Part shown: positions 1-64,000 of the stretch, one piece after another
Numbering within the stretch: position 1 is the stretch's first letter
How the letters are laid out: every line of letters starts with the position of its first letter
The notes under the pieces: model-generated
What the model was told of the DNA's origin: nothing
What the model saw: only the letters and a program-made list of their open reading frames with translations
Database searches by the model: none
Made by a program: the position numbers and the translations under genes
NCBI RefSeq assembly: GCF_000282595.1
Contig: NZ_AKIZ01000014.1
Span: 186,001 to 250,000, forward strand
Origin: Phyllobacterium sp. YR531
GTDB taxonomy: Bacteria; Pseudomonadota; Alphaproteobacteria; Rhizobiales; Rhizobiaceae
Reading direction: 5' to 3'
DNA: 64,000 nucleotides

Positions 1-1
1 T

Positions 2-415
2 TTCGTCAGCGGCATATTCATTGATCGCAAGAAGGCAGATGCGGCCACGAAAGCCATGTTTGGCGCAATGCAGATCGCGGCCCCCGGTCCACAGACGCCG
101 GTCAATCACCTTTCCGGTGGCAACCAGCAGCGCGTGGTGCTCGCGCGGTGGCTGTTGACCGGGGCTCGAGTGCTCATTCTCAATGGACCGACTGTCGGCG
201 TTGATGTTGGCTCCAAGGCGCAGATTCATCGCAAAATCCGGGAACTGGCTACCCAGAATGGATTGGCCGTATTGATGATTTCCGACGATGTTCCGGAGCT
301 TGTCCAGAACTGCAACCGCGTCATCGTAATGCATCGGGGCAGGTTTGTTGACGAGGTTTCCGCAGATACACTGAACGAAGACGCTCTGAACGACCGGTTG
401 AAGGCTTTGAAATGA
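2..415 (+). CDS. Sugar ABC transporter ATP-binding protein, C-terminal part (truncated by window edge)
   Basis: This is the end of the second nucleotide-binding domain of an RbsA/MglA-type two-domain ATPase, which powers import of a monosaccharide across the inner membrane. The reading frame is open to the window edge and 137 residues are visible. The ABC signature LSGGNQQ is intact and is typical of the sugar-import ATPases. The Walker B region reads [16 protein letters not shown] where the usual form is LILDEPT, so both the Mg-coordinating Asp and the catalytic Glu are replaced (N and G). That suggests this half binds but does not hydrolyse ATP, with hydrolysis left to the first domain, which lies outside the window. 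The stop overlaps the next start (ATGA at 412-415), indicating translational coupling to the permease. Confidence 0.9.
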
Positions 416-1389
416 CGATTTTTCGCCGATCAGAAACGATTATCGCCGTCATTCTATTGGTGGCCATGGTCCTCATTGGATTGATCAACCCGGCCTTCTG
501 GTCGCTCGATAACATTTTCGGATTGCTCCGCAGCAATGTCATTATTGGCATTATGGCTCTGGGCGTCCTGGTCGTGATGATCTCCGGTGGCATCGATGTG
601 TCATTTACGGCATTCGCCGTTGCAGCCATGTATTTGACTGTAAAGGGTATGCTCTATTTCGGCTATGAAGGTGTGCTTTTGCCATTTGTCGTGGCCACAT
701 TGATCGGTCTTGCCTTGGGTGCGTTCAACGCTTTCTTCATCCATACATTCCGGATGATCCCGCTGATCGTGACCCTGGGTACGGGCAGCGTCGTGCGCGG
801 GTTGCTGTTGGGCCTGGTGGGCACCAGTATCGTCAATATCGACAAGATGCCTCCACAGCTCATCAATTTTGCCAAGGTTAATCTCGTCAACTCGACATCT
901 GCGACCGGCACGAATTTCGGCCTGACTGCCATGATCCTGATTTACCTCGGGCTGGCGCTGGTGACGCATCTTTTCCTGCGCTACACGATGATCGGGCGTA
1001 GCATTTTCGCCTATGGCGGTGCACCGGAGGCTGCAAAGCGTGTCGGCTTCGACACGCGCAAGACCCTGCTTTTTGTTTATTGCTTTGCGGGTGCCTTGGC
1101 AGGGTTTGCCGGACTTCTGCAGGGCTCAATGATCTGGCAAGCCAATCCGCGTGATTTCGCCGGTTTCGAGCTTGATGTCATCGCGGCGGTCGTGCTTGGC
1201 GGAGCATCGATCTTCGGTGGGCGCGGCAGTGTCATCGGAACGCTGCTTGGGGTGTTCATGCTTGTCATGGTCAAGAACAGCCTGATCATCATGAAGGTCG
1301 ATACGACATGGCAACGGGTTGTCGTCGGCGTGATTATAGTTGGAGCAACCGCGCTGACAGCGTGGCGTGATCGCAAGAAACTGGTGTGA
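412..1389 (+). CDS. Sugar ABC transporter permease (RbsC-like), first of two
   Basis: A 325-residue hydrophobic protein of the BPD_transp_2 (RbsC/MglC/XylH) family, forming half of the membrane channel of a monosaccharide importer. The family motif [10 protein letters not shown] occurs near residues 59-68. The cytoplasmic coupling loop that contacts the ATPase is visible as [15 protein letters not shown] around residues 203-217. Roughly eight to ten membrane segments can be read from the hydrophobicity. It overlaps the ATPase by 4 nt and is followed at once by a second, different permease, so the channel is probably a heterodimer. The substrate cannot be read from this sequence. The downstream kinase and mutarotase point to an aldose. 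Confidence 0.93.
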
Positions 1390-1397
1390 GAAGTACA

Positions 1398-2393
1398 ATG
1401 TCAGACAGCTCAATCGCCAAACGTATTCTCGGGCAGGACCGCAACATCCTGCAGCTCATCGCGATCACCATTCTGGTTTTTGCGCTGATGTCTTGGCTTA
1501 ACCCCGACAAATTCCTGCGCTACTACAATTTTGAGTCCATCACCTACATCATGCCCGAACTTGGTATTCTGGCCATCGCCATGATGATTGCGATGCTGAC
1601 GGGCGGGATCGATCTGTCTGTGGTCGGTATCGCCAATCTTGCCGGTATTCTCGCCGGGGTGTTTTTCCATTCGGTCATTGTCGGTACGGATCAATCGACG
1701 GGCATGATCCTACTCTATACGGGTCTTGGAATATTGATGGCACTTGGCATTGGCCTGCTGGCAGGGCTGTTGAATGGGTTTTTGATTTCAAAACTGCGGA
1801 TCACACCCATTCTCGCAACGCTTGGCACAGGCCAGATATTTACCGGCCTTGCAGTGGTACTCACGGGCGGTCCTGCAATAACCGGCTTCCCGGATGGCTG
1901 GAACTTCATCGGCAATGGCAAGATTATCGGTGTGGCTACGCCATTTGTCCTTTTTGTCATTGTGGCGGGAGCTGTCGCCGTTCTGCTGACCCGGACGACT
2001 TTTGGTGTCAATCTGATGCTCATCGGTACCAATCCCAAGGCTGCCGTTTTTGCCGGTCTGCGCAAGGATCGCATGATCCTTTATTCCTATATGCTGACTG
2101 GTCTGCTGGCCGCTGTAGCTGGGGTAATTCTGTCTGGTCGCACCAATGCTGCAAAGTCAGACTATGGCGCGTCATATCTGTTGCAGGCTGTCCTGATCGC
2201 AGTTCTTGGCGGCACAAATCCCGCCGGAGGCAAGGGCAGGGTTCTTGGCGTATCTATTGCATTGATTGCGTTGATGTTGCTTTCTTCCGGTTTCCAGATA
2301 TTGCGGTTCTCCAACCATTTGATCGACTTCATTTGGGGTGGATTTCTGCTGATCGTTATTGCTTTGAACGCTTTCCGCAATACCGATAGGTAA
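1398..2393 (+). CDS. Sugar ABC transporter permease (RbsC-like), second of two
   Basis: A 331-residue inner-membrane permease of the same BPD_transp_2 family, presumed partner of the preceding permease. The motif GGIDLSVVGIANLAG and the coupling-loop sequence GTNPKAAVFAGLRKDR fit the family. The ATG at 1398 is preceded by a purine-rich GAGAAG, which is why I prefer it. A GTG at 1386 overlapping the previous stop (GTGA) is an alternative and would add four residues. The two permeases are clearly paralogous but not close copies, as expected for systems with two distinct membrane subunits. It belongs to the same operon as the ATPase, kinase and mutarotase. Confidence 0.92.
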   Translation: MSDSSIAKRILGQDRNILQLIAITILVFALMSWLNPDKFLRYYNFESITYIMPELGILAIAMMIAMLTGGIDLSVVGIANLAGILAGVFFHSVIVGTDQSTGMILLYTGLGILMALGIGLLAGLLNGFLISKLRITPILATLGTGQIFTGLAVVLTGGPAITGFPDGWNFIGNGKIIGVATPFVLFVIVAGAVAVLLTRTTFGVNLMLIGTNPKAAVFAGLRKDRMILYSYMLTGLLAAVAGVILSGRTNAAKSDYGASYLLQAVLIAVLGGTNPAGGKGRVLGVSIALIALMLLSSGFQILRFSNHLIDFIWGGFLLIVIALNAFRNTDR

Positions 2394-2418
2394 CGGTACC
2401 AATTTGAGGGACATATAT

Positions 2419-3351
2419 ATGGCACGACGCATTGCAGTGGTTGGCAGCAACATGACCGACCTGGTGACATCGATCATCCGCATGCCTGCACCTGGTGAAA
2501 CGCTGGAAGCCCCGGAGTTTTCCATGGGTTTCGGTGGCAAGGGTGCAAATCAGGCCGTCGCTGCCGCAAGGTTGGGCGCTGATGTACTGATGCTCACCAA
2601 GGTTGGTGACGACGTATTCGGCCAGAGCACGATCAACAATCTCAAGGAAAACGGTATCGATATTTCTCATGTCGGCACTGTTGCGGGTAAGTCTAGCGGT
2701 GTTGCGCCGATTTTCGTCGATCAGACGGGCGAGAACTCCATTCTTATCATCAAGGGTGCGAACAACGATTTGAAACCTGCCGATATAGACGCGGCAGCCG
2801 ATGATCTGAAAAAATGCAGCCTGATCCTGATGCAATTGGAAGTGCCGCTTGAGACTGTCTATTACACGCTTCAATTTGCCGAGAAGCATGGCATCGAAAC
2901 CATATTGAATCCCGCACCTGCTGCCCCGGATTTGGACCCTGCAAAAGTCACGACCGCAACTTTTGTCGTGCCGAACGAGACAGAGCTGGCATTACTGACC
3001 GGATTGCCAACGGGAACAGATGAAGAGATTGAAGCGGCGGCTCATTCGCTTATTTCCAAGGGCATCCGTACAGTAATTGTAACCCTTGGTTCGCGTGGCG
3101 CACGCCTGATAACTAAAGATCAATCGACACTGATCGAGCCGGTAAAGGTCAAACCAAAAGACACGACTGGGGCCGGTGATGCCTTCATCGGCAGCTTTGC
3201 TCAGTTCTATGTCGAGACAGGCGAGCTGGAAGCATCGTTGAAAAAGGCTGCAATCTATGCCGCAGATTCCATCACGCGCCCTGGAACGCAAAAATCCTAT
3301 GCCACTGCCGAAGCCTTCGAACAGTTTCTGTCGGCTCAATCCACCCGCTAA
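2419..3351 (+). CDS. rbsK: Ribokinase-like PfkB-family sugar kinase
   Basis: A 310-residue cytosolic kinase that phosphorylates the imported sugar with ATP. The first PfkB signature is seen as GFGGKGANQAVAAARLGA around residues 37-54. The second is DTTGAGDAF around residues 248-256, and its last Asp is the catalytic base. Length and the N-terminal GSNMTDLV segment match ribokinases. I chose ATG 2419 because GAGGGACA lies at the right distance upstream; an earlier in-frame TTG at 2404 has no such site. It sits 25 nt after the permease gene and 12 nt before a FucU/RbsD-type mutarotase gene, the normal ribose-type operon logic. Family membership is certain. Whether the true substrate is D-ribose or another aldose is not. 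Confidence 0.88.
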   Translation: MARRIAVVGSNMTDLVTSIIRMPAPGETLEAPEFSMGFGGKGANQAVAAARLGADVLMLTKVGDDVFGQSTINNLKENGIDISHVGTVAGKSSGVAPIFVDQTGENSILIIKGANNDLKPADIDAAADDLKKCSLILMQLEVPLETVYYTLQFAEKHGIETILNPAPAAPDLDPAKVTTATFVVPNETELALLTGLPTGTDEEIEAAAHSLISKGIRTVIVTLGSRGARLITKDQSTLIEPVKVKPKDTTGAGDAFIGSFAQFYVETGELEASLKKAAIYAADSITRPGTQKSYATAEAFEQFLSAQSTR

Positions 3352-3363
3352 TGAGGTAAAACC

Positions 3364-3819
3364 GTGCTCAAGAATCTCGATCCATTACTTAATGCCGATA
3401 TACTCTATGCACTGAAGTCTATGGGGCACGGAGATCGGCTCGTAATATGTGATACGAATTTCCCCGGAGATTCTGTTGCACGGCAGACGAGATTGGGACG
3501 GCTCTTGCGTATAGACGCGGTGACTGCACCGCGTGCCGCACGCGCAATTCTATCAGTCATGCCGCTTGATACATTCGTTGATGATGCAGCAGCACGCATG
3601 GAGATTGTCGGCAGCCCTGATGAAATTCCAGACGTGCAGATCGAAATGCAGGCAGAAATCGATCAAGCTGAAGGCAAGCATTGGCCGATGGTATCAATCG
3701 ACCGCATGGCATTCTACGAGCACGCGAAGAATGCCTATTGTGTGATTGCTACCGGAGAACGCCGCTTTTATGGCTGCTTTATCCTGACAAAGGGTGTCAT
3801 TCCCCCGGAAAACGCTTAA
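3364..3819 (+). CDS. RbsD/FucU-family sugar mutarotase
   Basis: A 151-residue protein of the RbsD/FucU family, which interconverts sugar anomers so that the imported form can be phosphorylated or isomerised. It is closer to FucU (L-fucose mutarotase) than to RbsD: MGHGDRLVICDTNFP near the N-terminus and FYEHAKNAYCVIATGER near the C-terminus parallel FucU sequences that I recall. The start is GTG at 3364, with GAGGT about 8 nt upstream. It is the last gene of the transporter operon. Its TAA stop overlaps the stop of the convergent LacI gene by 3 nt. The pairing of a FucU-type mutarotase with a ribokinase-type kinase leaves the substrate open. Confidence 0.88.
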   Translation: MLKNLDPLLNADILYALKSMGHGDRLVICDTNFPGDSVARQTRLGRLLRIDAVTAPRAARAILSVMPLDTFVDDAAARMEIVGSPDEIPDVQIEMQAEIDQAEGKHWPMVSIDRMAFYEHAKNAYCVIATGERRFYGCFILTKGVIPPENA

Positions 3820-4793
3820 CTCGAAAGAGCTGCTGTCGAATTGCGCACCACCAAGGTCGCATCCAATAATTCATCAGTGGCCGGAGCAGGATTGTCACTG
3901 ATAATAAACGCAACGGCCCGGGCGGCAATCTGCTCTACCGGCTGGCTGATCGTGGTCAGCCGGGGAGTAATCAGATTAGCGAGTGGGATATCGTCAAACC
4001 CGATGATCGACAGATTTTCAGGCACTTTGAGATCAAGATCGCTCGCAGCGCGAAGCAATCCTATCGCCTGCTGATCGCTGGCTGTTGCAATTGCTGTCGG
4101 GCGAGTATTTTCAGGGCGTGTGAGCAGGCGCTTTCCCAGAATTTCACCGGACTGATAGTCGAAATGGCCTTCCGCAATTTCCGGCTGAACGCCCGCAGCA
4201 ATCAGCGTTTCCAGAAACCCGTTACGCCGTTCGCGGGAGACCGGAGATTCGTTTGGTCCGGCGATATATGCAATGCGCTTGTGACCAAGTTGCAGGAGAT
4301 GCCGGGCAGCAAGGCCAGCGCCGGCATAATGGTCGACGGAAATCAGCGGATAATTCTTCAGGCGGCGGTCAACTGCGACAGTGGCAATATCACTTTGCCA
4401 TTTTGCCGGCGCGCCGAACTGCGTGGGGACGACGATCAATCCGGTGGGGTAGCTTCGCAGCAAAGTTTCGATCTGGGAGAGCTCAATTTTCGGATCATCA
4501 TTGGTGATTGAAAGCAAAACTGAAAAGCCCGCCTGCGAGGCAATAGCCTCTACATGTTTGGCAAGCTCGGCAAAAAACGGATTGGTAATATCAGGGATCA
4601 CCAATCCGATCATATCAGTTCGGCTTCTCCTCAGCCCCCGCGCAACACCGCTCGGACGGAAATTAAGCTCACGGATGGTCGCTTCGACCAGTTCGCGCAG
4701 CTCCCTGCCAACTGTCTCATTCTTTGCCAGCACACGGGAAACCGTACCGACGGAAACATTGGCCCGCGCCGCTACGTCCTTGATGTTGACCAT
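3816..4793 (-). CDS. LacI-family transcriptional regulator
   Basis: A 325-residue repressor with an N-terminal LacI helix-turn-helix (VNIKDVAARANVSVGTVSRV, residues 2-21) followed by a periplasmic-binding-protein-like sensor domain (GLVIPDITNPFFAELAK near residues 63-79). Proteins of this type bind a sugar or sugar phosphate and release their operator. It converges on the ABC-transporter/kinase/mutarotase operon and is the obvious candidate to control it, but that operon's promoter lies outside the window, so the operator cannot be inspected. It is 75 nt downstream of the MFS efflux gene on the same strand; read-through from there is possible but functionally unlikely. Confidence 0.92.
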   Translation of the reverse strand: MVNIKDVAARANVSVGTVSRVLAKNETVGRELRELVEATIRELNFRPSGVARGLRRSRTDMIGLVIPDITNPFFAELAKHVEAIASQAGFSVLLSITNDDPKIELSQIETLLRSYPTGLIVVPTQFGAPAKWQSDIATVAVDRRLKNYPLISVDHYAGAGLAARHLLQLGHKRIAYIAGPNESPVSRERRNGFLETLIAAGVQPEIAEGHFDYQSGEILGKRLLTRPENTRPTAIATASDQQAIGLLRAASDLDLKVPENLSIIGFDDIPLANLITPRLTTISQPVEQIAARAVAFIISDNPAPATDELLDATLVVRNSTAALSS

Positions 4794-4868
4794 CTAATGC
4801 CTTTTCCGAATCATTTACCGACCACTGGCGTCAGCCTTACTCCAATCGCGCTGTCGTACAACTGTGGT

Positions 4869-6422
4869 CTATTCCATCACCGCAGGATGATCGGAAGCGG
4901 CAGCGGGGCTGGCGCCGGGTTTGCGCAGCAGAAGTACAAGCGGGATCGAGATAATAGACATTATCATCAGCAGTTTGAAATCGTCCATATAAGCTATGAT
5001 GGTGGCTTGCGATGTAATCATACCATCAAGCGCAGCGCGACCGGCAGCGGTCATCGGATTGAGATGCTCCATGATAACTGGTGCATTGAAAGCATGATTG
5101 AAAGGCGTCACATAGGCAGCAATCGACGAATGATTGCTCTGCACGTTCTCGGTGATCAGCGCAGTGACGACGGCAATGCCGACACTTGAACCGATATTGC
5201 GGGACAAATTGTAAAGCCCGGTACCTTCGCCGCGCATGGCGGCGGGAAGGGTCGCAAAAGCAATCGTTGTCAGCGGCACAAACAGAAAGCCGAGACCCGC
5301 GCCCTGAATGAAGCCGACATAGATAATTGTCCACTGCGAAACATCAGGCGTCCATCCGGTCATGTCGTACATTGCCCAGGCTGTCAGGCTGAAACCAAAA
5401 ATCAGCAAAGCGCGTGTGTCGATTTTGCCGATCATCCGCCCGACGATGAACATGCTCGCCATGGTGCCAATGCCGCGCGGGCCCATGACGATGCCGGCAG
5501 TAATGACAGGATAGTCCATCAGCGTTTGCAAATACGGCGTCATCAACGCTAGCGAGGCGAGGTAGGTCACGCCAATGACGAAGATGAAAAACATGCTGAC
5601 GGAGAAATTGCGGTCAAGAAAGAGGCGCGGATTGACGAACGATTGCTTAGCCGTGAACGTGTGGACGAGGAAAAGGTAGAACGCTCCGGCGCATATCAGT
5701 GCTTCTAGCTGGATTTCAGCGGAAGAGAACCAGTCAAGTTGTTCGCCGCGATCCAGAAAAAGCTGTAAGGTTGCAATGGCAAGGCTGAGCATACCAAAGC
5801 CGAACCAGTCGAGCTTTGCCGTCACATTGCGCGCAGTTTCGGAAACGAAAGCGACAATGCCGAAGAATGCCAGCATGCCGATTGGCACATTAATGTAGAA
5901 GACCCAGCGCCAGCTGATGTTATCAGTGAGCCATCCGCCGATTACCGGACCCAGCACAGGTCCAACCATCACGGAAACGCCAAACAGGGCCATGGCTTTG
6001 CCGCGCTCTTCGACAGAATAGATGTCGAGCAGAATGCCTTGTGAAAGTGGTACAAGTGATGCTCCGAACAGGCCTTGCAGCAGACGGAAGATAACGATCT
6101 GCGGCAGTGATTGCGCAAGACCGCACAGGACCGAAGCGACAACAAAGCCGACAATGGCAGTCAGAAGCACATTCTTGCGTCCGAACCGCGCAGCCAGAAA
6201 GCCCGATGGCGGCGTCATGATCGCCGCAGCGACAATGTAGGAGGTCAACACCCAGTTGATCTGGTCGGCACTGGCCGAAACACTGCCTTGAATATAGGGC
6301 AGCGCCACATTGGCAATTGTCGTGTCGAGTGCCTGCATGATTACAGCAAGAATAACGCAGGCTGTAATCATGCCGCGATTAGCGACGACCGGTGAGGCGG
6401 CGGCTGTAGCTGTTGAGGACAT
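4869..6422 (-). CDS. emrB: EmrB/QacA-type MFS multidrug efflux pump (DHA2 family)
   Basis: A 517-residue inner-membrane drug:proton antiporter of the 14-helix DHA2 family. The first helix carries LDTTIANVALPYIQ, and the loop after helix 2 has the MFS signature GFLAARFGRKNVL. WRWVFYINVPIGM occurs near residue 171, also characteristic of DHA2 pumps. It follows the HlyD-type adaptor gene by 3 nt and works with it to span the periplasm, together with an outer-membrane TolC-type channel encoded elsewhere. The symbol is by functional analogy; the substrates are unknown. MarR control is inferred from operon order. Confidence 0.88.
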   Translation of the reverse strand: MSSTATAAASPVVANRGMITACVILAVIMQALDTTIANVALPYIQGSVSASADQINWVLTSYIVAAAIMTPPSGFLAARFGRKNVLLTAIVGFVVASVLCGLAQSLPQIVIFRLLQGLFGASLVPLSQGILLDIYSVEERGKAMALFGVSVMVGPVLGPVIGGWLTDNISWRWVFYINVPIGMLAFFGIVAFVSETARNVTAKLDWFGFGMLSLAIATLQLFLDRGEQLDWFSSAEIQLEALICAGAFYLFLVHTFTAKQSFVNPRLFLDRNFSVSMFFIFVIGVTYLASLALMTPYLQTLMDYPVITAGIVMGPRGIGTMASMFIVGRMIGKIDTRALLIFGFSLTAWAMYDMTGWTPDVSQWTIIYVGFIQGAGLGFLFVPLTTIAFATLPAAMRGEGTGLYNLSRNIGSSVGIAVVTALITENVQSNHSSIAAYVTPFNHAFNAPVIMEHLNPMTAAGRAALDGMITSQATIIAYMDDFKLLMIMSIISIPLVLLLRKPGASPAAASDHPAVME

Positions 6423-6425
6423 GAT

Positions 6426-7625
6426 TTACCTGCCGCCGAACAAACCATCCACGAATTTAGGCAGCCCGCGCGCGTGGCCGGTATCGACACCGATATCCAC
6501 GCTCATACCGACGCGCAGAGGTGGCTTGCCTGCCATATCGTCTATGCTAACGAGCATGGGAATGCGCTGAACGACTTTGACCCAGTTGCCCGTGGTGTTC
6601 TGTGCTGGCAGTAATGCGAAGCTGGAGCCGGAAGCCGGGCTGATGCTGGCAACTGTGCCCTTCCATTCCGTTCCCGGATAGGTATCGACACTGATGGCGA
6701 CTGGCTGGCCCTCACGAACATATGTCAGTTCGGTTTCTTTCGGGCTGGCGGCGATCCACATGTGTGTCGTTGAAACGAGGCTGAACCCGGCCTGTGAAGC
6801 CTGAAGATAGGAGCCCACCTGTAGCGAACTTACATTGGTGACGATGCCATCGAAGGGAGCGCGTACAATTGTGCGATCAAAGTTACGCTGGGCATTATCA
6901 ACTGCGGATTGCGCATTGAGGTAGGAAGGGTTCTGCTCTACCGGCAAATCAGCATTTCCGCCGAGTTGAGCCAATGTCGCAGCAGCTTCAGCCTTGGCAA
7001 CATCAACTTTTTGCTGGGCCGCATCCAGATCATGCTTGGCCTGATCGAATGTTGCCTTTGACGCAGATGCGCTGGCGATCAAATCCTGCTGGCGTTGCAA
7101 GGTTTTCTGGAAGAATGGAATGTCGGCCTCGGCTTGCGTAATTTCCGCAAGCGATTGCTTGTAGCTTGCCTCCAGATTGAGGATCTGGTTACGGACAACA
7201 CCGAGTTGGGCCTTGGCTCCCGCCAAAGCAATACTGTAGACGGCAGGATCGAGTCGGAAGAGAATATCGCCCTGCTTAACCTGCTGATTGTCATGGACAT
7301 TGATGTTTTGAACAATTCCGGAGACATCGGTTGAGATGCCGACCATATCCGCCTGAATATAGGCATTGTCGGTCGACATGACCTGACCGCCCGTCACGTA
7401 AAAATAGCCGCCGACAATCAATGCCAGTGGGAGCAACGTGAAAAGCACGGCGCGCTTGCGGCTGCGCTTGGGAGTTGCAGGTGCTGCCGCTGGTGTCGAG
7501 ACCGATGCGGATTGCTGTTCAGGAGGAGCGGCCTCAATGCCGGGTTCCGGCTTTTCCATCTGGGGCGAGGCAGGAGCAGAATCTGAGTTGGCAGGAATAC
7601 GTAAGGTGTTTGAACCATCAGCCAT
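6426..7625 (-). CDS. emrA: EmrA/HlyD-type membrane-fusion (adaptor) protein
   Basis: A 399-residue periplasmic adaptor linking the MFS pump to an outer-membrane channel. After a proline/alanine-rich cytoplasmic stretch there is one membrane anchor (VLFTLLPLALIVGGYFYV, about residues 62-79). A lipoyl-like half (DVSGIVQNINVHDNQQVKQG) follows, then a long alanine/glutamine-rich coiled-coil hairpin, and a second lipoyl-like half (APFDGIVTNVSSLQVGSYL). I chose ATG 7625 because AGAGAG lies just upstream and this start leaves an 11-nt gap after marR. An earlier in-frame ATG at 7661 would overlap marR and add 12 residues. It is the middle gene of the emrR-emrA-emrB arrangement. Confidence 0.88.
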   Translation of the reverse strand: MADGSNTLRIPANSDSAPASPQMEKPEPGIEAAPPEQQSASVSTPAAAPATPKRSRKRAVLFTLLPLALIVGGYFYVTGGQVMSTDNAYIQADMVGISTDVSGIVQNINVHDNQQVKQGDILFRLDPAVYSIALAGAKAQLGVVRNQILNLEASYKQSLAEITQAEADIPFFQKTLQRQQDLIASASASKATFDQAKHDLDAAQQKVDVAKAEAAATLAQLGGNADLPVEQNPSYLNAQSAVDNAQRNFDRTIVRAPFDGIVTNVSSLQVGSYLQASQAGFSLVSTTHMWIAASPKETELTYVREGQPVAISVDTYPGTEWKGTVASISPASGSSFALLPAQNTTGNWVKVVQRIPMLVSIDDMAGKPPLRVGMSVDIGVDTGHARGLPKFVDGLFGGR

Positions 7626-7636
7626 GATTTTTCTCT

Positions 7637-8083
7637 CTAGTCTTTGACCGGCGTTTGGCATGCGTCGACCAGATTTGTCTTCATGAGGGTAAGCGTGCGT
7701 ATGAGGTGCTCGCGATCTTCATCAGGAACTTGTGCCAGCGCTTCCGAGCGGGTTGCCTCGGCGACGCGGCGAATGCCATCAAGCAGAGGACGAGCCTCCT
7801 CACGCGAAAACAGCAGACGGATGCGACGGTCGGTAGGATGCTTCCGGCGTTCTATCAGGCCGCGCTGCTCAAGCTTGTCGAGAATACGAACAAGCGTGAT
7901 CGGCTCGATTTCCAGCAGTTCTGCCAATCCAGCCTGATGAATACCTTCATTTTTGGAAAGGTAGGCGAGCGTTTGCCATTGGGATCTCGTAAGGCCCAAA
8001 TCCTTGGCCCGCTGTTCGAAGCGTTTGCGCAACAGGCGCGCGACTTCGTGCAGAAGGAAGCTAAGTGTCGGTGCATTGTCCAT
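7637..8083 (-). CDS. MarR-family repressor of the efflux operon
   Basis: A 148-residue winged-helix regulator. The MarR core is clear: GIHQAGLAELLEIEPITLVR as helix-turn-helix, then LDKLEQRGLIERRKHPTDRR with the DRRIRL wing. It is the first gene of the efflux operon and most likely its autorepressor, releasing DNA when an exported drug binds. I set the start at ATG 8083 (MDNAPTLSFLL) rather than 8125. The later start gives the usual MarR length and leaves the inverted repeat at 8107-8127 in the leader instead of inside the coding region. The ribosome-binding site is weak for either start. Confidence 0.87.
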   Translation of the reverse strand: MDNAPTLSFLLHEVARLLRKRFEQRAKDLGLTRSQWQTLAYLSKNEGIHQAGLAELLEIEPITLVRILDKLEQRGLIERRKHPTDRRIRLLFSREEARPLLDGIRRVAEATRSEALAQVPDEDREHLIRTLTLMKTNLVDACQTPVKD

Positions 8084-8106
8084 GATGAGAAGGTGGCTAC
8101 TCGTAA

Positions 8107-8156
8107 GTATGCTTATAACAGGCATACATATAGACTTGTATTATTTGCCTTACAAG
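8107..8156 (-). promoter_or_regulatory. Promoter and two candidate MarR operators before the efflux operon
   Basis: On the minus strand a -35-like TTGTAA (8150-8155) and a -10-like TATATG (8127-8132) are separated by exactly 17 nt. Two perfect 6-bp inverted repeats overlap them: CTTGTA-N10-TACAAG (8135-8156), which spans the -35 and spacer, and GTATGC-N9-GCATAC (8107-8127), which covers the expected transcription start. Blocking both would silence the promoter, as expected for MarR autoregulation. The positions are seen; the protein-DNA assignment is inferred. Confidence 0.6.
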
Positions 8157-8328
8157 AGGGGCCACGGTATCCGATGAGCTGAAATGCAAACTGTGAACAG
8201 GAATGCAACTCATGGTCATATTGGGGTTGTTATCGTCGTTCAGTATCTGCCAGTATGGCAGGTGAATTGCGTACCGCTTCTCATGAGAACGGTTCGGGTG
8301 GCTGGCGCCGACATTAAGGAAGCGATGG

Positions 8329-9210
8329 ATGAAGGGTATAATTCTGGCGGGCGGCAGTGGCACGCGTCTTTATCCGCTGACGATCGCCGTTTCCAAGCAG
8401 ATGCTTCCGATCTACGACAAGCCGATGATCTACTATCCGTTGAGCGTGCTGATGCTTGCCGGGATACGCGATATTCTGGTGATATCCACGCCGCATGATC
8501 TCCCACTTTTTCATAAGCTGCTGGGGGATGGCAGCGAATTCGGCGTAAACTTTTCCTATGCCGAGCAGCCGCATCCTAACGGGCTAGCTGAGGCGTTTAT
8601 TATTGGCCGCGATTTCATAGGCGATGATAGTGTCGCGATGATCCTTGGCGACAATATCTATTTCGGCGACGGGCTTTCCAACCTTTGCCAGCAAGCATCG
8701 CTTGCCGCAAAGGGAGGGACCGTTTTCGCCTATCACGTTGACGATCCCCAGCGATATGGCGTCGTTGAGTTTGAGAAAGTCACCGGGAAAGCGCTGAGCA
8801 TCGAGGAAAAACCTCTGAAGCCCAAATCCAGCTGGGCTGTGACTGGCCTGTATTTCTACGACAATGAAGTGGTTGAAATTGCAAAATCCATCAAACCATC
8901 AGGCAGAGGCGAACTGGAAATAACCAGCGTTAACAATATCTATCTGCAGCGCGGTGATCTACGGGTGCAGAAGATGGGGCGGGGCTATGCCTGGCTTGAT
9001 ACGGGCAGTCATGACAGCTTGCATGATGCCTCGTCCTTTGTCCGAACCATCGAGCTTCGGCAAGGTATAAAGATAGCCTGTCCCGAAGAGATCGGGCTGG
9101 AGTGGGGGTGGGTAAATCCCGATCAGGTGTTTGAGCGGGCGGAAAAAATGGGAAAGACGGATTATGCCATGTATCTGCGGCGCCGTGCGGAAGAGGCAGC
9201 CAGGTCATGA
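8329..9210 (+). CDS. rfbA: Glucose-1-phosphate thymidylyltransferase (RmlA)
   Basis: A 293-residue enzyme that makes dTDP-glucose from dTTP and glucose-1-phosphate, the first step of dTDP-L-rhamnose synthesis. The nucleotidyltransferase signature [11 protein letters not shown] is at residues 8-18, followed by [25 protein letters not shown] further on is typical of RmlA. Length matches the family. AAGGAAGCG just upstream is the ribosome-binding site. It is the first gene of rfbACBD and its stop overlaps the rfbC start, so all four are probably made from one transcript. Confidence 0.96.
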
Positions 9211-9761
9211 TGGAAGTTCGCTCTCTCGCGCTGGACGGTGTTCTCGAAATCCTGCCGCGCAAATTCGGTGATGATCGTGGCTTTTTTTCAGAAACCTGGA
9301 ATGCAGAAAGCTTTTCGAGCGCCGGGATAAATCTGCAGTTTGTTCAGGACAACCACTCACTTTCTGCCAGCAAGGGTGTGCTGAGAGGGTTGCATTATCA
9401 ATTGCCGCCACGTGCGCAAGACAAGCTCGTCCGGGTAGTACGGGGCGCGATCCTGGACGTGGTGGTTGATATAAGAGCGAACTCACCGACATTTCGCCAG
9501 TGGCTGTCGCTGGAAGTTTCTGCAGCAAAATGGAACCAGATATTGGTACCGAAAGGTTTCGCGCACGGCTTTCTCACATTGGAAGACAGCACGGAAGTCG
9601 TCTACAAGGTAACGGACTATTACTCCGCAGACCATGACAGGTCATTGCGTTTTGACGATGCTGCGATAGGTGTAGACTGGCAAGTGGATACATCCAAAGT
9701 GCAGCTGTCTGATAAGGACCGAAACGCGCCTCTGCTGGAACAGGCGGATATATTTGTCTGA
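9207..9761 (+). CDS. rfbC: dTDP-4-dehydrorhamnose 3,5-epimerase (RmlC)
   Basis: A 184-residue cupin-fold epimerase catalysing the third step of dTDP-L-rhamnose synthesis. [12 protein letters not shown] carries the catalytic His near residue 63. The segment [16 protein letters not shown] and the [10 protein letters not shown] motif match RmlC closely. It starts at ATG 9207, overlapping the rfbA stop by 4 nt. The order A-C-B-D differs from the enterobacterial B-D-A-C order, but all four steps are present and contiguous. Confidence 0.95.
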
Positions 9762-9770
9762 GGAACATAT

Positions 9771-10844
9771 ATGAAGATTCTCGTGACAGGTGGCGCTGGT
9801 TTCATTGGCTCTGCCGTTTGCAGGCAACTGGCATCCAATCTATCGAACCATGTGGTGAACGTCGATAAATTGACCTATGCCGGAAATCTGGCATCTCTTC
9901 GTCAGATTGAAAGTCAGTCTAACTACCACTTCATTCAAGCTGATATTTCCGACGAAACTACCATCCTTGCGATATTGCGTCAGTACAAGATTGATGCGGT
10001 CATGCATCTTGCTGCCGAAAGCCATGTTGACCGTTCGATTGATGGCCCTGCCGCCTTCATCGAGACCAATATTGTCGGAACGTTCCGCCTCCTGAATGCT
10101 GCATTGAGCTATTGGCGCAAACTGCCTGAAAGTGCCAAATCCTTATTCCGGTTTCATCATATTTCGACGGATGAAGTCTTTGGGGATCTGCCGTTCGATG
10201 AGGGGATTTTCACGGAAGAGACGCCCTATGCGCCGTCGTCGCCCTATTCAGCATCCAAAGCTTCCTCGGATCATCTGGTGCGGGCATGGCACGAAACTTA
10301 TGGTCTGCCAGTTGTTCTCTCAAACTGCTCCAACAATTACGGCCCCTTTCATTTCCCTGAGAAACTGATCCCGTTGACGATCATCAACGCGTTGGAAGGC
10401 AAGGCTTTGCCTGTCTACGGGCGAGGTGCAAATGTTCGGGACTGGCTCTTTGTCGAAGACCATGCGCGAGCGCTTGAACTTGTCATCACTAACGGCCAAC
10501 CCGGTGAGAGCTACAATATTGGCGGCAGCGCAGAGCGTACCAATCTTCAGGTTGTCGAAGCTATATGTGAGGTTCTAGATCAGAAACGACCACTTTCCGG
10601 CGATGTGTCCTATAAAAGTTTGATCGCTTTCGTCAGTGATCGTCCAGGTCATGACCGACGATATGCAATCGACGCTTCCAAAATTAAACAGCAGCTTGGT
10701 TGGCAGCCCACTGTGACATTTGAGGCGGGACTTGCGCAAACTGTTCAATGGTATCTGGATAATGAATGGTGGTGGCAGCCTATCCGCAACGGCTTCTACG
10801 CTGGAGAGCGGTTGGGCGATGCGCCGGCAAAAGGCACTGCATGA
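9771..10844 (+). CDS. rfbB: dTDP-glucose 4,6-dehydratase (RmlB)
   Basis: A 357-residue extended short-chain dehydrogenase converting dTDP-glucose to dTDP-4-keto-6-deoxyglucose. The NAD-binding [14 protein letters not shown] is near the N-terminus. The catalytic triad region [11 protein letters not shown] and the YSASK active-site motif are both present. [15 protein letters not shown] is another hallmark of the family. AGGAAC lies before the ATG. The stop overlaps the rfbD start (ATGA). Confidence 0.96.
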
Positions 10845-11737
10845 GGATTCTTGTCACCGGGCGACACGGGCAAGTTGTTCGTAGTCTTGTTGAGCGCGCT
10901 TCAGCCCATCCACAGTTTGAACTGATCACGCTAGGCCGTCCCGAGCTTGATTTGGCGGATACGGAAAGTGTTTCCTCCGCCATCCATACTACCAAACCCG
11001 ACCTTGTAATCTCGGCTGCAGCCTATACCGCAGTGGATCAGGCTGAAGATGAACCGGAATACGCGCGTGCTATCAATGCACGAGGCGTTGGGTCTGTCGC
11101 CAAAGCCGCAGCAGATTTAGGCGTTCCCGTCATTCATCTTTCTACCGATTATGTGTTTTCAGGAGAGAGTGACGGCGCGTATTCCGAAGACGATTCAACA
11201 GGACCACGAACTGTCTATGGCCAGACCAAGCTGGAAGGTGAAATTGCGCTCGCAGCAGCCAATCCGCGCCACCTGATATTGCGCACGGCATGGGTCTATA
11301 GTCCGTTCGGAAAGAACTTCATCAAGACCATATTGCATCTTGGCGAAACACGCGATCATCTTTCGGTTGTCTCGGACCAATGGGGAAATCCAACCTCGGC
11401 TATCGATATTGCAGATGCGATTCTGCATGTCGCAGGACGACTGGGGGCCGATAGTGGTTTTTCCAAATACGGTATTTATCACCTGGCCGGGACGGGACAT
11501 ACCAATTGGAGTGGCTTTGCCCGCGCAATCTTTGCGCGAGCAGAGGCGTTGGGCAGGCGACATGTCGATGTGGCTGATATCACGACTGCGCAATATCCCA
11601 CGAAAGCATTGCGCCCTCTGAACTCCCGATTGAACACGGAAAAATTCTCGCGCGATTTCGGTTGGAACGCTCCCGAATGGCAACAATCCATGTCTAAGGT
11701 AGTGATACGCCTGTTACAGGAATCCGAAAACCGTTAG
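10841..11737 (+). CDS. rfbD: dTDP-4-dehydrorhamnose reductase (RmlD)
   Basis: A 298-residue NAD(P)H-dependent reductase for the last step to dTDP-L-rhamnose. The N-terminal [12 protein letters not shown] nucleotide-binding motif, STDYVFSG and the YGQTK active-site motif identify it. I chose ATG 10841, which overlaps the rfbB stop by 4 nt; a longer in-frame form from 10766 would overlap rfbB by about 80 nt and adds unrelated sequence. Its TAG stop overlaps the stop of the convergent phosphomannomutase gene. Confidence 0.95.
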
Positions 11738-13158
11738 CTGTATTTGCGCAATTGCTCTTCGGCTCTTTGTAAACCCCAGCTAAGCAATTGCTCGGCTCGC
11801 GCATCAGTTGCCGCTTCCGCGTAGCAGCGCAGTTCCGGTGCATTGCCGGAAGCGCGGTAGTGCACCACTTCGCCAGTTGCGAGCACAACGCGCACGCCGT
11901 CGATGGCGTCGTTGGCCTGAATGGTACCAAGCTGCGCGAAGAAGCTTGCCCGCTGTTCATCGTCAAGCAATGCCTGCAAGAACGGACCGCTTTTACTGGG
12001 ACCAACATGCTCGATGCGCCCGCTGCGGGTAAAGCGCGCCGGCAGGTTTGCCAGCAGCTTTGAAACTGGAACCTTGTCGCGCGCTGCCATGCCGAGCACC
12101 GCGATAATTGGCAGCATTGCATCACGTGTGGGCAAGGCAAAGAGCCGGCCATCATCCAGTTCAACATTTGAACCCAGCAATACTCCGCCGTTGGCTTCAA
12201 AGCCGACTACCCGCAGATAGCCGTCTTTGGTTGCCTGAGACATCGCTTCAATAACATAAGGCGAGCCAACTCTGGTGCGATATACTTGGGCGAAGAGGCC
12301 GCTGATTTCGATAGCTGTGTTGGATGTAACCGGCGTAACCACTGCATCGGCGTTCAAAAAATGTGCTGTCAGCAAACCAAGGCTGTCACCGCGAATAAAT
12401 GCGCCGGTTTCATCCGCGACGAGTGGACGATCAGCATCACCGTCGGTCGAAACTAATGCATCCAGCCGGTATTTTTCGGCAGCGCCAGCCGCGAGCGTCA
12501 CATCTTCAGGTCGCAGTGCTTCCGTGTCCACCGGCACGAAAACATCCGAACGTGCGATAGCAACGGTTTCTGCACCAAGCGCACCAAGCACACGCACGAT
12601 CAGATCGCGCCCGACAGAGCTATGCTGGTAGACGCCGATACGCTTACCGGCAAGAGCATTTGGCGCCAGCATTGAGATGCAGCGCTTCTCATAATCCGTC
12701 AGAGCTTTCGCCGAAATTGCGCCCGCATCATCCGGCGTGGAATCGTCAGCCCCGGCAAGATCGAGCACATCGAGAATGCCGACCTCATCGGTCTTGTCGA
12801 TTTCACCATCGGGCCGATAAAACTTCAGACCATTGCGATCTGCCGGAATGTGGCTTCCCGTAACCATGATGGCGGGCAGTTTCTGCGCAAGCGCGCGCAA
12901 AGCCAGTGCAGGGGTTGGTAGAGGGCCGCTGTTTTCGACCTCCATGCCAAATATACGTGCGGCATCAATACAGGCAGCGGCGATTCGTGGACTACTCTCA
13001 CGAAGATCATAGCCGACAAGCAATTTTCCGCCGGGTGCAATACCATGCGCCTTATGCATATGCCGCAAAAACGCCACCGTATAAGCACGACAGATCGCAT
13101 CTGGCAGTTCAGTCACCAGACCGCGAAGGCCGCTCGTTCCGAATTTCAAGCTTGTCAT
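11734..13158 (-). CDS. Phosphomannomutase / phosphohexomutase
   Basis: A 474-residue alpha-D-phosphohexomutase, converting mannose-6-phosphate to mannose-1-phosphate (or the glucose equivalents) for nucleotide-sugar synthesis. The N-terminus FGTSGLRGLV is the family opening. The active-site loop is TGSHIPADRNGLKFY, containing the serine that carries the phosphate. The metal-binding loop appears as DGDADRPLVAD, and the C-terminal phosphate-binding region RASGNAPELRCY is present. It converges on rfbD with overlapping stops. Location next to the rhamnose genes suggests a role in LPS or O-antigen precursors, but the exact sugar specificity is not readable. Confidence 0.9.
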   Translation of the reverse strand: MTSLKFGTSGLRGLVTELPDAICRAYTVAFLRHMHKAHGIAPGGKLLVGYDLRESSPRIAAACIDAARIFGMEVENSGPLPTPALALRALAQKLPAIMVTGSHIPADRNGLKFYRPDGEIDKTDEVGILDVLDLAGADDSTPDDAGAISAKALTDYEKRCISMLAPNALAGKRIGVYQHSSVGRDLIVRVLGALGAETVAIARSDVFVPVDTEALRPEDVTLAAGAAEKYRLDALVSTDGDADRPLVADETGAFIRGDSLGLLTAHFLNADAVVTPVTSNTAIEISGLFAQVYRTRVGSPYVIEAMSQATKDGYLRVVGFEANGGVLLGSNVELDDGRLFALPTRDAMLPIIAVLGMAARDKVPVSKLLANLPARFTRSGRIEHVGPSKSGPFLQALLDDEQRASFFAQLGTIQANDAIDGVRVVLATGEVVHYRASGNAPELRCYAEAATDARAEQLLSWGLQRAEEQLRKYS

Positions 13159-13346
13159 CGTTTATTTCATGTCCCGAACCGGTGCAGGCAAATGTGCGAC
13201 CTTCAGAACCATATCGGCAGGCAAGCCGGTTCGACAAGACAAAACAATTGTCCAAAAGATGCGATCAAGGGGTTTGCAATCCGATTGAATTCAACTATAT
13301 GACGACCCGCATCACTTGGTGCCCCGTCATCCGCAAGGATGGCTGT

Positions 13347-13420
13347 TGGGGAATAGGTTAACGGTAGACCCACGGACTCTGACTCCGTTAGTCCTGGTTC
13401 GAATCCAGGTTCCCCAGCCA
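13347..13420 (+). tRNA. tRNA-Gln (anticodon CUG)
   Basis: A complete cloverleaf can be folded. The 7-bp acceptor stem is TGGGGAA with TTCCCCA. The anticodon stem ACGGA/TCCGT encloses the loop CTCTGAC, so the anticodon is CTG. The T-arm is CCTGG-TTCGAAT-CCAGG. The CCA end is encoded (13418-13420). It is a stand-alone gene, with no other tRNA beside it. Confidence 0.96.
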
Positions 13421-13465
13421 AATATCAATCACGAAATCGAAAATTCTGTTCTTAAATTACGTATC

Positions 13466-14101
13466 TCATCGTTTGCGTGCGATGATGTAAGGCCGGTTAT
13501 CATCGCCCTTGGTTGCATGATTTTCAGTCGCAACAATATCAAAGCCAGCAGCACTTATCAGTTTGTTCAAATCCCTTGTCTTGAACACGCCCGCATAGGG
13601 CGCCAAGCCAAATCCGCGCATGATTGGCAGCACAAGCTGGATGAGCGGGTTCATGTCCCCGACACAAGGTGTCTTGGAGACAAACAAGCCATCAGCGGCA
13701 AGCAAAGCATGTATTTGGCGCAATGTACCCGGCAGATCACGCACCAGATGCAGGTAATTGAAGCCCAGAATTGCATTGAAAGAACCGTCTTCTGACGTAA
13801 TCATCTCTGCGGTTGCGGTGCGGAACGCAAGACCCGAGATAGGCTCCGCCGCATATTTTTCCTCAGCAATCGCAATCATTTGCCTTGAAATATCTGTCGC
13901 AAGATAGGTTTGCACACTGCCTGCGAGCCGCATTGCAGTTGTACCGGTGCCAGAACCAAGCTCCAGCACCCTGTCGGTTGGTTTTAACAGTGAGAGCGTC
14001 CGCTCTAGCGTTCGCTCATATCCGGCCTGATCAGCAATCTTGCCCGCCGCATATTTGCTCGAAGTTCGGTCCCAGAAACGGGCATCACTCGCTGTGCTCA
14101 T
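13466..14101 (-). CDS. Class I SAM-dependent methyltransferase
   Basis: A 211-residue Rossmann-fold methyltransferase. Motif I is VLELGSGTGTTAMRL near residues 47-61, and ATDISRQMIAIAEEK supplies the acidic ribose-binding residue. The C-terminal part resembles UbiE/type 11 methyltransferases, but no substrate can be assigned. I start it at ATG 14101, with AAAGAAA upstream. An earlier ATG at 14200 would add 33 residues without family resemblance. It is a single gene between tRNA-Gln and a divergent small gene. Confidence 0.82.
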   Translation of the reverse strand: MSTASDARFWDRTSSKYAAGKIADQAGYERTLERTLSLLKPTDRVLELGSGTGTTAMRLAGSVQTYLATDISRQMIAIAEEKYAAEPISGLAFRTATAEMITSEDGSFNAILGFNYLHLVRDLPGTLRQIHALLAADGLFVSKTPCVGDMNPLIQLVLPIMRGFGLAPYAGVFKTRDLNKLISAAGFDIVATENHATKGDDNRPYIIARKR

Positions 14102-14241
14102 CGCGTTTCTTTTGTTCGCGGAAATACGGATTTGGATCAATTCTGACAGTGGTAGACTGGCAGCAGGGCAACTCTTGTCAATAGCGCTTGCAAATGGCAC
14201 GTTGAACGTGTGTGATTCATACTTGAAAAGGAAGCTTTATT

Positions 14242-14418
14242 TTGGCCCACAAGTTCGAAATCTATAAAGACAAAGCTGGCGAGTTTCGTGTTCGCTTCAA
14301 ATATAATAGCGAAGTAATGTTCTCGACCGAAGGTTATTCAACCAAGGCCAGCGCGCAGAATGCCATTGATTCGATCAAGAAGAATGGTCCGGACGCGCCT
14401 ACCGAAGATAATAGCTAA
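14242..14418 (+). CDS. YegP/DUF1508-family small protein, TTG start
   Basis: A 58-codon gene. The product begins (M)AHKFEIYKDKAGEFRVRF and continues with STEGYSTKASAQNAIDSIKK, the single-repeat form of the DUF1508 (YegP) fold, a small beta-beta-beta-alpha domain of unknown role. The only sensible start is TTG at 14242, preceded by AAGGA at the right spacing, which makes the gene easy to miss. A strong GC hairpin follows the stop. The first half keeps the family pattern of K..D..GE.RVR and the second the S.....A.N.I.SIKKN pattern. I am confident it is real. Confidence 0.85.
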   Translation: MAHKFEIYKDKAGEFRVRFKYNSEVMFSTEGYSTKASAQNAIDSIKKNGPDAPTEDNS

Positions 14419-14468
14419 ACCTAGAAAGCCTGCCTCGCCTTGATTTAAAGGCGAAGGCTGATGGTAAT

Positions 14469-14496
14469 GGCGGCAGTTTACTTAAACTCTGCCGCC
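14469..14496 (+). terminator. Stem-loop after the YegP-like gene
   Basis: GGCGGC and GCCGCC flank AGTTTA and TAAACT in one long hairpin with a small bulge. A second small stem (CGCCTT/AAGGCG) lies just before it. There is no clear T-run on either strand, so it may end transcription inefficiently or protect the 3' end. Confidence 0.4.
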
Positions 14497-14537
14497 GTTC
14501 CCTTGGCGATTCTAGGCCTCCCTGTGGACATCAGACG

Positions 14538-14963
14538 TCATAGACCGTGATGGTCCCAGGTCGGGAAGATCACTGCGCGCAAGTGTTCGGGCAGCTGCGC
14601 ATATTGCCATGCAAGCTCCACTTTAACTTCGCTCTCAAACAGGATCGCTTTTGCCGCGTATGTTGCGGCATGAGGCGCATGGGTAGCAACATGAGCAGTT
14701 GCAGCAGCATGGCCGGCGGAACGCGCTGCCGCCACCGCTTCAACTTCGCTTGCTTCTCTGGCGGCTGCATGTGAAGCAAAGGCGGCTTTTCGTGCCTCAG
14801 CCATTGGCAGGTCGCCGCGCACCCATGCCCGGCAGGCTTCAATGGCCCTTCTGGGCCGATCATCGGCAGGGTAGTGAGTTTCAAAACGCGCGAGTACATG
14901 TTCCGCACAATCAGCGGCCCAGATTGCCAGCAAGCGATGATCTTCCTGCCAATTGATTTTCAT
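14538..14963 (-). CDS. Putative immunity protein (Imm5-like), orphan
   Basis: A 141-residue, alanine- and histidine-rich helical protein. DCAEHVLARFE near the N-terminus, then RPRRAIEACRAWVRGDL, AREASEVEAVAAARSAGHAA and TAHVATHAPHAATYAAKA match the pattern I associate with the Imm5-like putative immunity family of polymorphic toxin systems. No toxin gene, polymorphic-toxin tip or secretion gene is nearby. It may be an orphan immunity gene or have been adopted for another purpose. Family assignment is from pattern memory and should be confirmed by a profile search. Confidence 0.6.
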   Translation of the reverse strand: MKINWQEDHRLLAIWAADCAEHVLARFETHYPADDRPRRAIEACRAWVRGDLPMAEARKAAFASHAAAREASEVEAVAAARSAGHAAATAHVATHAPHAATYAAKAILFESEVKVELAWQYAQLPEHLRAVIFPTWDHHGL

Positions 14964-15115
14964 CGCGAGCGGTTCCGTGTGATGCAGCTTTCTCTATGAA
15001 CATGACAGAGTGCTACGCCGTTTGCCACATGGCGATGGTTTTGAATTTTTCAGGGGCAGATGTCGGAACCTTCATTAGTTGATCGTCTTCAAGACAGACA
15101 GTGAAGGAGACAGCA

Positions 15116-15766
15116 ATGACCATTATCATTACCGCTTTTGAAAGCTCGCCCGATAAAGGCCAAGGATTGGCCCGTGACGTGCGTGTGCGCTGGGCGCTTG
15201 AAGAAGTGGGCCAGCCTTATGATGTGCGGCTGGTGTCGTTCAAGGCGATGAAGGAACCTGCGCATTTGGCGCTCAATCCCTTCGGGCAGATTCCAACCTA
15301 TGAGGAAGGCAATCTTGCTCTATTTGAATCCGGGGCAATCGTGCTCCATATAGCTGAACGTTATGCGGGTCTTTTGCCAAGCGACGCCGCTGCCCGGGCG
15401 CGCGCGATTGCATGGATGTTTGCATCGGTAGGCACGGTAGAACCGCCGATCCTTGAGCGTCAGGTCGCCAAGCTTCTCGAAGGGGATAGAAGCTGGACTT
15501 CGCAGCGCCTGTCTCTTATCGACGAGCGTATCCGGACAAGACTGGGCGAGCTTTCCACCCGCCTTGGCGATGCAGATTGGCTTGATGGAGCATTCAGCGC
15601 GGGGGACCTGATGATGGTGCATGTACTGTTGAGGCTCAGGCCATCGGGCATATTGGAGGAATATTCAAGCCTTTCGGCCTATGTTGCCCGAGCTGAAGCA
15701 AGACCGCCATATCAGCGCGCTTTCGCGGCTCAGTTGGCCGTTTTCAACTCCACATCAAAAGATTAA
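15116..15766 (+). CDS. Glutathione S-transferase family protein
   Basis: A 216-residue two-domain GST. The N-terminal thioredoxin-like domain has the conserved LNPFGQIPTYEEGNLALFES segment, with the cis-proline and the Glu-Ser pair that binds glutathione. The C-terminal half is helical. I use ATG 15116, which has AAGGAGACAGC directly upstream; a GTG at 15101 would overlap that site. It stands alone, so a detoxification role is only a family-level inference. Confidence 0.87.
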   Translation: MTIIITAFESSPDKGQGLARDVRVRWALEEVGQPYDVRLVSFKAMKEPAHLALNPFGQIPTYEEGNLALFESGAIVLHIAERYAGLLPSDAAARARAIAWMFASVGTVEPPILERQVAKLLEGDRSWTSQRLSLIDERIRTRLGELSTRLGDADWLDGAFSAGDLMMVHVLLRLRPSGILEEYSSLSAYVARAEARPPYQRAFAAQLAVFNSTSKD

Positions 15767-15950
15767 GTGCACTTCGCCTTGGCACCTATGTTGTGGCTGC
15801 CATTATTTCGCCGCCCTTTTTATGGACCTTTTTCACATGATGTTCATGTTCACATTCTTCCCGCTGATTTGAACGGCCAACACCCTCAGGTGAATCGCCA
15901 ATCAGATTAAAAAACGGCCCGTGATGCGGTGGCCGAACGGAGAATGTATT

Positions 15951-16739
15951 ATGCCAGGTAATGAGCATATCGGCCTGACTGCGCGTCAGGTCCAGAACTT
16001 TATCAGCGACGGTTTCGTCAAAATCAATCATGCGTTTGACGCCGGTCTTGCAAAGCAGTGCAGGGATGAATTGTGGGCGGATATCGGTCTGTCGCCCGAT
16101 AAGCCCGACGACTGGACGCAACCCGTTATTCGGGTGCTGTCCAAATCATCGCCTCCTTTTGTGGAAGCCGCTAACACGCCACGCCTGTGCGCAGCCTATG
16201 ATCAACTTATTGGTGTTGATCGCTGGCTGGAGCCCAAGGGCCTTGGCACCTTTCCTATCCGCTTTCCCTCGACGCAATCCCCGGTCGATGACGGATGGCA
16301 CGTGGATGTCAGCTTCGGCGACAGCATGGATTTCATGGAGTGGCGAGCCAATGTTAAGAGCAGCGGAAGGGCATTGCTTATGTTGTTTCTGTTGTCAGAT
16401 GTTGGCCCGGACGACGCGCCGACAAGGATAAGGAAAGGTTCGCACAGCATCATAGCGCGGGAGCTTTTGCCCTATGGCGATGGTGGCGCGACACTCAGGC
16501 AGCTTTCTGCCGATGGCTATACGTCAACGGAAGATTGCGAGATTGAACTTGCGACGGGGAACGCAGGCACTGTCTATTTATGCCATCCGTTCCTTGTTCA
16601 TGCGGCACAAGCACACCGGGGTACTCAGCCGCGCTTCATGGCGCAGCCACCACTATTCCCAAAAGCGGAGTTTGATCCGGCTTTGCCCCCATCACCGGTT
16701 CAAATCGCCATCCGTCAGGCTTGCGGGCTGGTGTTGTAA
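15951..16739 (+). CDS. Phytanoyl-CoA dioxygenase (PhyH)-family oxygenase
   Basis: A 262-residue protein of the Fe(II)/2-oxoglutarate-dependent PhyH superfamily. The facial-triad HxD is WHVDVSFGD (His117, Asp119). The distal His is probably within HPFLVHAAQAHRG, and Arg in QPRFMAQPP would bind 2-oxoglutarate. GGAGAA before ATG 15951 fixes the start; an in-frame ATG 30 nt earlier lacks one. The substrate is unknown. There is no operon partner, with a 184-nt gap before it in which I see nothing definite. Confidence 0.8.
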   Translation: MPGNEHIGLTARQVQNFISDGFVKINHAFDAGLAKQCRDELWADIGLSPDKPDDWTQPVIRVLSKSSPPFVEAANTPRLCAAYDQLIGVDRWLEPKGLGTFPIRFPSTQSPVDDGWHVDVSFGDSMDFMEWRANVKSSGRALLMLFLLSDVGPDDAPTRIRKGSHSIIARELLPYGDGGATLRQLSADGYTSTEDCEIELATGNAGTVYLCHPFLVHAAQAHRGTQPRFMAQPPLFPKAEFDPALPPSPVQIAIRQACGLVL

Positions 16740-16793
16740 TTCGATAACGATCTGTCCGGAAGCGCGGTACCCTCGCTTCCGGACAGGCGGGTT

Positions 16794-17351
16794 TTACGCA
16801 GTCGCTTTGTGGGAGGCGGTGACAAGAAGCCAAATGGCAGAAAGCAGGAAGTAGAATGCACCAAAGGCAGCATAGGGGGCGATGTCCAGAATTGTCGGCA
16901 TGACTGTGCCGACAGATCTGCTGATCATGAAAACACCGGCGAGAGCGGACTGTGCGCCACTCAGTATCATCGGCCATTGCGCGCCGTAGTGACGCCAGCG
17001 CCTCACGCCCGTGTAAAGTTGCAATACACCGGAAAAGATTGCCCAAACGCCAAATGCCGCCAAAACGGCATACATGCTGGTGCTGACCGCCACGATAACA
17101 GCAAGTGTCATGATCGTACTGACGATGACATTCAATGCTTGGGATGGGTTGCCTTTCAGCCCGGCATTCACCCGCGCATCAATCAGATTAGCGAGTGCGT
17201 CCCATGCGGGATAAATGACGAGCAGCAATATGACGAGATGAGATTGCGCGCTGAAGAGGATGGCGGCAGCGACCCACGCAACCGAGAATATGGCGCGTGA
17301 AAAATAATAGGATTGCAGCCAGTTGGGCCGGGTGGACGCGAGAGCAGGCAT
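16794..17351 (-). CDS. DUF308-like integral membrane protein
   Basis: A 185-residue protein with about six membrane helices (for example VAWVAAAILFS, HLVILLLVIYPAW, VIVSTIMTLAVIVAV and AAFGAFYFLLSAIWLLV). The pattern of short paired helices with YPAWDALANLIDAR between them resembles the DUF308/HdeD group, whose function is mostly unknown. It converges on the PhyH-like gene and lies downstream of the LysR gene on the same strand, 103 nt away. Confidence 0.65.
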   Translation of the reverse strand: MPALASTRPNWLQSYYFSRAIFSVAWVAAAILFSAQSHLVILLLVIYPAWDALANLIDARVNAGLKGNPSQALNVIVSTIMTLAVIVAVSTSMYAVLAAFGVWAIFSGVLQLYTGVRRWRHYGAQWPMILSGAQSALAGVFMISRSVGTVMPTILDIAPYAAFGAFYFLLSAIWLLVTASHKATA

Positions 17352-17454
17352 TACTAGAGTTCCTTTTTTGGGTATCTACCTACTAGTAGGATGTCAGATA
17401 CCGGGAGTCAATCTGATATCGAACAACTCCTTGTGAGCAGTCGCCGCAATCAGC

Positions 17455-18351
17455 TCAGAACTGAAGACCGGTGGCTAGAAGATCAACGAACTGTCGAACC
17501 CTCGGGTCCAACAGCCGACGGTCGGGATAGATCACGCTGATCTCTACCGTCTCTGTGGTTATCTTCGGCAAAATATGTATGAAACGCCCTGAATCGACAT
17601 CTTGCCCCACAAGAAAGCTTGGCAGCAAGGCTATGCCAAGGTCACGAGCGACTGCGTTGTGTAGCGCTTCTCCGCTATCCAACCGCAAGCGAGTTCGCAC
17701 TTGCGCGGTAAACCAATGGCCTCCCGAATCTGCGAAGCGCCATCGCTGCCGGTTTCCCCGGCTGCTGAAGGAGAGACACTGATGGCTAGCCAATTCATCC
17801 AGACTGTTCGGCTTGCCGTGCCGGGAAATGTAATCGGCCGACGCAACAATCAAATATCGGTCACGCGCCAAAACACGCGATACCAATCGGCTGTCGACTG
17901 CCGTGCCGCCGAAGCGGATGACGAGATCAAAGCCCTCTTCGACCACATCGACCAACCGGTCAGAAAAACTCGCTTCGATTTGTACACCCGGCCACTGGGC
18001 AAGAAACTTTTCTATGAAAGGCATGATGACGCGCTGACCAAAAGCGTGCGGCGCGGATAGACGCAGCACACCGCGTGGAACGCCGGTCGGGCTGATCACG
18101 CTTGCTTCTGCCTGATCGACCGCATCCACGATCCGTTGTCCATGGGCGTGAAACGAACGGCCCTCGTCGGTCAGGCTCAGCGCTCTTGTCGTTCGATTGA
18201 GCAGGCGCACACCCAGCCTGTCTTCAAGGCGTGATACGGCCTTGCCCGCTGCGGACCGCGTAAGGCTTGTTGCCCTTGCTCCGGCAGCAAAGCTTCCGGT
18301 ATCCGCCACAGCCATAAACACGGCAATATCATTGAGGTTTGCACCTGCCAA
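17455..18351 (-). CDS. LysR-family transcriptional regulator
   Basis: A 298-residue LysR-type regulator. The N-terminal helix-turn-helix is visible as FAAGARATSLTRSAAGKAVS followed by LEDRLGVRLLNRTTRALSLT. The rest is the two-lobed effector-binding domain. It is divergent from the arginase-family gene, with about 127 nt between the starts. That is the usual LysR arrangement, so it may regulate that gene and itself. The effector is unknown. Confidence 0.93.
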   Translation of the reverse strand: MAGANLNDIAVFMAVADTGSFAAGARATSLTRSAAGKAVSRLEDRLGVRLLNRTTRALSLTDEGRSFHAHGQRIVDAVDQAEASVISPTGVPRGVLRLSAPHAFGQRVIMPFIEKFLAQWPGVQIEASFSDRLVDVVEEGFDLVIRFGGTAVDSRLVSRVLARDRYLIVASADYISRHGKPNSLDELASHQCLSFSSRGNRQRWRFADSGGHWFTAQVRTRLRLDSGEALHNAVARDLGIALLPSFLVGQDVDSGRFIHILPKITTETVEISVIYPDRRLLDPRVRQFVDLLATGLQF

Positions 18352-18478
18352 TCCGGCCTCCTTAGACGCGAAAAATCTTGCCTTCTATGTATCCTATTAT
18401 TCCCCAATAGGCCATGGCGCGCGATGAAAACGATCTCTACATGTCATCTATCGAAAAACGGCTAAGGAGTTGACACCC

Positions 18479-19375
18479 ATGGAACGCGAAAAAACGCTTC
18501 GCCTGCTCTTCCCGCAATGGCAAGGCGGCGGCGATCCCTCATACATGTTCGGCGCAAGAATGTTGGCGTGGCTCGCGCCCGAAACGGATGGGCCTGTCGA
18601 GGAAGTCACAGTCGCAGAGCCGAACGGTGAACCCTTGGAGGTTTCTGACGGAATTCTGGCGCGCGATATTGTTGTGCAGCAGTTTCAAGACGCCCGCCGC
18701 CGGATTGATCGTCATCAGCCGGACCGGATTGTCGTGCTCGGTGGTGACTGCGGGGTCGATCTTGCACCCTTCGCTTATTTGAACGAGCGATATGAGGGAG
18801 ACCTCGCTGTGCTTTGGATTGATGCGCATAGCGACCTGTTTTCAAACAAGGTGTTTCCCAATTCTCACGCGCATGTGCTTGGCAGTCTGATGGGGCAGGG
18901 CGATCCGGAATTTCTCTCCGCTGTAACAACCCCGATCAAGCCCGGCAACGCGCTGATTGCGGGCTGGCGCAGGCTGCCGGATAAAATGTCCGAGTTGCAG
19001 GATTTTGAGGATGAACTTGCCGAGCGCATGCAAATCCAGAGGATCGGCCCCGAAGAATTGGCAAGCAATAGCGAGCCGGTTCTTGCCTGGTTGCGCGCGA
19101 CAGGAGCCAAACACGTGGCAGTGCATTTTGACCTCGACGTCCTCGACGCAAACTTGTTCCGTTCGCTGACTTTCTCGAAGCCCGGCGCACCCGCTCCAAC
19201 GGACGACGACATTCAGGCCGGTCGTATGGACCTTCCGCAAGTTGGTAGGTTGCTTGCCGATGTCGCAAAAGAAGTCGACGTGGTTGGCCTCGGTATCACA
19301 GAGCATATGCCTTGGGACGCAATGGCACTCCGCAACGCGCTTGCAGAAATGCCCTTGATCGGCAAACGTCCATAG
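18479..19375 (+). CDS. Arginase/ureohydrolase-family protein with altered first metal motif
   Basis: A 298-residue member of the arginase/agmatinase superfamily (hydrolysis of linear guanidino or formimino groups with a Mn pair). Four of the usual metal ligands in DAHSD (Asp115, His117, Asp119) and FDLDVLD (Asp218, Asp220) are kept. The first motif reads GGDCG instead of GGDHS, so Cys91 replaces the normal His ligand. I recall GGDC-type members forming a subgroup of the superfamily, so this is probably not simple decay. The substrate may differ from arginine. ATG 18479 is preceded by AAGGAG. A LysR gene is divergent. Confidence 0.78.
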   Translation: MEREKTLRLLFPQWQGGGDPSYMFGARMLAWLAPETDGPVEEVTVAEPNGEPLEVSDGILARDIVVQQFQDARRRIDRHQPDRIVVLGGDCGVDLAPFAYLNERYEGDLAVLWIDAHSDLFSNKVFPNSHAHVLGSLMGQGDPEFLSAVTTPIKPGNALIAGWRRLPDKMSELQDFEDELAERMQIQRIGPEELASNSEPVLAWLRATGAKHVAVHFDLDVLDANLFRSLTFSKPGAPAPTDDDIQAGRMDLPQVGRLLADVAKEVDVVGLGITEHMPWDAMALRNALAEMPLIGKRP

Positions 19376-19390
19376 CGGGTTCGATGCTCA

Positions 19391-19419
19391 AAGCTGCGGC
19401 AGCACACTCGCCGCAGCTT
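19391..19419. terminator. Stem-loop between arginase-family gene and the three-gene cassette
   Basis: A perfect 10-bp inverted repeat, AAGCTGCGGC (19391-19400) and GCCGCAGCTT (19410-19419), with a 9-nt loop. It begins 16 nt after the arginase-family stop and 110 nt beyond the end of the convergent cassette. It could act in both directions, but no long T-run follows. Confidence 0.45.
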
Positions 19420-19528
19420 CTTCGGGGTTGCGCGGAGCGGAATCCTTTGGCGACCTAGGAGTTAGAAGCCACGCAATTACGACTGCCACAGCCTTTATGC
19501 CGAGACACGCCCCGGCTATAACCATAAC

Positions 19529-20197
19529 TCAAAAGGTGGCGAGGCTAGATCTTATTGGGCCAAGCCAATCCTTTTCAATATACGATGTGATCGACACAGC
19601 ACCTGTTGCAAGGAAGACAATCGATCCCTGTTTGGCAGCCAGCCGTAATTGGACTCGCTCGATCTCATACGCAAACTCACCAACAAATTTTGTTGCTGCT
19701 GCAGCTACGTCAACTGTACCTTTGACTAGTAATTGCGCGACCGCGCCCTGTCCTATTCGGATAGAACCGATTTGCACCTTGTCAATTAGGCCTCGTCGGT
19801 CGGCATGCTCTTGGAACTTAGCCGCCCATACTAACGGATCAACGGCGATCGGCGATATGGTAAAGTCGAAGTTCACTGCTTCTAATAACTTGCTAATAAG
19901 CCGGGACGAACCGCGTCCCGCATCTTTAATTTCAAATCCTGTAGGCCCCTCGCTGATGCTAAATTCAGACTTTCGATATTCGACAAGTTCGAATTTTTCT
20001 TCCCTTCCGAATGGATCGATGACTGCTTCCGTTCTCTGAATACGTTCTACAAATGTTGCTTGGATACGGATTGGCCCCGCTTGCTCGACCAAGAAACCTT
20101 CATCTGCGCCATCTACATATCGCAGGGCTTGAAGTCGATCCCCAAATTCGCGGATTGAATTGCTGCTCGACATCTCAAACCACCGATACCTGCTCAT
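19529..20197 (-). CDS. Unknown protein, third gene of the foreign three-gene cassette
   Basis: A 222-residue soluble protein that I do not recognise. The first half looks beta-rich (GPIRIQATFVERIQR, EKFELVEYRKSEFSIS). The second half alternates helix and strand, and a hydrophobic stretch (GSIVFLATGAVSITSYI, about residues 193-209) is too short and polar to call a membrane helix with confidence. The ATG at 20197 overlaps the previous stop (ATGA), so it is translationally coupled. No catalytic motif is evident. Base composition is AT-richer than flanking genes. In context it is probably a partner or specificity subunit of the cassette; this is inference. Confidence 0.72.
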   Translation of the reverse strand: MSRYRWFEMSSSNSIREFGDRLQALRYVDGADEGFLVEQAGPIRIQATFVERIQRTEAVIDPFGREEKFELVEYRKSEFSISEGPTGFEIKDAGRGSSRLISKLLEAVNFDFTISPIAVDPLVWAAKFQEHADRRGLIDKVQIGSIRIGQGAVAQLLVKGTVDVAAAATKFVGEFAYEIERVQLRLAAKQGSIVFLATGAVSITSYIEKDWLGPIRSSLATF

Positions 20198-21300
20198 GGC
20201 TTTGCGGCTTTCGTATCGCGTTCGTTTCTTAGGGTTGAGATAACTAGTCTGGCCGCCCCCTCAAGCAACGCGAATAGCTCTTTCCTTACTAGATCACTTG
20301 GGATTCTAAAGTGTGATGGGTATCGACCACGCGTAGAGCGTTTCGAATGTCTAGCAAGGTATCGGAAACCAGTTCCACCACGCCCATCTTCAAATGAGAC
20401 CTCAAATTGAACGCGATCCCAAGGATCTGACATCTGGACTGCCACCCAAGTCATCGAAGTAATAAAAAAGCCACTCTCATTGAGTTGCCGATACTGTGGT
20501 GAGGCTAGAAGGTTTGCTCCGTTAAGGGCAACATCTTCAACAAGGTGGAGCATTTTCGCAGAAGCGGATTCGATCCCATCGTCTTCGTCGCTTTCGACAT
20601 CTTCCTCTTCTCTTAGATCCGCGGAAACCTTAAGTCTCGTTACGGTTTCAGTCCTATAGTTGGGTATCCCTGATATCAGTTCGATGAAAAACTTAGTGCG
20701 CTTCTCTGATTCAAGATCAGAGACCGATATCTCATCTTGAATTAACACCTCCTTCTTGCGCTTCTCAAGCTTATCTACAAGATTTGCAACTAGCTCGCGT
20801 CCTTTATCTGTGGCGGGGAACCGGACTGTGACTTCGTCATCAACCATTCGGAACTCAAGATGTGCTGCCTTATTTTGCCGTTGAAGTAAGCGTGTTCGAG
20901 ATAAGTCAAATTCACTATACTCAACTGTAGCGGCCACATTTGACGCACCACTCGGCGGGACAGTTATACGTTCGGTTGATCCAACCTCTTTCGCGTATTC
21001 AGTAAAAACCGCCTTGATCTCGTCTGCGTTGATGTTGGCCTTAAGAACAAGTGAGGTTGTACGCTCATTTCGCATTCCAGGCTCACCCTGTTTTACAAGG
21101 CCCGCAACGTCATCAAAATCGTGGGGTAACATCGAAAGAAAATCTGCCAAATCAGATCTTGAGGCTTTGTTGGAGCAAAAAATGCGTCGGTCTCGAACGA
21201 GCTCATGCAATACAGTCTCTGACATACGCTGCCGAGCTGAGTACATTAGATCAAAAAGCTCTTTATCTGTCGCAAAGAGTTGTTGAAATTTATCCCGCAT
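20194..21300 (-). CDS. Unknown protein with acidic linker, second gene of the three-gene cassette
   Basis: A 368-residue protein without a family I can name. The N-terminal third is helical (FQQLFATDKELFDLMYSARQ). The middle is charged and probably coiled (residues about 185-215, EKRKKEVLIQDEISVSDLES). An acidic linker, DLREEEDVESDEDDGIES, follows around residues 231-248. The C-terminal part is a mixed alpha/beta domain (ITSMTWVAVQMSDPWDRVQF) ending in a helix. It overlaps the upstream gene by 11 nt and the downstream gene by 4 nt, so the three are made together. No nuclease, ATPase or helicase motif is visible. The acidic linker could be a protein-interaction or DNA-mimic segment, which is speculative. 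Confidence 0.75.
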   Translation of the reverse strand: MRDKFQQLFATDKELFDLMYSARQRMSETVLHELVRDRRIFCSNKASRSDLADFLSMLPHDFDDVAGLVKQGEPGMRNERTTSLVLKANINADEIKAVFTEYAKEVGSTERITVPPSGASNVAATVEYSEFDLSRTRLLQRQNKAAHLEFRMVDDEVTVRFPATDKGRELVANLVDKLEKRKKEVLIQDEISVSDLESEKRTKFFIELISGIPNYRTETVTRLKVSADLREEEDVESDEDDGIESASAKMLHLVEDVALNGANLLASPQYRQLNESGFFITSMTWVAVQMSDPWDRVQFEVSFEDGRGGTGFRYLARHSKRSTRGRYPSHFRIPSDLVRKELFALLEGAARLVISTLRNERDTKAAKP

Positions 21301-22282
21301 ATTCCATCCCTATCTCTTCGGTTGAATAAGACGTAAGCATTTCAGGAATAGATGAGAGCGAGATTTTCTCCAGCCGTTTCGCAAATTCAGAATCATCGTT
21401 GTTGGTGCTGACTGATCCAAGATATTGCTGAATCGCTTTTTGCAATGTCATAGACGCTTTTGTATCTTCTGCTGGCACCTTGATTATTATCCGCAGCTTA
21501 CGTTCAAATAACTGATAGTGACGCAAGTAGTCGATTATATACATCAGACCTTCTACGGAAGTTTTTCTTTTATGAAAAATAACAATACCCTGCCGTGTGT
21601 CATCCTCATCTAAATATTGCATAATGATCCAAGGAGAAGTTAGCATCTCTAATGTCGCGGCTCTGGCCTGCTGGAAGTTGGTTTGACGAACAAGTTGCGG
21701 ATAATAGAAACTGCATCGTTCACGCGATGGCAACTTTAATTCGTCGTCATGAATTCCGCGCATCTGACGTATCTCACGAGCAACGCGATCAAGCCAGTTG
21801 ATGTCATCAGGACCCATTATGTACAAACGAGCGTTACTGTTGATAACAATATCGTCCTGGCGGAGGTCGGATAACAAAGTGTCGAATCCAGCATCATAAT
21901 TAGTGTCGTGATTGTAGACAAAAAGCAGTCCAGAAATTTCAGGAGTGCAATCATTGTGCGTGTACGACGACTGCCATTCATCGCTAATTGCGGCGCAAGC
22001 AATCTGTTTGGCTAAGCTAATTACAGCACCCTTGATTGCAGTTTTTGTGATCGAAGACTTTCCGTAGCTCTTGAGGTCGCATTGAATGTATCTGCGGGTC
22101 GTTGAATAGGGTTCGTCATAATAGAAGACCACGTCTGTGGGATGGGTTTTAACTCCGTGAGTCTCAGGTTGCTCACAGGTCCAATTCTCGTTTGTCGGGC
22201 CAATTTTTTTCCATAGAAATTCACTAAACAAAGTATCCGAAATAATTTCAGCCATTCGACCGATATTGACTGTTTCCGCCAT
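21290..22282 (-). CDS. Putative PD-(D/E)xK-fold protein, first gene of the three-gene cassette
   Basis: A 330-residue protein. Near the N-terminus it shows the spacing of a PD-(D/E)xK endonuclease core: a helix with Glu12 (GRMAEIISDTLFSEFLW), then PTDVVFYY with Asp50, then YIQCDLKSY with Asp69-Leu70-Lys71. That order (helix Glu, Asp strand, DxK strand) is what restriction-endonuclease-like folds show, but the assignment is by eye. The rest (GLLFVYNHDTNYDAGFD, RLYIMGPDDINWLDRVAREI) is unfamiliar. The ribosome-binding site before ATG 22282 is weak. It leads a three-gene overlapping operon just 3' of tRNA-Thr, of lower GC than its neighbours. Confidence 0.72.
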   Translation of the reverse strand: MAETVNIGRMAEIISDTLFSEFLWKKIGPTNENWTCEQPETHGVKTHPTDVVFYYDEPYSTTRRYIQCDLKSYGKSSITKTAIKGAVISLAKQIACAAISDEWQSSYTHNDCTPEISGLLFVYNHDTNYDAGFDTLLSDLRQDDIVINSNARLYIMGPDDINWLDRVAREIRQMRGIHDDELKLPSRERCSFYYPQLVRQTNFQQARAATLEMLTSPWIIMQYLDEDDTRQGIVIFHKRKTSVEGLMYIIDYLRHYQLFERKLRIIIKVPAEDTKASMTLQKAIQQYLGSVSTNNDDSEFAKRLEKISLSSIPEMLTSYSTEEIGMEYAG

Positions 22283-22593
22283 AATAACTCGCGCATCAGG
22301 TTAAATTTAATAGACAATCTACCAACAGTGCTGACAAGTTAAGTGCCAATTATATACAAATCACACCGTCCACAGCTTTAATAACAACTGAAGATATCGC
22401 GGTATAAAAAGGAAAGTTGTATTGAGATTGTAAGAGCGTTTGGATTTGAACGCGACTTTTCTAATATAATTGGCGTTTACTCAGGGTTTGTCGTGCACCA
22501 GAGTTGCTGTATTTCCCGAGAGTACTAGGCTCAAAATGTCGTATGCTTTGTATAGCGGCGCCGGGCTTGATTATTGATTCTACTTTAAGAAAA
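22283..22593. other. AT-rich intergenic stretch with possible cassette promoter
   Basis: There is no gene here. On the minus strand a consensus TATAAT lies at 22349-22354, 67 nt before the cassette's first ATG, but I cannot find a good -35 at the usual distance. A small inverted repeat (GCGTT/AACGC, about 22436-22453) is the only other structure. The stretch also has to hold the end of the tRNA-Thr transcript; no clear terminator is seen. Confidence 0.4.
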
Positions 22594-22669
22594 TGGTGCC
22601 GCTTCCCGGAATCGAACCGAGGACCCCATCATTACGAATGATGTGCTCTACCAACTGAGCTAAAGCGGC
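22594..22669 (-). tRNA. tRNA-Thr (anticodon CGU)
   Basis: The minus strand folds as a full 76-nt cloverleaf. The acceptor strand is GCCGCTT, the D-arm AGCTCAGTTGGTAGAGC, and the anticodon stem CATCA/TGATG encloses TTCGTAA, so the anticodon is CGT. The T-arm contains GGTTCGATTCC, and CCA is encoded (22594-22596). Its 3' end faces the three-gene cassette, the usual side for tRNA-targeted insertions, but I saw no repeat of its 3' end on the far side. Confidence 0.96.
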
Positions 22670-22809
22670 GGGAACACTGGTTTCCCTCATCCAAAAGCGC
22701 CAATGTTAACCGGCCGTGGATGACGCGCCTGATACCGTCATTGCGTGATAATTGCAAGCGTTGAGAAATAGCGTTCAGGTTAATGGGTATGCGGGATTGC
22801 ATGTTCGTG

Positions 22810-22934
22810 GTGCGTGGTTCGACGCGGCTCACCATGAGGAAGGTGGAGAGTTGCAAGCCAATCGCCTGCGTTGCAGAACTTGGCACTCTGCGATCAACTA
22901 CCTTCCTCATGGTGAGCCGCGTCGAACCACGCAC
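22810..22934. repeat. Large perfect inverted repeat, 35-nt arms
   Basis: Positions 22810-22844 and 22900-22934 are exact reverse complements over all 35 nt, separated by a 55-nt loop. The arms contain TTCGACGCGGCTCACCATGA. The element fills most of the gap between tRNA-Thr and the nitronate-monooxygenase-like gene and begins 22 nt beyond that gene's stop. It encodes no plausible protein. It resembles the dispersed intergenic palindromes of rhizobia and Brucellaceae; transcribed from either strand it would form a very stable hairpin. Confidence 0.85.
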
Positions 22935-22955
22935 AAAATACATGCAATAACAAAA

Positions 22956-23918
22956 CTATGCAGCGCAGAGAGCTTTCTTGGCTTCATTATATTCTCGCTC
23001 CAGCCGTGCAACGAGTTCGCCTGCCGGGACAACCTGTTTGATTGCGCCGATACCTTGGCCGCAGCCCCAGATATCTTTCCAGGCTTTCGCGCCGGTGGTT
23101 GCTGCTTCGAAATCCATCTTGGATGGGTCGGCTTCCGGCAGATGGTCCGGGTCCATGCCGGATTTGGCGATGGATGGCTTCAGGTAATTGCCGTGGATGC
23201 CGGTGAAATAGTTGGAATAGACGATATCGGAAGAGGCGCTGTCCACGATCATCTGCTTGTAGTCGTCAACGGCGCGGGCTTCTTCTGTCGCGATGAAGGA
23301 GGAGCCGATATAGGCAAGGTCTGCGCCCATGGCCTGCGCGGCCAGCACTGCCTTGCCCGTGGAAATTGCACCGGAAAGCAGCAGCGGGCCGTCAAACCAT
23401 TCGCGGATTTCCTGCACGAGCGCGAAAGGGGAGAGCGGGCCTGCATGACCGCCCGCACCGGCGGCAACGGCGATAAGTCCATCAGCCCCCTTGCGGATGG
23501 CGGAATTTGCGTGGCGGTTGTTGATAATATCGTGCAGGACAATGCCGCCATAGGAATGGATCGCATCATTGACCTCGGGCACAGCGCCGAGCGATGAGAT
23601 GACAATCGGCACCTTGTATTTGACGCACATGGTCAGATCATGTTCGAGCCGCTTGTTGGAACGGTGGACGATCTGATTGACGGCAAAGGGCGCTGCGGGG
23701 CGGTCGGGATTTTTCTCATTATGGTTGCGCAAAGTCTCTGTGATCTCGGCCAGCCATTCATCAAGCTGCGCCTCTGGACGGGCGTTCAGCGCGGGGAACG
23801 AGCCGACAACGCCGGCTTTGCACTGGGCAATAACCAGAGCTGGATGGGAGATGATGAATAGGGGCGCTCCAACAACCGGAATGCGCAGGTTTTTCTTCAG
23901 AATTTCCGGCAATGCCAT
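22956..23918 (-). CDS. Nitronate monooxygenase-like FMN enzyme
   Basis: A 320-residue TIM-barrel flavoprotein of the nitronate monooxygenase/2-nitropropane dioxygenase family. PVVGAPLFIISHPAL opens the barrel. AGAGGHAGPLSPFAL is the FMN-phosphate loop with the conserved His, and GAISTGKAVLAAQAMGADLA is the second phosphate-binding segment. I use ATG 23918, preceded by GGGAGGTAGCC; an ATG-like start 21 nt earlier would include that site. An operator half-identical to that of the beta-oxidation operon lies 20 nt upstream, so the enzyme may serve fatty-acid or branched-chain acyl metabolism rather than nitronate detoxification. Confidence 0.87.
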   Translation of the reverse strand: MALPEILKKNLRIPVVGAPLFIISHPALVIAQCKAGVVGSFPALNARPEAQLDEWLAEITETLRNHNEKNPDRPAAPFAVNQIVHRSNKRLEHDLTMCVKYKVPIVISSLGAVPEVNDAIHSYGGIVLHDIINNRHANSAIRKGADGLIAVAAGAGGHAGPLSPFALVQEIREWFDGPLLLSGAISTGKAVLAAQAMGADLAYIGSSFIATEEARAVDDYKQMIVDSASSDIVYSNYFTGIHGNYLKPSIAKSGMDPDHLPEADPSKMDFEAATTGAKAWKDIWGCGQGIGAIKQVVPAGELVARLEREYNEAKKALCAA

Positions 23919-23937
23919 GGCTACCTCCCGATGTGGC

Positions 23938-23963
23938 AAATTTTGACGTTTGCGTAAACGTAA
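23938..23963 (-). promoter_or_regulatory. Operator shared with the beta-oxidation operon
   Basis: The left half AAATTTTGACGTTT (23938-23951) is identical, base for base, to the left half of the palindrome at 33619-33650. The right half here is AAACGTAAG and matches the other site for the first six bases. It lies immediately before the nitronate-monooxygenase-like gene. From memory it resembles operators assigned to MerR-family LiuR in proteobacterial fatty-acid and leucine catabolism. Confidence 0.7.
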
Positions 23964-24093
23964 GCCTTTTTATCATGCCTTTGATTTTGAGCAAGTGAAA
24001 GCTATTTGATACAAATAACAATCTAATCAAAAAGTATGGTCCGGCCATCATTGCGCCGCCACTATCTTGAATAAGCAGTCAGATAGGTTATGG

Positions 24094-24173
24094 CTAGTGG
24101 AGTGAATTTGACATTTGCGTCACCATTTGATTGGAAGCTCTTGTGCAAATGTCAAATTCGTAAACTCCACTAG
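24094..24173. repeat. Intergenic palindrome, first of a related pair
   Basis: CTAGTGGAGT (24094-24103) pairs with ACTCCACTAG (24164-24173), and AATTTGACATTTGC (24105-24118) pairs with GCAAATGTCAAATT (24145-24158). The loop is 26 nt. It is non-coding and sits in the 377-nt gap between the nitronate-monooxygenase-like gene and the next membrane-protein gene. Confidence 0.8.
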
Positions 24174-24187
24174 AAAACATAGACTTA

Positions 24188-24264
24188 CTAGTGGTCTTTT
24201 TGATTCTAACATTCGCTCCGAGCGTAATCGAAGCGGTGCGCGAATGTTAGAATCAGACCACTAG
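24188..24264. repeat. Intergenic palindrome, second of a related pair
   Basis: CTAGTGGTC (24188-24196) pairs with GACCACTAG (24256-24264), and TGATTCTAACATTCGC (24201-24216) pairs with GCGAATGTTAGAATCA (24240-24255). Both palindromes begin CTAGTGG and carry an ACATT(T/C)GC segment at the arm end, so they look like diverged copies of one element placed 14 nt apart. Confidence 0.8.
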
Positions 24265-24295
24265 CCATTGATTCTGTTAGGGGATATTCGCCGGT

Positions 24296-25375
24296 TTGGA
24301 AGCGATCGAACAAGCAATCCGTAATGCATTGGCGAAGGCCGATGCCAACAACCCTGCAATACGGCAGAAGGTTTATGAATCCGCATGGGGTGCGCATGAG
24401 CGTTCGCTGGCGGCAAATGGTGCGTTGGATGATGCCCAGCGCGACGAGCGCCGCGAGCGGCTGAAGATTGCCATTACCAGAATTGAAAAAGAGGCGCAGG
24501 CGACAGGTTCCGTTGTTCCCGCTGCGCCAGCGCCGGTTGTTGAGCCGCGCGAGCCAACGCTTTCCGCTTCACGCGCCGAACCGCGCCGCAATGATACACG
24601 CGTCGAGCCAACAATTAGCGCTCCTGCTGCGCCTGAACTGGGGGCGGCGGAACTGGCCGCCGATACGCCTTTCACAGCCGGCAATGAACGCCCCGACTAT
24701 GTGAAAAAGGATCGCTACCGCCGCGAAAAGAAGGAGCGTACGGAGCGCAAGAAGGCCACAGGGCTTACGAAGCTTCTTATCATCCTTGCACTGCTGGTCG
24801 CGGCAATCGCTGTGCTGTGGATGGTCGCGACAGGTATTATCAATTCGAAGCCTTCGAGCGTTCCGCCGAGCACCGGTAATCCGGCTGCAAGTGGTAGCCA
24901 TGAACCTTTGAAAGAAGGGCAACTGCCGACGGAAGGAACATGGATCGGCATTTTTGATCCTTCGGATACGACGCAGGTTTCTGTTTCTGGGCGGGCAACG
25001 GCTAATATTGATGGCGATCAAGTGCAGAAATATCTGCGCATCAAATCGCCCAGTGAAGCTGATGAAATCAGTTTTCAGGTTGGCGAGGGCGTATTGCAGC
25101 AGCTTGCTGGCAAGACAGCACTGTTTGATATCGTTGCAAGAACGCCAGATGGCACGACGACACAGATGGCGGTCAGTTGCGATTTCGGCAATTTGGGCGA
25201 TTGTGGGCGCAAGCGCTATGATGTCTCCGATGCCAGCAAGGAATATCTCGTGCAGGTCGATTTCCCTGCAGACAAGAAACCTGCGGGCAACGGCGTCATC
25301 AAAATCAATTCGGACATTTCCCAAGCTGGTAAGATTGTCGACATTATCGCCATCCGCGTTCAGATCACGAACTGA
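24296..25375 (+). CDS. Conserved-looking membrane protein of unknown function
   Basis: A 359-residue protein that I do not recognise by name. Residues 1-60 are helical and charged, 70-130 are proline/alanine-rich, and a basic segment (RYRREKKERTERKK, about 142-155) precedes a single membrane helix (LLIILALLVAAIAVLWMVA, about 160-178). This suggests a cytoplasmic N-terminus. The C-terminal domain (about 205-359) would be periplasmic and beta-rich, with TWIGIFDPSD and two Cys (CDFGNLGDC) that could form a disulphide. The start is TTG at 24296, with AGGGGA about 12 nt upstream. A methyltransferase gene follows after 5 nt. Confidence 0.75.
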   Translation: MEAIEQAIRNALAKADANNPAIRQKVYESAWGAHERSLAANGALDDAQRDERRERLKIAITRIEKEAQATGSVVPAAPAPVVEPREPTLSASRAEPRRNDTRVEPTISAPAAPELGAAELAADTPFTAGNERPDYVKKDRYRREKKERTERKKATGLTKLLIILALLVAAIAVLWMVATGIINSKPSSVPPSTGNPAASGSHEPLKEGQLPTEGTWIGIFDPSDTTQVSVSGRATANIDGDQVQKYLRIKSPSEADEISFQVGEGVLQQLAGKTALFDIVARTPDGTTTQMAVSCDFGNLGDCGRKRYDVSDASKEYLVQVDFPADKKPAGNGVIKINSDISQAGKIVDIIAIRVQITN

Positions 25376-25380
25376 ACATC

Positions 25381-26295
25381 GTGGCGCGAGCTTTCCATTC
25401 ATCGGGTGATTTGATAGCGGATCGTCGTGCTTCCTACGCCGATATGTTGTTTGACAGCGGCGATCATGCGGCAGCGGCTGATCTTATGGCACAGGCGTTG
25501 GAACTCGTTCCGGATTGGACTGCGGGCCGCTTTCGTCTCGGCGAAATGTGGGAAGCAGCGGGCCAGAACGATAGCGCTGCTGAGGCCTGGCGCGATGTGC
25601 TTGAACGCGATCCTGAAGATCGGTTCGGTGCCGGATTGAAGCTTGCAGCAACGGGCCATGCTGACGCGCCTGCAACGCCTCCCTTGGCCTATGTGGAAAC
25701 ACTGTTTGATGCCTATGCTCCGACCTTCGAGAGCGCGTTGCTGGACAAGCTGGAATATCGCGTGCCTGAACTATTGGCTGCGGCTATCAAAGAAAATGGC
25801 AAAGGGCGCCGTTACGCTTCAGTTCTTGATCTTGGCTGTGGCACGGGACTGATGGGACCCTATGTGCGTCCACTGACTGATTATCTGGCCGGAATGGACC
25901 TTTCCGAACCCATGTTGCTGAAGGCAACGGAAAAACAGGTTTACGACAATCTCGGCAAGGGTGATGTGAACGACTTTGAAGTGGCACCACAAAGCATTGA
26001 TCTAATTATTGCTGCGGATGTGTTCGTCTATGTGGGCGATCTTGATAGGGCCTTTGCTGCAATAGCAAAGGCGCTGGCAATCGATGGATTGTTTGTCTTT
26101 TCCGTTGAGAACCAGGAAGGCAGTGACGAGCCTGTTTTGCAAGCTTCACTGCGTTATACCCATTCGCGGACCTATGTGGAGCGGCTATTGAGCGATCATG
26201 GAATGGCAGCGATCTCATTGACGCAGGAGACCATCCGGCAAGATCGCGGTGAGCCTTTGCAGGGACTGATTGTTGTGGCGAAACTGGCGGCTTGA
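25381..26295 (+). CDS. TPR-containing SAM-dependent methyltransferase
   Basis: A 304-residue protein with a tetratricopeptide-like region (about residues 20-90: DHAAAADLMAQALELVPDW, QNDSAAEAWRDVLERDPED) fused to a class I methyltransferase. The SAM motif is VLDLGCGTGLMGPYV, about residues 148-162. DLSEPMLLKATEK and IAADVFVYVGDLD follow in the expected places. The start is GTG 25381, 5 nt after the membrane-protein stop, so the two are probably co-translated. The substrate is unknown. Confidence 0.84.
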   Translation: MARAFHSSGDLIADRRASYADMLFDSGDHAAAADLMAQALELVPDWTAGRFRLGEMWEAAGQNDSAAEAWRDVLERDPEDRFGAGLKLAATGHADAPATPPLAYVETLFDAYAPTFESALLDKLEYRVPELLAAAIKENGKGRRYASVLDLGCGTGLMGPYVRPLTDYLAGMDLSEPMLLKATEKQVYDNLGKGDVNDFEVAPQSIDLIIAADVFVYVGDLDRAFAAIAKALAIDGLFVFSVENQEGSDEPVLQASLRYTHSRTYVERLLSDHGMAAISLTQETIRQDRGEPLQGLIVVAKLAA

Positions 26296-26298
26296 AGA

Positions 26299-27093
26299 TC
26301 AGTCTTTGCGGAAGACCAGGCGACCAGCCCATCCGGTAATGACAGCCAGAAACACTGCAAAAATGCCGTAAAGCAGGCTGTATTGGTTTGCAGCGCGATA
26401 GATGCGGAATTCAAGGCCGGCTTTCACGATATTAAGGCTGGTGGCATTCTCCCGCAGGAATTCGCCATTGCGGAACAGAAAAGCCCGCGCCACATGCTTG
26501 CCAACTGGCACATTGGCCGGCAATGACAAGGTCGCGCGGAAGAGGGTGGCCGACAAAAACTGAACATCGCCGGGGCGCTGACTGTAAAGCTTTTGCTTGA
26601 GTTTCAATCGTGGCAGTTCGGGCGTGAATTCCTTCAATGTCTGGCTTGATCCAAAACCATCGGGCATTGGTTCGTAGAACATATTGTTCACGCCGAGACC
26701 AAGCTGTGCAAATACCTTCGGCGTCGCAATATCCTGAAGGTTCCGGGTCGATGCCAATGAATAGGACGCTGGAATATGCTGGAATGAGACTGATTCAGCA
26801 TTGACCCAAATGCCGAGATACCGGTCCTTGCGTCGCACAACGAAGTTTCGCTCCGGCCCTTCTAGCACCACCACAATATCATATCTGCCCTGACGCTGAA
26901 TAAGCGGGTCGGCATTATCCAATGCACCAAAAACGGTCAGATCTGTACCGCGAAAGCCCGAGGTGATTGCAATCGTGTCAGTTGAGAGTCCGATCTCTAC
27001 GGTTTCTGTGTTCGAGGGACGTTGCTGTGCGTAGGCTACCTGTCCGGCAAAACAGGCAGCAAGCAGAACCACAAGGCGCAGGACAGTTTTCAT
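26299..27093 (-). CDS. TIGR02186-family periplasmic/membrane protein
   Basis: A 264-residue protein with a cleavable signal (LVVLLAACFAGQVAYA, cut near residue 22), a beta-rich periplasmic body and one C-terminal membrane helix (YSLLYGIFAVFLAVITGWAG). This arrangement and the pairing with a TauE-type exporter match the alphaproteobacterial TIGR02186 family, whose role is unknown. Its start overlaps the upstream exporter gene by 4 nt. A function in sulfur-anion export is suggested only by that neighbour. Confidence 0.8.
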   Translation of the reverse strand: MKTVLRLVVLLAACFAGQVAYAQQRPSNTETVEIGLSTDTIAITSGFRGTDLTVFGALDNADPLIQRQGRYDIVVVLEGPERNFVVRRKDRYLGIWVNAESVSFQHIPASYSLASTRNLQDIATPKVFAQLGLGVNNMFYEPMPDGFGSSQTLKEFTPELPRLKLKQKLYSQRPGDVQFLSATLFRATLSLPANVPVGKHVARAFLFRNGEFLRENATSLNIVKAGLEFRIYRAANQYSLLYGIFAVFLAVITGWAGRLVFRKD

Positions 27094-28040
27094 GCGCCCC
27101 CCGTTACGACTGCAAGGCTGATCGAATAAAGGTCGTCAGGGGTAACAAACAGCTCAATTGCCAGACGCAAACCAACTGCAAGGACCAGCAAAGCAAGCAG
27201 CGCACGCAGCTGCTCGCCCCGCAGTTTCTGGCCAATGCGCGCTCCGTATTGCGCACCGATAACACCGCCGGACATGAGCAGGAATGCCAGCACGATATCA
27301 ACGGACTGATTGGTCGTTGCCTGCATGACAGTGGTAAATGCCGTCACGAAAACGATCTGATAAAGCGATGTTCCGATAACAACATTGGTGGGCATTTTGA
27401 GCAGATAGATCATGGCGGGAACCATGATGAAACCACCGCCAACACCCATGATTGACGAGAGAAAGCCTATCGCGGCGCCAAGAACCAGAATGGGGATAAT
27501 GCTGACGTAGATTTTCGAGGCGCGAAACCGCATCTTGAACGGCAGCCTGTGTACCCAATTGTGCTGGCCCGGCTTCTTCAGCGTTGCTAGCTGACCTGCC
27601 TTGGTCCGGCGCATTGCCTTGACGCTCTCATAGAGCATCAAACCGCCAATCGTTGAAAGGAAGACCACGTAGAGCAGTGAAACGATCAGGTCGAGCTGGC
27701 CGAGTTCGCGCAGAAGCACAAAGACGTAGATGCCTATTGCTGCACCAAAAATACCGCCTATGACCAGCAATGATCCCAGTTTGACGTCAAGCGTACCTCG
27801 CTTGAAATGCGTAAGTGCGCCGCTGAACGAGGAAGCGATAACCTGATTTGCACCTGTGGCAACGGCTACAGCAGGAGGAATGTTGTAGAAGATCAGAAGT
27901 GGTGTAATGAGGAATCCTCCGCCCACACCAAACATGCCCGACAGGAATCCCACCGCAGCTCCCATGCCGAATAGCACGAAGATATTGACCGAAATTTCGG
28001 CTATTGGCAGGTAAATACCCAAGTCTGATCCAAACCCCAT
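27090..28040 (-). CDS. TauE/SafE-family sulfite/anion exporter
   Basis: A 316-residue membrane protein of the TauE/SafE family. It has two related halves, each starting with a glycine-rich loop: GFLSGMFGVGGGFLITPLL and GFLSSIMGVGGGFIMVPAM. About eight membrane helices can be read. I use ATG 28040; an in-frame TTG at 28070 would add ten residues, and neither start has a strong ribosome-binding site. It is coupled to the TIGR02186 gene by a 4-nt overlap. Substrates in the family include sulfite, sulfoacetate and similar anions. Confidence 0.88.
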   Translation of the reverse strand: MGFGSDLGIYLPIAEISVNIFVLFGMGAAVGFLSGMFGVGGGFLITPLLIFYNIPPAVAVATGANQVIASSFSGALTHFKRGTLDVKLGSLLVIGGIFGAAIGIYVFVLLRELGQLDLIVSLLYVVFLSTIGGLMLYESVKAMRRTKAGQLATLKKPGQHNWVHRLPFKMRFRASKIYVSIIPILVLGAAIGFLSSIMGVGGGFIMVPAMIYLLKMPTNVVIGTSLYQIVFVTAFTTVMQATTNQSVDIVLAFLLMSGGVIGAQYGARIGQKLRGEQLRALLALLVLAVGLRLAIELFVTPDDLYSISLAVVTGGA

Positions 28041-28217
28041 TATGGCGCTCAAGCACCACGATGACAGCAATTCTTTAAGGTTTCTTGCTCGCTTGCGGGC
28101 TTTTCTGGAGTTTAGACCGCCAAGGTGACTTTATATAGATTTAAACGCGAAACCCTTTGTCGCAATGGCTTTTTTCAGGTGATGCGGTAATTTTATCACG
28201 GCTGGTGCTTGGAGCGC

Positions 28218-31200
28218 TCAGCCGTTTTTCTGCAATAGGTTGCGTACCAGATCCTTGTCAATGCTACCGGTCGGCTTCAGGCCATTATCCTTCTGGAATG
28301 CCATGATAGCCTCGCGGGTCTTTGTGCCGATTCGCCCGTCTGACCCGCCGGCGTCATAGCCATTCTTGTTCAGGATCAGTTGAATATTGCGGACGGCCTT
28401 CTCCATGTCGAGCGAGCCGGTCTTCAGGGGCACTTCGCGCCACTGTTCAGGAATGTTCAAAGCATTGGCATCGGCATCCATCGACTTCGGCTTCCAAAGT
28501 GCGGTGGCTGCTTTTGCACGTGCGAGCTGATCGGGATTCATTGCGTGCGCAACATCATCGCGCTTGGAAGCTGCATCCTTGTCGCCAGCCTCTGCGGCGA
28601 TTGCAAACCACTTATAGCTTTCTTCCAAATTCTGCTTCAGACCTACGCCTTTGGCCGAAAGAATGGCGAGATTGAACTGACTGTCCTTGACACCAAGCTC
28701 GGCCGCGCGGGTAAACCAGCGTGCAGCTCCTTCATTGTCAGGCGCTCCATTGACACCTGCAGCCAAGAGTACTGCCAGGTTGTGCATGGCACTGGCATTG
28801 CCTTGACCAGCCGCAAGCTCATACCAGTGTATTGCCTTAACCGCGTCTTTGTCGACGCCAAGGCCTTTCTCGTAGAAATTGCCGATCCTGTATTGTGCAG
28901 GAGCAAAACCGCGCTCTGCTGCGAGTCTGTACCATTCGGCTGCCTTGGCGTAATCGCTGGTAAACCCGCGGCCATCCATGTAGCGGTCGCCCACTTCAAA
29001 AAGCGCCTTATTGTCTCCTGCGACGATTGCAGTGTGAAGCTCGTCCGGCAATCCCTCGGTTGGGATCGTGGGGATTGCCAAAGATTCCGGCGCCGCTGCC
29101 GGTACGGACTGTGTTGTCATATTGGTATCGACGGCATCGTTCACCGTGGATGGCATCTGTTGCTGCGCAGCGATGACACTTTCCACACTCACCGGTGCAG
29201 GCTGCACAGCAGCGAGTTCACGTGCTGGCGCTACCGGAGCAGGTTTTTGTACGAGCGGGGCTGGTGCTTTGGTGGCTGGGGCAATCGTGGAAGCAGTTGC
29301 CTGGGGTTTGGCAGAAGTGTCCAGGAAAGCAGCTTTCAACTGCAGTCCGACGATGGCAATCATGATCGCGCCGATAGCCAGGAGGATAGGCTTGCGCTGA
29401 CGCGCAAGAAAACCTCGTTTAAGCGAGCCTTCCTCAATCAGTTCATCATGGACAGCTTCAGAACCCTGCTGGTTTTCCATTTCCAACGCTGCGGCCTGTG
29501 CAGCGCGCCTTGCTGCAGCGATGAAATCCGCTTTGCCATCATTATTGCTACCGGCAAGCTGCATTTCGCGCCGGTCATCACGCACGCGCTTAAGAATGGA
29601 ATTCAGGTCCGGCATCCCGGAACCCGGCTCTAACGGACGATTGAGCAGGCTCGAGTCAAGCTCCGATTTCAAATCGGGCTCATCCAGCTCCATTTCAATA
29701 TCCGGGTCCTGAGGCGTAACGAGTTTGTTACGTCCCTTGAGGCCGCGGGTGAGGCTGCCGAACAGAGATGTTCTTTCGCGCGGCTCGGTACCGGCCGTAT
29801 CGCTATCATCAATAGCATTTATCTCGGCGCGCGGTTCTTCAGCCTTGGAGAAAACTGGCGCATCGAAAACAGGCTCGGTGATGACCGATTCCTGCATCGT
29901 CTGATCAGGAGCCGCGCGATATACAGGAATTGGCCCACTTTCAAGCGATGCCAGACGGTCTACAATCTTCAGCAAAGTATCGTGGATGGCTTCGAATGTT
30001 TTTGTGTTCCGGTCTTCAGATTTGCGCGCCAATCCTTCGAGAGTCTTCAGGTCACCCGCCAGTTCACGTGCAACGGCGCTGTCATGAGCGCTGCTTACCT
30101 CTGCCATATTGCGGATAGCTTCGGTGGCTGCGTTGCGGGCCGTCTCAACAATAAAATCACGGCTGGAAGCGATTGATTCCTCGATTGCATCCAGCCGTGG
30201 AGGGATCGCAGCAATTTCGGCATAGCTGTCATTTGACTTGGCGAGATGCTCGGCAAGCCCTGCGATCTGCAGCTCCAGATTATGGATAGCGTCCGAAGCT
30301 TTGTCGGTCTGCGGAACATTTTCGGCAATGAATCTGGCCATGTCATCGAAACGTGATTCAATGCTGTCTGTAAGCCGGATATCGCTGTGCTCATTGATCT
30401 GATGATGTTTGTCGAGCCGCTCGGTAAGTTCGGCAAAACGCTGGTCAACCTTGGTGCTGAAGAGCGGATCAATCGCAGGCTGCTGCGGCATTGTCTCCAG
30501 CTTGTTGATGACCTGCAGCACCCGGTCTTCAAGATCACGGAAATCTGAAATGCTGATGGCAGCAGGAGCATTCTGCAAATGACGAGCTACCGCAGCCAGA
30601 TGCTCCGACAGCGCATCAATATTGACAGAGGGGCGCTTGGCTTGCTCGGTGAGATTGTCAACGCGCTGCGCGAGTTCGCCCATACGCTGAAGAATTACGT
30701 CGGAAGTGCGATCTGGTACCGATGCCTGAACGCTGGTTGCCAGCGATGCAATACGCGCTTCTAGGCGTTCAAATGCATCGGCTTCAGCAAACCGTCCGGA
30801 TGACTGCTGAGAGGTAGCAACGATGGCCCGGCTGATTTCATCAAGACGATCATCAATCTGCTGCATGTAGCGCGCTGGCATGGATGCATGATGAGAAGCA
30901 TCATTACGGCCAAGTTTCGCAACAGCCTGCTTCAGCTCGTTGAGATCGCCGCGCAGCATTGAAATGGTGGACGCATTATCCGGCTGCGTGTTGCTGAAAT
31001 GATTTGCGGGCGCTGAGGACTGTTGCAGACGGCTCAAAGTCGTATTGTGCAGGATCGAGCTATTGGCTGTTTCGGCGTTGTTACGCATCTCGGCGCGCAA
31101 CTGCTTCAGCTGAGCCGCTACGGCAGAAAGATCGTGCTTGCCATTTTGCGAGGGGCTTTCACGGCGGGGCGAAGGTGCCAAGCCGGCACGTGAAGCCAAA

Positions 31201-31382
31201 GCAGCAAAACGATCAGCTATATCGTTGCCTTCCAGCTCCGGCTCTGGCCTTTTCGGCTGCATGGCATTGCGCAATTGGCTTTCTAGCGCCTCAAGCGTGC
31301 GGTTGAGATTATCCAGCGACGTAGCATCACGGCGGGCGCGATTGACATTGACCTGTTCCATCAGTGACCTCTGGTTCATCAT
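28218..31382 (-). CDS. podJ: PodJ-like polar localisation protein (coiled coil, one TM, SEL1 repeats, PG-binding)
   Basis: A 1054-residue protein with the PodJ layout. A long cytoplasmic N-terminus (about 1-650) is rich in coiled coil (SLDNLNRTLEALESQLRNAM at the start). One membrane helix follows (ILLAIGAIMIAIVGLQL, about 668-684), then a proline/alanine-rich periplasmic linker. Four SEL1 repeats lie at about 785-945 (for example AAEWYRLAAERGFAPAQYRI), and a C-terminal peptidoglycan-binding domain (about 990-1054, GSDGRIGTKTREAIMAFQK) ends the protein. In Caulobacter and Agrobacterium, PodJ organises the cell pole and recruits division and signalling proteins. The homology is inferred from architecture. 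The first two codons are both ATG; the first is taken. Confidence 0.78.
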   Translation of the reverse strand: MMNQRSLMEQVNVNRARRDATSLDNLNRTLEALESQLRNAMQPKRPEPELEGNDIADRFAALASRAGLAPSPRRESPSQNGKHDLSAVAAQLKQLRAEMRNNAETANSSILHNTTLSRLQQSSAPANHFSNTQPDNASTISMLRGDLNELKQAVAKLGRNDASHHASMPARYMQQIDDRLDEISRAIVATSQQSSGRFAEADAFERLEARIASLATSVQASVPDRTSDVILQRMGELAQRVDNLTEQAKRPSVNIDALSEHLAAVARHLQNAPAAISISDFRDLEDRVLQVINKLETMPQQPAIDPLFSTKVDQRFAELTERLDKHHQINEHSDIRLTDSIESRFDDMARFIAENVPQTDKASDAIHNLELQIAGLAEHLAKSNDSYAEIAAIPPRLDAIEESIASSRDFIVETARNAATEAIRNMAEVSSAHDSAVARELAGDLKTLEGLARKSEDRNTKTFEAIHDTLLKIVDRLASLESGPIPVYRAAPDQTMQESVITEPVFDAPVFSKAEEPRAEINAIDDSDTAGTEPRERTSLFGSLTRGLKGRNKLVTPQDPDIEMELDEPDLKSELDSSLLNRPLEPGSGMPDLNSILKRVRDDRREMQLAGSNNDGKADFIAAARRAAQAAALEMENQQGSEAVHDELIEEGSLKRGFLARQRKPILLAIGAIMIAIVGLQLKAAFLDTSAKPQATASTIAPATKAPAPLVQKPAPVAPARELAAVQPAPVSVESVIAAQQQMPSTVNDAVDTNMTTQSVPAAAPESLAIPTIPTEGLPDELHTAIVAGDNKALFEVGDRYMDGRGFTSDYAKAAEWYRLAAERGFAPAQYRIGNFYEKGLGVDKDAVKAIHWYELAAGQGNASAMHNLAVLLAAGVNGAPDNEGAARWFTRAAELGVKDSQFNLAILSAKGVGLKQNLEESYKWFAIAAEAGDKDAASKRDDVAHAMNPDQLARAKAATALWKPKSMDADANALNIPEQWREVPLKTGSLDMEKAVRNIQLILNKNGYDAGGSDGRIGTKTREAIMAFQKDNGLKPTGSIDKDLVRNLLQKNG

Positions 31383-31704
31383 GGACGTCTGCTGCTCAAG
31401 TTGACGCGCCAGTTTCCTGGCAACTCAATTACGGGTGCTCAAAGGGAAAGCCGAAGGCGCATTACGCGTCGGGGCCAAACCGGAGAGCCGGGGCTTATGC
31501 CCCATGCGGTCCGACAAGCCGTGAAAAACAAATCACTTATAGACACGGTTCACCGTCACGCTGACATTGGCGAAACGTGGTAAACAAGTGGTTAAGACGT
31601 GAGTTAAAGCGCTAAAATAACAGCGAACTTCTTTCCGGCGTTCTGCTACAACAAGCAAACGCTCAGCTGACTGATTACAAGCTGCATCCTGCGGGGAATA
31701 TCGA
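31383..31704. other. Intergenic region between podJ-like and GH9 genes
   Basis: This holds the divergent promoters of the two genes. I see no convincing -35/-10 pair. A small GGGGC-TTAT-GCCCC hairpin lies near 31490-31504. A TTAA-N8-TTAA at 31592-31607 resembles but does not match the 7-nt-spaced CtrA site. Confidence 0.35.
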
Positions 31705-33540
31705 ATGATACATCGCTGTCTGTTGATGCTGTTGGCTGCGATATCCATTCATACCGTACCAACTGTCGCACTTTCGGCTGAAACATCCGTGCGGGTAAAT
31801 CAGCTTGGCTATCTGCCGGACGGCCCAAAATTTGCAACGATTGTTTCTTCGTCAGACAAGCCGCTAAAATTCCAGCTTACTGATGCAAAAGGCGTTTCAG
31901 TTTTGAAAGGTGTGACAAAGGTTTTGGGTGTGGACGCAATGTCCGGGCTTAAAACCCAAAAGGCTGATTTTTCAATCTATCAAAAGCCGGGCGAAAATTA
32001 TCGATTGGCCATTGGCGGTAGCTCGAGCTCTCCATTTTCAATTAGTGCCAGTATTTATGATCGCTTGAGCCTTGATACCCAATCCTGGTTTTATCTGGCT
32101 CGAAGCGGGATAGAAATCAGAGAAGACATCGCAGGAAAAGCCTATGCGCGACCTGCCGGACATGTTGGTGTGGCCCCAAATCTGGGTGATACGTCTGTGC
32201 CTTGTCTTGATAACGAGACGGCAGCAAAAATTTACACCAGCTTCAAATGGCAGTGCAGCTACACGCTTGATGTAAGTGGCGGCTGGTATGATGCGGGCGA
32301 TCAGGGCAAATACGTTGTTAATGCCGGCATTGCCGTTTCCCAACTCGTGGATACGGTCGAGCGTGGCAGGCTTTTTGCATCAAACGCTGCCAATGTATTG
32401 AGTGACCAACGTTCACGTTTGCCGGAACAAGGCAATGGCGTGCCGGATATTCTTGATGAGGCGCGGTGGGAACTGGAATTCATGCTGAAGATGGTGGTTC
32501 CTGAAGGCCAGCCATTTGCTGGCATGGTGCATCACAAGGTCCATGATACCGCCTGGACCGGTTTACCAATGTTGCCCCACAACGATCCGCAACCGCGCGC
32601 ACTGTATGCTCCTTCGACCGCAGCTACGCTCAATCTTGCTGCGGCAGCGGCGCAGGGCGCTCGGTTATTCAAAGACTATGATGATCAATTTGCGGCGCGG
32701 CTTTTAACGTCAGCCAAACAGGCTTGGTCAGCGGCGCAGACGCACCCTGATATCATTGCACCTTCGGGCAATTTCGATGGAGGTGGCGCATATGGCGATG
32801 GCGATTTAAGTGACGAGTTTTATTGGGCTGCAACAGAATTATACCTTGCGACCAGTGATGAGACTTACCTTTCCGGGATCAAAAACTCTCCGTACTGGGA
32901 CGGCGATGTATTCAGCAGGGGAGGGCATGGCGCATTTGACTGGGCAAACACGGCCGGACTCGCCAGACTGCACCTTGCTCTATATGGCAGGAAATTGCTT
33001 GCCCCCAAGGATTGGGAAATTGTCAAAACCTCTGTAGTTTCAGCTGCAGAGCGCTTTATCAGGCTCCAGCAGAAAGAGCCCTTCGGCCAGATATATCGTC
33101 CTGACAACGGCAAATATGACTGGGGCAGCAATCATTCGCTCCTGCAGAACATGATCGTAGTGTCTGCTGCATATGATTTGACCAAAAGGCCGGAGTTTCT
33201 AACAAGCGTTCGTGAAAGCATGGACTATCTTCTCGGACGCAATGCCATAAACACATCATACATTACCGGATATGGCACTTCTTTTTCAAAAAATCAGCAT
33301 AGCCGCTGGTTTGCTCGTCAAGCGGATCAGTCGCTACCAAACCCTCCTTTCGGGTCGCTCGCAGGAGGTCCGAATTCGTCACTTGTGGACGATTTTTCCA
33401 AGGCAAAGCTGGCTGGCTGTGCGCCACAACAATGTTACTTTGATAATATTGAAGCATATGGTTCCAATGAGATCACGATCAATTGGAATGCTCCATTGGT
33501 TTATATGGCCAACTTTATCGACAATACGCGCGTGAAATGA
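31705..33540 (+). CDS. Secreted glycoside hydrolase family 9 (cellulase-type)
   Basis: A 611-residue protein with a signal peptide (MIHRCLLMLLAAISIHTV, cut near residue 24), an N-terminal immunoglobulin-like CelD_N domain (about 27-112, starting VRVNQLGYLPDGPKFA) and a GH9 (alpha/alpha)6 catalytic domain. The catalytic Asp region is GGWYDAGDQGKY (Asp196, Asp199). The acid Glu589 is in SNEITINWNAPL at the C-terminus, and the YLLGRNAINTSYITGYG motif lies between. All key residues are present, so it should cut beta-1,4-glucans or related polymers outside the cytoplasm. It is a single gene with no carbohydrate-utilisation neighbours; a role in remodelling the cell's own exopolysaccharide or cellulose is as likely as feeding. 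Confidence 0.9.
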   Translation: MIHRCLLMLLAAISIHTVPTVALSAETSVRVNQLGYLPDGPKFATIVSSSDKPLKFQLTDAKGVSVLKGVTKVLGVDAMSGLKTQKADFSIYQKPGENYRLAIGGSSSSPFSISASIYDRLSLDTQSWFYLARSGIEIREDIAGKAYARPAGHVGVAPNLGDTSVPCLDNETAAKIYTSFKWQCSYTLDVSGGWYDAGDQGKYVVNAGIAVSQLVDTVERGRLFASNAANVLSDQRSRLPEQGNGVPDILDEARWELEFMLKMVVPEGQPFAGMVHHKVHDTAWTGLPMLPHNDPQPRALYAPSTAATLNLAAAAAQGARLFKDYDDQFAARLLTSAKQAWSAAQTHPDIIAPSGNFDGGGAYGDGDLSDEFYWAATELYLATSDETYLSGIKNSPYWDGDVFSRGGHGAFDWANTAGLARLHLALYGRKLLAPKDWEIVKTSVVSAAERFIRLQQKEPFGQIYRPDNGKYDWGSNHSLLQNMIVVSAAYDLTKRPEFLTSVRESMDYLLGRNAINTSYITGYGTSFSKNQHSRWFARQADQSLPNPPFGSLAGGPNSSLVDDFSKAKLAGCAPQQCYFDNIEAYGSNEITINWNAPLVYMANFIDNTRVK

Positions 33541-33618
33541 TCTGCATTAACGAATTGCATTGCCGATCCGAATAAATGCACCCACCTCAATCTCCCCTCG
33601 TAAAAACATAAGACATGT

Positions 33619-33650
33619 AAATTTTGACGTTTACGGAAACGTCAAAATTT
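33619..33650 (+). promoter_or_regulatory. 32-bp palindromic operator of the beta-oxidation operon
   Basis: AAATTTTGACGTTT (33619-33632) and AAACGTCAAAATTT (33637-33650) are perfect reverse complements around the centre ACGG. The site lies 76 nt before the first acyl-CoA dehydrogenase start. Its left half recurs exactly at 23938-23951. The shape is that of a dimer-binding repressor or MerR-type site. From memory it resembles the LiuR-type operator of acyl-CoA degradation genes. Confidence 0.8.
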
Positions 33651-33725
33651 GTTATACAGCATCAAATTCTGACGGCACGGATATCTGCGTGCTGTTTTTG
33701 CTCGTTTTTGTTTTGGAGGAAGCCG

Positions 33726-35519
33726 ATGCCGAGTTACCGCGCGCCAGTTGAAGACACGCTTTTTGTTCTCAATGATGTTCTGGGTTTTGAGCGTTATAAT
33801 AACCTTGATGGTTTTGCTGATGCTTCGTCCGATATTGTTGATGCAATTCTTGGAGAAGGCGCAAAGCTTGCGGAAAATACCCTGTTCCCGATTAATCAAT
33901 CTGGTGATCAAGAAGGCTGTGTTCGCAATGCGGATGGCTCCGTAACAACGCCGAAGGGTTTCAAGCAGGCATTTGACCAATATCGCGAAGGCGGTTGGGT
34001 TGGGTTGGCTGTACCGCAGGAATTCGGCGGCCAAGGTTTGCCTTACGCGCTTCACGTAGCGGTCGGAGAATACATGGCTTCAGCCAATATGGCGCTGGTC
34101 ATGTATCCGGGCCTGACGCAGGGCGCTATTGCGGCCATTCTCACCCACGGCACTGATGAGCAGAAGCAGGCCTATCTGCCGAAAATGGTCGATGGCACAT
34201 GGACTGGCACTATGAACCTGACAGAACCGCATTGCGGGACTGATCTGGGCTTGCTGCGTACCAAGGCTGTGCCCAATGGCGATGGCTCCTACAAGATTTC
34301 GGGTCAGAAGATTTTCATATCGGCCGGCGAGCACGATATGGCCGAGAATATCGTTCATCTGGTTCTTGCCCGCATTGAAGGCGCACCGGAAGGCGTGAAG
34401 GGCATCTCGCTCTTCATCGTTCCAAAGTTCAATCTTGACGACAGCGGTAATCCTGGAACGCGCAACGGCGTGTCCTGTGGCTCCATCGAAGAAAAGATGG
34501 GCATCCATGCCAATTCGACCTGCGTGATGAATTATGACGAAGCGCAAGGCTTTTTGATCGGTGGTGAAAACAAGGGTCTTCGCGCCATGTTCACCATGAT
34601 GAACGAGGCCCGTCTCGGGGTAGCGCTTCAGGGTCTTTCAATTGGTGAAGTCGCCTACCAGAATGCAGCCATCTATGCGCGGGATCGTATTCAGGGACGT
34701 TCCCTGACCGGACCAAAAGCACCAGACAAGAAAGCGGACCCGCTGATTGTTCATCCCGACGTGCGCCGCATTCTCATGACTATCAAGTCATTTAATGAGG
34801 CTGGCCGGGCATTCATTCTATGGTCTGCATTGAAGTCTGATGTTGCGCATCGCTCCGCAGACGAGGCTGAAAAGCAGCTGGCCGATGATATTCTCAGCCT
34901 GATGACACCTGTTCTGAAAGGTGTTCTGACAGATAAGGGCTTTGAGCATGCCGTAATGGCGCAACAGGTCTTCGGCGGTCATGGCTATATCGAAGAGCAT
35001 GGCATGAGCCAGTATGTACGCGATGCGCGTATCGCCATGATCTATGAAGGTGCCAGTGGTGTTCAGGCGCTTGATCTGGTTGGCCGCAAGCTCGGCGCAA
35101 ATGGCGGCCGTGCCATCATGGCTTTCTTCAAGGAAGTCGGTGACTTCTGTGAAGAAAATCGCGGTGATGAGAAGCTCGCCTTCTACACCAAGCATTTGAA
35201 GAAGGGTCTCAATGATCTGCAGGCCGCAGCAATGTGGTTGATGCAAAACGGTATGGCGAACCCTGATAATGCGGGTGCCGCATCAACTGATTTCATGCAT
35301 TTGTTTGGTCTGGTTTCACTTGGCTACATGTGGGCGCAGATGGCCAAGGCCGCCAATACAAAACTGGCAGATGGCGCAGACAACAAGGCGTTTTATGAAA
35401 CCAAGCTGATCACCGGCAAGTATTTCATGGAGCGTGTCATGCCTGAAACATCAGCGCATCTGGCCCGTATCCAAACCGGTGCCGAGACAATGATGGCGCT
35501 GTCGGCAGAAGCATTCTAA
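33726..35519 (+). CDS. Acyl-CoA dehydrogenase, long (597-residue) form
   Basis: A 597-residue FAD enzyme that introduces the 2,3-double bond into acyl-Co[16 protein letters not shown] is the flavin-region motif and [18 protein letters not shown] carries the Glu expected as catalytic base. The extra C-terminal domain (about 470-597) is typical of this longer subfamily, which includes DmdC-like and FadE-like enzymes. I start at ATG 33726 because GGAGGAAG precedes it. The longer in-frame reading from 33624 would start inside the operator region. It is the first gene of the beta-oxidation operon. Preferred chain length is unknown. Confidence 0.92.
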
Positions 35520-35537
35520 GCTGAATGCAACGCAGCC

Positions 35538-35561
35538 ACAGGCCGCGCTGGCGCGGCCTGT
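35538..35561 (+). other. Stem-loop between the two acyl-CoA dehydrogenase genes
   Basis: ACAGGCCGCG (35538-35547) and CGCGGCCTGT (35552-35561) form a perfect 10-bp stem with a 4-nt loop inside the 67-nt gap. TTTCAGG follows, so it could be a weak attenuator or an mRNA-processing and stability element that sets different levels for the first gene and the rest. Confidence 0.6.
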
Positions 35562-35586
35562 TTCAGGAAATCTCGGGAGGATTGTA

Positions 35587-36759
35587 ATGGGTGTGCGACC
35601 GGAAGACGTATTGGGCGTTCCTAAGCCTGATTGGAAAACCGACGATGTTGTAATGCTACAGGAAATGGCCGCAAAGTTTCTTGAGGCTGAAGTCTTGCCG
35701 CATTACGACCGCTTTGAAAAACAAGAGATTTTTGATCGTTCCGTCTGGGAGCTGGCGGGTGAAAATGGTCTTCTTTGTGCATCCATGCCGGAAGAATATG
35801 GTGGCGCCGGCGGCACCTACGCGCATGAAAGTGCGATCCTGGAGGCAATCAGCCATGTCGGCGTTGATGGCTTCGGTATAGCCCTGCATAACTCCATCGT
35901 TGCACCCTATATCCTGCATTATGGTTCAGAAGAGCAAAAGCAGAGATGGCTGCCAAAAATGGCAACCGGTGAGCTTATTGGCGCGATCGCCATGACAGAA
36001 CCCGGCGCAGGATCTGACCTTCAGGGCGTCAAGACCAGTGCGAAAAAAGATGGCAACCATTATGTCATCAACGGCTCGAAAACCTTCATCACCAATGGTC
36101 AATTGGCCAATCTCGTCATCGTCGTTGCCAAGACTGATCCAGCCCAAGGTGCTAAAGGTACTTCACTGCTGATTGTGGAGACTGATGGCCAAGATGGCTT
36201 CGAGCGCGGCCGTAATCTCGATAAGGTTGGCCTGAAGTCCAACGACACTTCGGAGCTGTTCTTTAATGAAGTGCGCGTTCCAACTTCCAATCTCCTTGGC
36301 ACAGAGGAAGGGCAGGGCTTTGTGCAATTGATGCAGCAATTGCCGCAGGAGCGATTGCAGATCGGTGGTACTGCCATCGCCATGGCAGAGCGCGCTATTG
36401 CCATTACCAGTGATTATGTGAAGGAACGCAAAGCCTTCGGTAAAGCTGTAATCGAGTTTCAGAACACGCAGTTCAAACTGGCGGAATTGAAGACCGAAGC
36501 GACTATAGGTCGTGTGTTCTATAATCATTGCGTTGAGCGTCATGTGAATGGCGGGCTCGACCCGGTGACTGCCTCCATGGCAAAATACTGGCTGACCGAC
36601 CTGCAAAACAAGGTCGTGGATGAATGCCTGCAGCTGCACGGCGGTTATGGTTATATGAACGAATATCCGATTGCACGCATGTTCCGCGACGCTCGCGTCC
36701 AGCGGATTTATGGCGGCACCAACGAAATTATGAAGCTTTTGATCGCCCGCAGCCTTTGA
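35587..36759 (+). CDS. Acyl-CoA dehydrogenase, long-chain (LCAD-like) form
   Basis: A 390-residue FAD enzyme for the first oxidation step of beta-oxidation. The C-terminal motif is RIYGGTNEIMKLLIARSL: the position that holds the catalytic Glu in medium-chain enzymes is Gly. In long-chain enzymes the base instead lies in LPQERL, here Glu255 of LPQERLQIGG, so the enzyme should be active and LCAD-like. AMTEPGAGSDLQGV is the flavin motif. CGGGAGG precedes the ATG. It lies 67 nt after the longer dehydrogenase. Confidence 0.92.
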   Translation: MGVRPEDVLGVPKPDWKTDDVVMLQEMAAKFLEAEVLPHYDRFEKQEIFDRSVWELAGENGLLCASMPEEYGGAGGTYAHESAILEAISHVGVDGFGIALHNSIVAPYILHYGSEEQKQRWLPKMATGELIGAIAMTEPGAGSDLQGVKTSAKKDGNHYVINGSKTFITNGQLANLVIVVAKTDPAQGAKGTSLLIVETDGQDGFERGRNLDKVGLKSNDTSELFFNEVRVPTSNLLGTEEGQGFVQLMQQLPQERLQIGGTAIAMAERAIAITSDYVKERKAFGKAVIEFQNTQFKLAELKTEATIGRVFYNHCVERHVNGGLDPVTASMAKYWLTDLQNKVVDECLQLHGGYGYMNEYPIARMFRDARVQRIYGGTNEIMKLLIARSL

Positions 36760-36786
36760 GCCTGCGGTAGCAACAGGGAGTACATT

Positions 36787-37995
36787 ATGGCCGACGCATA
36801 TATTTACGATCACGTCCGCACACCGCGTGGCAAGGGCAAGAAAGATGGCAGCCTGCATGAAGTGCCTGCCGTTCGCCTTGGCGCGCATGTTCTCGAAGCC
36901 CTGCGTGACCGCAATGGCCTGGATACGGGTCTGGTTGACGACATTATTTATGGCTGTGTCGATCCTGTTGGTGAGGCAGGCGCTGTTATCCCGCGTTCTT
37001 CCGCCTTCGAGGCCGGATATGATTTCAAGGCACCGGGTATGCAGATTTCGCGCTTCTGCGCTTCAGGTCTTGATGCTGTAAACTTCGCTGCAGCCAAAAT
37101 TGCTCAAGGCGCTGATGATATTGTTATCGCTGGTGGTGTCGAATCCATGTCACGCGTTGGTATGGGTATGTCGGGTGGTGCCTGGTATATGGACCCGTCA
37201 GTTGGCCTGCCGGGCTACTTTATGCCACAAGGTGTTTCTGCTGATCTGATTGCCACCAAATATGGATTCACTCGCGACGACGTGGATGCATATGCGGTCG
37301 AGAGCCAGAAACGAGCCGGTGAGGCTTGGAAGAAGGGTTATTTCAAAAACTCTGTCCTGAATATCAAGGACATCAATGGTCTGACTATCCTGGACCATGA
37401 CGAGCACATGCGCCCCACGACTGACATGCAGGCATTGGCATCGCTCAATCCCTCATTCGTTATGCCCGGTGAGATGGGTGGCTTCAATGCTGTTGGCATT
37501 CAGGCGCATCCGGAAGTCGAAACCATCACTCACGTGCATCATGCCGGCAATTCGTCTGGCATTGTCGATGGCGCTGCAGGTGTCCTGCTCGGCTCCAAGA
37601 GCGCAGGTAAAGCATTGTCGGCCAAACCACGCGCCCGCATTCGTGCATTCGCCAATATCGGTTCCGATCCCGCTCTCATGCTTACCGGTCCAGTTGATGT
37701 GACAGAGAAGTTGTTGAAGCGCGCCAAGATGAAACTCTCGGATATCGATCTGTTTGAACTGAATGAGGCTTTTGCCGCAGTCGTGCTGCGTTACATGCAG
37801 GCTTTCGATATTCCACGCGACAAGATCAATGTGAATGGCGGGGCAATTGCGATGGGTCATCCGCTCGGCGCTACTGGTGCCATGATCCTTGGCACAGTTC
37901 TTGATGAGCTTGAACGCCGCAATCTTAATACTGCACTTGTCACCCTTTGCATTGGTGCTGGTATGGGCACTGCAACGATCATCGAACGCGTCTGA
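36787..37995 (+). CDS. Acetyl-CoA C-acyltransferase (thiolase)
   Basis: A 402-residue thiolase that cleaves 3-ketoacyl-CoA with CoA in the last step of each beta-oxidation round. All active-site residues are in place: Cys91 in RFCASGLDAV, His358 in MGHPLGATGAM and Cys388 in CIGAGMGTATII. ACAGGGAG precedes the ATG. It follows the dehydrogenase by 27 nt and precedes the FadJ-like gene by 11 nt. The overall sequence fits the degradative FadA/FadI type better than biosynthetic PhaA, consistent with context. Confidence 0.93.
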   Translation: MADAYIYDHVRTPRGKGKKDGSLHEVPAVRLGAHVLEALRDRNGLDTGLVDDIIYGCVDPVGEAGAVIPRSSAFEAGYDFKAPGMQISRFCASGLDAVNFAAAKIAQGADDIVIAGGVESMSRVGMGMSGGAWYMDPSVGLPGYFMPQGVSADLIATKYGFTRDDVDAYAVESQKRAGEAWKKGYFKNSVLNIKDINGLTILDHDEHMRPTTDMQALASLNPSFVMPGEMGGFNAVGIQAHPEVETITHVHHAGNSSGIVDGAAGVLLGSKSAGKALSAKPRARIRAFANIGSDPALMLTGPVDVTEKLLKRAKMKLSDIDLFELNEAFAAVVLRYMQAFDIPRDKINVNGGAIAMGHPLGATGAMILGTVLDELERRNLNTALVTLCIGAGMGTATIIERV

Positions 37996-38006
37996 GGAGA
38001 AAGAAG

Positions 38007-40226
38007 ATGACTTATACAAACTTCAAATTCGACGTCGATGCCGATGGTATTGCTCTCGTTACATGGGATATGCCCGACAAATCCATGAACGTCTTCACCG
38101 AAGAGGTCATGAAGGAGCTTGACGCCATCGTCGATAAGGTTGCTGGCGATGCGGCTATCAAAGGCGCAGTCATTACTTCCGGCAAAGATACATTCTCCGG
38201 CGGTGCTGATTTGACCATGCTCAAACGCATGTTCCAACTTTTCCAGGACGAGAAGGCAAAAGACCCCCAAAAGGCCGTTGAGTTGCTTTTCGAAACAACC
38301 GGCAAGATGGGCGGGCTTTTCCGCAAGCTCGAAACATCAGGCAAGCCTTGGGTTTCGGCCATTAACGGCACCTGCATGGGCGGTGCTTTCGAAATGTCGC
38401 TTGCCTGCCATGGCCGTGTGGTTTCGGATGATCCTTCCGTCAAGATGGCTCTGCCTGAAGTAAAGGTTGGTATTTTCCCTGGCGCCGGTGGAACACAGCG
38501 TGTGCCCCGCCTGACCAATCAGCAAGACGCTTTGCAGATGATGACGACAGGTTCCAGCCTGACCGCATCACGCGCAAAGGCGATGGGCCTGGTTCATGAG
38601 ATTGCACCGGCCAAGAAGTTGGTCGAAGTTGCCAAGAAGATGATCAAGGATGGTCTGAAGCCAGTTCAACCTTGGGATGAAAAAGGATTCAAGCTGCCGG
38701 GCGGAGCGATTTACTCGGCTGCCGGTGCCAACCTTTGGCCTGCTGCCACGGCTATTCTGCGCCGCGAAACCTATGGCAATTACCCGGGTGCCGCATCAAT
38801 CCTGAAATCTGTCTATGAAGGCCTGCTTGTGCCTTTCGATACAGCGCTCAAGATTGAACAGCGGTACTTCACCAAAATCCTGCAGACAACTGAAGCAAGC
38901 ATGATGATCCGCTCCCTGTTTATCTCCTTGCAGGAGTTGAACAAGGGTGCTCGTCGTCCAGCCGACGTGAAGCCGACCAAATTCAAGAAGGTTGGTGTTG
39001 TCGGTGCCGGTTTCATGGGTGCCAGCATTGCCTATGTCACAGCCAAAGCGGGCATCCCTGTCGTGCTGATTGACCAGAGCGTTGAAGCTGCCGAAAAAGG
39101 CAAGGCTCACTCTGCCGATCTGATCACCAAGGAAGTTCAGAAAGGCAAGGCAACCGCCGAGGACAAGGAAAAGCTTCTTGGCCTGATCACTGCTTCGTCA
39201 GACTATGCCGATCTTGATGGTGCTGACCTTGTAATCGAGGCAGTCTTTGAAGATCGCGAAGTCAAACGTGTAGTTACAGAAAAGGTAGAAGCTGTCTTGA
39301 AGTCGGGTGCAGTTTTTGCATCGAATACCTCAACGCTTCCTATAACTGGTCTGGCAAAGGTTTCCGTACGGCCGAAAAACTTTATCGGCATCCATTTCTT
39401 CTCACCAGTCGACAAAATGATGCTTGTTGAGGTCATCATGGGTAAGAAGACCTCGGAAAAGGCGCTAGCTGTGGCACTGGATTATGTGCGTGCGATCAAG
39501 AAAACCCCGATTGTCGTCAATGACACACGCGGGTTCTACGTTAATCGCTGTGTCCTTCGCTATATGTCTGAATCATACAATATGCTGATTGAGGGCGTTC
39601 CTCCGGCAATGATCGAAAATGCTGCCCGCATGGCCGGTATGCCGGTGGGTCCATTGGCGCTGGGTGACGAAACAGCCATCGATCTTGCCCAGAAAATTCT
39701 CAAAGCCACGCTGGCAGATCTGGGGCCCAAGGCTGTTGATCCGCGTCATGTGGAATTGATCAATACCTTGGTCGACAAGTATGATCGCCGTGGCCGCAAG
39801 AATGGCAAGGGATTCTACGACTATCCTGCCAAGCCTGCGAAGAAGCATTTGTGGCCTGAACTGAAGACACTCTATCCGCAACAGGACGCCGACAAGATCG
39901 ACGTGGAAGTCCTGAAGCAGCGTTTCTTGGTAACCATTGCGCTGGAAGCGGCACGTGTCATGGAGGAAGGAATTGTCACCGATCCGCGTGAAGCGGATGT
40001 CGGCTCAATTCTGGCCTTCGGTTTTGCTCCTTACACGGGTGGAACGCTGTCCTATATCGATGGTATCGGCGCGGCAAAGTTTGTAGAGCTCGCCAAGGGC
40101 TTGCAGCGGAAATATGGCGCTCAATTCAAAGCGCCGAAGCTGTTGCTGGATATGGCAGAAAAGGGCGACACGTTCTACGAACGCTTCAACCCTTATTCTG
40201 CAGAAAGCGAAAAGAAAGCCGCTTGA
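38007..40226 (+). CDS. fadJ: Trifunctional FadJ-like enoyl-CoA hydratase/3-hydroxyacyl-CoA dehydrogenase
   Basis: A 739-residue fusion performing the hydration and second oxidation of beta-oxidation. An N-terminal crotonase domain (about 1-190) shows NGTCMGGAFEMSLACH and LPEVKVGIFPGAGGTQR. The NAD-binding domain begins VGVVGAGFMGASIAY (about 331-345), followed by the 3-hydroxyacyl-CoA dehydrogenase C-terminal domains with GIHFFSPVDKMMLVE. ATG 38007 has GAGGAGAAAGAAG upstream; an in-frame ATG 60 nt earlier lies inside the thiolase gene. It is the last gene of the operon, followed by a strong hairpin. Confidence 0.92.
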   Translation: MTYTNFKFDVDADGIALVTWDMPDKSMNVFTEEVMKELDAIVDKVAGDAAIKGAVITSGKDTFSGGADLTMLKRMFQLFQDEKAKDPQKAVELLFETTGKMGGLFRKLETSGKPWVSAINGTCMGGAFEMSLACHGRVVSDDPSVKMALPEVKVGIFPGAGGTQRVPRLTNQQDALQMMTTGSSLTASRAKAMGLVHEIAPAKKLVEVAKKMIKDGLKPVQPWDEKGFKLPGGAIYSAAGANLWPAATAILRRETYGNYPGAASILKSVYEGLLVPFDTALKIEQRYFTKILQTTEASMMIRSLFISLQELNKGARRPADVKPTKFKKVGVVGAGFMGASIAYVTAKAGIPVVLIDQSVEAAEKGKAHSADLITKEVQKGKATAEDKEKLLGLITASSDYADLDGADLVIEAVFEDREVKRVVTEKVEAVLKSGAVFASNTSTLPITGLAKVSVRPKNFIGIHFFSPVDKMMLVEVIMGKKTSEKALAVALDYVRAIKKTPIVVNDTRGFYVNRCVLRYMSESYNMLIEGVPPAMIENAARMAGMPVGPLALGDETAIDLAQKILKATLADLGPKAVDPRHVELINTLVDKYDRRGRKNGKGFYDYPAKPAKKHLWPELKTLYPQQDADKIDVEVLKQRFLVTIALEAARVMEEGIVTDPREADVGSILAFGFAPYTGGTLSYIDGIGAAKFVELAKGLQRKYGAQFKAPKLLLDMAEKGDTFYERFNPYSAESEKKAA

Positions 40227-40234
40227 TTGGAGTA

Positions 40235-40261
40235 GCGGGATCCGTTCAGAACGGTTCCCGC
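40235..40261 (+). terminator. Hairpin ending the beta-oxidation operon
   Basis: GCGGGATCCGTTC (40235-40247) pairs with GAACGGTTCCCGC (40249-40261) with a single mismatch, 9 nt after the fadJ stop. The downstream tract is only modestly T-rich (ATTCTCTTG). Confidence 0.6.
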
Positions 40262-40399
40262 ATTCTCTTGCTTGCAATAAAATATCTGGCAAATGGCATC
40301 AATAAAATAAGAAAGTTTTCCGCAATTCTTCTCGACTTTTGTTAAATTTCCGCTTAAAATCATTGCCAAGGTATTTTTTCCTTTTGTTTGGATGTATCC

Positions 40400-41041
40400 A
40401 TGTTTTCACATGACCGCATATGGGCGGCCATCGACGCGCTGGCCCAACGTCACTCGCTTTCCGTTTCCGGATTGGCAAAGCGTGCTGGTCTTGATCCGAC
40501 GACATTCAACAAGTCGAAGCGTTATGCGGCGGATGGCCGAGCACGCTGGCCATCAACGGAATCGCTGGCAAAAATCATGGAAGCCACAGGCGCTTCACTG
40601 GATGAATTTACCACACTGGTACATGGCAAGGTCTCTGCAACGGCAGGTTCAGCCATGCGTTCAATTCCGTTGCTGGGTTTTGCGCAAGCCGGCGCGGGCG
40701 GTTTTTTCGATGATGGCGGCTTTCCGGTCGGGCAGGGCTGGGATGTGGTAGAGTTTCCCATTGGTCCGGGCGACACTGTTTATGCGCTTGAAGTATCAGG
40801 GGACTCAATGCTGCCTTTATATCGGGATGGCGATACCGTTATCGTTGCCCCGGGTGCGCCTGTCCGGCGGGGAGACCGTGTGGTTGTTCGAACCAAGGAC
40901 GGTGAGGTCATGGCCAAAATTCTGTCCCGGCAAACGCCTCGTACAATTGAATTGCAATCTATGAATCCTGAGCACACCAACAGGACATTTGACGCTGTGC
41001 ATATTGATTGGATTGCGCGCATCCTTTGGGCAAGCCAATAG
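40400..41041 (+). CDS. HTH regulator with S24 (LexA/CI-like) peptidase domain
   Basis: A 213-residue repressor-like protein. An N-terminal helix-turn-helix (SVSGLAKRAGLDPTTFNKSK, about residues 20-39) is joined to a LexA-type domain. The predicted autocleavage site is an Ala-Gly within FAQAGAGG, the nucleophile is Ser in SGDSMLPLYRDGD, and the Lys is in VMAKIL. All parts needed for RecA-stimulated self-cleavage are present, so it could be a damage-responsive switch. There are no phage genes nearby. ATG 40400 is chosen over an in-frame TTG at 40388. Confidence 0.85.
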   Translation: MFSHDRIWAAIDALAQRHSLSVSGLAKRAGLDPTTFNKSKRYAADGRARWPSTESLAKIMEATGASLDEFTTLVHGKVSATAGSAMRSIPLLGFAQAGAGGFFDDGGFPVGQGWDVVEFPIGPGDTVYALEVSGDSMLPLYRDGDTVIVAPGAPVRRGDRVVVRTKDGEVMAKILSRQTPRTIELQSMNPEHTNRTFDAVHIDWIARILWASQ

Positions 41042-41054
41042 GGATTCGCATCGC

Positions 41055-41939
41055 ATGCGTCAGATACCGCTCTATGTCCTGACCGTTTTGGTCGCGCTCA
41101 CTCTGGCCTATTCGTTTATTGCGCCGTTTCAAGGTGGCCTTGAAACAACGATTGCATCAAATCAGGACGTCAGCGTCGCCGCTGAAGATTTCGAGTTGCC
41201 TGCAGAAATGCAGAATAATGCACCTCAAGAACCAGAACAGTCCGCGCCACCTCAGGAAGAGCCTCCGACAACCACAAGCAGGCTTCCTTTACGCCAGGTC
41301 GACCCGGATGATGCACCCGCACCTGTACAGGTGGGGCCTCTGGAACGGGTTGCGCCACGCCAACCTTTGAGTGAACTGGGGCAGGCGACGGCTCCCGCAC
41401 CACCGCCAGCGGCTGTGCCGGTCGATAATACTACTGCCAAACCAATCCTGCTTTATCGGCCAGTCGCGACAAGCGCCGGGAGCATCGAAGCATCCGGATA
41501 CAGAATTTCAATTGAAGGGATCAATGCGCCCGGCCCTGACGAAACCTGCAATTCCGATGGCACAGACTGGCCGTGCGGTATGGCGGCACGTACAGCCTTG
41601 CGCAATTGGCTACGCTCACGGGCAATCGAATGCAACGTACCGGACCAGCCTTCAGATGAACTGATTGCCACGCAATGCAAACTCGGAACAACCGACGTTG
41701 CCAGTTGGCTTGTTTCGAATGGCTGGGCTCGTACCCCGGAAGGTTCGCCGCTAGCCGATGCGATGAAGAAGGCTGAAGAACGAAAGCTCGGTTTGTATGG
41801 TAGTGCGCCACCGACTTTACCGGCAAGCAACGAGCTACCGTTGCCTCCATTGACGGACACTCCAGAAATCATCGAAGAACCGGCCTCGCCACCACCTGTT
41901 ACAGCGCCAGACGCACCATTTCCTCCGGCACCACAGTAA
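41055..41939 (+). CDS. Thermonuclease (SNase)-like protein with proline-rich linker
   Basis: A 294-residue protein with an N-terminal membrane anchor or signal (PLYVLTVLVALTLAYSFIA), then about 90 residues rich in Pro, Glu and Gln. A domain at about 145-255 resembles staphylococcal-nuclease-fold proteins (ISIEGINAPGPDETCNSDG, MAARTALRNWLRSR, LGTTDVASWLVSNGWA, AEERKLGLYG). The catalytic Arg/Glu residues of true SNases cannot be placed confidently, so activity is doubtful. A second Pro-rich tail follows. It starts 14 nt after the S24 regulator gene and may share its transcript. Confidence 0.68.
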   Translation: MRQIPLYVLTVLVALTLAYSFIAPFQGGLETTIASNQDVSVAAEDFELPAEMQNNAPQEPEQSAPPQEEPPTTTSRLPLRQVDPDDAPAPVQVGPLERVAPRQPLSELGQATAPAPPPAAVPVDNTTAKPILLYRPVATSAGSIEASGYRISIEGINAPGPDETCNSDGTDWPCGMAARTALRNWLRSRAIECNVPDQPSDELIATQCKLGTTDVASWLVSNGWARTPEGSPLADAMKKAEERKLGLYGSAPPTLPASNELPLPPLTDTPEIIEEPASPPPVTAPDAPFPPAPQ

Positions 41940-41981
41940 TGGCCAAACTCTGTCTGTCAGATAGAGTCGCTTAGTAAGGCG

Positions 41982-42365
41982 TCAGGCCTCGTGGCAAACA
42001 GCTTCAATATTATGGCCGTCCGCATCATGTATGAACGCCGCATAATAATTGGGATGATAGTGCGGGCGTAGGCCGGGCTGCCCATTATCATTTCCACCAG
42101 CCTCCAGTCCCGTTTTGTGGAAGGCATCGACAATGTCGCGGCTATTCACCCTGAAAGCAATATGAAGCGGTGGCTTGTTTGGCGTGCCACTGATAACCCA
42201 AAAATCAGGTTTACCATTCTCGCCAAACCCTGCCACATCGGCACTGCCTGTAACCGAAGCGGGAAACTCGACAATCAGGCTATATCCGATTGCCCCGAGA
42301 GCTTGAGAGTAAAACTTTTTACCCGCCTCGAAATCGCTGACAATTATTCCGGTGTGGTCGATCAT
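41982..42365 (-). CDS. VOC-family (glyoxalase/bleomycin-resistance-like) protein
   Basis: A 127-residue protein with the vicinal-oxygen-chelate fold: IDHTGIIVSDFEAGKKFYSQ starts the first beta-alpha-beta unit, HIAFRVNSRDIVDAFHK the second, and AAFIHDADGHNIEAV ends it. The metal-ligand pattern (His, His, Glu) is preserved. GGAGGAACGC precedes ATG 42365. It is 21 nt downstream of the lysyl-tRNA synthetase gene on the same strand. The substrate is unknown; possibilities include glyoxalase, fosfomycin-type resistance or other roles. Confidence 0.8.
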   Translation of the reverse strand: MIDHTGIIVSDFEAGKKFYSQALGAIGYSLIVEFPASVTGSADVAGFGENGKPDFWVISGTPNKPPLHIAFRVNSRDIVDAFHKTGLEAGGNDNGQPGLRPHYHPNYYAAFIHDADGHNIEAVCHEA

Positions 42366-42386
42366 GCGTTCCTCCAAACTGTTGGT

Positions 42387-44042
42387 TCAGAGTAACTCGC
42401 CCGCTAAAGCTTTTGCAACAAGCGCACGAGTTTCTTCGATGCCATATAACGCGACGAACGAACCGAAGCGGGGGCCACGTTCCTGGCCAATCAGAACCTC
42501 ATAGAGCATCTGGAAGAATGAGACAGCAACACCCGGCCCACCTTCCGGACTTTTCTTCGTATGATCCTGATAGCGTTCGATAGCGCGTGCAACATCGAGA
42601 ATGGCATTCTGTATCGTGGTGCCATCGGCATCCGAAGGCAGTGTGGCCAGCTTGTCCGACATTTCATGTAGTGCAACCCGCTCGACTTCGTCCGGCATGC
42701 GGAACTTCTTGGTCGGCTTCACGAAGTCATTGAAGTAACGGATAGCGTATTTCACCAGAGCGTCGAGTTCCGGATTTTTTTCCGGTGTCACGCCGGGAGC
42801 GTAACGCGAAATGAATCCCCAGAGTACGCCGCTGTTTTCCGCATTCGACGCACTGACCAGATTGAGCAACAGAGCAAAAGGCACCGGCATCTCGACCGTC
42901 GGAGGGTTGCCGGCATGCAGGTGCCAGACAGGATTGTTCAGCCGGTCTTTCCACGATTGACGCTCATAGGCGGACAGATATGTGAAATACTCATCCACCG
43001 CTTTGGGAATGACATCGAAATAGAGGCGCTTTGCAGTACGCGGCTTCTGGAACATATAAAGGCCCAAGCTTTCAGTTGGAGCGTAGGTCAGCCATTCATC
43101 AATGCTGAGACCATTTCCCTTGGACTTGGAAATCTTTTGACCGATGTCATCGAGAAATAGCTCGTAAACGAAATGCTCGGGTGCGCGTCCACCAAGTATC
43201 TCGCAAATACGATCATAGATGATGGCATTCGTCTGATGGTCCTTACCGAACATTTCGAAATCGACCCCGAGAGCCGCCCAGCGCATACCGAAGTCAGGCT
43301 TCCATTGCAGCTTGACGTTGCCGCCGGTCACGGAAAGGGTGGTTTCCACCCCATTCTCATCATCAAAGGTAATTGTGCCGTTCTTCGCATCGACATTCTT
43401 CATGGGAACATAAAGAACACGGCCGCTTGTCGGTGATATTGGCAGGAACGGGCTATAAGTTGCCTGACGCTCCTCACCGAGTGTTGGCAACATGACTTTC
43501 ATAATGTCATCATAACGTTCGGCAGCTCTTAGCAGGACCTGATCGAAGCGACCTTGCTTGTAATATTCCGTCGCGCTGGCAAATTCATAGTCAAAACCGA
43601 ACGTGTCCAGAAACCGGCACAGCATGACATTGTTATGATCGGCAAAGCTTTTGTAATCGCCGCCATAGGGATTGGGAACGGCCGAAAGTGGCTTGTGCAG
43701 ATGCGGTTCAAGCATTGAGGGATCCGGCACATTATCCGGAATTTTGCGCATACCATCCATATCGTCCGAGAAGCACAAAAGATTGGTCTTGACGGTATCA
43801 TTGGTCAAAATGCGGAATGCATGACGTACCATGGAGGTGCGCGCGACTTCACCAAATGTACCGATATGCGGAAGGCCGGATGGGCCATAGCCGGTTTCGA
43901 ACAGAACTGTCTCGGGATAACCCGTCTTCTGATACCGTTTGATGATTTTCTGCGCCTCTTCGAAGGGCCATGCTTTGGCCTCTGCTGCCGCCGCGATCAA
44001 TTCGGGGGTCAGTTCGATTTGGGTATCTGGGCGCGAAGTCAT
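42387..44042 (-). CDS. lysK: Lysyl-tRNA synthetase, class I
   Basis: A 551-residue class I LysRS, the archaeal-type enzyme also found in alphaproteobacteria instead of the class II form. The HIGH motif is [12 protein letters not shown] and the KMSKS motif is [12 protein letters not shown], lysine and tRNA-Lys are the substrates. ATG 44042 has AGGAAAAACG upstream; a longer in-frame reading to 44087 is less likely. No class II lysS is in the window, which fits replacement. Confidence 0.93.
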
Positions 44043-44170
44043 TCGTTTTTCCTGTATTTCCTGCTGTCTAGTGGAGCGGGCGGACACTATGGCGTGAGAT
44101 ATCCTGCGTCAATCACATGTCACCAAGTAATGGCCTGTCTGGAACTGATTTTAGCGATTATTTGGGAAGA

Positions 44171-45010
44171 TCAATAAAAATCGATTGGGAAATACCGCAG
44201 ATAGAGCTCTGATATTGTGCCTTTTGCTTCCATGCTCTTCAGGGCGAAGTTAAAGCCCTCGGCAAGATCGCTATTCTGGATCGTTGTGGCGATCATCAGC
44301 CCGTCTCCCAGAAACTGAGGGGCTGTATAAGGACGACCAGCAAATGTACAGCAGTTTGCAGCATCCGGGCTGCCGATCCAGAAGGACAGATCGGAACCAT
44401 CTCCAAAGACGGCATCGATTTTTTTGGCTTTGAGATCCTTGAGCATCAACTCGCGTGTAGGGTACCCGACCCAATGGGATTTCGGGAAATAATCAGCGAA
44501 AATTGCCTGATGTACTGAATCTGCGATTACGCCGACAGTCTTGTTTTCCAGGGTCTTGTCAGATGGGGAGGGCAGGGTTTGGTCATTGCGTATCAGAAAG
44601 CGGGCAGCCAGTCGCATGTATGGGGCTGTGAATGTATATTTGCCCCGCAAGCTGGCTGTAGGTCGAAGACCAGCAAGAATTGCCTCTGCCTCACCGCTCT
44701 CCAGTGCCGACTGCAATTCGTTCCATGGGCGCGCTTCTATCTGACAGAGTGCCGTTGCTTCAAGCTCGGCACAGATCGCGCGGGCCAGATCAATATTGAA
44801 CCCTGATATCCGCCCGGCATTGTCTATAAAGTTGAAGGGAGGGTAATCAACAGTCGTTACAAAGCGAATACGCTTGACCGCAGTAAGGTCAGGCTTGGAT
44901 ACCCGCTCACGCCCGTCCCAATAATGTGGAAAATCAGAGGCATTGGTCACCTGCGTCGCTAGCAGCAAAATGATCCCTGATAAAAAAGTGGCAATAGTTT
45001 TAGAGCGCAT
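44171..45010 (-). CDS. Periplasmic amino-acid-type solute-binding protein (SBP_bac_3)
   Basis: A 279-residue secreted binding protein: signal peptide (FLSGIILLLATQVTNA, cut near residue 24), then VDYPPFNFIDNAGRISGFNIDLARAI, the family's ligand-binding opening. ILAGLRPTASLRGKYTFTAPY and VGVIADSVHQ complete the two lobes. The protein is normally the receptor of a polar amino-acid ABC importer, but no permease or ATPase gene is adjacent, so it is an orphan here. Possible signalling use is speculation. Confidence 0.82.
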   Translation of the reverse strand: MRSKTIATFLSGIILLLATQVTNASDFPHYWDGRERVSKPDLTAVKRIRFVTTVDYPPFNFIDNAGRISGFNIDLARAICAELEATALCQIEARPWNELQSALESGEAEAILAGLRPTASLRGKYTFTAPYMRLAARFLIRNDQTLPSPSDKTLENKTVGVIADSVHQAIFADYFPKSHWVGYPTRELMLKDLKAKKIDAVFGDGSDLSFWIGSPDAANCCTFAGRPYTAPQFLGDGLMIATTIQNSDLAEGFNFALKSMEAKGTISELYLRYFPIDFY

Positions 45011-45324
45011 GGGATCTCGTGCAGCAAGTGATTTACCGCGAAGCTAGCGCATAAGGCCGAAAACGGAAACCGCTATTTGGCGTTCAGGCCATCGGTGTCT
45101 CATGCAGCCGGAAGTGATAAGCGCTATGACTGTTGGTTGTGATAAGTAGAAACTAAGTAGACTTTCGTATATAAACTAAATTATTGTTGACACGTCGCAA
45201 TATATATTCTTTCTTGAAAAGAATTATTACAAAAAAATGTTTAACAATAATACACTCTGGATTGCGGCGCTGTATAAATTGCAACTTAACGACGATTATT
45301 GGGGCGATTAGTTAGATATGCAGA
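45011..45324. other. AT-rich intergenic region before the glycosyltransferase gene
   Basis: There is no gene. It contains several A/T tracts and one isolated TTGACA (45187-45192), but no -10 at 16-18 nt follows it, so I do not call a promoter. The binding-protein gene starts at one end and the glycosyltransferase gene at the other. Confidence 0.35.
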
Positions 45325-47175
45325 ATGTTCGTCATGCTGCATAAGGCGCATGCAAGGAATTATGATCTGGAGGCTGCAATCGCTGCGCGGCTTTTCTGCG
45401 CTGGTGCAGCAAAAGAACAGGTGGTGACTGCGTTCAGAAATTATCGGAAGAATGGCACATCATTCATCGGTGAGCTCTATTGGGCAAGTGATCTGAACCA
45501 TACACTGATAACCCGCTGCCTTTCAGAAGTAGCGGGCTTGAATTTCGAAGAAGTGTCGGCCTCTTCCCATGTTATCATTCCAAATGGGCAAAGGTTTGCC
45601 AGCTTGGCCCGAACGCCGCACATTCTAACCTTGACTGATGATCTGACCATAAAAATCCATACGTCACCCACTATGGCCCGCATTGCCCATATAAGGCAAA
45701 ACCATGCGATCTCCGAAAAGGAGAGAGCACGTGAGACTTTCATTTCGCCATTGTGCCTCGCGGAGCTTCTTCGAACCAAACATGCGGACTATCTTGCGGG
45801 CAATGCAGTGAGCATGCTGGAGAACGCCACAGGGCATACCGCCAGAACGGTTGCCGATGGCCAGCAGGGGGCCGTCATCGCAGCGATCATCGTAACTTGT
45901 CTTTTCCTGATCATAATTGCTCCGGGAGCACTGTGGTCAACGCTGCATGTGCTTTTTTCCACCCTTTTCATGGGCTGTATCGCATTGCGGCTTTTGGCCA
46001 GCCGACATGTGCTTGCCTATGAAGCCCCGGCAGATACGGGCAAGAAAATTGAAGTTCCGGTGTATAGTGTGATGGTGGCTCTTTATAAGGAAGCGGCAGT
46101 CGTTCCCCAACTTGTTAGGGCGTTGAAAGCCCTCGACTGGCCCTGTTCCTGTCTGGAGGTTCTGTTTCTGTGCGAAGAGGATGATCATCCAACGCTTGCG
46201 GCTCTTCAAGGTGAGCTCTTGCCCGCAAGGTTCAGAATTACCCCTGTTCCGGCAACTGGCCCAAGAACAAAGCCAAAAGCCCTAAATTACGGGCTGCAAC
46301 TGGCGGAAGGTGAATTTATCGTGGTCTATGACGCAGAAGATCGGCCACACTCCGGTCAATTGCGCGAGGCGTGGCAAAGATTTTCAGGGGCTTCCGACGA
46401 GCTGGGCTGCCTTCAAGCTCCCCTGGTTATTGCCAACGGCGCAGACAGCTGGATAGCGCGACAATTTGCATTTGAGTATGCAGCACATTTCAGAGGTCTT
46501 CTGCCTTGGTTGGCGAATGGGAAATTTGTCATACCGCTTGGTGGAACGTCTAATCATTTTCGCCGCGAATGTCTGATGCAAGTTGGTGGTTGGGACCCTT
46601 TCAATGTCACTGAGGATGCAGAGCTGGGATCAAGGCTTGCTCGCAATGGTTATCATATCGAGATGCTTTCCCTCCCAACTTTGGAGGATGCGCCCAACGA
46701 CGTGAAAGTCTGGCTGAAACAGAGAACGCGATGGTTGAAAGGGTGGATGCAGACTTGGCTGGTCGAGATGCGCCAACCTTCTCAAATGCTGAAGAAAGTT
46801 GGTTTGAAGCGCTTTTTGATCTACCATTTGCAGACAACCGGCTTACTTGCGTCTGCACTGCTATTCCCCTTCATGGGGCTATTCATCATTTATGCGCTCG
46901 CGATGATCACTTTCGTGAAAGGCGCTGGTTTTGTCAGCCCTATCCTCATATTCGACCTGATGAATATTATCTCTGGTTTCCTGTCTTTTCATCTGCTCGG
47001 TCGTGCGGCGTTGAAAAACGAAAAGCCATCAGGTCCAATCGCTTCAGGCCTGCCATTATATTGGTTGTTGATTTCTGCAGCGGCATGGCGAGCTCTATGG
47101 CAATTATATGCGGCGCCCTTTCTTTGGGAAAAGACGCCACATCATCCTGCGCAAACTGCAATTTCATTCAAATGA
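45325..47175 (+). CDS. Membrane glycosyltransferase, family 2 (processive type)
   Basis: A 616-residue inner-membrane GT2 enzyme. An N-terminal cytoplasmic region of about 190 residues leads to two membrane helices ([19 protein letters not shown]). The GT-A domain has DAEDRP (UDP-sugar/metal), [18 protein letters not shown] (general base) and the processivity motif [12 protein letters not shown]. Further helices follow ([19 protein letters not shown]). This is the cellulose-synthase-like layout used to make and export a polysaccharide. Product unknown. The N-terminal region of unknown role is unusual. A weak ribosome-binding site leaves ATG 45325 or 45334 open. Its end overlaps the convergent PPK2 gene by 8 nt. 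Confidence 0.84.
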
Positions 47176-48103
47176 AGTCGGGGCCATTTCCGATAATCAG
47201 CGAGTCCTCGTTGCCGATCACTGTCAAATCGCGATCCGTATATGGAAGGCTTAGTAGAATCCGCCGTATGACAGCAATTCTGGCGCGGCGTTTATCGTTG
47301 GAACGCACAATCGTCCAGGGCGCATGTGCTGTGTGTGTGCGAGCCATCATGCCATCGCGCGCCTTGGTATAATCATCCCATTTCTCTGCGCCGGCGATGT
47401 CTATCGGTGAGAATTTCCAGTTCTTCAATGGGCTATGGCGACGGTCATGAAAACGTTTGAGCTGCATTGTCTGGCCGATGTCCAGCCAGAATTTGAAAAA
47501 GTAGATACCGTCTGCAACGATCATACGTTCGAAACCCGGAGTCTCTTCCAGAAATGACTCATGCTGGTCTGGCGTACAAAATCCCATGACAGGTTCAACG
47601 CCACCGCGGTTGTACCAGGAACGGTCGAAGGTGACGAATTCACCAGCACTCGGAAAATGCGAAACGTAGCGCTGGAAATACCATTGTGTGCGCTCGGTCT
47701 CACTTGGTTTTGGCAGCGCAACATTACGCGCCGAACGTGGATTCATATATTGGCGAAGATTGAAAATCGTTCCGCCTTTGCCGGCAGCGTCACGGCCTTC
47801 GAAGACCGAGATAACCCGACCGCCGGTTTCCTGAAGCCAGCTTTGCATTTTGACGAGCTCGATCTGCAGCTTTTCCAGCGTTTCGGCATAATCATCCTTG
47901 GGCATTTTCTCCGTATAGGGAAAGCCACCCGATGTCAGATCGCTATCATCAATCCAATCCGGCAGTTTCGGATTGTTGATGTCGAATTGACGTTTCTTGC
48001 CATCAATCTTCAATTTGAGTGGCTGAATATCGGATTTGGATGATGTTGATTTCTTTTTTGAATCTTTGCCCAATGTGAACATCCTCAATTGACATAAATC
48101 CAT
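47168..48103 (-). CDS. Polyphosphate kinase 2 (PPK2)
   Basis: A 311-residue P-loop kinase using polyphosphate to phosphorylate nucleoside diphosphates. The Walker A-like [13 protein letters not shown], the lid motif [15 protein letters not shown] and the family signature [17 protein letters not shown] with [13 protein letters not shown] are all present. The start is uncertain: ATG 48103, ATG 48082 or TTG 48073; a GAGG just before 48082 favours the last as much as the first. It is divergent from phoR (63 nt apart), so both phosphate-related genes may share a control region. Confidence 0.9.
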
Positions 48104-48166
48104 GATATTGGGACAGCAGTGTATCGTCTAGTGACTAAAAACGCTGACAGATCGGGAGGTTAGTGC

Positions 48167-49432
48167 ATGAGCATGTGGGGGCAGGATAGTAGCGGACTAA
48201 GGCGCCGGGTCTTGGAGCGCATTGTCCGTTCACGTTTCATCCTTGCCGCAGCCGCCTTCATCACTGCCTTGATTTTAGGAGTAAGTGAGTCCTGGTGGCT
48301 AAGCTTCGCTGTTTTGATGCTTGTACTGTTAACAGTCGTTGCTGTATCAGCCGCGCTGCCGCGGCAGGAGAATCTCGCTGCCACAGACCCCAGTGATCCG
48401 GCAATCTTTCATTTGTCGGGTCAACAACTGGCAGCCCAATTGCCCGATCCGCTGATTATTTTCGACCATGAAGGGACTATCCTTTATGTCAATCCGGCTG
48501 CGAGCGGCGCATTCAGATCAGTGGAGCGCGGCGGTGTGCTTATGCTGCACTTCCGTGCACCTGAAATGCAGACGCTGGTTCACTCGGTTATGGCAGATGG
48601 CGTATCGCGCTCGGTGGATTATTTCGAACGGGTGCCGGTTGAGCGCTGGTACAGCGCAACAGTGCTTCTGCTCGACCAGACAAGAGCCACTGATCGCCAG
48701 TATATTCTTTCATTCCGCGATCAGACAGAAGCCCGACGGCTTGAGCGGATGCGGTCTGACTTCATTGCCAATGCCAGTCATGAATTGCGCACACCTCTGG
48801 CTTCGCTAACGGGGTTTATCGAGACATTGAGAGGCCCGGCACGCAAGGATGAGGCTGCCCGCGAGAACTTTCTCGAGATCATGCAGAAGCAGGCTGAACG
48901 TATGGCACGCCTCATTGATGATCTTTTGTCTTTGTCACGCATTGAAATGAAGGCGCATATTGCGGTCAAGGACCAAGTGGACCTGACCGCCGTGCTAAAT
49001 CATGTTGCAGATTCACTGCGTCCCGTGGCGACAGATCTCGGGATCACTATTGAACGCGACATCAGCCCGGGCCCGCTTAATGTACTCGGGGATCGGGATG
49101 AACTCACGCAGGTGTTTCAAAACTTGCTGGAGAATGCTTGCAAATATGGCCAGTCGGGCAAACGCGTTATTCTTGAACTCAAACAGACAGGTGACGTGAT
49201 CAAGGCCACCGTTCAGGATTTTGGTCCCGGTATTCCGGATGAACATATTCCACGCCTGACAGAGCGATTTTACCGGATTGATGTCGAAACAAGCAGGGCG
49301 CAAAAAGGGACAGGCTTGGGACTTGCCATTGTGAAACATATTCTGACACGGCACCGCGCAAGGTTGGTAATCCGCTCGCAGGTAGGGGAGGGCTCATCCT
49401 TCACAGTCGTTTTCGGACCGCAGAAAATTTAG
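48167..49432 (+). CDS. phoR: PhoR-type phosphate-sensing histidine kinase
   Basis: A 421-residue sensor kinase. Two N-terminal membrane helices (FILAAAAFITALILGV, WWLSFAVLMLVLLTVVAVS) are followed by a PAS domain (LPDPLIIFDHEGTILYVNPA). The HisKA box FIANASHELRTPLASL carries phospho-acceptor His205, and the ATPase domain has N (LLENACKYG), G1 (DFGPGIP) and G2 (GTGLGLAIVK) boxes. This layout is that of PhoR, which signals phosphate starvation to PhoB. The pst/phoB genes that usually follow are absent here, so PhoR is by domain similarity and conserved location. A terminator follows. Confidence 0.83.
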   Translation: MSMWGQDSSGLRRRVLERIVRSRFILAAAAFITALILGVSESWWLSFAVLMLVLLTVVAVSAALPRQENLAATDPSDPAIFHLSGQQLAAQLPDPLIIFDHEGTILYVNPAASGAFRSVERGGVLMLHFRAPEMQTLVHSVMADGVSRSVDYFERVPVERWYSATVLLLDQTRATDRQYILSFRDQTEARRLERMRSDFIANASHELRTPLASLTGFIETLRGPARKDEAARENFLEIMQKQAERMARLIDDLLSLSRIEMKAHIAVKDQVDLTAVLNHVADSLRPVATDLGITIERDISPGPLNVLGDRDELTQVFQNLLENACKYGQSGKRVILELKQTGDVIKATVQDFGPGIPDEHIPRLTERFYRIDVETSRAQKGTGLGLAIVKHILTRHRARLVIRSQVGEGSSFTVVFGPQKI

Positions 49433-49460
49433 CCCGGGTCGTTTGACATGCCCAAAATAG

Positions 49461-49484
49461 AAAAGGCGCCAAACGGCGCCTTTT
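49461..49484. terminator. Bidirectional rho-independent terminator between phoR and gcrA
   Basis: AAAAGGCGCC (49461-49470) and GGCGCCTTTT (49475-49484) form a perfect 10-bp stem with the loop AAAC. It ends in T-runs on both strands, between two convergent genes. Confidence 0.88.
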
Positions 49485-49505
49485 CATAAGATATCGAAAT
49501 GGAAA

Positions 49506-50027
49506 TTAACGGCGGCGGCGATCAGAAGCCGGCTGGTACGCCAGTCGCGAATGATATGTGCAGTAGGGCCCACCTTCGCCAACATCATTGCCGCAGAAAT
49601 TGAAACCGGGCAGCAATGGATCGCCTACCGGCCACTTGCAGGTGCGTTCGCTGAGTTCAACCAGTTCGAGCTTGCGTGAGATCGGCACAACCACATCTGT
49701 AACGGTGCGTGTAACAACAGGCACAATGTCGGTGCTGTATTCAGCCTGCAAAGCCGTCGCTCCAACGCTGCGGTTTACCACGCGACTTGACATGTGACCA
49801 ACAGTTGCCCCGCCGCTGCGCTGGCTGCTGGAGGCTGCTGTGTTGACTTTTTTGCTGCGCGTCTGCGAAGAAGTCGTCTTGCCGCGCCCGGACAACTTCA
49901 GCCGGTGCACCTTGCCGATAACGGCGTTACGGCTGACACCACCCAGCTGTGCTGCGATCTGGCTTGCACTCAGACCTTCGGCCCAAAGTTTTTTCAGCTG
50001 CTCTACGCGCTCATCTGTCCAGTTCAT
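49506..50027 (-). CDS. gcrA: GcrA cell-cycle regulator
   Basis: A 173-residue alphaproteobacterial regulator that binds sigma70-RNA polymerase and GANTC-methylated promoters. The N-terminal helix-turn-helix domain (MNWTDERVEQLKKLW, SASQIAAQLGGVSRNAVIGK, residues 1-41) is diagnostic. A low-complexity Ser/Thr-rich linker leads to a C-terminal Cys/Trp domain (ERTCKWPVGDPLLPGFNFCG, GGPYCTYHSRLAY). Three GANTC sequences lie upstream (50075, 50189, 50202). It is a single gene convergent with phoR. Confidence 0.95.
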   Translation of the reverse strand: MNWTDERVEQLKKLWAEGLSASQIAAQLGGVSRNAVIGKVHRLKLSGRGKTTSSQTRSKKVNTAASSSQRSGGATVGHMSSRVVNRSVGATALQAEYSTDIVPVVTRTVTDVVVPISRKLELVELSERTCKWPVGDPLLPGFNFCGNDVGEGGPYCTYHSRLAYQPASDRRRR

Positions 50028-50526
50028 TGTTCCCTAGCTCCATATGGGGCTCTGTTTTGTACGGCTTTCAGACTGAATCCTTCCTCGCATCTGGACTGCT
50101 CCAGATTGTATCAGTACTATATCTATTCAGATGACGAGGACGCCGTACGAAATCTAGCTATTTCGTTTCTCAAGCTACAATATGCGATGACTCCGTGACA
50201 AGAGTCAGGCTTGGTTTGGAAGGGTGCTTTTTTTGGTTTTCCCCAACTTGAACGTTAAACTGTTGCAAAAATGACGTTTTACGGCTTTGTCGACAAATCA
50301 AATAATGGCCAGATGCTGAAACGGCTGGTTGAAGCCGAATTCCAGCAATATTTGTGATGTAAGTCTTTCAAACTGTTTATTTGACAATTGGAAAGTGAAT
50401 GATGATATTGATGCCGTGTGGCCGCCCCCAAAAATGGCATTGTGGGGCGGCTTTTTGATTTAATCATTGCCGATTTCCTTTATGGATCAGCAGTTTGACA
50501 AATAGGGTTTTGGAGGCCCGGAAAAA
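50028..50526. other. Long intergenic region between gcrA and argD
   Basis: It holds the gcrA promoter with three GANTC sites, a 28-codon open frame at 50271-50357 (MTFYGFVDKSNNGQMLKRLV...) with a weak ribosome-binding site, and a strong plus-strand terminator at 50420-50455. The terminator lies upstream of argD, so it must end some transcript from this gap, possibly a small RNA. Confidence 0.45.
50420..50455 (+). terminator. Rho-independent terminator upstream of argD
   Basis: GCCGCCCC (50420-50427) pairs with GGGGCGGC (50443-50450), with a 15-nt loop, followed by TTTTT (50451-50455). A textbook terminator on the plus strand with no annotated gene in front of it. Confidence 0.8.
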
Positions 50527-51732
50527 ATGACGGACGCAAACGCGCAACCGCTATACGACACTTATGCTCGTGCGGATTTGCGCTTTGAGCGAGGAAAGGG
50601 TGTGTGGCTGACGACCGAGAGTGGCGAAAACTATCTTGATTTTGCTGCCGGCATCGCCGTGAACCTGCTTGGCTATTCGCATCCGCATCTGGTTGAAACT
50701 CTGAAGACCCAGGCCGAGAAGCTTTGGCATCTTTCCAATATCTATGAAATCCCCGGACAAAAGCGTCTTGGGCAGCGGCTTGTTGACAATACATTTGCCG
50801 ACAAGGTGTTCTTTACAAATTCGGGCGCCGAAGCGCTTGAATGCGCTATCAAGACCGCGCGCCGGTATCACTATGTGAACGGCAATCCGGAGCGGTTCCA
50901 CATCATCACCTTTGAAGGTGCATTTCACGGCCGGACACTTGCGACAATCGCCGCAGGCGGACAGGCAAAATATCTGGAAGGTTTTGGCCCCAAGGTTGAG
51001 GGTTTCGATCAGGTTCCTTTTGGGGATGAGAAGGCTTTGAAAGCCGCGATCGGGCCTCAGACTGCGGCTATTCTCATAGAGCCAATTCAGGGCGAGGGCG
51101 GTGTGCGTCCTGTTGCCGACGAAGATCTGCGTGCCTTACGCAAGCTATGCGATGAGGAAGGCATTCTTCTCATCCTGGATGAAGTCCAGTCGGGCATGGG
51201 CCGTACTGGCAAACTTTTTGCTCACGAGTGGTCTGGCATACAGCCTGACATCATGGCTGTGGCCAAGGGTATCGGAGGCGGATTTCCACTGGGCGCCTGC
51301 CTTGCAACTGCTGAGGCTGCCAAAGGCATGACTGCTGGCGTGCATGGTACAACCTATGGCGGCAATCCTTTGGCAATGGCAGTTGGTAATGCGGTTCTCG
51401 ATATCGTTCTTGCGGACGGTTTTCTGGATCATGTGCAAAAAATGGCCCTGTTCATAAAACAGGGATTGGCTTCCATCTCTGACCGCTACCCGGAAGTTAT
51501 TTCTGAAGTGCGGGGGCGTGGTCTTCTGATCGGGCTCAAGGCCGTTGTGCCAAACACGACACTGGTTCAGGCTCTGCGTGATGAGCACCTGTTGACTGTG
51601 GGTGCGGGTGACAATGTTATTCGTCTTCTTCCACCTCTGGTTGTAAGTGAAGAGGAGATGCGCGAAGCGCTGTCGAAGATCGAAGCTGCGGCGGAGCGTC
51701 TTGCTCCTGCATCCAGACAGAAGATCGCGTGA
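50527..51732 (+). CDS. argD: Acetylornithine aminotransferase
   Basis: A 401-residue PLP enzyme of arginine biosynthesis (N-acetylglutamate semialdehyde + glutamate to acetylornithine), perhaps also acting in lysine synthesis. The class III aminotransferase signature [20 protein letters not shown] is followed by the PLP-binding Lys in [32 protein letters not shown] is the phosphate-binding region. GGAGG precedes the ATG. argF follows after 10 nt, the common alphaproteobacterial arrangement. Confidence 0.93.
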
Positions 51733-51742
51733 GGGCAATCCA

Positions 51743-52681
51743 ATGACAATCAAGCAGGATCTCCGTCACTTTACGGATCTCTCGGCGCTTTCTTCGGGCG
51801 ATCTACGGCTCATTCTCGATGATGCACGTGCACGCAAGACCCGTCTCAAGGCTGGCAATGTTGAAAAGCCTTTCGCCGGTAAGGTGCTGGCGATGATTTT
51901 TGACAAACCATCGACGCGTACTCGCGTTTCGTTCGATGTCGGCATGCGGCAACTCGGCGGCGAAACGCTGATGTTGACGGGGTCTGAAATGCAGCTTGGC
52001 CGCAGCGAAACCATAGCAGACACGGCAAAGGTCTTGTCACGTTACGTGGACATTATCATGATGCGCACGACGACCCATGAACGCCTTATTGAGATGGCCG
52101 AAAATGCCACTGTTCCGGTTATCAATGCGCTGACAGACGACACGCATCCTTGTCAGATCATGGCCGATATCATGACTTTTGAAGAGCATCGTGGCCCGGT
52201 TAAGGGCAAGACGTTTGCCTGGACGGGTGATGGTAACAATGTCTTGCACTCGCTGGTGGAAGCAGCGGCACGCTTTGATTTCAATCTCAATATTGCTACG
52301 CCCGACGGCAGCGAGCCTGAGCGCAAATATCTTGATTGGGCAAAGGGTGCAGGGGGCAAGATCAAATTGACCACTGATCCCATAGCTGCTGTCGAAGGCG
52401 TTGATTGCATCGTTACGGACACATGGGTTTCCATGGGGCAGGAAAATCGTGCACGTGGCCATAACGTCTTCATGCCTTATCAGGTCAACGATGCTTTGAT
52501 GAAGCATGCAAACCCTGATGCGCTTTTCATGCACTGCCTGCCGGCCCACCGAGGCGAGGAAGTCACGGATTCTGTCATTGACGGACCGCACTCGGTAGTC
52601 TTTGACGAGGCTGAGAACCGGCTACATGCACAAAAGGCTATTCTTGCATGGTGCCTTGAAGGAGGGCGCTCCGGTGTCTGA
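51743..52681 (+). CDS. argF: Ornithine carbamoyltransferase
   Basis: A 312-residue enzyme joining ornithine and carbamoyl phosphate to citrulline. The carbamoyl-phosphate motif [11 protein letters not shown], the [11 protein letters not shown] motif and the ornithine-site [11 protein letters not shown] are intact. ATG 51743 follows GAGGG. A longer frame from 51647 would overlap argD by about 85 nt. The stop overlaps the hslO start by 8 nt, so the three genes form an operon. Confidence 0.95.
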
Positions 52682-53678
52682 ATCGTCAAGCTTTCCCGAT
52701 GAGTATGTATTTGCCGGTGATGATGCCGTCGTACCATTTCAGGTTCAGGATCTGGACGCCCGTGGACGTGCCGTTCAACTGGGCTCGACGCTTGACGGCA
52801 TATTAAACCGCCACGACTATCCGGAGCCTGTGGCGAAGCTTTTGGCCGAGGCGATTGTGCTCACTGTCCTGCTTGGCACATCGCTTAAGTTTGAAGGCAA
52901 GTTTATCTTCCAGTCCCAATCTGACGGGCCGGTGGATATGCTGGTCGTTGATTTTCGCACACCCAATTCTGTTCGCGCCTACGCCCGCTACGATGAAGAT
53001 CGACTGGCAGACGCAATCGAAGCGGACGAGCTTTCGCAAGTCGAACTCATGGGGCGGGGCACCCTTGCTCTCACCGTCGATCAAGGCGAGTACTCCCAGC
53101 GTTATCAGGGTATTGTTGCCATGGACGGCTCAAACCTTGAAGAGATCGCGAAGACCTACTTCCGTCAATCAGAACAGATACCAACTGATGTGCGCCTCTC
53201 CGTTGCAAAATTGATTGCACGCGGCGAGAACGGCAAGCCTGTCGAACAATGGCGCGCCGGCGGTTTGATCGTGCAGTTTCTTCCAGAGTCTGAATTGCGT
53301 ATGCGCCAGCGTGATCTGCCCGGCGGCGATGCGCCGACTTCCGAGCTGGATGCGGAAGTTGAACCTGTTGAGGATGACGAATGGTCAGAGGTAAAGGCCC
53401 TCGTTTCAACGATTGAAAGCTCTGAATTGACAGACCCGCAGGTCGGTGCCGAACGGTTGCTTTACCGTCTTTTCCATGAGCGTGGTGTCCGTGTTTTTGA
53501 TGCTGTCACAGTCAATGATGACTGCTCATGCTCACGGGAGAAGATTGCCGGTGTGCTTTCGGGATTCACTGCTGAAGAAATCAACGACAGCATTGAAGAA
53601 GGCAAAATCAGTGTTACCTGCGAATTTTGCTCCACGCAGTATGATTTCGATCCGGCAGAGTTCCTGCCAAAAAACTAG
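52674..53678 (+). CDS. hslO: Hsp33 redox-regulated chaperone
   Basis: A 334-residue holdase chaperone activated by oxidation. The C-terminal zinc switch is seen as DDCSCSRE and [10 protein letters not shown], giving the four zinc-binding cysteines. [16 protein letters not shown] precedes it. The body matches Hsp33, and GTG 52674 is preceded by AAGGAGGG at correct spacing. It overlaps argF by 8 nt. The position after argF is common in rhizobial genomes. Confidence 0.94.
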
Positions 53679-53690
53679 GAACTTCGCTTT

Positions 53691-53903
53691 ATGGAAATCC
53701 GGGATAGCAACGGCGCCGAGCTTAATGACGGCGATTCCGTCACTCTGATCAAAGACTTGAAGGTCAAAGGCACTTCGGAAACAATCAAGCGCGGCACGCT
53801 CGTTAAGAATATACGCCTGAATGGCCGGGATGGCGAAATCGAATGCAATACCAAGCAAGTAAAAGGTTTGGTGCTGAAAACTAAATTTGTCAAGAAAGCC
53901 TGA
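53691..53903 (+). CDS. PhnA/YjdM-like small protein (C-terminal domain only)
   Basis: A 70-residue protein consisting of the PhnA C-terminal domain: DSNGAELNDGDSVTLIKDLK, then GTSETIKRGTLVKNIRL and KGLVLKTKFVKK. The zinc-ribbon N-terminus of longer PhnA/YjdM proteins is absent, which is common in alphaproteobacteria. Despite the name, the family has no proven role in phosphonate use. It lies 12 nt after hslO. A small hairpin (GAAAGCCT/AGGCTTTC, 53894-53917) overlaps its stop codon. Confidence 0.88.
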   Translation: MEIRDSNGAELNDGDSVTLIKDLKVKGTSETIKRGTLVKNIRLNGRDGEIECNTKQVKGLVLKTKFVKKA

Positions 53904-53915
53904 CCCGCGAGGCTT

Positions 53916-54215
53916 TCAGGCCCGAAATTCGGCAGTCATCTCATGTGCGACTGTCACAACGATCAATATGATGATGAAGGCGCTGATAATCAGCCATAAC
54001 GGCCATGGGCGTGTAGATTTCTTGGCAAGCAAACCGACAATCAGCCCAGGAACTGCCACAAGCGCGACGAGCTGGCTTGCTGCTTCCACATTAGTAGTAA
54101 AGCTGGGCAGGCGAAAACCAAAAAAGATTGCAGCAAGACCTATGAGAAAAGCTACAGCTGAGCAGCTGAGCGCTTTGATATAAGGCGATTGGGTGCGGTT
54201 GTTCTCTTGCATCAA
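53916..54215 (-). CDS. Small membrane protein downstream of apaG
   Basis: A 99-residue protein with about three membrane helices ([57 protein letters not shown]). I do not recognise a family. It starts ATGATG and the first ATG overlaps the apaG stop by 4 nt, so it is translationally coupled to apaG. It is convergent with the PhnA-like gene. Confidence 0.7.
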
Positions 54216-54616
54216 TTCAATGTCCGCAATTGATCAGGAAGATCAAGAGAAAATGCCGGAATTTCAATGTTGAATCGATCTCCGCCATTTGTTTGCATAA
54301 CATAATGTCCAGCCATCACTCCCGATGCCGTTTTCAATGGACATCCCGATGAATATTGAAAACTGTCTCCGGGGTTCAAAACCGGTTGTTCACCAATAAC
54401 GCCAGCGCCGCTCACTTCCTCCACACGTCCGTGTGCATCCGTTATTCTCCAATAGCGTGATCGCAATTGTACGGTACGCTCAGATTCATTGGCGATGGTT
54501 ATGCGATAGCCCCAGACATAGTGGTTTGCAGCCGGATCGGACTGGTCCTCCAGATAAAACGGCTCAACACTGACCTCTATGTCGTGCGTGGTGGCTTTAT
54601 ACATTTCCGCTCTCAT
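54212..54616 (-). CDS. apaG: ApaG protein
   Basis: A 134-residue immunoglobulin-like protein. [20 protein letters not shown], then [37 protein letters not shown] and [20 protein letters not shown] follow E. coli ApaG closely. The function is poorly known (historically linked to Co/Mg efflux). The start may be ATG 54616 (GGAGAG upstream) or ATG 54604. A 3-nt-loop inverted repeat, TCACGGCT/AGCCGTGA, lies upstream at 54707-54725. Confidence 0.93.
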
Positions 54617-54788
54617 CGCGGGGCACTCTCCATCTCATCCGGAAACATTGCACGTGGTTCAATGTATTCGGTACGCGCACATTCATTATGACGTATCTAT
54701 TTGATATCACGGCTGAAAGCCGTGAGGTCAACCTTCAATATCTAAATCATTTGTGATCGCGGCCTGGAAAGCCTGATATCAGACAAAC

Positions 54789-54812
54789 CGCGCCGGATTT
54801 ATTCCCGGCGCG
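54789..54812 (-). terminator. Terminator after metZ
   Basis: On the minus strand CGCGCCGG and CCGGCGCG pair with an 8-nt loop and are followed by GTTTGTCTG, 15 nt past the metZ stop. Confidence 0.65.
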
Positions 54813-54826
54813 ACAATTGCGGTTGA

Positions 54827-56035
54827 TTAAAGAGCAGCCTTCAAGGCGACATCGAGATCTTCGATCAAATCATCTGCATCTTCCAATCCGACAGACAAGC
54901 GTAACAGTCCGTCTGAAATGCCAAGCTCTGCCCGCGCTTCATCCGTAAGGTTTTTATGCGTCGTAGTAGTCGGGTGCGTAACAAGGCTTTTGGAGTCGCC
55001 CAGATTGTTGGATATCAGAATGATCTCAAGCGTATTTTCAAAGTTGAATGCCGCCTTTTTGCCGCCCTTTACTTCGAAAGCAAGCAGCGTCGAGCCACCC
55101 TTCATCTGCCGGGAAATGATGTCGGCCTGCGGATGATCTGCACGTCCCGGATAGATCACTTTTGAAATTGCGGAATGCGTTGACAGGAAATCTGCAATTT
55201 TTGCAGCACTTTCCGTTTGCTGCTTTACGCGAACGGACAGAGTTTCCAGCCCCTTCAGCATGACCCATGAATTGAAAGGGCTGAGACCTGGACCCGTATG
55301 ACGGAAATATTCATGCAGGTTTTCATCGATCCAGGCTTTGTCGGAAAGGATCATGCCCCCGAGGCAACGTCCTTGGCCATCAATGTGCTTCGTTGTTGAA
55401 TAGACAACAATGTGCGCGCCAAGTTCCAGTGGCTTCTGGAATAGCGGTGTAGCAAAAACATTGTCGACAATGAGCTTCGCGCCAACCGAATTGGCGACGT
55501 CAGCAACGGCACTGATGTCGATGACTTCGAGTGTCGGGTTTGTCGGGCTTTCGAGGAACAACACCTTTGTGTTGGGCCGGATAGCATTCTGCCAGTTCTC
55601 GATCCTTGAGCCGTCTATAAGCGTGAAATCCACGCCGTAACGGGGCAGCAGTGTCTCGATGATGTAGCGACAGGAGCCGAACATCGCGCGCGCGGCCAAT
55701 ACGTGGTCGCCAGCTTTGACCTGACAGATGATGGCTGCGGCAACCGCTGCCATGCCGGATGCGGTCGCACGCGCATCTTCCGCGCCTTCCAATGCACACA
55801 TGCGCTTTTCGAACATGTCGGTTGTTGGATTGGCGTAGCGAGAATAGATGAAACCTGGCTCTTCGCCCTTGAAGCGCGCCTCGGCAGCTTCTGCGCTGGG
55901 ATAAACAAATCCTTGTGTGAGAAACAGGGATTCGGACGTTTCACCAAAGCCGGAACGGAGAGTACCGGCATGAACGAGTTGGGTAGCAGGGCGGAATGTA
56001 CGGGCAGTTTTCCCGATTTTTGTATCTTCTGGCAT
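54827..56035 (-). CDS. metZ: O-succinylhomoserine sulfhydrylase
   Basis: A 402-residue PLP enzyme of the Cys/Met gamma family, making homocysteine directly from O-succinyl- (or acetyl-) homoserine and sulfide. The PLP Lys is in VVYSTTKHIDGQGRCLGG, and YSRYANPTTDMFE with ATASGMAAVAAA are family motifs. The N-terminal ATQLVHAGTLRSGFGETSE fits MetZ rather than MetB/MetC. A SAM-II riboswitch and terminator lie upstream on the same strand, so expression should fall when SAM is plentiful. Confidence 0.92.
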   Translation of the reverse strand: MPEDTKIGKTARTFRPATQLVHAGTLRSGFGETSESLFLTQGFVYPSAEAAEARFKGEEPGFIYSRYANPTTDMFEKRMCALEGAEDARATASGMAAVAAAIICQVKAGDHVLAARAMFGSCRYIIETLLPRYGVDFTLIDGSRIENWQNAIRPNTKVLFLESPTNPTLEVIDISAVADVANSVGAKLIVDNVFATPLFQKPLELGAHIVVYSTTKHIDGQGRCLGGMILSDKAWIDENLHEYFRHTGPGLSPFNSWVMLKGLETLSVRVKQQTESAAKIADFLSTHSAISKVIYPGRADHPQADIISRQMKGGSTLLAFEVKGGKKAAFNFENTLEIILISNNLGDSKSLVTHPTTTTHKNLTDEARAELGISDGLLRLSVGLEDADDLIEDLDVALKAAL

Positions 56036-56064
56036 CGTCTTCTCAATCTGCCTGATCAGGCAAT

Positions 56065-56100
56065 AAAAAACCGGCCTTGCGTGAATCGCAAAAAGGCCGG
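56065..56100 (-). terminator. Attenuator terminator between SAM-II riboswitch and metZ
   Basis: On the minus strand, CCGGCCTT (with a GCG/CGC inner stem) pairs with AAGGCCGG, followed by TTTTTT, then 29 nt to the metZ ATG. The left arm can alternatively pair with GGCC-C-GG at 56107-56113, giving a competing hairpin. Confidence 0.75.
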
Positions 56101-56111
56101 ACGATACCGGG

Positions 56112-56170
56112 CCTCTTTTAGCAAATTATTTTACGTGGCTGCAAGCCGGCCGGCCAAATCACCACGGGAT
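56112..56170 (-). ncRNA. SAM-II riboswitch (metZ leader)
   Basis: The minus strand reads CCCGTGGTGATTTGGCCGG, then CCGGCTTGCAGCCACG, then AATTTGCTAAAAGAGG. This is the conserved SAM-II (metA-motif) aptamer: GUGGUGAUUUG, CUUGCAGCCAC and GCUAAA are the three conserved blocks forming its H-type pseudoknot, known upstream of metA/metZ in alphaproteobacteria. It is followed directly by a terminator. Confidence 0.9.
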
Positions 56171-56257
56171 AAAACTGCTTTAATCCTCTCTGGCGCTTGC
56201 GTCAACGGGGTGAAACGCTAAAGCTTTTGTGAGATTTTACAGGATTGAACGGCCAAC

Positions 56258-57349
56258 ATGAGCAGACAACCCGCGGGCATTCTCGCCGATAACGGTATCA
56301 AGGCATTATATCAGGCGGGGTCGCTGAAGACTGCGCGGGATTTTGACAGTGATCAGATTCAGCCGGCAAGTCTCGATCTGCGCTTGGGCACCAAAGCCTA
56401 TCGGGTACGGGCCAGCTTCATGCCAGGGCCGGGGACTCCGGTTTTGGCCAAGCTCGAGCGGCTGAAACTGCACGAGATTGATCTGAGCGAGGGAGCAGTT
56501 CTCGAAACCGGCTGTGTTTACATCGTGCCGCTTCTGGAAAGCCTGAACCTTCCGGAAAATGTATCAGCTTCCGCCAATCCGAAGAGCTCGACAGGCAGGC
56601 TGGATATCTTCACGCGTGTAATTGTAGACGGTGCGCAGGAATTCGATAAAGTTCCAGCCGGATATAAGGGACCGCTTTATCTGGAAGTCAGCCCCCGCAC
56701 ATTCCCGATCGTCGCAAGGGCAGGCTCTCGCCTGTCACAGATAAGGTTCCGGACGGGCAGGGCTCAGCTGGAAGAGGCGGAACTGACAGCCCTACACGCC
56801 AATGAAACATTGGTCGCATCGGAGACGCCAAATATCTCCGGCGGTGGTATCGCGCTTTCTATCGATTTGACAGGTGATGCGAATGGACTTGTCGGATATC
56901 GTGGAAAGCACCATACCGGTGTCGTCGACGTCGACAAGCGTGGCGCGCATGACCTTTTTGACTTCTGGGAACCAATTCATGATCGCGGTGCTCGCGAACT
57001 GGTCCTTGATCCTGACGAATTTTATATTCTGGTTTCTCGAGAGGCAGTGCATGTGCCGCCGCTTTATGCGGCGGAAATGACACCTTTTGATCCGCTGGTT
57101 GGCGAATTCCGGGTTCACTATGCCGGTTTCTTCGATCCCGGCTTCGGCCACACGGCTGCAGGCGGCACCGGAAGCCGCGCCGTGCTGGAGGTTCGCAGTC
57201 ACGAAGTGCCGTTCATCCTTGAGCACGGCCAGATTGTTGGACGATTGATCTATGAGCATATGCTTGAGCGCCCCGGTGCACTTTACGGTACGGACTTAGG
57301 TTCAAACTATCAGGCCCAAGGGCTCAAGCTCTCCAAACATTTCAAATGA
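56258..57349 (+). CDS. dcd: 2'-deoxycytidine 5'-triphosphate deaminase, double-length form
   Basis: A 363-residue dCTP deaminase making dUTP for dTMP synthesis. It is about twice the usual Dcd length, with two related trimeric-dUTPase-like folds: QIQPASLDLRLG and ANPKSSTGRLDIFTRV in the N-terminal half, GFFDPGFGHTAAGGTGSRAV and LEVRSHEVPFILEHGQIVGR in the C-terminal half. This tandem form is usual in alphaproteobacteria. It is divergent from metZ, with the riboswitch between them, and is followed by tRNA-Gly. Confidence 0.9.
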   Translation: MSRQPAGILADNGIKALYQAGSLKTARDFDSDQIQPASLDLRLGTKAYRVRASFMPGPGTPVLAKLERLKLHEIDLSEGAVLETGCVYIVPLLESLNLPENVSASANPKSSTGRLDIFTRVIVDGAQEFDKVPAGYKGPLYLEVSPRTFPIVARAGSRLSQIRFRTGRAQLEEAELTALHANETLVASETPNISGGGIALSIDLTGDANGLVGYRGKHHTGVVDVDKRGAHDLFDFWEPIHDRGARELVLDPDEFYILVSREAVHVPPLYAAEMTPFDPLVGEFRVHYAGFFDPGFGHTAAGGTGSRAVLEVRSHEVPFILEHGQIVGRLIYEHMLERPGALYGTDLGSNYQAQGLKLSKHFK

Positions 57350-57409
57350 GCTTGATGATGCTGAGTCCTGCTTGACAAAGCTGGCTGCAAACAGTCCTGA
57401 TAAGAGTAG

Positions 57410-57483
57410 GCGGGTGTAGCTCAATGGTAGAGCAGCAGCTTCCCAAGCTGAATACGAGGGTTCGATTCCCTTCACCCGCTCCA
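57410..57483 (+). tRNA. tRNA-Gly (anticodon CCC)
   Basis: A complete cloverleaf with acceptor stem GCGGGTG/CACCCGC, D-arm GCTCAATGGTAGAGC, anticodon loop TTCCCAA (anticodon CCC), T-arm GGGTTCGATTCCC and encoded CCA. It is a stand-alone gene, 60 nt after dcd. Confidence 0.96.
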
Positions 57484-57487
57484 GCCT

Positions 57488-59344
57488 TTATTGAGCTCCA
57501 CTCCACAGCCAGATCGTTACGGAACCGGAGCGTCCACGAATCTCCGTCTCGAGAGGCCCGGTGAGCGCGCCTGTTTTGTAGGGTGCACTATCGGAGCCAG
57601 CTACGTGCAAAATCTCCGAGCTCAAGGCGAGTTCCGCTTTGTTAGAGGCCGCCACTTCCATCAACCGGCTTGCGACGTTCACCGTGTCTCCGGTCGCGGT
57701 AATCTGTTGGCGTCCATCGCCGCCGAGGCGCGATGCTATGACTGTGCCAAAATGTGCGCCTGTCTTGAAGCCAATCCGGGAACTGCTCGACAAGGGCAGC
57801 GATGCCAGCCACAAGCGGGTTCGGTTGCACAGGTTGATACAACAGCGCACTGCGTTGGGCGCATCGTCCGCCGAAGCTTGCGGTAGGCCAAACAGGATCA
57901 TCGCGCCGTCGCCCATGTAGCTGGTGATCGTGCCGCTGCATGCCGCAACCTCGTCATCGACAAGTTTGTAGAATGCATTCAGCAGTTCGCGCGTCGAATT
58001 GGGGCCAAGTGTTTCGCTGAGGCCGGTAAAACCGGAAAGATCAATAAAGACGATTGCAGCATCCTGCCGGACAGGTTCAATCAGAAAGTCGGGGTTGCGT
58101 GCGAGCCAGTGACCAAGGCCCGGAGCCTGAACATTCTGCAGCATCTTGCTTTGATCAGCGAAGTGCTGGGCACGGCGGCGGCCAAGAAAAAGCTGAACGG
58201 CCCCAAACAATAGGACCGGTAGTCCTGCAGCGGTGATTGGCAGTGAAGCGCTCAGCCATACGCCGCTGTTAAATGCGAAGATGTTCACCATCAGCCAAAC
58301 AACAAGCACAGCGACCATGGCACAAAGACCGATCACGCTGCGTTGCCAAGCTAACAGTCCAACGAGTATCAGCGGGATAACAAACGCGAAACCGGCGTCA
58401 ATCATATGCGTCAATCGATTGCGAACCATTGAATCGCCACCCGCCAGCTGCGTTATTGCTGTTGAGATGACTTCAACACCCGGCAAGACCTGATCAAAAG
58501 GTGTTGGAAAAACATCGCCGCCGCCGGTAACCGTGGTGCCGAGCACGATAATTTTGCCTTCCACATCGGCAGCAGTCAGTTGTCCATTGAGTGCTGCCAC
58601 CCCGCTGATTGTTTTGATTGTACCGCGAGGCCCGTAAAATGTGATCGGAACCGTCTGGCCTGCATCTGTGCGAATAAACTGGTCCCCCAACGAAACACCG
58701 CCGGGTTCGAAGGTTGGCTCATTTCCCGATGCCAGTGCCACTGCCTGCAACGAGAAAGAAGGCTGTATCTCACTGCCTCTCTTGAACAGCATGGGGATGT
58801 ATCGGGGAGTGCCGGACTGGTCAGTGGCCACATTGACGATTCCGATGGGCGCAGCATCTGAAAACTGTTTCTGGGGCAGCAGAAAGCTTGCTGCATCGGG
58901 TACGCGCTCCAGCGCATCGGCGCTGTCATCAACCACCTGTCTTCCATCGGGAAAGACTGCAGCTGCAGCGATGAGAGATTTGCTCGAAGACAGTGCCGCT
59001 GATAATGCTGCATCTCCATCCACTGTGCCCGGATCGACAAACAGCATGTCGAGGGCGATAAGCTTGGGCTTTAAACTCGCCACCTCTTCGACCATCGCTG
59101 CAAGCTTTGCCCGGGCAAGGGGATAGCTGCCCGCCTGTGCTACCGTGGCGTCATCAATCGCGATTATCCTGACGATATCGGGAACGGATTTTTTACCGCG
59201 GATGATCGTTCTCAAATCGGTAAGCGTGGCTTCAACGCGTTCAAGAAACCAGACATTTCCTCTGATGTGCATTATTCCCAGACCAGCGCTCCAGACGCAG
59301 GTCAAAATCAGGGCGGCCAGCGTAAGCGCCAAACGTTTATTCAT
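57488..59344 (-). CDS. CHASE2-domain adenylate/guanylate cyclase
   Basis: A 618-residue membrane signalling protein. An N-terminal helix anchors a periplasmic CHASE2 sensor (about 30-320, DIVRIIAIDDATVAQAGSYP). Three membrane helices (about 325-395: FVIPLILVGLLAW, LCAMVAVLVVWLMVN, LPVLLFGAVQLFL) follow, then a class III cyclase domain (about 425-618). The metal Asp is in VFIDLSGFTGLSE and the second Asp in YMGDGAMILFG. The nucleotide-specificity region has ITATGDTVNVASRL, suggesting ATP. It would make cAMP in response to an unknown envelope signal. A FecR-domain gene precedes it by 6 nt. Confidence 0.87.
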   Translation of the reverse strand: MNKRLALTLAALILTCVWSAGLGIMHIRGNVWFLERVEATLTDLRTIIRGKKSVPDIVRIIAIDDATVAQAGSYPLARAKLAAMVEEVASLKPKLIALDMLFVDPGTVDGDAALSAALSSSKSLIAAAAVFPDGRQVVDDSADALERVPDAASFLLPQKQFSDAAPIGIVNVATDQSGTPRYIPMLFKRGSEIQPSFSLQAVALASGNEPTFEPGGVSLGDQFIRTDAGQTVPITFYGPRGTIKTISGVAALNGQLTAADVEGKIIVLGTTVTGGGDVFPTPFDQVLPGVEVISTAITQLAGGDSMVRNRLTHMIDAGFAFVIPLILVGLLAWQRSVIGLCAMVAVLVVWLMVNIFAFNSGVWLSASLPITAAGLPVLLFGAVQLFLGRRRAQHFADQSKMLQNVQAPGLGHWLARNPDFLIEPVRQDAAIVFIDLSGFTGLSETLGPNSTRELLNAFYKLVDDEVAACSGTITSYMGDGAMILFGLPQASADDAPNAVRCCINLCNRTRLWLASLPLSSSSRIGFKTGAHFGTVIASRLGGDGRQQITATGDTVNVASRLMEVAASNKAELALSSEILHVAGSDSAPYKTGALTGPLETEIRGRSGSVTIWLWSGAQ

Positions 59345-59350
59345 CGTGGT

Positions 59351-59878
59351 CTACTGTCCGAGCCGCGCCAGCAATGCAGATGCCCGGGCTGCAGGCCAGC
59401 GCTTGACGATCAGTGGACCACGGCCGGTATCCACATCGACACCTTCGCCGGGTTTGAGCACGACGCCATTATTGCCATCCGGCCGCGTCACTTGAACAGC
59501 GCCCCTGACCACGAAAACTGCGGTAGTCCCAGCGCTTGTATCGACTGCCCATTTCGTGCCGCGGACGGCGGCTATGGCTTGCGGTGTGATAACTTCGAAT
59601 CCTGAAGGCAATTTGGGTGCATCGAGCAGAATAGCTTTCCTTTGCAGGCGCGCCGCATCAACATTGCCGTCGCGATTGCGGTCGAGCAGAGTATATTGAG
59701 CCCCACGTTCCGGCGTGATTGTCAAACCGTTATTGCACTTCAGTATCTGGCGCGATGTACCGCCGACTTGCGTCAACACGCAGCCTGGCTTGCCCGATTG
59801 GGCAAAAGCACCTGTGACGCCGGCAACGCAGATCCAGCTTAAAACTGCGGCGCCCATGAATCTGGCCGTTGAAATCAT
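59351..59878 (-). CDS. Secreted FecR-domain protein paired with the CHASE2 cyclase
   Basis: A 175-residue periplasmic protein: signal peptide (GAAVLSWICVAGVTGAFA, cut near residue 26), then a body with two Cys and a FecR-type beta-helix (ITPQAIAAVRGTKWAVDTSA, VFVVRGAVQV, VVLKPGEGVDVDTG). FecR proteins usually regulate or sense at the envelope. Its 6-nt spacing from the cyclase gene implies one operon in which it may control or feed the CHASE2 domain. That partnership is inferred. Confidence 0.83.
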   Translation of the reverse strand: MISTARFMGAAVLSWICVAGVTGAFAQSGKPGCVLTQVGGTSRQILKCNNGLTITPERGAQYTLLDRNRDGNVDAARLQRKAILLDAPKLPSGFEVITPQAIAAVRGTKWAVDTSAGTTAVFVVRGAVQVTRPDGNNGVVLKPGEGVDVDTGRGPLIVKRWPAARASALLARLGQ

Positions 59879-60001
59879 ATAAATTATCCCCGTTCCACAA
59901 GCCAGTGGGCTCAGTTCACTGCCAGTATAGGACTATTGCTACGCCATTCAAAGCGCTGGCAGGTAATGATTACTATTGAGGATTTGCCGGGCAATCACCT
60001 A

Positions 60002-61384
60002 TCATTTCGCCAGTGATAATGCTTTTTCAAGAACCGGGTCACGTCCCGCTGCATAGTCTGCAAACGTGACATCAATCTTTTCTTCAGGTGTCAAAGAGAT
60101 GTTCCTCGGACCAAATGCCACCACTGCCCAAAAGCACGTTGCGGGGTCGGTGCAGCCGTTTTCATAATCCTCAAACTGGTTGCTGTATTCTACTCCGATT
60201 TTCGAGATTGGAAGAGGAATGGTCTCGCCTTCGGACCAGAACTGACCGCTGTCGCCCATGGTCTCGCCGATAAGGGTGACATTCCCCTGCGATGCGCCTT
60301 TGAGCATGGCCGCCGTAGAAATACCTGCAGAAAAAGTCGCTCGGCTCACGAGCACCAGAATACGGCCTTTCGGTGTAACAAGTCGTGGCAATGATTGCGA
60401 AAAAAGGATGGTGTTGAAGAAATCTCCGCCGCTGTTGAGGCGAAGGTCGATGACAATGGTTTTGGGTATCGATGGAAGCAGTGACTGCCTGAAAATACCG
60501 GCAAACTTCTGGTCCAGCGGCGTATCATCGACACTCGAGACTGCGTCGAGGCGTATGTAGAAGACCTTCTTGTCCTCCAACCAGGAGGTCGTCACATCCG
60601 TACGTTTTGTATAGAGCGGCGAGCGTTCTTTTATGGGGTCAAGCACATGGTTCCACCGCCCCTCGAGATCAGGATCATCAGGCACAAGGACGGTGTACCC
60701 TCTATTGATGTTTTTGCCTTTGTCGCCCGGATCCGGGGTCGATACGGCGTTTAATTTGACCTGTTCGGTACGCCCGTCCGCAAGGCGTAATGTAAGCGGG
60801 ATTTCCTGCCCGGATGTGGCACCAACGTGTTCCAGCACATCGGGGCTGGTCAAAAGATTGGCGCTCAGGAAGCGGATGCGTTGGTCAGTGCCGGAGATAA
60901 ACGGCGCAATTTTCGCGAGCGCTTCATCAGCGCTAAGGGAGCCGAGTTTTTCGATACGCGCGCCAATCAGGTATGCAAGTTCCGGTTGCACTTTGACAAT
61001 GTACAAACCATCAGCGAACCACCATGCTTTGACCGGCAGAGCGTTCATCATATTGGCTGCCCGGGCTACCGTATGCCCGTTTCGGGCAACAGCTACAGCG
61101 CGCATCACTTCCAGTGCAAAGCCTTTTGTAGAAAGTTTATCGGCGGCGGCTGTCGTATTGTCGACGATGCGCTCGAACTCAAGGCGTTGTGTATCGGAGA
61201 AGCTTTTGTCCTGAGAAGCCCACTCTGTCTTGAGAAACTTCAGGTCCTCGCGCATTTGCGCAGGGGTCAAATCCGGCAACGCGCTCGGTGGCGGCGTTTG
61301 TGCAAAAGCTGGAATGGTTAGGATAAAAAAACTGGCCAATGCCAAGGCGCTGGGCTTCCAGCGTGCCAGGGTCGTGCTCATCAT
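60002..61384 (-). CDS. S41-type (tail-specific protease-like) peptidase family protein
   Basis: A 460-residue secreted protein. The signal peptide (SALALASFFILTIPAFA) precedes a helical domain, a degraded PDZ-like region (about 130-220) and a C-terminal S41-like domain. TIVIDLRLNSGGDFFNT matches the S41 core, and the nucleophile Ser is probably in VSRATFSAGISTAAML. I chose ATG 61384 (GGGAGAGAC upstream); ATG 61381 is equally possible, and a start at 61432 is unlikely. Substrate unknown. A single gene. Confidence 0.78.
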   Translation of the reverse strand: MMSTTLARWKPSALALASFFILTIPAFAQTPPPSALPDLTPAQMREDLKFLKTEWASQDKSFSDTQRLEFERIVDNTTAAADKLSTKGFALEVMRAVAVARNGHTVARAANMMNALPVKAWWFADGLYIVKVQPELAYLIGARIEKLGSLSADEALAKIAPFISGTDQRIRFLSANLLTSPDVLEHVGATSGQEIPLTLRLADGRTEQVKLNAVSTPDPGDKGKNINRGYTVLVPDDPDLEGRWNHVLDPIKERSPLYTKRTDVTTSWLEDKKVFYIRLDAVSSVDDTPLDQKFAGIFRQSLLPSIPKTIVIDLRLNSGGDFFNTILFSQSLPRLVTPKGRILVLVSRATFSAGISTAAMLKGASQGNVTLIGETMGDSGQFWSEGETIPLPISKIGVEYSNQFEDYENGCTDPATCFWAVVAFGPRNISLTPEEKIDVTFADYAAGRDPVLEKALSLAK

Positions 61385-61567
61385 GTCTCTCCCGCTGCCG
61401 TGTGGGACAACCGCAAAGCACCTGAATATCACTCAGCGGTTGAATCACGCAGTTCCAATCCCAACCTTACATGGCGTTGGGCGAATATCAACGAACAGGT
61501 CAAACTTGATCGTGGTTGGTAAAGATCATAAGAGTTGTCGGCATATGCAGCGAGCACTGGAGTAAAC

Positions 61568-61834
61568 ATGTCAGAACGCACAAACCGTTTCTTGGGAGAT
61601 ACGCCGGGAAGGGTGTTGCTGAAGCTGATAATTGTCTCACTGGTTGTAGGCGTCGTTATGAGTGCCTTCGACTGGTCGCCCATGGATATCGTCTATGGAA
61701 TCGAAAACTTCATCCGGCGCATCTGGAATCTCGGTTTTGGCGCGATTGAAGGCTTCGCATCCTATTTGCTTTTGGGAGCCGCGGTCGTTGTTCCTTGTTT
61801 CATCATATTGCGGATTCTGAACTATCGCCGGTAG
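61568..61834 (+). CDS. Small DUF6460-like membrane protein
   Basis: An 88-residue protein with two membrane helices (VLLKLIIVSLVVGVVMSAFD, YLLLGAAVVVPCFIILRIL) separated by an amphipathic segment (DIVYGIENFIRRIWNLGFGA). The pattern fits the DUF6460 family of rhizobial proteins, of unknown function. GGAG with a 5-nt spacer precedes ATG 61568. A single gene. Confidence 0.75.
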   Translation: MSERTNRFLGDTPGRVLLKLIIVSLVVGVVMSAFDWSPMDIVYGIENFIRRIWNLGFGAIEGFASYLLLGAAVVVPCFIILRILNYRR

Positions 61835-61920
61835 AAGAATATTGCCAATTTGCTCCACTGTAACGTGAAGCAGCCATAATTGAGCGCTACCCGCATGCGC
61901 TCAATATTCAAGGGTTGCTC

Positions 61921-62415
61921 ATGCCAAATAACAGTCTTCAGATTTCCCGCCGGCGGTTCGTACACCTCGCTGCCTTGGCAACCCTGTTTCCCGTAGCCGC
62001 GTGCCAGACTATCGGACCAGCTGGAAATGGCACCGGCGCATCGGGCTCGGCCAGCGCAAACATCAATAATATACGCACTGGTAATGGTTTGTCCGGATTG
62101 GTGAGCGATGCTGCTCTGGAACGGGCGGCAGGACAGCAGGCCGCGTACATGGCGAAAGCCGGGCGAATGGTTCACACTACGGGCTGGGGAAAAAGTTTTG
62201 AAGCGCGAGTCAAGGATAACGAAATCCATGGTGCAGCCGCTGAGAATATTGCCATGGGGCGCATGGATATTGATCGGCTTTTTGCCATGTGGATGGCGTC
62301 TCCACCGCATCGGCGTAATATGCTGGACGCTCGCTTCAAGCGCTATGGTTTGGCATATGCCGAAGCAAAAGGCGGTGGCGGGGAGCGGTACTGGGCTCTC
62401 GTTCTTGCAAGTTGA
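61921..62415 (+). CDS. CAP/SCP-domain lipoprotein with Tat-type signal
   Basis: A 164-residue protein. The N-terminus SRRRFVHLAALATLFPVAAC contains a twin-arginine motif and a lipobox Cys at about residue 27, so it is likely exported folded and lipidated. The rest is a CAP (cysteine-rich secretory, PR-1-like) domain: LVSDAALERAAGQQAAYMA, then AAENIAMG and SPPHRRNMLDARFKRYGLAY. Function unknown. I start at ATG 61921; another in-frame start is two codons earlier. Confidence 0.83.
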   Translation: MPNNSLQISRRRFVHLAALATLFPVAACQTIGPAGNGTGASGSASANINNIRTGNGLSGLVSDAALERAAGQQAAYMAKAGRMVHTTGWGKSFEARVKDNEIHGAAAENIAMGRMDIDRLFAMWMASPPHRRNMLDARFKRYGLAYAEAKGGGGERYWALVLAS

Positions 62416-62506
62416 TGAAGATCGCAGCGATTAGTCTGGAAAGCTGCGGATTGTGGTGGCATAGAAGAGGGTAGCAGCTACTTTTGGTTGCATTCCCGGT
62501 GCGTGC

Positions 62507-63862
62507 ATGACGACTGATACAACGCCTATCACAGCCACAAAGACAGTTCGTCCATTTGAAGTAACGAACCGTCTGATGCTGGCGATTACCATTCCGGTCA
62601 TGTTGGCGTCACTGACCACACCGCTGCTTGGCCTCGTGGACACTGCAGTAGTTGGCCAGCTTGGGGATCCGCATTTGCTTGGCGGACTTGCAATTGGCGC
62701 GCTGGTTTTTGACTTCCTGTTTTCCACCATGAACTTCCTGCGCGCAGGTACAACCGGTTTGGTTGCGCAGGCGATGGGCAGGCACGACAATGTGGAGCAA
62801 CAGGCTGTATTCTGGCGTGCTATCGGGATTGCCCTGATTGCAGGATTGATCTTCATAGCTGCAATGCCGCTCATACTTGGCGCTACAATCAGCTTCATGA
62901 ACCCGGACAATGCAGTTGCGGAGGCCATGTCGACTTATGTGTCGATACGGCTGCTCTCTTCTCCCATGGCTTTGGGAAACTTCGTGGTGCTTGGATTGCT
63001 GTTGGGACAGGGAAAAGCCATGCAGGGGCTCTATCTGCAATTCCTGCTCAATGGCGTGAATGTGGCGATGACGATCTGGTTTGGATTGATCCTCGGCTGG
63101 GGCGTTGTCGGTATTGCATGGGGAACTGTGCTGGGTGAAAGCGTTGCCTTGCTGGTTGGCCTCGTTGTTATTTACAGGCAGTTTCGTGCAGTCCCCAATC
63201 CCTCACGTGCGCGCATTTTCGATATGCATGAGATACGCCGGATGTTTACGGTCAACCGCGATATCATGCTGCGCTCATTCTTCCTCTTGATTGCTTATGC
63301 CTATTTCACACGGGCAGGCACTGAAGCTGGTGCAATAACGCTGGCGACGAACGCCGTTCTCATGAATTTTCTGCTGATATCTGGCTATCTGATCGACGGC
63401 GTTACAACGGCTGCAGAACAGATTTCCGGTCGCGCGGTGGGTGCTCATTATCGCCCGGCGTTTGATCGCGGAATAAGATTGTCGTTCCTGTGGGGGATGG
63501 TGCTGGCATCAATCATGGCGCTGTTTTTCCTTATCTATGGGGATGCCATTGTTGCGATGCTAATAAAGTCGCCGGAAGTACAGGCAATGGCGGCGCTCTA
63601 CATGCCTTGGGCAGCGCTTGCGCCCGTCGTCGGCCTGCTGGCATTCCACATGGATGGGGTGTTCATAGGCGCAACGTGGTCGCGCGACATGCGCAATATG
63701 ATGATCCTGTCGCTGGTTGGTTACTTCATCGCCTATTTCGTATTGCCGAAATATTTTGGCAATCATGGATTGTGGCTGGCTCTGCACCTGTTTCTAGGGC
63801 TGCGCGGTATTTCGTTGTTGTGTATCCTTCCCAGTAGGGCCCGTCTGCAGTTCGCAAATTAG
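62507..63862 (+). CDS. MATE-family multidrug/metabolite efflux pump (DinF-like)
   Basis: A 451-residue membrane transporter with about 12 helices. MLASLTTPLLGLVDTAVVGQ is the hallmark of the first helix, and the two halves are related (FLRAGTTGLVAQAMGRHD, YLIDGVTTAAEQISGRAVG). The TVAVVGQLGDPHL-type loop resembles the DinF branch. It exports organic cations in exchange for Na+ or H+. It is a single gene; the ATG at 62507 has a modest ribosome-binding site. Its stop overlaps that of the convergent pyrD-like gene. Confidence 0.9.
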   Translation: MTTDTTPITATKTVRPFEVTNRLMLAITIPVMLASLTTPLLGLVDTAVVGQLGDPHLLGGLAIGALVFDFLFSTMNFLRAGTTGLVAQAMGRHDNVEQQAVFWRAIGIALIAGLIFIAAMPLILGATISFMNPDNAVAEAMSTYVSIRLLSSPMALGNFVVLGLLLGQGKAMQGLYLQFLLNGVNVAMTIWFGLILGWGVVGIAWGTVLGESVALLVGLVVIYRQFRAVPNPSRARIFDMHEIRRMFTVNRDIMLRSFFLLIAYAYFTRAGTEAGAITLATNAVLMNFLLISGYLIDGVTTAAEQISGRAVGAHYRPAFDRGIRLSFLWGMVLASIMALFFLIYGDAIVAMLIKSPEVQAMAALYMPWAALAPVVGLLAFHMDGVFIGATWSRDMRNMMILSLVGYFIAYFVLPKYFGNHGLWLALHLFLGLRGISLLCILPSRARLQFAN

Positions 63863-64000
63863 TCCGGTGTGTTTCGCGATGCCCAGTCACTGACATCCCG
63901 GTCGCGCAGTTCGGCGATATGCTTGATACCATCACGCCGAAGCGCTGCCGATAAATCTTTGACGATCTGGCCTGGAAGCCCCGGTCCGCGGTAAATCATA
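63859..64000 (-). CDS. pyrD: 3' end of a dihydroorotate dehydrogenase (quinone) gene, truncated by window edge
   Basis: Only the last 46 codons are visible, reading MIYRGPGLPGQIVKDLSAAL, then RRDGIKHIAELRDRDVSDWA and a short tail. The Y-(R)-GPGLPG-(R/Q)IVK segment near the end, followed by a short helix and an acidic DxxxWA tail, matches the C-terminus of class 2 PyrD, the membrane-associated enzyme oxidising dihydroorotate to orotate. The TAA stop overlaps the MATE stop. Most of the gene lies beyond 64000. Confidence 0.7.
   Translation of the reverse strand, partial: MIYRGPGLPGQIVKDLSAALRRDGIKHIAELRDRDVSDWASRNTPD

What the first reader, a model, noticed from the sequence alone, without database searches (positions are those of the whole stretch)
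19529..22282. Unrecognised three-gene overlapping cassette of foreign composition beside tRNA-Thr
Seen: three minus-strand genes (330, 368 and 222 residues) overlap by 11 and 4 nt, so they are one functional unit. Their GC is near 42-47% in the lines I counted, against roughly 55% around them. They sit just 3' of tRNA-Thr. None matches a family I can name. The first has a PD-(D/E)xK-like core. Known: compact, AT-rich nuclease operons next to tRNA genes are often anti-phage or anti-plasmid systems. Inference: an undescribed or poorly described defence module, with genes two and three as partner or sensor subunits.
Basis: partly seen in the sequence, partly recalled or inferred. Interest (0 to 1): 0.75.

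Follow-up and report, generated by a model that had tools for sequence, protein, structure and literature searches.

The report
A 3HP anti-phage gene trio
Three overlapping genes beside a tRNA gene are a distant copy of 3HP, a published bacterial anti-phage system of unknown mechanism; its first protein looks like a DNA-cutting enzyme and its second may be a DNA-gripping protein.

Summary
Three minus-strand genes (330, 368, 222 aa) overlap by 11 and 4 nt, have 45.8% GC against about 57% in flanking genes, and lie 311 bp from the 3' end of tRNA-Thr. The genes match PADLOC Hp1, Hp2 and Hp3 in order. These models fit end to end an E. coli P2-like cassette at the gpA-gpQ hotspot; Rousset et al. 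2022 cloned a three-gene system from that hotspot that protects against phage P1 and has "no clear predicted domain", now called Rst_3HP.

Added here: order A-B-C in 151 of 160 loci, 8 of the 9 exceptions cut by contig ends; E3, D50, D69, K71, C36 and C96 identical in 168 of 168 Hp1 sequences; confident models of Hp1 and Hp2; Hp2 resembles inner-kinetochore chains and RnlA by fold, at low TM-score. The tRNA-Thr 3' end is a synteny break point. Likely mechanism, inferred: Hp2-Hp3 recognise invading DNA and Hp1 cuts it. New member of a known kind.

The parts
21290..22282 (-). gene A: Rst_3HP Hp1 homologue, predicted PD-(D/E)xK nuclease (330 aa)
   Evidence: PADLOC PDLC03004 Hp1 7.3e-53; phrog_7059 5.9e-96; E3, P48, D50, D69, K71 in 168 of 168; model pLDDT 91.6
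22070..22144 (-). codons 47-71 of gene A: HPxD ... DLK catalytic-type motif (D50, D69, K71)
   Evidence: codon positions counted from the sequence and alignment; helix 2-21, strands 46-49, 51-56, 62-73, helix 80-97
20194..21300 (-). gene B: Rst_3HP Hp2 homologue; helical N-terminus followed by alpha/beta domains resembling inner-kinetochore chains and RnlA (368 aa)
   Evidence: PADLOC PDLC03005 Hp2 1.2e-34; phrog_6531 3.4e-65; model pLDDT 91.7; Foldseek
19529..20197 (-). gene C: Rst_3HP Hp3 homologue (222 aa), fold not determined
   Evidence: PADLOC PDLC03006 Hp3 5.1e-05; phrog_5850 6.1e-22; order conserved
22283..22593 (.). AT-rich (38.6% GC) gap between tRNA-Thr and gene A; expected, not shown, to hold the promoter of the operon
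   Evidence: the consensus scan found no minus-strand promoter-like site inside it
22594..22669 (-). tRNA-Thr(CGT); its 3' end is the break point of synteny in the genus

Best explanation
This is a horizontally acquired member of the Rst_3HP anti-phage family, sitting as cargo at the 3' side of tRNA-Thr. Shown here: family membership, fixed gene order, an invariant nuclease-type motif in Hp1, and confident models of Hp1 and Hp2. Inferred: the three proteins work as one complex in which Hp2 (alpha/beta domains with a TBP-like or CENP-N-like look behind a helical N-terminal domain), probably with Hp3, binds a feature of invading phage DNA, perhaps a replication or packaging intermediate or an RNA:DNA hybrid. 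Binding licenses the Hp1 PD-(D/E)xK active site to cut that DNA. No methyltransferase, helicase or ATPase was recognised in the cassette, so it does not look like classical restriction-modification.
For: PADLOC Hp1, Hp2 and Hp3 in order. The same three models match an E. coli P2-like cassette over 333/333, 359/359 and 227/227 positions at 792, 820 and 520 bits, and that cassette lies between the portal (gpQ) and replication endonuclease (gpA) genes, with a few small genes on either side: the hotspot from which Rousset et al. cloned a three-gene system that protects against P1 (section read). A public record labels the homologous Vibrio phage trio Rst_3HP. A-B-C on one strand in 151 of 160 loci. 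Distance matrices of the three proteins correlate at 0.93, 0.83 and 0.85 against at most 0.07 in 500 permutations. E3, D50, D69, K71 in 168 of 168. Hp1 secondary structure helix-strand-strand-strand-helix-strand around the motif, pLDDT 91.6. Hp2's best fold matches are inner-kinetochore chains (E 4.5e-5, prob 1.00); RnlA follows (E 1.0e-3, prob 0.99).
Against: No PDB chain matches Hp1 at E below 0.001; the best row is APOBEC3G, and acetyl-CoA carboxylase and others rank among HamA, Cap4 and MspJI; query-normalised TM is 0.25 or less in the 50 rows listed of 871. The viral library also gave none below 0.001. Kinetochore rows for Hp2 have TM 0.19-0.32 and rmsd 10-15 A, an unrelated enzyme (spermine synthase) also reaches E 1.7e-3 with prob 1.00, and no sequence search supports the link (in one search only 25 of 39 families were shown). 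Hp3 matches its PADLOC model weakly (5.1e-05) and its fold was not predicted. Window proteins are 12-45% identical to the nine phage and plasmid relatives aligned, so phage range may differ. Nothing here measures activity.
Confidence: 0.55

Rival explanations
1. Abortive-infection version: the complex is idle until Hp2-Hp3 sense a phage product, and Hp1 then cuts host and phage DNA alike, killing the cell before phage release.
For: PD-(D/E)xK effectors of this kind exist (recalled); Cap4 appears among the weak Hp1 fold matches. The one published protection that I saw, against P1, fits a phage-specific trigger. Hp2 resembles RnlA, a toxin released on phage T4 infection that can degrade host mRNA (passages of PMC3710099).
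Against: No separate antitoxin or nucleotide-signal synthase was recognised in the cassette. No datum here separates direct from suicidal cutting.
Confidence: 0.25
2. RNA or RNA:DNA-hybrid cutting: Hp2's TBP-like part recognises hybrids, as the TBP-like domain of RNase HIII does, and Hp1 cuts transcripts or primers of the phage.
For: RnlA-like fold of Hp2. PMC3710099 passages describe a TBP-like domain of RNase HIII that binds DNA-RNA hybrids and is fused in some RNase LS proteins.
Against: PD-(D/E)xK enzymes mostly cut DNA (recalled). The RnlA resemblance is fold-level only.
Confidence: 0.1
3. Non-defence cargo: a DNA-processing or maintenance operon of integrating elements, kept for the element's own benefit.
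For: Relatives lie in P2-like, Pf-like filamentous and other phage records and in plasmids; the tRNA-Thr 3' end is a break point.
Against: A three-gene system from the same E. coli hotspot protects against P1 when cloned. The same chromosomal tRNA site holds defence-type genes in three of nine same-genus loci looked at.
Confidence: 0.08

Closest known systems
Rst_3HP (Hp1-Hp2-Hp3), Rousset et al. 2022, PMC9122126
   Same: All three families, same order, same strand; the PADLOC models fit the E. coli P2-like copy end to end
   Different: About 33% identity in Hp1 to the E. coli plasmid-record copy; this copy is chromosomal-type DNA beside tRNA-Thr rather than between gpA and gpQ of a P2-like prophage; activity untested
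HamA of Hachiman (PF08878)
   Same: PD-(D/E)xK-type defence nuclease (recalled); HamA structures are among the weak Hp1 fold matches
   Different: No profile-profile similarity (thin HamA alignment of 5 sequences); no helicase recognised in the cassette
RnlA (RNase LS toxin)
   Same: Part of the Hp2 fold
   Different: No sequence match, and one long helix ends the Hp2 model; the cassette pairs it with a nuclease-type protein and Hp3
CENP-N / Chl4 and CENP-L / Iml3 of the eukaryotic inner kinetochore
   Same: Best PDB fold matches of Hp2: chains N or NN of kinetochore complexes, taken as CENP-N or Chl4 from the chain letter; rows that name CENP-N and Iml3 follow. Helical N-terminus before TBP-like domains in CENP-N is recalled
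   Different: No sequence similarity found; TM-scores of 0.19-0.35; bacterial defence context
RdgC (PF04381)
   Same: One Pf-like phage record names the third gene RdgC-like exonuclease
   Different: RdgC is not among the 12 Pfam families matched by any of 80 Hp3 sequences; no profile-profile similarity

Membership tests
Rst_3HP | Homologues of Hp1, Hp2 and Hp3 | tested here: met
   7.3e-53, 1.2e-34 and 5.1e-05 against PADLOC; the same models fit the E. coli copy end to end
Rst_3HP | Adjacent, same strand, order Hp1-Hp2-Hp3 | tested here: met
Rst_3HP | Carried by prophages or other mobile elements | tested here: inconclusive
   Family: 8 phage and 21 plasmid records; DefenseFinder paper says mostly on prophages (one passage). 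This copy: foreign composition and a break at the tRNA 3' end, but no repeat of the tRNA end of 11 nt or more between 10 and 30 kb; I did not annotate the whole window, so an integrase elsewhere is not excluded
Rst_3HP | Anti-phage activity (P1 for the published member) | not testable with these tools
   published for one system
PD-(D/E)xK phosphodiesterase superfamily (Hp1) | P-x-D ... (D/E)-x-K motif with a helix before it (pattern recalled) | tested here: met
   P48, D50, D69, K71, E3 in 168 of 168, near-duplicates included; helix 2-21
PD-(D/E)xK phosphodiesterase superfamily (Hp1) | Structural match to solved members | tested here: inconclusive
   HamA E 0.025, Cap4 0.055, MspJI 0.079, none below 0.001, unrelated folds rank with them
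PD-(D/E)xK phosphodiesterase superfamily (Hp1) | Metal-dependent nuclease activity | not testable with these tools
   needs purified protein
HamA / Hachiman | HamA profile match and HamB helicase partner | tested here: not met
   hhalign probability 0.2%; no helicase match among the three products
RdgC (Hp3) | RdgC profile match | tested here: not met
CENP-N / CENP-L homologue (Hp2) | Common ancestry shown by sequence or high-TM fold match | tested here: inconclusive
   Foldseek prob 1.00, E 4.5e-5 to 7.0e-4 for the top four rows, all kinetochore chains N or NN, but TM 0.21-0.30; spermine synthase also prob 1.00 at 1.7e-3; no sequence match seen
GapS4-type nuclease pair | GapS4a and GapS4b homology | not tested
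   PADLOC gave only Hp1-3 plus one weak Csm2 row; I did not check whether that library holds GapS4

The most novel reading that the evidence does not exclude
Hp2 (possibly with Hp3) is a prokaryotic counterpart of the kinetochore CENP-N/CENP-L DNA-gripping module, carried by phages and plasmids as the DNA sensor of a nuclease defence system. The eukaryotic inner-kinetochore fold would then have a relative, perhaps a source, in prokaryotic conflict systems.
Probability: 0.12. Interest if true: 0.85.

Novelty: new member of a known kind. Interest (0 to 1): 0.42.

Why it matters
3HP is listed by defence-gene finders, but its discovery paper found no clear domain and one later table files it under Unknown. 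An invariant nuclease-type motif in Hp1, a possible C-H-C metal site beside it, and a TBP- or CENP-N-like model for Hp2 give concrete residues to mutate and a defined hypothesis of DNA sensing plus cutting. The copy also shows the family as cargo of a tRNA-Thr site in a genus where the other 19 genomes searched lack it.

Tried and rejected
Pfam and NCBIfam gave only sub-threshold matches for the three window proteins. PDB sequence searches gave no credible match: none for Hp1, one row at E 3.3 for Hp2, eight rows at E 0.25 or worse for Hp3. The single-protein search of genome contigs found no relative; the alignment found 125, of which 80 were kept. HamA and RdgC kinship was rejected by profile-profile comparison; the alignments were small, since only open frames over each locus centre were used: 5 of 6 HamA loci and 12 of 20 RdgC loci. 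An RnlA profile comparison could not be made: PF15935 rang in 0 of 299 genomes and 0 of 14 controls, so that answer says nothing. DUF4518 matches in Hp2 members (9 of 80, best 1.5e-05; residues 19-77 in the one of ten members shown with a match) are a hint only. Fold search of Hp1 in the viral library gave nothing below 0.001. tRNA proximity is not a general trait of the family: 13 of 80 genome loci have a tRNA or tmRNA in the fetched stretch. dN/dS could not be computed because synonymous sites are saturated; pN is below pS in all nine comparisons. Promoter and terminator scans were not informative. One search, a paper search on CENP-N with defence words, was badly framed (its 8 listed papers hold no CENP-N) and is not used; one search replaced it.

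Full report
Observation. Three minus-strand genes lie at 21290-22282 (A, 330 aa), 20194-21300 (B, 368 aa) and 19529-20197 (C, 222 aa), overlapping by 11 and 4 nt. tRNA-Thr is at 22594-22669 on the minus strand, so the block is on its 3' side at a distance of 311 bp. Gene GC is 43.1, 46.6 and 48.4% against 57.1-57.8% for three flanking genes, and third-position GC is 42-44% against 59-67%.

Identity. PADLOC-DB gives A = Hp1 (7.3e-53), B = Hp2 (1.2e-34) and C = Hp3 (5.1e-05). PHROGs gives three families of unknown function at 5.9e-96, 3.4e-65 and 6.1e-22. Pfam and NCBIfam have nothing above their cut-offs. A Vibrio phage record labels the homologous trio Rst_3HP Hp1, Hp2 and Hp3, and its three proteins match the same PADLOC models. 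An E. coli P2-like copy matches those models over their full length at 792, 820 and 520 bits and lies between the portal (gpQ) and replication endonuclease (gpA) genes, with a few small genes on either side. I read the section of Rousset et al. [quoted passage not shown] That this very system bears the name 3HP is recalled, and agrees with the records above. The DefenseFinder paper (one passage of PMC9090908) says Rst_3HP is mostly prophage-borne. A table in PMC10855318 (passage) lists 3HP under Unknown. Searches for Rst_3HP (4 papers) and for 3HP with anti-phage terms (6 papers) listed eight different papers; no title or abstract start is about its mechanism. Of the eight I looked at passages of three. 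Most subscription papers are not held, so a published mechanism is not excluded.

Family anatomy. From an alignment of ten Hp1 proteins, 80 loci were kept of 125 in genome contigs and 80 of 95 in viral contigs. All three genes, same strand and in order A-B-C, were found in 151 of 160, near-duplicates included. Of the nine others, eight stretches end at a contig end before the trio is complete (in one of them, L107, Hp1 also ends early), and one (L089) has a split B and no detectable C. Junctions are mostly overlaps or gaps of a few bases; one B-C gap is 1,320 nt. The count is conditional on finding Hp1, so solitary Hp2 or Hp3 genes would be missed. Among 11 annotated records opened, ten show the full adjacent trio and one (L014) a shortened Hp1 followed by B and a short third gene. 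Pairwise distances of the three proteins over 103 dereplicated loci plus the window correlate at 0.93 (A-B), 0.83 (A-C) and 0.85 (B-C); 500 permutations reach at most 0.07. They travel and evolve together. By record title the genome loci include Alpha-, Beta- and Gammaproteobacteria, Campylobacterota, Acidobacteria, Verrucomicrobia, Armatimonadetes, Cyanobacteria and a myxobacterium, several of them short metagenome-bin contigs. Presence is patchy: 1 of 20 genomes in the genus, 1 of 247 in the family, 3 of 398 in the phylum sample, the window's own genome counted in each.

Hp1. E3, W24, C36, H47, P48, D50, D69, L70, K71, S72 and C96 are identical in all 168 aligned sequences, and a histidine lies between C36 and H47 in 168 of 168 (column 42 itself has H in 110 of 168). 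The model (pLDDT 91.6, pTM 0.90) has helix 2-21, strands 46-49, 51-56 and 62-73, helix 80-97 and strand 113-124: the usual PD-(D/E)xK order (recalled), with D50 and D69-x-K71 in or beside neighbouring strands. C36, the histidine and C96 may bind zinc; that is an inference, as distances could not be measured. Foldseek gives no match below 0.001. HamA, Cap4 and MspJI, all nucleases of this superfamily (recalled), appear at 0.025-0.08 among unrelated hits, and the top row is APOBEC3G. HamA kinship by sequence was not found.

Hp2. The model (pLDDT 91.7, pTM 0.85) has four N-terminal helices (12-72), then alpha/beta domains and a long last helix. The only four matches at E 0.001 or better, as the tool counts them, are chains N or NN of inner-kinetochore complexes (E 4.5e-5 to 7.0e-4, prob 1.00), which I take to be CENP-N or Chl4 from the chain letters; a row that names CENP-N follows at 1.5e-3, E. 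coli RnlA at 1.0e-3 (prob 0.99) and Iml3 at 3.4e-3 (prob 0.92). Against this: human spermine synthase also scores prob 1.00 at 1.7e-3, TM-scores are low (0.19-0.35 over the kinetochore and RnlA rows named here) and rmsd is above 10 A. It may be shared domain pieces rather than kinship. No paper held contains both 'CENP-N' and 'anti-phage'.

Hp3. It is the least conserved. Pfam and PDB searches gave no credible match, and an RdgC-like label in one phage record is not supported.

Site. DNA similarity between the window and nine same-genus loci stops at window 22584-22594, within 10 nt of the tRNA-Thr 3' end, in 9 of 9. In one search each of the 19 other genus genomes has an alignment over the tRNA that begins at query 22-35, which is window 22581-22594. 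Beyond it, five of nine loci looked at carry AT-rich genes (L025, L026, L028, L029, L033). Defence-type matches were found in three: an NsnB/OLD-type ATPase with an unmatched partner in L029, a Schlafen-AlbA_2 plus NB-ARC protein in L028, and MrcB_N and NOV_C proteins in L033. The two genes tested in L025 and the one in L026 matched nothing of note. L030 has only a TetR-like gene there (by eye), and L027, L031 and L032 have 55-64% GC on that side and were not scanned. The tRNA-Thr end is therefore a variable cargo site, partly with defence-type genes. No copy of the tRNA end of 11 nt or more was found between 10 and 30 kb of the window.

Mechanism. Most likely Hp2-Hp3 recognise invading DNA and Hp1 cuts it. 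Recognition and cutting are inferred; the motif, the models, the order and the membership are shown. Suicidal cutting and RNA or hybrid cutting remain open. Verdict: a new, divergent member of a known defence family with one tested member and no mechanism that I found.

Noticed in passing
window about 22785-22950: A dispersed intergenic repeat of about 130-150 bp, between tRNA-Thr and the next gene, matches at many places (at some of them on both strands) in most of 20 same-genus genomes; whole-query match counts run from 4 to 45 per genome. It looks like a palindromic interspersed element (kind recalled: RIME or Bru-RS type).
   Followed up: no
L028 6376-9000; L029 5846-8772; L033 2474-6561: Other likely defence cargo at the same tRNA-Thr 3' site in relatives: Schlafen-AlbA_2 plus NB-ARC protein; NsnB/OLD-type ATPase with an unmatched 355-aa partner; MrcB_N and NOV_C proteins.
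   Followed up: partly
L002 and L007: Filamentous Pf-like Pseudomonas phage genomes of about 13 kb carry the whole 3HP trio near a genome end; the main text of a paper on other Pf phages does not hold the term 3HP.
   Followed up: partly
L034 10935-16943: In Rhizobium cauense the trio is followed by an 808-aa protein with a Walker-A-like GKT motif and an ATPase-like gene, suggesting a larger defence island (read by eye).
   Followed up: no
L014 2585-5311: A Klebsiella plasmid record carries what looks like a decayed trio with a shortened Hp1.
   Followed up: no
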